A stretch of 25,601 nt of DNA from positions 1 to 25,601 of the IMG/VR virus record IMGVR_UViG_3300037493_002894. The stretch is one strand, 5' to 3'. Below are positions 1 to 25,601 of this stretch, in pieces. Made by a program: the position numbers and the translations under genes. Source of the stretch: a virus. Positions within the stretch are counted from its first letter, which is position 1; each line of letters begins with the position of its first letter. The notes beneath the pieces are model-generated. The model made no database searches. It was given only the letters and a program-made list of their open reading frames with translations, and was not told the origin of the DNA.

Positions 1-266
1 CCACCGATCACATCAGGGATGATCGCCCAATCACAAGCCGGGTGAGCTAACCATTCTTCTGACCACCCGTAATATTTGTCCCAGTCGACTTCGGTCCCCG
101 ACTTCCACAAGCTGAACGCCCCGTTGTCTAACGCAAACGATTGACATATCGAAGCGGCAAGTTTGAGTTGGACGGGGTGCGCCCATGAAACGAAAGCGTG
201 CCTGCCTTTCCAGGCTCTGATGGCACATGTCTCAGGCGTGATCGGTCCACCATGATAATGGATCAA
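1..266 (-). CDS. Phage TGT-like / DpdA-type transglycosylase, N-terminal part (cut by left edge)
   Basis: The only uninterrupted protein-like frame here begins at a TTG (266-264) that overlaps the TGA of the transporter gene (265-263), a TTGA coupling. 88 residues are visible; the 3' end lies left of the window. The product starts MIHYHGGPITPE, then has GRHAFVSWAHP (about 21-31), LDNGAFSLW (46-54) and DWAIIPDVIG (79-88). This pattern recalls phage proteins related to tRNA-guanine transglycosylase, the DpdA group, which exchanges guanine for a 7-deazaguanine base in DNA. The assignment rests on remembered family motifs plus the adjacent queuosine-precursor transporter. Catalytic residues further downstream cannot be checked because the gene is truncated. 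An ATG-started frame over the same bases (228-31) gives an unconvincing Arg-rich product and is treated as a shadow. Confidence 0.62.
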   Translation of the reverse strand, partial: MIHYHGGPITPETCAIRAWKGRHAFVSWAHPVQLKLAASICQSFALDNGAFSLWKSGTEVDWDKYYGWSEEWLAHPACDWAIIPDVIG

Positions 267-769
267 GCGGGTCGCCTTCTGCGAACTAGACCGACGATGA
301 TGATGGCGGGGACGGTCATCCAGAATTTGCCGAGGGTGTTGCCAACGATGAACTCAAGTGAACCGAAAGCGATCCACAGGAACAGTGCCGAGTCGATAAT
401 TGCGCCGACTGCGTTTGATGCGATGACTGCTGTGTGCCAATGACGTTCCCTCAGCGGCGTGTAGACGGCGAAGTCGGCCATCTCTGAACATAAGAACGCT
501 ACGCATGAGGCGAAGGCAAACACGGGGTCAATGAACGCTGAGAGCGCCGCACCAAGGACAATCAAGCCGACGGTCCAGCGTCGGCCTCCTAGTTCTTGAG
601 TCGCGTCGCGTAACCCGAACGACAGCCCGGCGAAGTAAACCCCGGCGGGTGCCATCAGCCCAAAGCCAACGGGTACTATCCCCCATGTTTTGAGCGCCCA
701 ATTTGCTCCGAGGATACAACTGAGAAAGGCAACGGATGTGATCGACAGGTAGAGCTTTTGTTTGTTCAT
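263..769 (-). CDS. VUT-family membrane transporter (queuosine-precursor / YhhQ-like)
   Basis: A 168-residue, strongly hydrophobic protein with about five or six membrane segments, ending in a basic tail (RRRRPA). Sequence features include APAGVYFAGLSFGLRDATQE, SEMADFAVYTPL and AIIDSALFLWIAFGSLEF, which match the VUT (DUF165, YhhQ-type) family of vitamin and queuosine-precursor uptake transporters. The length is somewhat below the roughly 200 or more residues of cellular members. The likely role is import of preQ0 or a related 7-deazaguanine into the infected cell. The start is supported by a -10-like TAGTAT (781-776) exactly 6 bases before the ATG, predicting a leaderless mRNA. Its stop overlaps the start of the TGT-like gene, so the two products probably act together. 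Confidence 0.82.
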   Translation of the reverse strand: MNKQKLYLSITSVAFLSCILGANWALKTWGIVPVGFGLMAPAGVYFAGLSFGLRDATQELGGRRWTVGLIVLGAALSAFIDPVFAFASCVAFLCSEMADFAVYTPLRERHWHTAVIASNAVGAIIDSALFLWIAFGSLEFIVGNTLGKFWMTVPAIIIVGLVRRRRPA

Positions 770-775
770 GTTTTG

Positions 776-781
776 ATACTA
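776..781 (-). promoter_or_regulatory. -10 element for leaderless transporter mRNA
   Basis: TAGTAT followed by 6 bases and the ATG at 769. It sits between the stop of the upstream small gene (786) and the transporter start, so the transporter can have its own promoter as well as read-through transcription. Confidence 0.5.
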
Positions 782-785
782 GCTC

Positions 786-980
786 TCAGAGTGTCAGCGT
801 TCCGCGGATCAGGGCGAGCGCGTAGTCCCGTTCCGGCATCTCGAAATCTTCCCATGCCATACCAACGCTGTTTGCCATTGCCCGGCAGATTGTCTGCTCA
901 GGCCATCCGGCTTTGGTCATTTCAACAGCGGTCGCCTTGAGCCGTTCTATGTCTGATGGAATGAAGCGTAGTTGTGTCAT
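786..980 (-). CDS. Unknown 64-aa protein
   Basis: Not recognised. The product starts MTQLRFIPSDIERLK and is predicted to be mostly helical and soluble, without cysteines forming a metal site. Its ATG overlaps the TGA of the preceding gene (an ATGA junction at 980-977), which supports real translation coupled to that gene. It lies directly upstream of the transporter. The composition (charged residues, a VEMTKAGWPEQTICRAMANSVG segment) could fit a small helix-turn-helix-like fold, but that is only a guess. Confidence 0.6.
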   Translation of the reverse strand: MTQLRFIPSDIERLKATAVEMTKAGWPEQTICRAMANSVGMAWEDFEMPERDYALALIRGTLTL

Positions 981-1300
981 TCCGTGAAGTAACTTCCCAC
1001 GGTGTTGCGGCAGTCAGCAATGACCGGGCCGGGCAGCGGGTGGCCGTTCAGGGTGCGCTCGTTTGTTCCGAGCCTGACGGAAAAGGAGTTGTCTAGACCC
1101 CACTTGGATTGGTAGTTGATACCAAGTGAGTCCAACTTGTCTTGCAGGTCCATTGCCCGCATGTTGACCTCGTAGCTGAGTACTTCTGATTCGTCCTCGT
1201 CGAATCCGGCGGCCTGGAGTTCTTTGACTCCTGCCTCAAGCAAGGCAACCTCGGGTAGCCCTCGAAGGAACTGAAGTAGCGTTTGTAGGTCGTTCATCAT
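977..1300 (-). CDS. Unknown 107-aa protein
   Basis: The start is set at 1300 (MMNDLQTLLQF) because AGGAG lies 7 bases upstream (1312-1308). The longer frame from 1468 has no such signal and a poor N-terminus. The product has a helical N-terminal half (LRGLPEVALLEAGVKELQAAG, then an acidic DEDESE stretch) and a C-terminal half ending VIADCRNTVGSYFTE. No family was recognised. It is followed by an ATGA overlap with the 64-aa gene and preceded by the 56-aa gene after a short gap, so it belongs to the minus-strand operon. Confidence 0.65.
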   Translation of the reverse strand: MMNDLQTLLQFLRGLPEVALLEAGVKELQAAGFDEDESEVLSYEVNMRAMDLQDKLDSLGINYQSKWGLDNSFSVRLGTNERTLNGHPLPGPVIADCRNTVGSYFTE

Positions 1301-1358
1301 CTCTGTTCTCCTGTTGTGTTGTGTGTTTGAGTTTAGGTGTTGGGGTAGACGGGAACCG

Positions 1359-1529
1359 TTAACCGCGGCAAGCCCGGCAAGCATTACGATTAGCTTGCTT
1401 CTTGCGGTCCACGAAAGTGTGAGAGGTTTGGCGCAGGCCGTTACGCATTGCTTCAAGGCGTGCGTCACGATCCGCTACACGGGCCGCTCTTGCGATCTCG
1501 GAGATGTTGCTGTTCTTCTTGTTCTTCAT
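1359..1529 (-). CDS. Unknown basic 56-aa protein with C-terminal CxxC
   Basis: The product starts MKNKKNSNISEIARAARVAD and ends NACRACRG. The ATG at 1529 overlaps the stop of the 75-aa gene (ATGA), and GGAGG lies about 8 bases upstream, inside the end of that gene. The protein is rich in Arg/Lys with one CxxC near the C-terminus. This could suit nucleic-acid binding or a half zinc site, but no function can be assigned. Nothing else of comparable quality is encoded in this interval. Confidence 0.55.
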   Translation of the reverse strand: MKNKKNSNISEIARAARVADRDARLEAMRNGLRQTSHTFVDRKKQANRNACRACRG

Positions 1530-1753
1530 GCCACTACCTCCGCTGAGTAAAGTTCTGCGTCTTCTGGCGCATCCGCTTCTGCTTCTGCGTATGTCTCGAA
1601 GATGCCCATTTGGATTTCGGTTGTGAAGCAAGGTGATGCTTCAGGGTCAAACACTTCAACCTCTAACACCCACACGGTGATGTCTTCTGAGGTGAGGTCA
1701 ATATCGAAGTCTTCTTCGATCCATGTTCCGTTGGATACTCTTAGTTCTGCCAT
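1526..1753 (-). CDS. Unknown acidic 75-aa protein
   Basis: The product starts MAELRVSNGTWIEEDFDIDL and is very acidic, with a beta-rich core (ITVWVLEVEVFD) and a terminal EDAELYSAEVV. A GAGGAG ribosome-binding site lies about 9 bases before the ATG. The leader begins at the 22-bp promoter repeat at 1771-1792, also found before the 124-aa gene at 11187. It is the first gene of the minus-strand operon leading to the transporter and TGT-like pair. No homologue recognised. Confidence 0.65.
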   Translation of the reverse strand: MAELRVSNGTWIEEDFDIDLTSEDITVWVLEVEVFDPEASPCFTTEIQMGIFETYAEAEADAPEDAELYSAEVVA

Positions 1754-1770
1754 CTGCCTAGCTCCTCTTT

Positions 1771-1792
1771 CGTTGTGTATTTGATAAGTGTA
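1771..1792 (-). promoter_or_regulatory. Promoter/leader repeat, copy 1 of an exact 22-bp repeat
   Basis: Read on the minus strand it begins TACACTTATCAAATACACAA and is identical over 22 bases to 11147-11168. TACACT (1792-1787) is a good -10, placing the mRNA start near the ATACAC of the repeat. A conventional leader with a Shine-Dalgarno follows. A hairpin terminator lies just upstream in both copies. Confidence 0.65.
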
Positions 1793-1798
1793 CTTAGG

Positions 1799-1825
1799 GG
1801 GTGTGACACTTTGTGTGCCACACCC
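1799..1825 (-). terminator. Hairpin terminator between two small genes
   Basis: On the minus strand GGGTGTGGCA pairs with TGTCACACCC (10 bp with one G-U) around a 7-base loop. It lies just after the stop of the 92-aa gene and just before the promoter repeat. No T-run follows. Confidence 0.5.
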
Positions 1826-1834
1826 GCTTGTGGT

Positions 1835-2113
1835 TCAGACCACGCAACCGTGGCCGTCAGAAACCCGGCGGCGGGTTGGATCGGTTCTGCCGGATGTGTG
1901 CTGAACGTATCCTGATGGCACGCCGGTGTTGTTCTCTGCGTGGCGGTCAACCGAACCCATGATGCAGAACACTGTCATCAAAGCTTCCATGATGCCCCGG
2001 TGGAAGTACCGGTTGCCACAGACCTCAACGCTTGACTGCATTGAAGGGATTGCGTTGGTCATCAACTCGTTGTAGTGGGAGTGGATGTTGTTGAGGTTCT
2101 CGTTGTTTGTCAT
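1835..2113 (-). CDS. Unknown 92-aa protein under repeated promoter copy A
   Basis: The start is placed at 2113 (MTNNENLNNIHSHYNELMTN) rather than at 2152. A TACACT -10 element ends 6 bases before this ATG, and copy A of the repeated promoter cassette lies immediately upstream. The product is Asn/His-rich at the N-terminus, with a hydrophobic-leaning middle (GIMEALMTVFCIMGSVDRHAE) and a basic, Gly-rich tail. No family recognised. It is the first gene transcribed leftward from the intergenic region shared with the divergent ParB-like gene. Confidence 0.62.
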   Translation of the reverse strand: MTNNENLNNIHSHYNELMTNAIPSMQSSVEVCGNRYFHRGIMEALMTVFCIMGSVDRHAENNTGVPSGYVQHTSGRTDPTRRRVSDGHGCVV

Positions 2114-2193
2114 GTACTTAGTGTAGCACCCTGAACTACATATGCAAGTCAATAATGCCTTATATCGAAGATTTCTTCAGATTTCTTTTCGAC
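2114..2193 (-). promoter_or_regulatory. Repeated promoter cassette, copy A
   Basis: In transcription order: GTCGAAAAGAAAT (2193-2181), TTGACT (2152-2147), the inverted pair TGTAG/CTACA overlapping the -10, extended -10 TGCTACACT, then 6 bases to ATG 2113. Layout and much of the sequence match copies at 10824-10903, 16282-16345 and 19895-19964. TTGCAT, 16 bases before the -10, is a possible -35. Confidence 0.78.
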
Positions 2194-2239
2194 CCCAAAC
2201 CGGCCTGCCAGAATCGACACGCGCACTAAACCATTCGAC

Positions 2240-2245
2240 TACTCT
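2240..2245 (+). promoter_or_regulatory. -10 element for leaderless ParB-like mRNA
   Basis: TACTCT, 6 bases before the ATG at 2252, divergent from copy A. The same TACTCT hexamer is used at 18779. Confidence 0.55.
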
Positions 2246-2251
2246 CGCAAG

Positions 2252-2965
2252 ATGGACTCAGAAACCAAAGACGCAATCAAACCTGTAGAGCTTGTACCAA
2301 TTGACTCACTGATCCCACACCCGGACAACCCGCGCAAAGGAAACCTTGACGCAGTAGTGGAGTCCATACAATCAAACGGGTTCTACGGATCTCTTGTCGT
2401 TCAGAAGTCAACACGACACATCCTTGTCGGCAACCACCGGTGGGAAGCACTTAGCATCCTCGGCTACACAGAAGTGCCGGTGACGTTCATGGACGTTGAC
2501 GACGGGACCGCAACAAAGATACTGCTCGCAGATAACCGCACCGCTGATCTTGCTACATACGATGATGAAGCCCTAGTCGCCATGCTATGCGCCCTCGTCG
2601 AAACCGACGACCTTGACGGCAGCGGCTACTCCGAGAACGAACTAGATGATCTGCTTGCATCACTAATCGAAGACACCGAGTCGCTCGCACCTGACGACCC
2701 TGGACAAACCCTCGCAGAGAAGTACAAGGACTCACCGATTTCAGATTTGGTTCCCGGCGGCGAAGGGTTCGTTGTCACGAACGATGACTCGGGTGACACT
2801 TCATCACTTCCAAAACGCCACATCATTTCCTATCAACTCGTGTTTGATGATGACGAACAGCAGTCAAGGTTCTATGCGTTCGTGCGGATGCTGAAGTCGA
2901 AGTATGAAGGCGCGACTCTCGCAGCGAGGCTTGATGTGTTCCTCACTGAAGCACTCGGCGAATGA
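2252..2965 (+). CDS. ParB-like nuclease-domain protein (first of two)
   Basis: A 237-residue protein. It has a ParB/Srx N-terminal domain (about 10-105) with PHPDNPR at 22-28 and the diagnostic GNHRWEAL at 60-67, the nucleotide-binding ParB box. An acidic middle and a C-terminal alpha/beta segment (FDDDEQQSRFYAFVRMLKSK) follow, as in phage ParB-domain proteins. It lacks a clear ParB helix-turn-helix, so plasmid partition is unlikely; a nuclease, CTP/ATP-binding switch or modification partner is more plausible. It opens a tightly packed operon and overlaps the oxygenase gene by an ATGA junction. A leaderless start is predicted from TACTCT at 2240. Confidence 0.85.
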   Translation: MDSETKDAIKPVELVPIDSLIPHPDNPRKGNLDAVVESIQSNGFYGSLVVQKSTRHILVGNHRWEALSILGYTEVPVTFMDVDDGTATKILLADNRTADLATYDDEALVAMLCALVETDDLDGSGYSENELDDLLASLIEDTESLAPDDPGQTLAEKYKDSPISDLVPGGEGFVVTNDDSGDTSSLPKRHIISYQLVFDDDEQQSRFYAFVRMLKSKYEGATLAARLDVFLTEALGE

Positions 2966-3543
2966 CAGAGTACGGGTTAGTTCCTAATTGGTTACCTACT
3001 GAACGTGCTGACTCTCTGTACGCGCGAGTCCTTGAAGACATGCCGCCACGCTTAGATGAAACCAGGTCGAACGGATCACTTGTCGACGACCATCGTTGGG
3101 TTGGCGACCGGTACTACGCAGAACGGGTAGTGCCTGAACTTGTTGACCTAGCGGATACGGCACGCGCAACAGCACAAGCGTTCTTTGATACACCGATCCT
3201 TCCATCACCATTTGAGAGATCAGCTATCACGGTGATCGTTTACGGGCCGGGAGATTGGAAAGACTTTCACTACGACAGCAACAGCGTGACAGCACTGCTT
3301 GTCCTCGGCGGTGAAAGCGAAGGAGCGAGAACTTGGGTCGCCGAGTCGACCGACGCTGGGTCGCCAATTCGACCGGTGGACAATTCGACGGGTGGGCTGC
3401 TTGTGTTTGATGGTAAGAACGTGCGTCATGGTGTGTTGCCGGTTACTAACCCAACTCCAAGGGTGACGGTTGTGTTCAATTTGTATCTTGACGGTGATGT
3501 GAACCGGCCTGTTACGCAGGATGAGAAAGTGTACGGGAACTGA
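2962..3543 (+). CDS. 2-oxoglutarate/Fe(II)-dependent oxygenase
   Basis: A 193-residue protein with the double-stranded beta-helix signature of 2OG-Fe(II) dioxygenases: H103 and D105 in DFHYDSN, distal H156 in NVRHGV, and R167 in TPRVTVVF as the likely 2-oxoglutarate contact. All iron ligands are present, so an active enzyme is expected. Substrates of phage members include protein side chains, nucleotides and DNA bases; nothing here fixes the choice. Its ATG overlaps the stop of the ParB-like gene, and the PAPS-reductase-like gene starts two bases after its stop. Confidence 0.82.
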   Translation: MTEYGLVPNWLPTERADSLYARVLEDMPPRLDETRSNGSLVDDHRWVGDRYYAERVVPELVDLADTARATAQAFFDTPILPSPFERSAITVIVYGPGDWKDFHYDSNSVTALLVLGGESEGARTWVAESTDAGSPIRPVDNSTGGLLVFDGKNVRHGVLPVTNPTPRVTVVFNLYLDGDVNRPVTQDEKVYGN

Positions 3544-3545
3544 TT

Positions 3546-4652
3546 GTGTCAAGGTATAAGCACTACATTCCTGAAACGGTTTTGGATGAGGCGAAGAAGC
3601 GCATCCATCACATTTACGACACGTTTGATTCTGTTGCAGTGTGTTTCTCCGGGGGTAAGGATTCCCTTGTGGTGATGCACTTGATGAAGGAAGTTGCTGA
3701 GGAGCGTGGAGAGGGTCCATTCCTAGTTGTGTTTCGTGACGAGGAGTTGATTCACCCGTCAGTCGCGAAGTTTATGGAGTCTTATAGGGATTTGCCGTGG
3801 TGTGATCTTGAGTGGTGGACGGTTCCCCTGTCGTCGACGGCTTACCTGTTGGGGCGGAATATCCCGATTGTTCAGTGGGATGAGGAACGCAACCCTGATA
3901 TGTGGGCGCGTGAACGTCCTGAATGGGGGCTAAAGATCGAAGACTTGGGGCTACCCGCCGGGACAATCCTTGACCAACATTTCGCTGATGAGATAGCCGC
4001 CAGGAATCTGCCGGGGAAGGTAGCGCTGATAACGGGTGTGCGCGCCGCTGAGGGGCTTATGCGTTACCGGTCCTGCGTGAACAAGCTGTCCGAGAACTAC
4101 CTTGTTGCTTCTACGAGTCGCCGGATGATGCTTGCCCGACCTATTTTCGATTGGCAAGAGAACGATGTTTTCCGTTACCTATGGGAAAACGATATTGCTT
4201 ATGCGCCTATCTATGATGCGCAAACATGGGGTAAGCGGGAGTTGAGGGTATCTTCTGCGCTTCCACCTGAAACGTCAAAGCTGATGCACAAACTCAAAGC
4301 AATCGACCCTGATCTGTATGAGATGGTGGCGCGTGTCTTCCCGCATGTCGAAATCCAATCCCGTTATTCGCAAGACCTAAACAAGCAACGTCTGATTGAC
4401 AAGTACGCGCACTCATGGGAAGGGCTGCGTGAGTTTATTGACGTTGAGATCGAAGACGAGAAACAGAAACGGGTCGCTCTGCTTGAGTTCAGAGCGACTT
4501 ATGTGCGGGCTACGAACGACCCGGACGCATACCCGCTTGACTATGTGTTGAAGTCGTTTATCAACAACGGGGGGATCAGGCGGGTTATGCCCATGATCCG
4601 CAATTCTAAACCAGAGGTGAAAGGCCAAGATGAACCAACCACTGTTTCCTGA
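3546..4652 (+). CDS. PAPS-reductase-like ATP-pyrophosphatase (IbrA type)
   Basis: A 368-residue protein with the PP-loop SGGKDS at 35-40, followed by a typical adenine-nucleotide alpha-hydrolase domain (LITGVRAAEG, then RPIFDWQENDVFRYLWEN). The long C-terminal part (about 230-360) resembles the extension of IbrA-like proteins, which co-occur with ParB-domain IbrB proteins. This enzyme class adenylates a substrate and often handles sulfur, but no sulfur-carrier gene is adjacent. Translation appears to start at GTG 3546, two bases after the oxygenase stop. The downstream ParB-like gene overlaps its 3' end by 23 bases. Confidence 0.85.
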   Translation: MSRYKHYIPETVLDEAKKRIHHIYDTFDSVAVCFSGGKDSLVVMHLMKEVAEERGEGPFLVVFRDEELIHPSVAKFMESYRDLPWCDLEWWTVPLSSTAYLLGRNIPIVQWDEERNPDMWARERPEWGLKIEDLGLPAGTILDQHFADEIAARNLPGKVALITGVRAAEGLMRYRSCVNKLSENYLVASTSRRMMLARPIFDWQENDVFRYLWENDIAYAPIYDAQTWGKRELRVSSALPPETSKLMHKLKAIDPDLYEMVARVFPHVEIQSRYSQDLNKQRLIDKYAHSWEGLREFIDVEIEDEKQKRVALLEFRATYVRATNDPDAYPLDYVLKSFINNGGIRRVMPMIRNSKPEVKGQDEPTTVS

Positions 4653-5259
4653 TGAGCCGTTGCATAAGGTCGTCTGGATTGCTGCTGCTGACTTGCGGGC
4701 TAATAGTTGGAACCCTAACCGGGTGTTCAAGCAGGAGTTGAAACTCCTGGAGCGGTCCCTGCTTTACTCGGGGTGGATTCAACCACTGCTTGTAACAGAG
4801 TCGGGTCTAGTGATCGACGGGTTTCACAGGTGGCGGCTCTCTCAAGATTCGGCTGAGATCGTTAAGCGGTGGGGTGGGATGGTTCCTTGTTCAGTGATGG
4901 CGTTACCTGACGACGAAGCGATGGCTTTGACTGTGAGGATCAACCGGGCCAAGGGAACACATTCAGCAGTCGATATGCACAAACTTGTCGCAAGCCTCGT
5001 CGCCGACTGGGGCTGGCGACCCGAGCGTGTGGCTGAGGAAATTGGTGCCTCGCTAGAGGAAGTCGATTTGCTGTGTAAGGAGGGGGTCTTTGCGCAGAAG
5101 AACATTTCTGCTTGGTCTTACAGCGCGGCTTGGTATCCCGGTGAGTCTGAGAAGAATGATAATCACGGGCCGGAATCGAAGGCTTCTGCTGAAGCGATCT
5201 TGAAAGCTCGTGCTGCTGCTGTACCCGACGATGACAACTTAGGAACACGGTCCTACTGA
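4630..5259 (+). CDS. ParB-like protein, IbrB type (second of two)
   Basis: A 209-residue protein with a ParB-type domain at about 12-110: DLRANSWNPN at 21-30, the box DGFHRWRLS at 63-71 and RINRAKGTH near 100. A helical region (EEIGASLEEVDLLCKEG) follows. The RINRAKGTH stretch and the overlap with the PAPS-reductase-like gene fit the IbrB half of IbrA/IbrB pairs. It differs clearly from the first ParB-like protein at 2252, so this is not a recent duplication. An AAAGG ribosome-binding site about 6 bases upstream supports the ATG. The GNAT gene starts on its TGA (TGATG). Confidence 0.82.
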   Translation: MNQPLFPDEPLHKVVWIAAADLRANSWNPNRVFKQELKLLERSLLYSGWIQPLLVTESGLVIDGFHRWRLSQDSAEIVKRWGGMVPCSVMALPDDEAMALTVRINRAKGTHSAVDMHKLVASLVADWGWRPERVAEEIGASLEEVDLLCKEGVFAQKNISAWSYSAAWYPGESEKNDNHGPESKASAEAILKARAAAVPDDDNLGTRSY

Positions 5260-5735
5260 TGGGTGATTGCCCGGAGAACCCAATCAGAGACTCCTCATAC
5301 GACGAGGTTATGGATCAGTTTGGGTGGTTGTACCGTGCTGAGAAGTTGCCTGCTTCGCTTGTGTTGAAAGCCCGTTGGTTCATTTCGGAGGCTGCTTCTG
5401 CCGCTATCGTCCGTGTCAACCCTGATGTCGTCAGGTTGAAAGGGATGGTGGTGCTGCCTGAGTGGAGGGGCTGTGGTTATGGTGAAGCAATGCTTCTTCA
5501 CATGATGCGGGCCGGGGTCGCTAGCGGTTATACGACGGGTGAAGCGTTCACTCATCCGGTCGCGCCACGGACTCCGACCGCAGGACCACGATGGTTCTTA
5601 GAACGTGGGTGGGTCGAAGTGCGCCGCACGAAACACGGGATGGGTGTTTACCGTGGGGATCTGCTCACAACATTGGGTTCAGATATTGCGGCGGGGGTCG
5701 ATGACCATTCCGTGCAAGACGGGATCACCGATTGA
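5259..5735 (+). CDS. GNAT-family N-acetyltransferase
   Basis: A 158-residue protein with the acetyl-CoA motif RGCGYG at 70-75 after the beta-strand VRLKGMVVLPEW, and a C-terminal GPRWFLERGWVEV segment typical of GNAT motif B. The substrate cannot be told. It is last in the cassette (ParB, oxygenase, PAPS-reductase-like, ParB, GNAT), joined to the ParB-like gene by a TGATG overlap, and so may modify the same target. Its 3' end overlaps the convergent HNH gene by 57 bases. Confidence 0.78.
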   Translation: MGDCPENPIRDSSYDEVMDQFGWLYRAEKLPASLVLKARWFISEAASAAIVRVNPDVVRLKGMVVLPEWRGCGYGEAMLLHMMRAGVASGYTTGEAFTHPVAPRTPTAGPRWFLERGWVEVRRTKHGMGVYRGDLLTTLGSDIAAGVDDHSVQDGITD

Positions 5736-6221
5736 GTGGTTGAGTCCGGCGGCTACTGTCCCGGTGTACTCGTCAACTACCCGGTCAAACAGGTTCATGT
5801 TTGGGGTCCAGGTCGATGACTGAACAAAGGTCGGCCATTCGCTTGTTGGTTTACCTCGGTCAGCGGCACGGTGGCCGGTCCGGTATGTTGCGTTGAACAG
5901 CCGCCAATTAAACTTTTCTAATACGGGCGCTTGCCATCCTTCGCGGATCATTTCCCGGTAGGTGTTCCATATGCCGGGATCTCTGTGCCGTTCATGCAAC
6001 ATCTTGTGACAGACGTAGCAGACGGGCCAATAGTCGTAGTAGGTGAGGTCACCGTAGTCTTCGCTGTGGCCTATAGCGGGGACTTGCCCGCAGGCGTGAC
6101 ACTGCTCGGGTGATCCGATCTCTCCCCTGCGCATAGCGGGGCGAACAACATTAGATCGTTTGCGGCGTTCAATCGGGCTGAACCCGTTGTAGTAACCCTT
6201 TGCATATTCTGTTGGTTCCAT
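5679..6221 (-). CDS. HNH endonuclease-like protein
   Basis: The start is set at 6221 because AAGGAG sits 5 bases upstream; the longer frame to 6248 lacks support. The 180-residue product carries CHACGQ (41-46), GHSEDYGD (51-58) and VCYVCHKMLH (67-76). This is the Cys-Cys/His-x-x-Asp-Tyr/Cys-x-x-Cys-His arrangement of small phage HNH proteins with a structural zinc. The C-terminal 100 residues are unassigned. It could be a homing endonuclease or a packaging-associated nuclease. It points against the preceding operon. A TATGAT hexamer at 6249-6244 may be its -10. Confidence 0.72.
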   Translation of the reverse strand: MEPTEYAKGYYNGFSPIERRKRSNVVRPAMRRGEIGSPEQCHACGQVPAIGHSEDYGDLTYYDYWPVCYVCHKMLHERHRDPGIWNTYREMIREGWQAPVLEKFNWRLFNATYRTGHRAADRGKPTSEWPTFVQSSTWTPNMNLFDRVVDEYTGTVAAGLNHSIGDPVLHGMVIDPRRNI

Positions 6222-6281
6222 AATGCTCCTTGTTCTGTAGGCAATCATACCACCGGGGGTGGACGCATTACGGGTTACCGA

Positions 6282-6533
6282 TCAAGTCGACGAATCCGAC
6301 CCAGTCGTCCGACCAGGCCAGCCGGTCGAATCGAATCTCGCTGCTGCTTCTTGCGCGCATTGCCCGCAGATCCCGCCGTGTTGGTTCCATTCAGACTCCC
6401 AATAGACGGGGTTGATATGACGGCACGGCCAACCACACCGGGGGCAGGTAAGCGGGAACGATTCTTTGCCGACGCTAGGTGAGGTGATTTCGTGTCTAGG
6501 CAATCTGTTGCAACGTGTACGAACTTCAGCCAA
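6282..6533 (-). CDS. Small zinc-ribbon protein
   Basis: An 83-residue product from a TTG start at 6533, with CPRCGWPC (C30, C33, C37) and CGQC (C56, C59), a plausible four-Cys zinc site. A GGATGAGAG stretch upstream may serve as ribosome-binding site. An alternative ATG frame (6544-6275) covers the same DNA but gives a low-complexity basic product without motifs and is rejected. Function unknown; such proteins often bind nucleic acid or act as adaptors. Confidence 0.6.
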   Translation of the reverse strand: MAEVRTRCNRLPRHEITSPSVGKESFPLTCPRCGWPCRHINPVYWESEWNQHGGICGQCAQEAAARFDSTGWPGRTTGSDSST

Positions 6534-6563
6534 TAATCTCTCATCCTTGTCGTTCCTATTGAG

Positions 6564-6569
6564 TAGGCT
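6564..6569 (+). promoter_or_regulatory. Possible -10 element before second PAPS-reductase-like gene
   Basis: TAGGCT, 8 bases before the ATG at 6578, with no Shine-Dalgarno in between. The spacing is slightly longer than the usual 6, so this call is weaker than the others. Confidence 0.35.
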
Positions 6570-6577
6570 AAAGACCT

Positions 6578-7438
6578 ATGAATCCCAACTCCGACAGTAA
6601 CACTCCAAGACCTCTTAGAATCTTGAGTTTTGGTGCGGGGGTGCAGTCATCAGCGGTTGCGCGTATGTCGATCATTGGCGAGCTTCCACCGTTCGATCAT
6701 GTGATCTTTGCTGATACCGGGGATGAACCGGAGTCTGTATACACAAACATGAAATGGTGGGAGAAACGGTTCACCGACGAGGGTGTTGCGTTTCATCAGG
6801 TTGGGCGAGAGACTTCAATTTCGGATGATCTGCGTGCTGTGGCATCGGGTGAGAAAACCCGCTCATCTAACCCGCCGCTGTTTACAAAGAACGATGATGG
6901 TAGTACGGGGATCATTAGAAGAACGTGTACTTCTGACTACAAAATTGAACCCATCATGCGGCTGATCCGAGACATCACAGGGTTGTATAAAAAGCGGCAC
7001 ATGCACATCACGGAAACCCTGGTTGAGCAGACAATGGGTATCTCGTGGGATGAGGTTCAGCGGATGAAATCCCATCCGTACCCGTGGGTCGAAAATGTGT
7101 ACCCGCTTGTCGACCGCAGGATCACCCGTTACGACTGTATTGCTGCGATGAAGGCTGACGACACGTTCCCTGATCCTGTTCGTTCTGCTTGTTGGCATTG
7201 CCCTTTCCACTCAAACGAGGAGTGGAGGTATTTGCGGAATGAAGAACCCGAGTCGTTCCAGAAAGCTATCGACCTAGACTTGGCCCTGAGAGCTAATGGG
7301 CAATTCGGGAAGATCACAAAGCCGGTCTATCTGCACAATTCCGGCAAACCGCTTGGCGAGATCAACTTTGATAATGCCGAGGATGCGGGTCAGGGAACCT
7401 TGTGGGGTGATGAGTGCGCCGGGGTGTGCGGGGTATAA
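6578..7438 (+). CDS. PAPS-reductase-superfamily protein with variant P-loop (phage type)
   Basis: A 286-residue protein. The N-terminal ILSFGAGVQSSAV (15-27) replaces the usual SGGxDS PP-loop, a variant common in phage and plasmid members of the PAPS-reductase/adenine-nucleotide alpha-hydrolase superfamily. Further features are FADTGDEPE (about 48-56), RRTCTSDYKI, and ACWHCPFHSNEEWRYL with a CxxC. The fold is clear but the substrate is not; suggestions for the family include nucleotide, DNA or tRNA modification. It is unrelated in detail to the IbrA-type protein at 3546, so the window carries two separate members. The start follows a possible leaderless -10. Confidence 0.8.
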   Translation: MNPNSDSNTPRPLRILSFGAGVQSSAVARMSIIGELPPFDHVIFADTGDEPESVYTNMKWWEKRFTDEGVAFHQVGRETSISDDLRAVASGEKTRSSNPPLFTKNDDGSTGIIRRTCTSDYKIEPIMRLIRDITGLYKKRHMHITETLVEQTMGISWDEVQRMKSHPYPWVENVYPLVDRRITRYDCIAAMKADDTFPDPVRSACWHCPFHSNEEWRYLRNEEPESFQKAIDLDLALRANGQFGKITKPVYLHNSGKPLGEINFDNAEDAGQGTLWGDECAGVCGV

Positions 7439-7526
7439 GCGGATCTCGGGTGCGTTGATTACCGTTTTCGCAAATGTTACAGAATGATTGCATTCCGTCT
7501 ACATGTACGCGTAGCCTTGAAACCCA

Positions 7527-7559
7527 ACAGCCACCCGCTCATCCAAAACGGGTGGCTGT
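7527..7559 (+). terminator. Hairpin terminator
   Basis: ACAGCCACCCG pairs perfectly with CGGGTGGCTGT (11 bp) around an 11-base loop, after the stop at 7438. There is no T-run. The rest of 7439-7592 holds no ORF of note. Confidence 0.6.
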
Positions 7560-7592
7560 CGTGTATCTAACCGACAACTGAAAGAGGTGACC

Positions 7593-8018
7593 ATGAGGCT
7601 GAATCTCAGGTCTGTATCTATTGCGGCAATCGTGATCCTATCTGCCGTGTCAAGTGTTAGCTGTACCCCGGAGGAGATAGCTGCGTATGCGACGATGAAC
7701 CCGGCGGAGCAGGCTGCTGTGACTGCGCATCTGCAAGCGCAAGCGGAACCTGTCGTGCAAGCGCACACGCCTCCGGGTGGTTTCCTTGCGTGCGTCCGTA
7801 GGCATGAGAGCGGCGGGAATTATCAAGCTAAGAATCCGAACAGTACTGCGTCGGGGGCTTATCAGTTTCTTGATTCGACCTGGCGGACGATGAGCGCCCG
7901 TGCAGGCCACGGGGGTTACGGCTCGGCCCGTTCTGCACCGCCGTGGGTTCAGGATGCCGTCGCAATCTACACCGTCAATGCCGGGTGGCGTAGTGCGTGG
8001 AACGGCACCGGCTGCTAG
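7593..8018 (+). CDS. Secreted Rpf-like/transglycosylase lipoprotein
   Basis: A 141-residue protein started at ATG 7593, because the AGAGGTG overlapping the alternative GTG at 7587 reads as its ribosome-binding site. Residues 1-24 form a signal peptide ending VSSVSC; C24 could be lipidated, although Ser at -3 is not a canonical lipobox. The C-terminal domain (about 63-141) has ACVRRHESGGNY with E72 as probable catalytic acid, then SGAYQFLDSTW and a terminal Cys. This is the lysozyme-like fold of resuscitation-promoting factors and transglycosylases, which cut peptidoglycan. It may aid lysis, remodel the wall or affect host dormancy. It stands alone between a hairpin and the convergent GP88 gene. 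Confidence 0.82.
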   Translation: MRLNLRSVSIAAIVILSAVSSVSCTPEEIAAYATMNPAEQAAVTAHLQAQAEPVVQAHTPPGGFLACVRRHESGGNYQAKNPNSTASGAYQFLDSTWRTMSARAGHGGYGSARSAPPWVQDAVAIYTVNAGWRSAWNGTGC

Positions 8019-8752
8019 TCGAATAGGCTTGGGGGTTCGGGCGTAGTCCAAATTCGTTCCCCTGCCTCGTGTGCTGCTTGCAGTTCTCGGAAGGTTCTTT
8101 GCTTCTGTTTGTTCCGTAGTTTCTTAACCGGGTTTGCTATAACGGCTATCTGGTTTGTTGGCAGAGTTACCGAGTGCCGGTCATCCTCGTGTTGTGAGCT
8201 ATACCCGGCGACGGTCGCTGCTTCTAGGCTTGGGAACACATCACAATGCCTATCCGCTACAAGGTCTATTAGTTTGTCCTCCTTACCTCCAAGGCTGAAC
8301 AGGTACATGAAGTTGTCGGGTCGTTGGCCTTGTTCGACACACCTGCGGAACCGTGATACCTCGCGTGTGTACGCGTAGAATGTTACGTCGGGAGTTACGG
8401 CGGCGATCCTAAGCCAAGCTTCAAGATACTCGTCGGAGAAGAAATCACCTGCGTCGTGAATGCGAACCCACTTCGACCGGTAGCGACGGTGAGTCAGTTC
8501 TTCAATCATTGACTGCTCCCAACTCGCCAGGTCGGTGACAACGAGTTCAAGGTTGCGTGTATGAGCCGCAAGAACATTTGAGAAGCGGTAAGTGTTTGTT
8601 CTCGCATAGCAAAGCGTTGCGCATATGCCTGCGGCGGGGCAGGTGTTAACTCGTTGCCCGTCGGAGAGTACTGCGCTCAAAGCCGGTATCGTCCAATTGA
8701 ACACGCCAAGCGGTCTAAGTTCGCTGTTCTGAGTGAGCAAGAACTTTCCCAT
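8015..8752 (-). CDS. GP88-family protein (gene product 88)
   Basis: A 245-residue protein with an N-terminal Cys cluster C38-x5-C44-x3-C48 in NTCPAAGICATLCYA, then VRIHDAGDFFSDEYLEAW and VTFYAYTREVSRF. These match the GP88 family known mainly from actinobacteriophages; the biochemical function is not established. The Cys pattern recalls metal or Fe-S binding. A TAGAAT -10 ends 7 bases before the ATG, so the mRNA is probably leaderless. It overlaps the convergent Rpf-like gene by 4 bases. Confidence 0.75.
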   Translation of the reverse strand: MGKFLLTQNSELRPLGVFNWTIPALSAVLSDGQRVNTCPAAGICATLCYARTNTYRFSNVLAAHTRNLELVVTDLASWEQSMIEELTHRRYRSKWVRIHDAGDFFSDEYLEAWLRIAAVTPDVTFYAYTREVSRFRRCVEQGQRPDNFMYLFSLGGKEDKLIDLVADRHCDVFPSLEAATVAGYSSQHEDDRHSVTLPTNQIAVIANPVKKLRNKQKQRTFRELQAAHEAGERIWTTPEPPSLFD

Positions 8753-8759
8753 GTGAACA

Positions 8760-8765
8760 ATTCTA
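8760..8765 (-). promoter_or_regulatory. -10 element for leaderless GP88 mRNA
   Basis: TAGAAT, 7 bases before the ATG at 8752. Confidence 0.5.
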
Positions 8766-8802
8766 GTTGTTGGTTTAAGTGTGAAACGGCACGGGCTGCT
8801 AG

Positions 8803-8808
8803 TAGTTT
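8803..8808 (+). promoter_or_regulatory. -10 element for leaderless zinc-ribbon mRNA
   Basis: TAGTTT, 6 bases before the ATG at 8815, divergent from the GP88 promoter. Confidence 0.5.
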
Positions 8809-8814
8809 GTCGGT

Positions 8815-8994
8815 ATGACTACAGCACTCAAGAAAAAAGGGTGGACAGTCCGTTGTGACCGGTGCCAGCGACACGCGCCTGTTCGAGCGACTGCTGCTGC
8901 GGATGCGATCAAAGAAGCCGCCGTCGAATACGGCTGGGAGCGGCGACGGCCCGGCGTGGATGACGTTTGCCCTGACTGCTTTCTAAAGCTCTAG
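8815..8994 (+). CDS. 59-aa zinc-ribbon miniprotein
   Basis: The product starts MTTALKKKGWTVRCDRCQRH and ends VCPDCFLKL. C14, C17, C52 and C55 form two CxxC knuckles about 35 residues apart, a compact zinc ribbon with an Ala-rich helix between. The -10 TAGTTT 6 bases upstream predicts a leaderless message. It overlaps the convergent 76-aa gene by 12 bases. It is probably a nucleic-acid-binding or adaptor protein; no specific family identified. Confidence 0.68.
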   Translation: MTTALKKKGWTVRCDRCQRHAPVRATAAADAIKEAAVEYGWERRRPGVDDVCPDCFLKL

Positions 8995-9213
8995 GGCGAT
9001 CTGAGCGGCAGCGTCGCGCAATGCCTCGGCGTGTTCTGCTGCTGCTTGCGCTTCTTGCCATGACTGCTCTGTGGTTGCACCTGTGGGGCAGCAGGGTGTT
9101 TGTGTAACGGCCACTGTTGCGGTGCCGGTGCAATCGTGGGGTACAGCGGTGACGCATTCCCACGCTGATCCGGTTGCTGTGTTGTCGCCTACAAGTTCCT
9201 GTATCAAGATCAT
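8983..9213 (-). CDS. Unknown 76-aa protein
   Basis: The product starts MILIQELVGDNTATGSAWEC. It has a Thr/Val/Cys-rich middle (C20, C28, C41, C42) and an Ala/Glu-rich C-terminal helix that could form a coiled coil (about residues 50-76). TAGTAT ends 7 bases before the ATG, matching the leaderless pattern of neighbouring genes. No family recognised. The alternative frame 9163-8909 is Arg/His-rich and judged a shadow. Confidence 0.55.
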   Translation of the reverse strand: MILIQELVGDNTATGSAWECVTAVPHDCTGTATVAVTQTPCCPTGATTEQSWQEAQAAAEHAEALRDAAAQIALEL

Positions 9214-9220
9214 GTAACAG

Positions 9221-9226
9221 ATACTA
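9221..9226 (-). promoter_or_regulatory. -10 element for leaderless 76-aa gene
   Basis: TAGTAT, 7 bases before the ATG at 9213. Confidence 0.45.
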
Positions 9227-9245
9227 CTACAGGGGTGGGACAGTT

Positions 9246-9341
9246 TGTTGGGCGTGGCTCACAACACGGCAAGGAGCGCCGCCCTCGGCTCAAGGTAGAC
9301 AAGGAGAGTCACTTGGGCTGTCATCGGGACCACGCCCAACA
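9246..9341. other. Structured element closed by a perfect 12-bp inverted repeat
   Basis: TGTTGGGCGTGG (9246-9257) is the exact reverse complement of CCACGCCCAACA (9330-9341), with 72 bases between. The interior holds weaker potential hairpins (GAGC/GCTC, GACA/TGTC). It lies in a 179-base gap (9214-9392) without a coding frame. It could be a structured RNA on either strand or a protein-binding or recombination site. It lacks tRNA features such as a T-arm. TACTAT just right of it could start a leftward transcript. Confidence 0.5.
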
Positions 9342-9392
9342 GGTTGAGTATTGCATGTCGAACGGACGGCAATAGTACGACCCTAAAAAAGT

Positions 9393-9629
9393 TCACTCAG
9401 TGAGCGCGTTACGGGAATCTTGAATTGCTTGCAGTAGGAGTTGTGCCACGCTCAACGCGTCGTCCGGGCCGACAATAAAATGGAACCCCGCCATGCCTTC
9501 CGAGTTGTAGCCGGTGATCTCTATCGACAGGAAGGTTGATACACCGTCATCCTGCACGGACACAAGATGCCCGATGGCGACCTGGCTTAGTCGTGGCGGG
9601 TCTTGTTGTAACCATTCTTCTTGATCCAC
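9393..9629 (-). CDS. Unknown 78-aa protein
   Basis: The start is placed at GTG 9629 (MDQEEWLQQDPPRLSQVAIG) because TACCAT (9641-9636) ends exactly 6 bases upstream. The longer frame from 9722 would run through the divergent HNH promoter and start. The product has a beta-rich core (VSTFLSIEITGY, AGFHFIVGPDD) and a C-terminal helix (ALSVAQLLLQAIQDSRN). No family recognised. A short T-run follows the stop. Confidence 0.58.
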   Translation of the reverse strand: MDQEEWLQQDPPRLSQVAIGHLVSVQDDGVSTFLSIEITGYNSEGMAGFHFIVGPDDALSVAQLLLQAIQDSRNALTE

Positions 9630-9635
9630 ACGCTG

Positions 9636-9641
9636 ATGGTA
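9636..9641 (-). promoter_or_regulatory. -10 element for leaderless 78-aa gene (GTG start)
   Basis: TACCAT, 6 bases before GTG 9629; this spacing decides the start. Confidence 0.5.
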
Positions 9642-9679
9642 GTGGTTTCGGTACACCTGTTGCCGTCTATCCTGAGAGA

Positions 9680-9685
9680 TAATCT
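9680..9685 (+). promoter_or_regulatory. -10 element for leaderless HNH mRNA
   Basis: TAATCT, 6 bases before the ATG at 9692. Confidence 0.52.
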
Positions 9686-9691
9686 GACGGG

Positions 9692-10051
9692 ATGAAGCGA
9701 TCACGGTTGAAGCCAAGGTCATCTAAACGTCAGAAGCTGATGTCGTCTGATCGTGTGCCGCGTATCATTGCGCTTACCGGAGCGGGTGTTGGTTGTTTGA
9801 TCTGCCCGGTTCTACGAGATGCGGGTATTGAAGTTCGCTGCTCGGGTCGGATTGAGGGTTTGCATGAGCGACGTAAACGCTCGGCGGGGGGAAGCCTAGT
9901 GAATCCGAACAACCTGATCCCTGCGTGTAATTGGTCGAATGGTTTCGTTGAGGATCAACCGACTCTGATTCGTGACCTGTTTGGTCAGGTACTCGTTGTT
10001 CGTGAAGGTGATGATGATTGGGAACAGCTTGGTGCGCGCAATGACCGGTGA
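9692..10051 (+). CDS. HNH endonuclease-like protein (119 aa)
   Basis: A very basic N-terminus (MKRSRLKPRSSKRQK) precedes CLIC (C35, C38), GLHERRKRS (H58), NPNNLIPACNWSNGFVED (N71-N74, C79). This is the layout of small phage HNH proteins that replace the final His of the zinc/catalytic loop by Asn. Such proteins may nick DNA, act with the packaging machinery or take part in recombination. Transcription is predicted to begin at the ATG. It starts a plus-strand run of four short overlapping genes ending with the VRR-NUC-type nuclease. Confidence 0.72.
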   Translation: MKRSRLKPRSSKRQKLMSSDRVPRIIALTGAGVGCLICPVLRDAGIEVRCSGRIEGLHERRKRSAGGSLVNPNNLIPACNWSNGFVEDQPTLIRDLFGQVLVVREGDDDWEQLGARNDR

Positions 10052-10226
10052 CCGTGTTTGGTTTGATGTGAAGCACCAGGGTCGGCGGAGTTGGTCTTGG
10101 TCTGTGTGGCGGGGGGCGAGGATCGTGAAGTCCGGTCGATGCCCTGTTCGCTTTCTGGCTTTTGTGTTTGGCCGGGTTGCTGTTGCTCGGGTGAAGGCGG
10201 ATCTCTTTTGGGCGGCAGTCGGATGA
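10041..10226 (+). CDS. Unknown basic 61-aa protein
   Basis: The product starts MTGDRVWFDVKHQGRRSWSW and is Trp- and Arg-rich. The ATG lies 11 bases inside the end of the HNH gene and the TGA overlaps the next ATG (ATGA), so it is held between two genes by translational coupling. It is predicted as a small beta-rich nucleic-acid-binding-like domain from composition only. The longer frame from 9972 is not supported. Confidence 0.5.
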   Translation: MTGDRVWFDVKHQGRRSWSWSVWRGARIVKSGRCPVRFLAFVFGRVAVARVKADLFWAAVG

Positions 10227-10435
10227 GGTTCCATCTTGCTCCCGACTCTTTGGAGGATGCTGTTTTGCAGGCGGCTGAAGAAGGCCACGGGCTGATCGTT
10301 GCTATGAACAGAGTTGATCTATTCGGCGTTGAAGGTATGACGGTCGGCAGAATTGCGGGTTTGTGGAATGTTGAGTTTACTGAGGAACAGGTTTGGGAGA
10401 TGTTGGAGAATCGTGCTGTGGGGGTCAAGTTATGA
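10223..10435 (+). CDS. Unknown 70-aa protein
   Basis: The product starts MRFHLAPDSLEDAVLQAAEE, with ATGA junctions at both ends (with the 61-aa gene and with the nuclease gene). The C-terminal half (GMTVGRIAGLWNVEFTEEQVWEMLENR) reads like a helix-turn-helix-type helical segment. A DNA-binding role is possible, not shown. Confidence 0.58.
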   Translation: MRFHLAPDSLEDAVLQAAEEGHGLIVAMNRVDLFGVEGMTVGRIAGLWNVEFTEEQVWEMLENRAVGVKL

Positions 10436-10824
10436 GTGTGAGGTTGACGGTTGAGGAGCAGGAGCTTCGGAAGGTTTCGGAGAAGGAACTGCAAAGTCGG
10501 ATGATGGCGTTCGCCCGGTTGTATGGGTGGCGGGTCGCTCACTTCCATGATTCCCGACGGCAGGTAAGGCCGGGTGTGTTTGTTGGCGACGCTGATGCTA
10601 AGGGGTTTCCTGATCTTGTGTTGGTGCATCCGAGGTTTGGGTTTGCGTGTTTGGAGTTGAAGAAGGAGGTTGGGAAGTTGTCGCCTGAGCAGAGTGATTG
10701 GTTGGATGATCTAGTGCGGGCGGGTATTCATGCGCTGGTTGTGCGTCCGTCGCGTGAGGTTGAGGTTTGTACTTGGTTGTCTCGGGGGTTTCCTTCTCTT
10801 GGTGTGGTTTCGGGGTTGAGGTAG
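10432..10824 (+). CDS. VRR-NUC-type (Holliday-junction-resolvase-like) nuclease
   Basis: A 130-residue protein: SEKELQSRMMAFARLYGWRV (16-35), GFPDLVLVH (58-66) with D61, and CLELKKEVGKLSPEQ (73-87) with E75 and K77. This is the D...ExK core of the PD-(D/E)XK superfamily in its VRR-NUC form, followed by VRAGIHALVVRPS. Such phage enzymes are thought to act on branched DNA or structured ends. The ATG overlaps the preceding stop (ATGA). Its own stop TAG touches the start of promoter copy B. Confidence 0.82.
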   Translation: MSVRLTVEEQELRKVSEKELQSRMMAFARLYGWRVAHFHDSRRQVRPGVFVGDADAKGFPDLVLVHPRFGFACLELKKEVGKLSPEQSDWLDDLVRAGIHALVVRPSREVEVCTWLSRGFPSLGVVSGLR

Positions 10825-10903
10825 TCGAAAAGAAATCTGAAGAAATGTTGATATTTGTTTGATATTGACTTGCTATTGTAGTTTGTTGTGCTACAATAAG
10901 TAC
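10824..10903 (+). promoter_or_regulatory. Repeated promoter cassette, copy B
   Basis: GTCGAAAAGAAAT (10824-10836), then TTGATATTTGTTTGATATTG, TTGACT and extended -10 TGCTACAAT (-10 at 10892-10897), 6 bases before ATG 10904. A perfect inverted repeat ATTGTAG (10875-10881)/CTACAAT (10891-10897) covers the -10, a good operator candidate. TTGCTA, 16 bases before the -10, is the likely -35. Confidence 0.8.
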
Positions 10904-11074
10904 ATGACAGAGATCGTAACTACCTCAACCATCCGCACCGCAAACACCGGGCGGATCATCGCAAGCCAGACGAGTGGCTTCTGTGGCTTTTGTGGCTGCA
11001 TCCGGGTCATCCCGGCTCACCGTGCAGATACCATTGCACCCCGCCCCGTAGTTACCTGCGGTCACGGCTCCTGA
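10904..11074 (+). CDS. 56-aa Cys-rich protein under repeated promoter copy B
   Basis: Started at ATG 10904 by the leaderless -10, instead of the longer frame from 10859 that would run through the promoter. The product starts MTEIVTTSTIRTANTGRIIA and has a Cys/His cluster: C27, C30, C32, H39, C52, H54, consistent with one zinc site. No family recognised. A hairpin terminator follows. Confidence 0.62.
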   Translation: MTEIVTTSTIRTANTGRIIASQTSGFCGFCGCIRVIPAHRADTIAPRPVVTCGHGS

Positions 11075-11113
11075 GCCAAGACCGCAGGCCCATACGGGCT
11101 TCAACATCCGTCA

Positions 11114-11140
11114 GGGTGGGACACCTAAAATGTCCCACCC
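11114..11140 (+). terminator. Hairpin terminator
   Basis: GGGTGGGACA and TGTCCCACCC pair perfectly (10 bp, 7-base loop), directly before the second copy of the 22-bp promoter repeat. It mirrors the hairpin at 1799-1825. Confidence 0.58.
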
Positions 11141-11146
11141 ACTAGC

Positions 11147-11168
11147 TACACTTATCAAATACACAACG
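11147..11168 (+). promoter_or_regulatory. Promoter/leader repeat, copy 2 of an exact 22-bp repeat
   Basis: Identical to the minus-strand copy at 1792-1771. TACACT is the -10. The predicted mRNA start lies about 20 bases before an AGGAG (11173-11177) and the ATG at 11187. Confidence 0.65.
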
Positions 11169-11186
11169 CAATAGGAGAATGAAATC

Positions 11187-11561
11187 ATGGGAATCCAAGT
11201 AACAGTTTCAGTCAACGAACAAGAGTGGGAAGCATTGCGCAGCGAAGGCTTTGAGCCTGCCTCTATGACTCACGCAACATGGGCAGATGTACTTGACTGC
11301 TTTGGCGGTTTAGGACTCAGCTCCGATGAGGGTTTCATCACTGATGAACACGGCACAACAGATGTTCTTGAGGGCCACTGCTCCCCTGAACTAATCCTCG
11401 CCAACGCTGACAACGCGTTGTTCGCTGCGAAACTCGGCCCCACATGGGTTCTCACAGAGACAGGCGGCATGTGGTTAGATACTCTGACCGCACACGTTGA
11501 GGATGTAATCACGGTTGCGTCAATCGCTCACCGGTTGGGACTTGAGGTTGCATGGGGATAA
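11187..11561 (+). CDS. Unknown 124-aa protein
   Basis: The product starts MGIQVTVSVNEQEWEALRSE. Its sequence alternates beta strands and helices (HATWADVLDCFGGLGLSSDE; LTAHVEDVITVASIAHRLGL). AGGAG 9 bases upstream supports the ATG. It shares its promoter repeat with the 75-aa gene at 1753 but shows no obvious sequence similarity to it. The stop overlaps the next start (TAATG). Function unknown. Confidence 0.65.
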   Translation: MGIQVTVSVNEQEWEALRSEGFEPASMTHATWADVLDCFGGLGLSSDEGFITDEHGTTDVLEGHCSPELILANADNALFAAKLGPTWVLTETGGMWLDTLTAHVEDVITVASIAHRLGLEVAWG

Positions 11562-11767
11562 TGAACAGCAAACCTATTGAAGATTCGTTGATCGAATGGA
11601 ACGGCTACGGGGCGTATGTAGTTCTGACTGCTCAAGACTACGAACGGGTCGTAAGCAAGTTGACCGACCTGGAGTTACTTGAAGTTGTTCTCGGCAAAGA
11701 GATGACTGTGTTGCAATGCTTCGTCGACATCCCTGAGTATGATGATGTCGAATCGACGGAAGGCTGA
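11561..11767 (+). CDS. Unknown 68-aa protein
   Basis: Start at ATG 11561, which overlaps the upstream TAA (TAATG). An ATG 9 bases earlier is in the same frame, but the overlap is more typical. The product starts MNSKPIEDSLIEWNGYGAYV and ends in an acidic tail. A single small alpha/beta domain is likely. No function assigned. Confidence 0.58.
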   Translation: MNSKPIEDSLIEWNGYGAYVVLTAQDYERVVSKLTDLELLEVVLGKEMTVLQCFVDIPEYDDVESTEG

Positions 11768-11774
11768 TCGTCGC

Positions 11775-12341
11775 ATGGAAGTCTTTACCTATTGGGGCAA
11801 GGTTCTCGCTTACGCTGACTTTGGGTACAACACAACCCGGTTGAATGAGCGGGCGGTTGAGATCCCTATTGTCCGCTCTTGGTTGCAACGTAAAGGTTCC
11901 ATTCTTGAGGTTGGCAACGTCTTAGCTCATTACCCTGAAGCACCTAAGCGCGCTGTTGTGGACCGCTGGGAGCAGGGGCCGGGTGTGCAAAACATGGATG
12001 TGTTTGATGTTGGTGGTTCGTGGAATCAGATATTTTCTATTTCGACCCTGGAGCATGTCCGTTGGGATGAGGAACCTCGGGAGCCGGGCGGGTCGGTTGC
12101 TGCTATTGAACATCTAAGGTCTGTGCTTGCACCGGGCGGGAGGCTGCTTGTAACTATTCCGACGGGTTGCAATCCACCGTTGGATGAGTGGCTTGCTGCG
12201 GGTGACACGGGCGTTGATCGTGCTTGCACCTTGGTTAGGGATGGGGCGCATTGGCGGCAAACGTCTGAGATCCAAATTCTTGCTTATGGGCAAGAGGCAG
12301 GTTGGGCTGAGTCTGTGTGGGTCGGCGAGTGGTCCGCATAA
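11775..12341 (+). CDS. SAM-dependent methyltransferase-like protein
   Basis: A 188-residue product from ATG 11775; ATGs at 11739-11745 are also possible but overlap the upstream gene more. The features follow a class I methyltransferase: SILEVGNVLAHYP (motif I region), VVDRWEQGPGVQNMDVFDV (motif II and the next strand), FSISTLEHVRWDEEPREPGG, and LAPGGRLLVTIPTGCNPPLD. EVGNVL in place of ExGxGxG is typical of this particular family, as I recall it, so it need not mean inactivity. Target unknown. It lies just before the portal gene. Confidence 0.68.
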   Translation: MEVFTYWGKVLAYADFGYNTTRLNERAVEIPIVRSWLQRKGSILEVGNVLAHYPEAPKRAVVDRWEQGPGVQNMDVFDVGGSWNQIFSISTLEHVRWDEEPREPGGSVAAIEHLRSVLAPGGRLLVTIPTGCNPPLDEWLAAGDTGVDRACTLVRDGAHWRQTSEIQILAYGQEAGWAESVWVGEWSA

Positions 12342-12373
12342 GCGGTAACACGGCTCAATCGGACACCAAGTAG

Positions 12374-12379
12374 TAACAT
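12374..12379 (+). promoter_or_regulatory. -10 element for leaderless portal mRNA
   Basis: TAACAT, 6 bases before ATG 12386; the same hexamer and spacing precede the WhiB gene. Confidence 0.55.
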
Positions 12380-12385
12380 CTGCGT

Positions 12386-14290
12386 ATGCCTCGCGCTTCA
12401 AGATGGAACAACCAATCAGGTGCCGAGTTCGCAATGGTCGCTCCCCAGTCGAACCTTGCGTCGGTTTCGTCGGCTGCACTCGCACGAATCGACGCATGGA
12501 CTATTCCGGGACGTAAAGGCCACGAATGGCAACGCGACGCTTTCTCTTTCAACGAGCTAATCGGTGAGATCGGCTACTTGAACAACCTTGTAGCAAACCT
12601 TGTTTCAACTTGTGAGTTACGCGTTGTTGAATCCAGGGTCGGTGTTGACGGGCTTGAGATGGAGGAGTCTTCTGATCCTCGTGCTGCACGGGTCATGGCT
12701 GCGTTCACGGGTCCGCAAGGCGGGCAGAAGGAGTTGAAGCGGCGTGCTGCTATGCACTTGCAAATAGCCGGTGAGAGTTACCTATTAGGAACACCGTTGA
12801 AGGATAAGTTTGGCATGGCCGCAGGGTTCATGTGGGAGTTCTTGTCTACCGAGGAGATCCGTGTATCCGGCGGGCAAGGCGGGCAACGGATCAAACGAAA
12901 CGCTAGTGGTCTGTCCGATAACGACGCAGGCTTTGTCGATGTTGAAGCGTTCATTGCCCGACTCTGGCGACCCGATCCACGCTATTCGCTGCGAGCTGAT
13001 TCTCCGATGAAGCGGGTGTTGCCGATCTGCCGTGAACTTGTTGTCCTGTCCGAGGTAGTCGATTCAATCGCTAAGTCGCGACTGTCGTCAGGGATGTTGT
13101 TCATCCCGGAGGAAATGAGTTTCGGGCCGATCAACGAAACTGAAGCGCCGAACGACTCGGATGATTTCGACGAGTTCATCGGAACGCTTGTTGAACATAT
13201 GTCCGCCCCGGTCCGTGATAGGACTTCTGCTGCCGGGCTTGTCCCGCTTGTCGTGCGTGGTGCTGCTGAGTACGGCGACAAGATCAGACTCGTTCAGTTA
13301 GCGCAGGACTTGGATTCAACTTTCCATGATCTGCGTATGGAACTTCTAGATCGCCTAGCTAAAGGCTTGGACGCACCGCCGGAGATCATTGGTGGCAAAG
13401 CCGGGTTGAACCATTGGTCGTCGTACAACGTGGATGCCGACCTAATAGGTAAGCATGTGAACCCGGTTGGTGAGATGATCGCCGAGTTCATCACGGTCGC
13501 ATATCTGCGTCCGATGTTGGCGGAGTTCGAGTTTGTTTCCGACGAGGATGTCCTACGGTTTGATCTTGTCTTTGATTCTCGTATTCTCACTGCCCGGCAG
13601 GATGAGGGTCCGGCTGCAACCGGGGCGTGGGATCGGATGGCTTTGTCGGATACCTCGTATCTAAGGTCTAATGGGTTCGAGTTGGATGATTACCCGTCCA
13701 AGGATGAGCGCAAACGACGGACGCTAGAGAAGGTCTTGATGGCCGACCCTGGAACGTATGGTCCGCTACTGCTCCCCGAGCTTTACCCTGAGCTATCTCA
13801 CCTATTCTCAGGTGGGTCGGGGTCGATGCCCGCTCCGACTGGGTCGCCTTCGACTCCAGCGACTCCGGTTATGCCGACTGTCCCTGATCCTGATAGTGCG
13901 ATGCTTCCACCGCAGGCGCTTCCTGCTGCCCCACAGGGGCCTTCTGAGCCTGCTGAGGCTGCTACGGGTGATCTTGTGAGCAAACTTACGGGTGCTGCTG
14001 ATGTGGCGCTTGTGAAGGCGTTGGGAGCGGGTCAGGATTCTGTGAATTGGGGTGAGTTCAGGGTTGAGGGAACAGGGTTTGTTTCGGGTTGGCTTGTTGA
14101 TGCGGGCGTTGAGCAGGTGATGATTCCGTCGGTTGCTGAGAACGTGATGGATTCAGTGCTTGTTTCTTTGGATTCGTTTACAAGGGTTGCTGCTGAACAG
14201 GGCGGCGGGTGGGATGTACCTGATGAAGTGGTCTTGATACCCCTTAAACGTGCGTTGGCTACGTTCACAGGGCTACAAACAACAGTCTGA
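12386..14290 (+). CDS. Portal protein
   Basis: A 634-residue protein with the usual portal layout. The N-terminal wing includes WQRDAFSFNELIGEIGYLNN. The crown/stem region around 320-365 contains DRLAKGLDAPPEIIGG and LNHWSSYNVDADLIG, hallmarks of phage portals; a Pro/Ser/Thr-rich linker spans about 475-525. An additional C-terminal domain of about 110 residues follows, larger than in minimal portals. It forms the dodecameric DNA channel at one capsid vertex. The stop overlaps the MuF start (TGATG). The terminase gene usually found upstream is absent. Confidence 0.88.
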   Translation: MPRASRWNNQSGAEFAMVAPQSNLASVSSAALARIDAWTIPGRKGHEWQRDAFSFNELIGEIGYLNNLVANLVSTCELRVVESRVGVDGLEMEESSDPRAARVMAAFTGPQGGQKELKRRAAMHLQIAGESYLLGTPLKDKFGMAAGFMWEFLSTEEIRVSGGQGGQRIKRNASGLSDNDAGFVDVEAFIARLWRPDPRYSLRADSPMKRVLPICRELVVLSEVVDSIAKSRLSSGMLFIPEEMSFGPINETEAPNDSDDFDEFIGTLVEHMSAPVRDRTSAAGLVPLVVRGAAEYGDKIRLVQLAQDLDSTFHDLRMELLDRLAKGLDAPPEIIGGKAGLNHWSSYNVDADLIGKHVNPVGEMIAEFITVAYLRPMLAEFEFVSDEDVLRFDLVFDSRILTARQDEGPAATGAWDRMALSDTSYLRSNGFELDDYPSKDERKRRTLEKVLMADPGTYGPLLLPELYPELSHLFSGGSGSMPAPTGSPSTPATPVMPTVPDPDSAMLPPQALPAAPQGPSEPAEAATGDLVSKLTGAADVALVKALGAGQDSVNWGEFRVEGTGFVSGWLVDAGVEQVMIPSVAENVMDSVLVSLDSFTRVAAEQGGGWDVPDEVVLIPLKRALATFTGLQTTV

Positions 14291-15978
14291 TGGCTAGACG
14301 CAAAGCAAACGTCACGACAAAGAACCAGAACTTGACCCGACTTCGCCTTCGTCGGGCGACCACTCAGGCGTTTGATGCTTCACGGGCAAAGTTGCGTGCC
14401 GCTGTGATGTCATCTGAGTCGGGTGTGTACTCTGCGGCAGAGTTGTGGGACGACTCCTGGTGGGTTGAGGCTGTTGACAAGTTCGTGGCCCCTGTGTTGT
14501 GGGATGCGTATATGAGATCCGCTTTCGAGTCACTGCCTGTTGACGCTGAGACTATCCCGCCGTGGGTGTTCCGTTCTGCTGAGGTGTCTTGGCGGGCGCA
14601 AGTGAACCGGGTGCGGCATCTTGGTATCACCGTCGGTAACCGGGTTGCTGTTCTTGCCGACATGGGGCAAGGCGAGTCGAAGGGGTGGATGCTTGACCGA
14701 CTTGGTCTAGTCGCTTCTGCCGGGCCGTTGTCTGAGGGCATTGAAGATGGGGTCGTGTTGACCGAGGGCGACGCTGCGGATCAGGGCGGGTTGTCTGCCG
14801 GGGCTGAGTTGCAACAGGGGTTCAAGACTTGGATCGCTGCGGGCGCTAACACACGGCCTACTCATGCTGAGGCTGATGGTCAGGTTGTCGGGTTTGATGA
14901 GATGTTCATGGTCGGCGGCGAGGAGTGCGAGTTTCCAGGCGACCCGGCTTTGTCGGATGCTGAGGCGATTAACTGTCAGTGCGAAACCGACTACTCAATG
15001 GAAGACCCTGCTTCTGTTGTGCTTGAAGATGATTGGTCGTTATACAGTTTGTACGACGAGGTTCTCAATTCTTCAACAGCTAAGACTCCTGATGACTTAT
15101 TAGCTGAGTACCTTGAGAGGGCCGCTGCGAGAAGAAGCGGCGTGCAAGTTGTTGAGAACATTGCTTCAGGTCAGGTCAAACCACTTAGTCAAGTTGTTGA
15201 TTCGTCGTTGCGGAAGCCGTTTAGTTTCAAGCAGTACCGAAAGACAAGGTTGCTGCCTGAAGAAACAGAAGTATTGAAAATAGGCAGGGCGACGACTAAG
15301 GCGGGCAGGGTTCAGGCTGCGATAGATGAGGGCATTTCGTCTATTGAAAGCATTCATGGTATTCCTGTTGAGGCCCGCCCTGTGACGTTTCATACGTCGT
15401 CTGCTTCTGCTGAGGGTTCGTGGAGTGCTGGTCGGGTAAACGGTGAACTGAAACAGTTTATTTCTGTTACTGATGGTGCAACCAACTTGAATACTGTGGT
15501 GCATGAGCTTGGGCATTACTTGGATTATGAGGACTTTGGGACTCCGCCGGGGACTTTTGGTACGGGCAATGTTTCGTTTGCGTCAAGGGCTGAAGGCGGT
15601 TTGCTATCTGTTACGGATGCAAGTCCCGCTATGCAGGGTGCGATAGAGGCGCTGTATGCAACACCTGAGATGCAAGCAATGGTGGGTATCTATGAGCAGG
15701 CGAACGTGTTGGGTTCAGAAATCCTTGTCAATGGGGTGACCTATCCAGGGTCGCGACTTGCTCCGACGTTTAGGTATATGTGTGACCCGAAAGAAGTTTG
15801 GGCAAGGGCTTACGCGCAGTTCATTGCGGTTGAGAGCGGGAGTCCTGCGATGCTTGCGGAGCTTGCGACAATGCAGGGTGTGTCGGGCGAGTTGGTGACG
15901 TATGTGTGGTCTGATGCTTCCTTCGCTCCGGTGCGTGAAGCGATCCGGGAGACTTTGCGTCTAGCGGGTGTGGCATAG
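14290..15978 (+). CDS. MuF-type head morphogenesis protein with C-terminal zincin-like domain
   Basis: A 562-residue protein. The MuF domain ends with KTWIAAGANTRPTHAEADGQ (from about 179), VGFDEMFMVGG, FPGDPALSDAEAINCQC (to about 228), the signature of Mu gpF-like minor head proteins. After a variable linker comes a second domain with VVHELGHYLDYEDFG (HELGH at 405-409) and DPKEVWARAYAQF (E502), which read as the zinc ligands and catalytic Glu of a zincin metallopeptidase. MuF proteins with C-terminal enzyme or toxin domains are known in phages. The extension could mature the capsid, be ejected with DNA, or act as a toxin. It is coupled to the portal gene. Confidence 0.85.
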   Translation: MARRKANVTTKNQNLTRLRLRRATTQAFDASRAKLRAAVMSSESGVYSAAELWDDSWWVEAVDKFVAPVLWDAYMRSAFESLPVDAETIPPWVFRSAEVSWRAQVNRVRHLGITVGNRVAVLADMGQGESKGWMLDRLGLVASAGPLSEGIEDGVVLTEGDAADQGGLSAGAELQQGFKTWIAAGANTRPTHAEADGQVVGFDEMFMVGGEECEFPGDPALSDAEAINCQCETDYSMEDPASVVLEDDWSLYSLYDEVLNSSTAKTPDDLLAEYLERAAARRSGVQVVENIASGQVKPLSQVVDSSLRKPFSFKQYRKTRLLPEETEVLKIGRATTKAGRVQAAIDEGISSIESIHGIPVEARPVTFHTSSASAEGSWSAGRVNGELKQFISVTDGATNLNTVVHELGHYLDYEDFGTPPGTFGTGNVSFASRAEGGLLSVTDASPAMQGAIEALYATPEMQAMVGIYEQANVLGSEILVNGVTYPGSRLAPTFRYMCDPKEVWARAYAQFIAVESGSPAMLAELATMQGVSGELVTYVWSDASFAPVREAIRETLRLAGVA

Positions 15979-15985
15979 TTTTGTC

Positions 15986-16156
15986 ATGCCTGATATTCCG
16001 CCGATGCCGCCAATTGACGTTGTTGAGTTCGCTGACTTGACTCCTTCTGAGCAGGACGCTGCGTTGGATCGGTTGTTCGGCACTTCTGGAGTCGGCGGGT
16101 TTGCGCGTGATGTGTTCATGGGTTTGTCTGATGGTGATGTTGTTGTTGAGGATTGA
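15986..16156 (+). CDS. Unknown acidic 56-aa protein
   Basis: Start at ATG 15986, seven bases after the MuF stop. The in-frame GTG at 15968 would overlap that gene. The product starts MPDIPPMPPIDVVEFADLTP and ends DGDVVVED: a Pro-rich start, a short helical DLTPSEQDAALDRLFG and an acidic tail. TAGTTT four bases before the ATG only partly fits the leaderless pattern. A strong terminator follows, so it closes the portal-MuF operon. Confidence 0.6.
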   Translation: MPDIPPMPPIDVVEFADLTPSEQDAALDRLFGTSGVGGFARDVFMGLSDGDVVVED

Positions 16157-16175
16157 GAGTTGGGTTTGAGAATTG

Positions 16176-16208
16176 AAGAAGCCCCCTCCGGCCTAGAGGG
16201 GGCTTCTT
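16176..16208. terminator. Strong bidirectional terminator
   Basis: AAGAAGCCCCCTC and GAGGGGGCTTCTT form a perfect 13-bp stem with a 7-base loop, followed on the plus strand by GGTTTTTG. It ends the portal operon and, on the minus strand, would end the RNA from promoter copy C. Confidence 0.85.
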
Positions 16209-16275
16209 GGTTTTTGTCCTCGGGGACCGCCGGTCACTTTGTTGCTGTGAGTTGGGGCTGCGTTCCTCCGGTACA
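16176..16275 (-). ncRNA. Candidate ~100-nt small RNA from promoter copy C
   Basis: Promoter copy C (16282-16345) points left with extended -10 TGCTATAGT, placing the mRNA start near 16275. The transcript would run to the bidirectional hairpin at 16176-16208. Unlike the other copies, no ATG follows at 6 bases; the only short frame is a 14-codon GTG start. The simplest reading is a short non-coding RNA with a terminator stem. It would not overlap any gene. Confidence 0.48.
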
Positions 16276-16281
16276 AGTTCT

Positions 16282-16345
16282 ACTATAGCACAACAAACTA
16301 CAATATCAAGTCAATATCAAACATTTCTTAAGATTTCTTTTCGAC
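16282..16345 (-). promoter_or_regulatory. Repeated promoter cassette, copy C
   Basis: GTCGAAAAGAAAT (16345-16333), TTGATATTG, TTGACT, then TTGTAGTTTGTTGTGCTA shared with copy B, ending in -10 TATAGT (16287-16282). The sequence diverges after the -10 and no coding start follows. The remaining gap to 16462 holds no other gene. Confidence 0.75.
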
Positions 16346-16445
16346 CCTGGAACCACCCAAATCATTAGCTATCAAGAAACCCATCCGCAACTTGAGTTTG
16401 TTCATAGTAAGGTCAAGGCACACGCAACTAGCGCACCCGCCGTGT

Positions 16446-16459
16446 TACTCTCGGAGTCC
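16446..16459 (+). promoter_or_regulatory. -10 and ribosome-binding site of capsid protease gene
   Basis: TACTCT (16446-16451) is followed by GGAG (16453-16456) and ATG 16462. The -10 is 10 bases from the start, so only a very short leader is expected, carrying the GGAG within or at its edge. Confidence 0.4.
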
Positions 16460-16461
16460 AT

Positions 16462-18732
16462 ATGACCTTCCAAGTCGTACCTGATAGCCCGTACTGCCCG
16501 CTCCCAACAGGGGGGTTCGCAGTCGCCGTAGTCTCCGCTGCCGACAACGGCACGATCATCCATGATTCGTGTCACCTGACTGTTGCTGAAGCAGAAGCAT
16601 GGATCGGTCAGATGGATAATCCCGATGTTGACTTGACTGCCGAGGCGCTCCCGCCCGAGGTTCCAGAAGTCGCAACAAACAGCACTACCCCGACAGGGTT
16701 TGTAAACCGGGAAGCGATGCTCACCGCAATGCTTGCCGGTGCAATGTCAGAGTTACAAGAATCGGTTACCGCTCCCGTGGTCACCGCCGATATGGAGGTT
16801 GAAGCAGTGAGCGAAACAGTGGAACCGGAATCGTTTGACATGCACGAGGGTGAACTAGAGGACGACATGCTTGGCACGGAAGCGCTTGAGCCGGTTGAAC
16901 TTGAAGAAGGCGAGATCGTCGTCACTGATGGCGACATGTCCGGGATCAGTGATGACGAGTTGATGGCCGAGCTTGCACGACGCTGGGCTGAGGCGACGGT
17001 TGCAGGTCTTTCTCCCGATGATGCTATTGAGGAACCGGTTGCTGTTGCTGTTGCTGAGGATGCTGAGGCATTCGATAACCCGATGATCGAAATTGAAGTT
17101 GAGGTTGTGCAAACCGAAATGGAAATCATGTGTCACTGCGAGGGTGAATGCACTTGTGGTTACGGCGAGGATTACCACAAAGAAGGCCACGATGACGAGA
17201 TCGTTGTGAGCTTGCCTGCCGGAACTTCGATCACGATAGAAGCGTGTGAAGAAGAAGACGATGAGTACATGGACGGTTACACTGTTGCTTCAGATACTGC
17301 AACTCTTGCGGATGATACGCAACCGGATATGGTTCAAGCACCCGTCACGCTTTACGATTGGGAAGGCGTGTTGATCGTTGAGGGGATCGCTTCAGGCGAT
17401 GGTCGCAAGATCGCTGAGAACGCTTTGACATGGCGCGAGCTTCCGTTGCCGCTGATGTTGCAGACTGCTAACGCTTCAGGCCATGACGGTGCTGTGATCG
17501 CCGGGTCAATCCATGAGATTGAGCGCCAGGGTCAAAACATTGTGGGTCGTGGATTCTTCGACTCTGGGTCGGCTGGCGTTGAAGCACACCGACTTCTCAA
17601 AGAGGGAACGATGCGTGGTGTGTCTGCCGACATCGACTCTGTGATGGTTGAGTTCCTTACTGTTGAGGGCGCGTCTGTGGATGCTGAGGAGATGTTGTTT
17701 GGTGATGTGGATGCCCTTGAGGTGCTTGTCGCTGGACGGTTGATGGGTGCGACGCTTACACCGTTCCCTGCGTTCCAAGAAGCTTTCGTTACGGTCTTGA
17801 CCGGTGACGAGGTGGAAGCTCTGGTTTCGTCGGGGTCGAAAGCTGAGGGCGACGTATGGTGTGTCCCGTCACCGTTGGGTGCTTGGCTACCGGGCGAGGG
17901 TAACGCTGAAGAAGGATTAGCGGCGCTAGTTGCTTCTGCTGCTGCGTCGGTTGAAGTTCCGACTAACCCTCCTATGGAGTGGTTCCTCCCCGGTGATATG
18001 ACGGGCATTGAGCCGTTCACGGTTCACGCTGATGGACGCTGCTACGGCTTGGTCGCTGCGTGGGGTTCATGCCATATCGGTTTCGCTGATCGGTGTGTGC
18101 CGGTTCCTAAGTCCGGTTGCGCTTACAAGCATTTCCGTAACAAGAATGTTTTGACCGCTGAAGGAACCTTGGTTGCGACCGGCCCGATTTACATGGACAC
18201 GGTTCACCCCAACTTACGGTTGGTCGCTTCTGATTCTCAAGCGTTCTATGCCGACACGGGTTGCGGTGTAGCAGACGTTGCACTGTACGAGAACGAGTTT
18301 GGGATCGTCGCTGCCGGTGCGTTGCGACCTGGCTTGTCTGCGGAACAGGTTCGTAAGTTCCGTGGTTCGGATGTTTCTCCTGATTGGCGGCAGTTGGGCG
18401 GCAGGCTTGAAGTTGTTGGTCTGCTTTCTGTGAACGTGTCAGGGTTCATTGTTGAGGGCTTGGTTGCGTCGGGTGCTGAGGTGTCTGCTCCGAGGGGCGT
18501 GTGGGATTCTGTGGCCGGTGAGGTGACTGCTCTTGTTGCGGCGGGAATGATTCATACTGCTGATACTGAGAAGTCTGATATGCGACGCGAGTTGAACGAT
18601 ATTCATGTTGAGCTTGCTGAGTTCCGGGATGCGTTGCGCCCGATCCGGGCTGCTGCTGCTGCGAAGAAGTTCGCTGCCATTTCCTCGGTAGGTGACGTTG
18701 AGTCGGGTTGCTCCTGCGACACAGGCCACTAG
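16462..18732 (+). CDS. Capsid maturation protease (actinophage type) with additional domains
   Basis: A 756-residue protein. Residues 1-50 form a small domain (MTFQVVPDSPYCPLPTGGFA...). Residues 55-290 are acidic, with a Cys/His cluster (CHCEGECTCGYGEDYHKEGH). The prohead protease core follows at about 293-450: LYDWEGVLIVEGIASGDGR, GHDGAVIAGSIHE with a His near 341, and MRGVSADID with a Ser near 387, fitting an S78-like His/Ser pair. A distal domain (about 502-700: FTVHADGRCYGLVAAWGSCH, GALRPGLSAEQVRKF) recurs in actinophage capsid proteases. It probably cleaves the capsid N-terminal extension. Confidence 0.83.
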   Translation: MTFQVVPDSPYCPLPTGGFAVAVVSAADNGTIIHDSCHLTVAEAEAWIGQMDNPDVDLTAEALPPEVPEVATNSTTPTGFVNREAMLTAMLAGAMSELQESVTAPVVTADMEVEAVSETVEPESFDMHEGELEDDMLGTEALEPVELEEGEIVVTDGDMSGISDDELMAELARRWAEATVAGLSPDDAIEEPVAVAVAEDAEAFDNPMIEIEVEVVQTEMEIMCHCEGECTCGYGEDYHKEGHDDEIVVSLPAGTSITIEACEEEDDEYMDGYTVASDTATLADDTQPDMVQAPVTLYDWEGVLIVEGIASGDGRKIAENALTWRELPLPLMLQTANASGHDGAVIAGSIHEIERQGQNIVGRGFFDSGSAGVEAHRLLKEGTMRGVSADIDSVMVEFLTVEGASVDAEEMLFGDVDALEVLVAGRLMGATLTPFPAFQEAFVTVLTGDEVEALVSSGSKAEGDVWCVPSPLGAWLPGEGNAEEGLAALVASAAASVEVPTNPPMEWFLPGDMTGIEPFTVHADGRCYGLVAAWGSCHIGFADRCVPVPKSGCAYKHFRNKNVLTAEGTLVATGPIYMDTVHPNLRLVASDSQAFYADTGCGVADVALYENEFGIVAAGALRPGLSAEQVRKFRGSDVSPDWRQLGGRLEVVGLLSVNVSGFIVEGLVASGAEVSAPRGVWDSVAGEVTALVAAGMIHTADTEKSDMRRELNDIHVELAEFRDALRPIRAAAAAKKFAAISSVGDVESGCSCDTGH

Positions 18733-18741
18733 CCGTTGAGC

Positions 18742-18776
18742 CGGTCGGGTAGACATCTGGGGTGTCTACCCGACCG
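18742..18776 (+). terminator. Perfect 14-bp hairpin terminator
   Basis: CGGTCGGGTAGACA and TGTCTACCCGACCG pair over 14 bp around a 7-base loop, just after the protease stop and 2 bases before the next gene's -10. No T-run. Confidence 0.75.
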
Positions 18777-18778
18777 TG

Positions 18779-18784
18779 TACTCT
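18779..18784 (+). promoter_or_regulatory. -10 element for leaderless HTH-like gene
   Basis: TACTCT, 6 bases before ATG 18791; it decides against the in-frame GTG at 18776, which lies in the terminator. Confidence 0.58.
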
Positions 18785-18790
18785 GCGTGC

Positions 18791-19378
18791 ATGAATGAGC
18801 AGATTGGTTTGGATTGGAACGCTGCTAGTAAAGCGGCGGATGCGGGTATTGACCGGGCCGATGAGAATGCGCTTGAGGAGTGGAAGTCTCTTGCTGATGA
18901 CTACATTCTGAGGCTTGCTCGCCGGTCGCTGGAGTTCACATCTGAGGATGTGTGGCGGATGGGGTTGCCTGCTAACCCGACGGGCGCTAATAGTGCGCTT
19001 GGTGCGAGGTTCCGTTCTGCTGCTACCGAGGGGATCATTTGTAACTCGGGCCGGAAGTTGAACACGCTTGCGAACGGTAAGCACGGATCGGCCACTGTCG
19101 TATGGTCATCTTTGGTGTGTGAAATCCATGCTGTTGATAACGAGAAGTCGGAGATTGAGGAGCTTCGCGCTGCTCTCGCTTTGATGTACGGGTTAGCTCG
19201 GATGAACACTGAGCCGCCGTCCCGTTGGGCGGTGCCGGGTACGCGCGGCGGGGATGTGATGTCGATTCACTCCAGGGTCGCACGACTGTTGGGCTTGTCG
19301 AATCCTTGGAACCATGAGCCTGATGAGAACGTGTTGTTCTCTGCCCGTGTAAAGCGTTTGGTTTCTAAGGTTGTCTAG
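18791..19378 (+). CDS. Unknown protein with winged-helix-like N-terminal domain
   Basis: A 195-residue product starting MNEQIGLDWNAASKAADAGI. Residues about 30-100 (LARRSLEFTSEDVWRMGLPANPTGANSALGARFRSAATEG, then NGKHGSATVVW) follow a pattern I associate with small winged-helix-like domains in phages. A helical segment (KSEIEELRAALALMYGLARM) and a C-terminal part with HSRVARLLGL follow. It may bind DNA; regulatory or replication-linked roles are both possible. It has its own terminator-separated promoter and overlaps the downstream zinc protein gene by 8 bases. Confidence 0.65.
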   Translation: MNEQIGLDWNAASKAADAGIDRADENALEEWKSLADDYILRLARRSLEFTSEDVWRMGLPANPTGANSALGARFRSAATEGIICNSGRKLNTLANGKHGSATVVWSSLVCEIHAVDNEKSEIEELRAALALMYGLARMNTEPPSRWAVPGTRGGDVMSIHSRVARLLGLSNPWNHEPDENVLFSARVKRLVSKVV

Positions 19379-19715
19379 GTGCGCTGATCGTGGGTGCGGT
19401 GTGGTGTTGTCCCATGACACACGCTCTGCTGATAACAACACGTTTTGTAAAGAGCATGGCGACCTGGTTTGGGCGTTCCGTCCGAATGACCGTCTTGCTG
19501 ACGAATGGTTTTTTGTGTCTGAGACACAACCGGATGAAGGTCAGGTTGTGTCGGGCGACCAATGCGATGGGTGTGGGTTGTCTGAGTTTGTGGTCCGCCG
19601 GGTGAATAAGAATGCGTGGGTCGCCCGGTGCGAGGGGCAGTCTTGGGATGGGGAGTTGATTGACGGGTGTGGTGCTTTGCACTTGGTGCGGAGGAAGATG
19701 GGTCGTGAGGTCTAG
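19371..19715 (+). CDS. Cys-rich zinc-binding protein (114 aa)
   Basis: Read from TTG 19371, overlapping the upstream stop. Two likely zinc sites: C4, C9, C26, H29 (SRCADRGCG ... FCKEHGD) and C65, C68, C87, C100 (CDGCG ... CEGQ ... DGCG). The spacing is that of zinc ribbons in small nucleic-acid-binding proteins. The start codon is uncertain because no other in-frame start lies nearby. Function unknown. Confidence 0.62.
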   Translation: MSRCADRGCGVVLSHDTRSADNNTFCKEHGDLVWAFRPNDRLADEWFFVSETQPDEGQVVSGDQCDGCGLSEFVVRRVNKNAWVARCEGQSWDGELIDGCGALHLVRRKMGREV

Positions 19716-19716
19716 G

Positions 19717-19788
19717 TTGGCTCGCCGTCGCCGTCGGCTGGGCGGGGTGCGGGCGACGTTGTTGCGCTTGGCCCGTGTGTTGCGCTGA
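19717..19788 (+). CDS. Possible 23-aa Arg-rich peptide
   Basis: From TTG 19717, two bases after the upstream stop, the frame encodes MARRRRRLGGVRATLLRLAR and three more residues. GTGAGG just upstream could act as ribosome-binding site. The product is short and there is no independent support, so this may be chance. Confidence 0.25.
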   Translation: MARRRRRLGGVRATLLRLARVLR

Positions 19789-19795
19789 CTAGGCG

Positions 19796-19894
19796 TTAGC
19801 CGCGCTCATCGGTTTCTTGGTCGTCTTCCCATTCTTGGTCCCAATCCTGATCCTCTTGGTCCCATTCTTCCTGAGTTGTTGGTTCGTTTGCCAT
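19796..19894 (-). CDS. 32-aa acidic W/D/Q/E-repeat microprotein
   Basis: The product starts MANEPTTQEEWDQEDQDWDQ and ends DDQETDERG. It is almost entirely acidic and amidic, with three Trp spaced 7 and 4 residues apart. It is too short to recognise by homology, but its ATG lies exactly 6 bases after the -10 of promoter copy D, the same geometry as copies A and B. Such a peptide could be a nucleic-acid mimic or a binder of a basic partner; this is speculation. Confidence 0.55.
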   Translation of the reverse strand: MANEPTTQEEWDQEDQDWDQEWEDDQETDERG

Positions 19895-19964
19895 GCACTT
19901 ACTATAGCACGGTGAACTACAAGAACAAAGTCAATATCAAACAAATATCAAGATTTCTTTCGAC
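19895..19964 (-). promoter_or_regulatory. Repeated promoter cassette, copy D
   Basis: GTCGAAAGAAAT (19964-19953, one A shorter than the other copies), TTGATATTTGTTTGATATTG shared with copy B, TTGACT, TTGTAGTT, extended -10 TGCTATAGT (-10 at 19906-19901), then 6 bases to ATG 19894. Confidence 0.78.
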
Positions 19965-20004
19965 CCCACAAACCGAGAACCGAACTACACCTATGTCATT
20001 CGTA

Positions 20005-20010
20005 TAACAT
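20005..20010 (+). promoter_or_regulatory. -10 element before WhiB-like gene
   Basis: TAACAT, 6 bases before an ATC codon at 20017. The hexamer and spacing match the portal promoter at 12374. TATAAC (20003-20008) is an overlapping alternative. Confidence 0.5.
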
Positions 20011-20016
20011 CACCGG

Positions 20017-20388
20017 ATCAAAGACGGCCCCGATGATTGGAAACTCAAAGCACGTTGCCGGGGCAAACCCCCTAGCATGTTCTTCCCCAAACAGGGTCAG
20101 TACCAAGATGTCGTCAGAGCCAAACAATTCTGTTCGGAATGTGAAGTCCAACAAGAATGTTTGACAGCCAACATCGACGAAGATGACGGCGTATACGGCG
20201 GCACATCCGGCAGGCAACGCAAAGAGATCCGGCGCGCTATGAAGCGAGCCGAGAGAGTAAGGGTACAAAATGAAAATCGTCTTAACTATCGAAACCTCAC
20301 GGCACAGGCGGAACCGTGGGAAGGACCAAGACCCGGAATCGACCCCAGTCGCAGCGACTCCGCCGACTCCGGCGACCCTGGCACCTAA
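20017..20388 (+). CDS. WhiB-family regulator, apparent ATC start
   Basis: Reading from ATC 20017 gives 123 residues with all four WhiB cysteines: C14 in KARCRG, C39 and C42 in FCSEC, C48 in QQEC (CxxCx5C), followed by GVYGGTSGRQRKEIRRAMK. The usual GVWGG has Tyr for Trp. WhiB proteins hold a [4Fe-4S] cluster and bind sigma factors or DNA. The ATG at 20077 would lose C14; the frame has a TAA at 20005-20007, and no ATG, GTG or TTG lies between it and 20077. An ATC start on a leaderless mRNA is the best explanation; a sequencing error is the alternative. The C-terminal 50 residues are poorly conserved in kind. Confidence 0.8.
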   Translation: MKDGPDDWKLKARCRGKPPSMFFPKQGQYQDVVRAKQFCSECEVQQECLTANIDEDDGVYGGTSGRQRKEIRRAMKRAERVRVQNENRLNYRNLTAQAEPWEGPRPGIDPSRSDSADSGDPGT

Positions 20389-20488
20389 GCCTGCTGAGGG
20401 TTTCTTGTCGCCTGAGTTTCAGTTTGTAGAAGGCAGATCGACCCCTCCGCCGCCTAGACCACCCGGCGCGCAACGCCCTGTGGAATAA
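20270..20488 (+). CDS. Pro-rich 72-aa protein
   Basis: The product starts MKIVLTIETSRHRRNRGKDQ and ends in a Pro-rich tail (STPPPPRPPGAQRPVE). It overlaps the WhiB-like gene by 119 bases in another frame. The start (beta strand then basic stretch) recalls small unassigned proteins of other actinophages; AAGGG about 6 bases upstream may serve as ribosome-binding site. Either frame could be the functional one in the overlap. Confidence 0.45.
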   Translation: MKIVLTIETSRHRRNRGKDQDPESTPVAATPPTPATLAPKPAEGFLSPEFQFVEGRSTPPPPRPPGAQRPVE

Positions 20489-20554
20489 GCTATGCACTCA
20501 AGTTGGTATTTCATGTTCTAAGGTATTCGATTAACAGCCCTTATGTATTCGGGG

Positions 20555-20604
20555 TTGAGCGGTAACGGTTAGTCCGTAGCTGCGTGACAACACCTAACGC
20601 TCAA
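20555..20604 (+). promoter_or_regulatory. Hairpin in the leader of the major capsid gene
   Basis: TTGAGCG (20555-20561) pairs with CGCTCAA (20598-20604), extended inside a bulge by TTAG/CTAA. It ends three bases before GGAGGAG (20608-20614), the ribosome-binding site of the TTG start at 20622. The remainder of 20489-20621 has no coding frame of note. Confidence 0.45.
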
Positions 20605-20621
20605 GCTGGAGGAGTTCTAAA

Positions 20622-22610
20622 TTGGCAGACATCGTTGTTCCAGAAGACCTAAGCGCAGTGGTCGATGCCGACCTCACTGCTCTTAGCGATTCCATTCGTG
20701 CAGAAGCTGAGGCCGTTGGTGCCGAGGCTGCTAACTCTGACGAGGCTCTCGCACAAGTTGAAATGCTTGTGGCTGACTTTGATCGTGTGAATAACGAGAT
20801 CAAAGCACGGGAGATGCAACGCCAGGATCGAGCTGATCGTGTCGCCGCTGCGCTTGGCAAACTCGCCGACCCGGTTCCTGACATGGTTCCTGATACGGGT
20901 GAAGTTGTTGTGACTGAACCCATGATGGCTACTGAGGCTGTTGCTGAGTTCGCTGCTGAGGCAGTAGTTGAAGCAAACCCTGAACCTGTAGTTGAGGTTG
21001 AGGTTGAGGTTGTTGCTGAACTTGCTGAAGAAGCAGTAGTCGAAGTAATCGAAACCGTTGAGATAGTCGAAGTGGTCGAAACCGTTGAGGTTGAGGTTGA
21101 GGCTGTTGAAGCGGCAGTTGAAGTAGAAGCAGTACCCGAGGTTGAAACCGCTCCTGTGGTTGAGGCTGAGGTTGAAGTACCCGCCGAAGACATCGTGTCT
21201 GAGGTGGTTGAAGAATCCACAATCGAGTTGTCCACGGAGGTCAGCGGCATGGAAGACAGCAGTTCCCTTACAGGTGCCGAGGCCAGTTCTGCACTGACCC
21301 GGCTTGTCCCCGACGGTGTTGCACCTATCGGTGAAACAGTTTCTACGGGTGCTGCATTGCACGCGTCGAACGCTGTTCCCGGTATCAGTGAAGGCACCGC
21401 TCTTGACCGCATGGAGCTTGCTACTGCGATCACTAAGAAGCGCCACGGAATGAACAACGCTTCTTCAGGATCGTATGAGCGTATCGTTCTTGCGACCGCA
21501 CAGTCCGACCTGCCTAACAAGGTGGCCGGTGGCGCTGAGGAAAACTTCTCAGTGTTCGATACCGTCCGCACAAGTTGGGCGCTTGAGTCGCAAGAGCGCA
21601 CTTCGCTTGTTGCTTCCGGTGGTAACTGCGCACCGCTGCCTCCTTCATATGAGTTCTTCCGTTTGGCCGAGCAGATCAACCCTGTTGAGCAGGCTCTCCC
21701 AACTGTTGAGGCTCCCCGTGGTGGTATCCGCTTCATCACCCCGCCAGATTGGACCGATGCCCTTGCGGGTGTTCGTGTGACGACTGAGGCTGAGGACGCT
21801 GCCGGTTACGGCGACGCTTCCGGTCTTACCGCTCCTAAGCCATGTGTCCACGTTGACTGCCCACCAATTGAGGAATGCCGCGTTGACGCTGTGTCTCAGT
21901 GTGTGGAGTTCGGCAACTTGAACTACCGGGTGTTCCCCGAGCAGGTTGCTGCTTTCCTTGAAGACCTTGCAGTGGCCTTTACGTCCACCAAGGAAATCTT
22001 CTACCTTGACGCAATCGACGCAACGTCTACTGCTGTGACTCTTGGTTACGGTGGTCAGACCTACGGTGCAACCCGTACTTCGACGCTGTCGATTCTTTCG
22101 CTTGCTGCGAACTACCGCCGCCGTCAGCACATGGCTATCAACGCAGTGTTGACGCTTATGCTGCCGTCTTGGTATGTGGAGTTTATCAAGTCTGACATGG
22201 TGAACGATCATGCGCTTGGCTTGAACTTCCTGAACGCTGGCGAGGCTGAGGTGACCGCATGGTTGGCTTCTAACAACCTTGATGTCGTTTGGTACTACGA
22301 CTCCGCTACCGGCGCAGGTCAGGCATTCAACGATGCTCAGGGTGCTGCGGTTCAGAACCTGTTCCCTGCGACTGTGGTTGCTTACCTGTTCGCTCCTGGC
22401 ACCTATGTCCGTCTTGATGGCGGAACCTTGGATGTTGGTATCGTGCGGGATTCAATCCTCAACGGGACTAACGATCTGCAAATCTTCTCTGAGCAGTGGG
22501 TTCAGGTTTGTCAGGTTGGTCTTGAGTCAGTTCGTCTTGAGATGGAGCTTTGCCCAACAGGTGTTGGTCCTGTCGGCACAGGCGATTACACCGATTGCTC
22601 ACGCGAATAA
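20622..22610 (+). CDS. Major capsid protein with long E/V-rich N-terminal extension
   Basis: A 662-residue protein from TTG 20622, with a strong GGAGGAG 7 bases upstream. Residues 1-80 are helical, scaffold-like (SDSIRAEAEAVGAEAANSDE). About 100-205 is a low-complexity tract of Glu/Val/Ala repeats (VVEVEVEVVAELAEEAVVEV). The rest fits an HK97-type capsid: RMELATAITKKRHGM, FRLAEQINPVEQALPTVEAP, GGIRFITPPDW, LAANYRRRQHMAINAVLTLM, LPSWYVEFIKSDM, FAPGTYVRLDGGTLDVGIVRDS. The location after the protease and the high gene quality support it. The extension is probably removed by the protease. A terminator follows. Confidence 0.85.
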   Translation: MADIVVPEDLSAVVDADLTALSDSIRAEAEAVGAEAANSDEALAQVEMLVADFDRVNNEIKAREMQRQDRADRVAAALGKLADPVPDMVPDTGEVVVTEPMMATEAVAEFAAEAVVEANPEPVVEVEVEVVAELAEEAVVEVIETVEIVEVVETVEVEVEAVEAAVEVEAVPEVETAPVVEAEVEVPAEDIVSEVVEESTIELSTEVSGMEDSSSLTGAEASSALTRLVPDGVAPIGETVSTGAALHASNAVPGISEGTALDRMELATAITKKRHGMNNASSGSYERIVLATAQSDLPNKVAGGAEENFSVFDTVRTSWALESQERTSLVASGGNCAPLPPSYEFFRLAEQINPVEQALPTVEAPRGGIRFITPPDWTDALAGVRVTTEAEDAAGYGDASGLTAPKPCVHVDCPPIEECRVDAVSQCVEFGNLNYRVFPEQVAAFLEDLAVAFTSTKEIFYLDAIDATSTAVTLGYGGQTYGATRTSTLSILSLAANYRRRQHMAINAVLTLMLPSWYVEFIKSDMVNDHALGLNFLNAGEAEVTAWLASNNLDVVWYYDSATGAGQAFNDAQGAAVQNLFPATVVAYLFAPGTYVRLDGGTLDVGIVRDSILNGTNDLQIFSEQWVQVCQVGLESVRLEMELCPTGVGPVGTGDYTDCSRE

Positions 22611-22629
22611 TCGGGTTTGGTTGTTGGTC

Positions 22630-22655
22630 CAGGGGGTCGGGAAACCGGCCCCCTG
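22630..22655 (+). terminator. Hairpin terminator after major capsid gene
   Basis: CAGGGGGTCGG and CCGGCCCCCTG pair over 11 bp (one G-U) around a GAAA tetraloop. Confidence 0.78.
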
Positions 22656-22683
22656 TTCCGCGTCCGGGGTTATGTTTGTTTGT

Positions 22684-22689
22684 TAGTGT
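22684..22689 (+). promoter_or_regulatory. -10 element for leaderless glycosylation operon
   Basis: TAGTGT, 6 bases before ATG 22696, behind the capsid terminator. Confidence 0.55.
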
Positions 22690-22695
22690 GACCGG

Positions 22696-23640
22696 ATGAA
22701 GATTGCTGCTGTGACCCCGATGTATCCGCCGGGATCGCGGGTCGGGTCGTGGCTTTCAACGCATGAGTGTTTGCGGGTGCTGCTCGCTGCGGGCCACGAC
22801 GTTGTTGCGAATCCAATGATGGTTAATAACCTTGACGAGTATGTCTTGGATGGTGTTCGTGTCGTGCCGGGTTCTGTGCGGATGGATGAGGTTATCGGCG
22901 GCGCTGATCTAGTCATCTCTCATTTGGGTGATCCGGGCCACGCGCACCGGGCCGCACTGAACCGGGGTATCCCATCGGTACGGATGGTGCATGGGCTGAT
23001 TGGGCAGGATGCGTTGCGGCAGTTAGCCGCTTACCCGCCCGATCTGATCGTGTTTAACTCTGAGTCGTCTGCCGCTACTGCCCGACATCGCTGCCCGCAT
23101 ATTGTCGTGAACCCTATTTTTGATCGACAGGACTTTGCGACTACACCGGGGGATCTCGTTACGCAGGTCAATCAGTCTGATCCGAAGGGCGGTCAGATGT
23201 TTCAGAAGCTTGTTCGGTTTATGCCGGATGTCGGCTTTCTTGCTGTTCGTGGCGGGTATGGGAAACAGCGTGACATGGTTGGTCGGAACGTGGAGACTCT
23301 TGCTCCGACGCAGGATATGCGGGGCGATGTGTATTCAAGGACGCGTGTGTTGTTGATTCCTTCTAAAGCTGAGACATGGGGAATGGTCGGGGTTGAGGCG
23401 ATGTGTTCGGGTATCCCGGTGATGGCTTCTCCGACTCCAGGCTTGGTCGAATCGTTGGGCGACGCAGGGATCTTTGTTGCTGATAACAATTTCAAGGGTT
23501 GGATGTCTGAGCTAAGAAGGCTCCTAGACCCCGTAGAGTGGTCTGCTGCGTCTGCTAGGTCGTTGGCAAGGGTTGCTGAGTTAGACCCGTATGAGGGCGC
23601 TGTGCGCTTTGTGAAGGCTATTGAGGGGCTTGGACGATGA
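22696..23640 (+). CDS. Glycosyltransferase, GT4-like (GT-B fold)
   Basis: A 314-residue protein starting MKIAAVTPMYPPGSRVGSWL, the N-terminal strand and Gly loop of GT-B enzymes. It then has HGLIGQDALRQLAAYPPDLIVFNSES and the nucleotide-sugar site LLIPSKAETWGMVGVEAMCSGIPVMAS (about 217-244) with the E-x7-E pattern, followed by PGLVESLGDAGIFV. It probably transfers a sugar from an NDP-sugar with retention; substrate unknown. It is slightly shorter than typical cellular GT4 enzymes. First gene of the operon; the stop overlaps the next start. Confidence 0.85.
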   Translation: MKIAAVTPMYPPGSRVGSWLSTHECLRVLLAAGHDVVANPMMVNNLDEYVLDGVRVVPGSVRMDEVIGGADLVISHLGDPGHAHRAALNRGIPSVRMVHGLIGQDALRQLAAYPPDLIVFNSESSAATARHRCPHIVVNPIFDRQDFATTPGDLVTQVNQSDPKGGQMFQKLVRFMPDVGFLAVRGGYGKQRDMVGRNVETLAPTQDMRGDVYSRTRVLLIPSKAETWGMVGVEAMCSGIPVMASPTPGLVESLGDAGIFVADNNFKGWMSELRRLLDPVEWSAASARSLARVAELDPYEGAVRFVKAIEGLGR

Positions 23641-24239
23641 ATGTTGCGGTGATGTTCCCTTGGCGGGCTAAGGACGCTCGTGTGGCCGCTTACGCTGTCA
23701 CACGGGCGTGGTATGAGGTTCACGTTCCGGGAGCGAAGATCATTGAGGTTGATACGGGCCACGAGGTGTTTAACCTTGCGGCGTGTCGTAACGCTGCGGT
23801 GGAGATTGCGAAAGAGCTTGGCGCTGATGTCGTGGTCATCTCGGATGCCGACACGCTTCCACCGCCGACAGGTTTGGCTGCGGCTATCGCCGACGCTGAC
23901 GATCACAAGTTGCATATCCCGTTCAGTCAGTGCATCTATGCGGGGACGGACTCAGGGCCGGGGCTTGCTAACGGCGGAGTTCATGTTGTGACCCCAACAG
24001 GTTGGGATGCGATAGGCGGGCAAGACGAACGGCTCGTCGGCTGGGGCGGCGACGACGACCAACTCGTTGCTGCTGCAACTTGTTTGTCAGGTTTGGTGAG
24101 GCATCCGGGTTTGGCTGTTTCTTTGTGGCATTCTGATGCTGCAAGGGTGTGCGCTCAACCGAGTCGTGATCTTGTGAATAGGTATTGGCAGGCGATTGAC
24201 AAACCTGCTGCGATGCGAAAGTTGATTGCTGAACGATGA
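23637..24239 (+). CDS. Glycosyltransferase, GT-A fold (GT2/GT27-like)
   Basis: A 200-residue protein with NLAACRNAAVEIAKELGADVVVISDAD: the DxD-type metal/nucleotide site at D70-A-D72. Later comes GGQDERLVGWGGDDDQLVAAA, the pattern of the N-terminal galactosyltransferase/GT27-type region. The substrate cannot be determined. The ATG overlaps the GT4-like stop and its own TGA overlaps the next ATG. Confidence 0.82.
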   Translation: MNVAVMFPWRAKDARVAAYAVTRAWYEVHVPGAKIIEVDTGHEVFNLAACRNAAVEIAKELGADVVVISDADTLPPPTGLAAAIADADDHKLHIPFSQCIYAGTDSGPGLANGGVHVVTPTGWDAIGGQDERLVGWGGDDDQLVAAATCLSGLVRHPGLAVSLWHSDAARVCAQPSRDLVNRYWQAIDKPAAMRKLIAER

Positions 24240-24823
24240 TTCCTGCACGGCTGATCCGCACGGTTCCGACGGTGGCTTCTGATGAGGCTGAGGGGTTCTG
24301 GCGGGGGGCGTGCGAGTTGCATCCGCATTGGGACTACACGACATGGCGTGATCCGGTGGACCGAGATAAGTTCCCGTTGACTTCGCCGCATTGGGCGGCG
24401 TGCAAGTCGGGCGCTCAGATGGCGGGGCTGATCCGCCTGGAAGCACTGTGGCATTGGGGTGGGATCTACTTGGATTCAGATGTTGAGGTGTTTAGGCCGT
24501 TGGACTGCTTGCTTCCTTATGATGTGTTTGCTACTTGGGAATCTGTGTGGTCGTTGAATGATGCTGTGCTTGGCGCTGTAGCGGGGCATCCTCTTGTGCA
24601 TGAGGCTATTGAGTTGGCGATTGAACGCCTGTCGTTGGGTGCGTTGCATTCGGGACCAAAGGTTGTCAACGACTTGTTCAGAGATAAAGCAAACGTGTTA
24701 CTCCTTCCACCACGCTCCTTCTCACCATATCTTTGGAACGAGAAACACAGGCGAGGCGAGGATCATACGGTTCATCCGGGTACGTTCGGCGCTCACCATT
24801 GGGCTAACTCACACGGGGCGTGA
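24236..24823 (+). CDS. Glycosyltransferase, GT32-like (Gly_transf_sug)
   Basis: A 195-residue protein with HWAACKSGAQMAGLIRLEALWHWGGIYLDSDVEVFRPLD (about 52-90), the conserved DxD block of sugar-binding-region glycosyltransferases (D80, D82). Later come LGAVAGHPLVHEAIELAIE and GAHHWANSHG. Members transfer hexoses in capsule, mannan or phage contexts. The ATGA junction with the upstream gene indicates co-translation. Confidence 0.85.
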   Translation: MIPARLIRTVPTVASDEAEGFWRGACELHPHWDYTTWRDPVDRDKFPLTSPHWAACKSGAQMAGLIRLEALWHWGGIYLDSDVEVFRPLDCLLPYDVFATWESVWSLNDAVLGAVAGHPLVHEAIELAIERLSLGALHSGPKVVNDLFRDKANVLLLPPRSFSPYLWNEKHRRGEDHTVHPGTFGAHHWANSHGA

Positions 24824-24824
24824 C

Positions 24825-25259
24825 ATGAAATTTCTGAATGTTGGTTGCGGGCAGTGCATAAACAGGGGCGCAGTAAACCTTGACGTTGCTGCCCTGCCGG
24901 GCGTTGACGTTGTTCACGATCTTGATGTTGTGCCGTGGCCGTTCGCTGATAACACGTTTCCCGAGGTGCGTGCTGTTCAGGTGTTTGAGCATGTTCATAA
25001 CCCTGTCGGGTTTATGTGCGAGGCTTGGAGGGTGTTGAAACCGGGTGGGCTTCTGTGGATGAGTGTCCCGCATTTTCAATCTGAGAACAGTTTTACGGAC
25101 CCGACTCATGTGCGTCATTGCACTTTGAGAACGTGGGATTATTGGATTGAGGGAACAGCGCTCGGCGCTTCGCACGGCCCGGCTTATGGTGGGGTGAAGT
25201 TCACTAATCGTCGTGTTGAGTGGGTTGGCGACGACATTCAGGTCGAACTTATCAAGTAG
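24825..25259 (+). CDS. SAM-dependent methyltransferase (class I)
   Basis: A 144-residue product from ATG 24825, one base after the GT32-like stop; the long in-frame extension to 24594 is a shadow of that gene. Features: MKFLNVGCGQCINRGAVNLD (SAM loop and acidic second strand), VVPWPFADNTFPEVRAVQVFEHVHN, and EAWRVLKPGGLLWMSVPHF. Given its operon, it may cap or methylate sugars (an O-methyltransferase), or modify the same protein target. It is a short version of the Methyltransf_11-like family. Confidence 0.78.
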   Translation: MKFLNVGCGQCINRGAVNLDVAALPGVDVVHDLDVVPWPFADNTFPEVRAVQVFEHVHNPVGFMCEAWRVLKPGGLLWMSVPHFQSENSFTDPTHVRHCTLRTWDYWIEGTALGASHGPAYGGVKFTNRRVEWVGDDIQVELIK

Positions 25260-25339
25260 CGATTTCATGTTTGCTCTCCCATCTTGTTGTCGTTGGAGAG
25301 GCTAAGGTTGGGGCCTGTTCCCTGAGTAGGAGTTGTCCT

Positions 25340-25601
25340 GTGGGTATTTCACCTGAAGCTATCGTCCGGCCACCTGCAACTGAGCGGGCGGCGCATGGTT
25401 TGTTGGAGTCTGCGAAAGTTATTGTTGAGCCTGATTCCCGGTGGGAAGGCGGCTTTGTTTTCCAACCTGAGAATTGCATCATGTCTGAGGTTTGGATTCC
25501 GTGCGGCGCTGACAGCGTGTTCATTATCAGCTTGGAGATCAACGCTAATGGTGGGACTTGGGATTGGGATAACACCGGCAACCCCGGTGGGAGTGTTTCT
25601 G
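25340..25601 (+). CDS. Unknown structural-type protein, N-terminal part (cut by right edge)
   Basis: From GTG 25340 with AGGAG 7 bases upstream, the open frame runs off the window. The product starts MGISPEAIVRPPATERAAHG, then EPDSRWEGGFVFQPENC, IMSEVWIPCGADSVF and GGTWDWDNTGNPGG. The HWE/RWExG...C...PCG pattern resembles proteins encoded after the capsid gene in actinophages, possibly head-tail joining; not certain. The frame extends upstream to a TTG at 25271, a possible alternative start. Confidence 0.55.
   Translation, partial: MGISPEAIVRPPATERAAHGLLESAKVIVEPDSRWEGGFVFQPENCIMSEVWIPCGADSVFIISLEINANGGTWDWDNTGNPGGSVS

Follow-up and report, generated by a model that had tools for sequence, protein, structure and literature searches.

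Salvage of preQ0 and preQ1 in E. coli requires the transporter YhhQ, and the COG1738 family of such transporters may comprise subfamilies that differ in specificity (PMC5372724). In phages, the DNA of CAjan (Seuratvirus) contains dPreQ0, which is lost upon deletion of dpdA (PMC6884629). Hutinet 2019 suggested that phages carrying DpdA alone may use a precursor that is made by the host or imported, and reported YhhQ in some phages, uncorrelated with any phage group (PMC6884629). Orion, whose host lacks the pathway, was found to contain no modified base despite carrying DpdA, and a trace was detected in the DpdA-only Salmonella phage 7-11 (PMC6884629). Since the two tested phages carry little or no modified base, the DpdA-only phages have been puzzling; the result for Orion is what a missing precursor would give. 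Here we describe a phage locus in which a DpdA-like gene lies directly behind the gene of a VUT-family transporter, and compare it with related loci in other phages and in bacteria.

Gene layout of the locus and the VUT-domain protein

The stretch analysed here (the window) is a whole virus record of 25,601 bases (25.6 kb). The features of the locus, all of them on the minus strand, are as follows:

769..263, minus strand: VUT/YhhQ-type membrane transporter (COG1738-like, phrog_4899), predicted 7-deazaguanine-precursor importer; ATG start, 168 aa
1..266 (frame 266..3), minus strand: gene for a DpdA-like transglycosylase (N-terminal 88 codons); TTG start, incomplete at the contig end
263..266, minus strand: TTGA shared by the TTG start and the TGA stop, an overlap of the type used for translational coupling
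131..105, minus strand: LDNGAFSLW motif, containing Asp47
32..3, minus strand: DWAIIPDVIG motif, containing Pro84-Asp85

The initial annotation had described a TTG-started frame that overlaps the stop of the VUT gene and encodes these two motifs. Both ORFs were found at this place on the minus strand, with the enzyme start TTG at 266-264 and the VUT stop TGA at 265-263 sharing the 4-base TTGA, and both motifs were located in the frame. No other in-frame start codon was found upstream of the TTG. The fragment begins exactly at the start of the phrog_887 family, and its TTG codon falls on the M1 that is invariant in 34 relatives. The frame is therefore a genuine gene that uses a rare start codon, and the chance that it is non-coding is negligible. 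As the window spans the entire virus record, the gene breaks off where the contig ends, so that the window holds the first 88 residues and the predicted nucleophile (Asp189 in the relative L064) lies beyond it. A fuller copy of the phage sequence was sought among viral contigs, but the closest relative was only 75% identical over the fragment and the missing part of the enzyme gene was therefore not recovered.

The VUT protein matched Pfam PF02592 with 46.3 bits (cut-off 27.2) and was assigned to phrog_4899 (E 1e-39). The PF02592 domain is common to this protein and the VUT/YhhQ (COG1738) queuosine-precursor transporters; the window protein differs from them in its short length (about 170 aa), in having a phage family of its own and in falling below the NCBIfam cut-offs for preQ0/preQ1 transporter equivalogs, with scores of 31.3 against 50.95 for TIGR00697 ('queuosine precursor transporter') and 25.4 against 252 for PRK11212. 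On these sequence scores it is classed as a VUT-domain protein and not as a YhhQ equivalog. The predicted structure (pLDDT 90) was mainly helical, and Foldseek returned a weak likeness to ECF S-components, none with E under 0.001. The nearest bacterial relatives of the transporter were found in Chloroflexi, Alphaproteobacteria and Actinobacteria.

Elsewhere in the window, an actinobacterial host is suggested by two features, a WhiB gene (20077-20388) and a transglycosylase-like domain (7587-8018). Genes for ParB-like, 2OG-Fe(II) oxygenase-like, PAPS reductase, ParB-like and GNAT acetyltransferase proteins are arranged head-to-tail at 2252-5735; they may include an IbrA/IbrB-like pairing, and the run could be a second nucleic-acid modification cluster or a sulphur-related one. 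A second PAPS reductase-like gene (phrog_424) lies at 6578-7438 and a gene for a Gene product 88 family protein (PF17338, E 1e-52) at 8015-8752. At the right contig end (22696-25259), three glycosyltransferase-type genes are followed by a methyltransferase-like ORF.

Sequence and structure of the TGT-like enzyme family

The enzyme fragment matched phrog_887, annotated as 'queuine tRNA-ribosyltransferase', over all 88 residues (E 9e-32). When it was used as a tblastn query, 94 phage records (up to 74% identity) and 468 viral-contig stretches were obtained; the 80 closest relatives showed 61-75% identity, and the full-length protein has about 250 aa. The invariant or nearly invariant residues, in the numbering of L064, were Asp47 (in DNGAF), Pro84-Asp85, Gly134-Ser135, His170 and Asp189-Ser190. 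Asp47 and Pro84-Asp85 were invariant in all 35 aligned sequences, the window fragment included, and His170 and Asp189 were conserved in at least 90% of the relatives, in a region that in the window gene lies past the contig end.

A profile was built from the phrog_887 relatives, with the window fragment as part of their alignment. It detected the DpdA of phage 9g with 37 bits (E 2.6e-8) and that of the Seuratvirus WildeMaa with 50 bits (E 3.4e-12), both at Z=200,000, while the best of 2,000 shuffled DpdA sequences reached 6.5 bits; E. coli TGT was not reported by this search. In the profile alignment, Asp47, His170 and Asp189 corresponded to Asp72, His196 and Asp215 of 9g DpdA, of which His196 is the conserved DpdA histidine that is absent from DpdA2 (PMC6884629). 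The TGT zinc motif CxCxxC, located at 302 in E. coli TGT, was found in 0 of the 35 aligned sequences (full-length relatives; the window fragment ends before this region). The full-length relatives gave no match to the Pfam TGT domain, and neither Pfam nor NCBIfam provided a name for the full-length enzyme. A sequence-profile search of PDB chains with the enzyme family yielded nothing useful, and hhalign gave no meaningful match between the family and either E. coli TGT as a single sequence or the phrog_1279 set.

The full-length relative L064, which is itself coupled to a VUT gene, was modelled with AlphaFold (pLDDT 91, pTM 0.88), and the model showed eight strands alternating with helices. 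Foldseek alone placed unrelated TIM barrels first (E about 6e-4) and an archaeal TGT only 41st. When the top 1,000 Foldseek matches were realigned with VIA-align, the top 50 rows were all TGTs or the TGT-fold protein Cap10 (Z 14.2-15.6, 210-228 residues aligned), and assorted TIM barrels were accordingly rejected as the nearest fold. The model thus supports a TGT barrel in the full-length relatives of the window enzyme. Based on the strand order and general knowledge of TGTs, we take Asp47, at the end of strand 3, to be the general acid/base, Asp85, after strand 4, to be the base-recognition residue and Asp189, in strand 8, to be the nucleophile. The fold by itself cannot separate a TGT from a DpdA; the sequence can. 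The initial annotation had proposed a structure prediction of the complete protein: in the full-length relatives the TGT barrel and the conserved Asp residues were found, while the window gene contains Asp47 and Asp85 and ends before the equivalent of Asp189.

Pairing of transporter and TGT-like genes in phages

With the window transporter as the query, a first scan yielded 20 viral loci. A partner of the phrog_887 or phrog_15826 type was present at 13 of them and a phrog_1279 gene at the other 7, so that all 20 loci had a TGT-like partner (L087 was counted as a phrog_1279 locus on the strength of its identity to L086). When a transporter profile was used for a second scan, another 79 loci were obtained, part of them on contigs that the first scan had already returned; a member of the three TGT-like families was found at 70 of these, within 700 bases in 68 cases and on the same strand in 70/70. 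When the transporters were grouped, isolates included, a partner was present in 65 of 73 groups at 95% identity and in 51 of 57 at 80%. The 80 nearest transporter loci of bacterial genomes served as a control, and a TGT-like neighbour was observed at only 2 of them, which may be prophages. Chance adjacency of transporter and enzyme was rejected on these counts (70/79 loci, 51/57 groups, 2/80 in bacteria). The pairing in phages is highly non-random, and it is rare in bacterial chromosomes.

The transporter gene comes first in most phrog_1279 and phrog_15826 pairs and the enzyme gene in most phrog_887 pairs; the window belongs, together with L062, L064 and L090, to the loci in which the transporter precedes a phrog_887 partner. 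An in-frame start (ATG, GTG or TTG) is available at the -4 overlap in 40 of 94 related pairs, whose true starts may differ. On the weakly resolved transporter tree, the partner family changed at least 12 times, and the pair has therefore probably been assembled repeatedly. Viewed from the enzyme, the link was one-sided: of the 80 viral loci nearest to the window gene, only 2 had the transporter, which is thus an accessory, as most phrog_887 phages (78 of these 80 loci) lack a VUT neighbour. The phrog_1279 partner family comprises many mycobacteriophage genes named queuine tRNA-ribosyltransferase, and some partner genes are already annotated as DpdA-like.

Two loci counted as partnerless were also read by eye. 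At L122, a TGT-like ORF (1252-2136, YIIDSGAFQELD ... STDSSAPEM) lies directly upstream of the VUT gene and falls outside the three families by E-value. At L154, a QueC-like gene (4383-5108) lies directly downstream of the VUT gene, in the place held elsewhere by the inserter. In Erythrobacter phage ZS04 (PV416405.1), a phrog_15826-type match was located at 63897-64523 under a gene annotated as DarB-like antirestriction protein.

The same transporter-enzyme pair recurs in dozens of unrelated phages. It is carried by the cultured phages RHph_N3_2, Pam5, Aoka, Bhagsy, phiLM21, ReqiPine5, PEAT2 and GreaseLightnin; in the cultured phage RHph_X2_30 its members are two small genes apart, and in RHph_X3_2 a DUF165 gene was found with no TGT-like neighbour in the stretch examined. 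A PAPS reductase gene adjoins the pair in ReqiPine5 (L269), and RHph_N3_2 (L102) has another no more than about 5 kb away from its pair.

Neither the window nor eight complete phage genomes that carry the pair gave a match to models of QueC or QueD, and WildeMaa, the positive control, scored with both. Among 30 environmental contigs, QueC was above the cut-off in one. A Pfam scan of the main ORFs of the window detected no preQ0 genes; as the window contig is a fragment, the absence of synthesis genes there is weak evidence, since they may lie elsewhere in the genome. The earlier proposal that the precursor is scavenged rather than made agrees with the lack of QueC and QueD matches in the window (a fragment) and in the eight complete genomes.

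Proposed function and comparison with known systems

We consider it likely that the pair is a scavenging 7-deazaguanine module, in which a base is imported, inserted into the phage DNA and shields it from host restriction. The VUT protein would supply the infected cell with a preformed 7-deazaguanine from outside, with preQ0 as the likeliest base ahead of preQ1 or a relative of these, and the small DpdA-like transglycosylase would swap guanine in the phage DNA for it by means of an aspartate nucleophile, as TGT does in tRNA. The inserted base would then protect the phage DNA against host restriction. We infer such a precursor as the transport substrate, DNA as the target of the enzyme and protection from restriction as the outcome; no measurement of a modified base in a phage of the phrog_887 family was found in the literature.

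Use of the imported base in host or phage tRNA, which would adjust decoding during infection, is an unlikely function of the pair. The barrel is that of a TGT, and no structural match outscores the archaeal and bacterial tRNA TGTs; YhhQ-type transporters normally serve tRNA queuosine (PMC5372724), and databases label phrog_887 as queuine tRNA-ribosyltransferase. However, the profile is related to DpdA and not to E. coli TGT, the zinc site is missing in 35/35 aligned sequences whereas His196 of 9g is kept, and the enzyme has about 250 aa as against 375. The enzyme might also use a precursor made by the host, with the transporter serving mainly another role such as purine or nucleoside uptake. 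The occurrence of phrog_887 in phages of Salmonella, Klebsiella, Escherichia and Vibrio would fit this, as enterobacteria make preQ0, and so would the lack of a VUT neighbour at nearly all related viral loci and the possible subfamilies of different specificity in COG1738 (PMC5372724). However, the pair occurs in Bhagsy and GreaseLightnin although mycobacterial hosts lack the preQ0 pathway (PMC6884629), and the linkage of the transporter to an inserter is specific; we regard this explanation as distinctly improbable.

Cap10 (9ntn) was the top structural match at Z 15.6, tied with TGTs, and it belongs to the TGT family but has been turned to the formation of a protein conjugate (PMC11996544). 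The phage enzyme might likewise attach a 7-deazaguanine to a protein or bind one there, as the Cap9/Cap10 pair of type IV CBASS does, either to attack host immunity or to withstand it. This role has very little probability: the tie in Z carries no information, the conserved Asp/His set fits DpdA, and neither the window nor the eight complete pair-carrying phage genomes yielded a QueC-like partner of the Cap9 kind. Strongly disfavoured, and the least probable of all, is a transporter that has nothing to do with the enzyme, the two being neighbours by chance or through a shared dense early operon. Most phrog_887 genes do have no VUT neighbour, and in the window short leftward genes come before the pair; against this, a TGT-like gene accompanies the transporter at 20/20 and 70/79 loci, from three families and in both orders, with at least 12 partner changes on the weakly resolved tree and only 2/80 cases in bacterial chromosomes.

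The reading of the pair as an importer and an inserter of a 7-deazaguanine into DNA is therefore preferred. The initial annotation had already called the locus a coupled module of this kind, and the pairing, the barrel and the kinship to DpdA bear it out, with the reservation that the window sequence covers only 88 enzyme residues. A wider generalization, to which we give somewhat less than an even chance, is that a short VUT protein and a small DpdA-like enzyme make up a cassette that is widespread among phages and was put together on many occasions, with enzymes of three families. DNA modification would then depend on environmental 7-deazaguanines, and restriction resistance would vary with the nutrients around the host. 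If true, the cassette would let phages of hosts without a queuosine pathway use bases from other microbes, and it suggests that modified bases passed from one microbe to another play a part in phage defence. For the DpdA-only phages, a linked importer offers a simple answer: DNA would be modified only when the precursor is available, and tests in ordinary medium may miss the modification. The hosts of the cultured phages that carry the pair include Mycobacterium smegmatis (Bhagsy, GreaseLightnin), Arthrobacter (Aoka, on Arthrobacter globiformis; its gp40 is a full-length relative), Rhizobium and Pseudanabaena.

Compared with known systems, the enzyme shares with the DpdA of Enterobacteria phage 9g and of the Seuratviruses (CAjan, WildeMaa) a kinship at the profile level and the aligned Asp/His/Asp residues, including His196. 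The Seuratviruses also have a YhhQ gene close to dpdA, and in WildeMaa it lies within the preQ0 synthesis cluster together with DpdA. The DpdA proteins of 9g and WildeMaa have 317 and 306 aa and are encoded in preQ0 synthesis clusters, whereas the phrog_887 enzyme has about 250 aa and the pair consists of enzyme and transporter, with synthesis genes undetected. Cap10 of type IV CBASS has the TGT-family fold and 7-deazaguanine chemistry in common with the enzyme, but acts on a protein N-terminus with the QueC-like Cap9, a kind of partner not found in the window or the eight phage genomes. New relative to Hutinet 2019 are the tight linkage, the repeated assembly and the bacterial control; a 2023 NAR article on further phage 7-deazaguanines or a 2024 review (PMC10966956) might already report the linkage. 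A further counterpart is group 3 of Hutinet 2019, the DpdA-only phages (Orion, Salmonella 7-11), in which, as here, an inserter occurs without synthesis genes; in contrast to that group, one transporter subfamily is here tightly linked to small DpdA-like genes.
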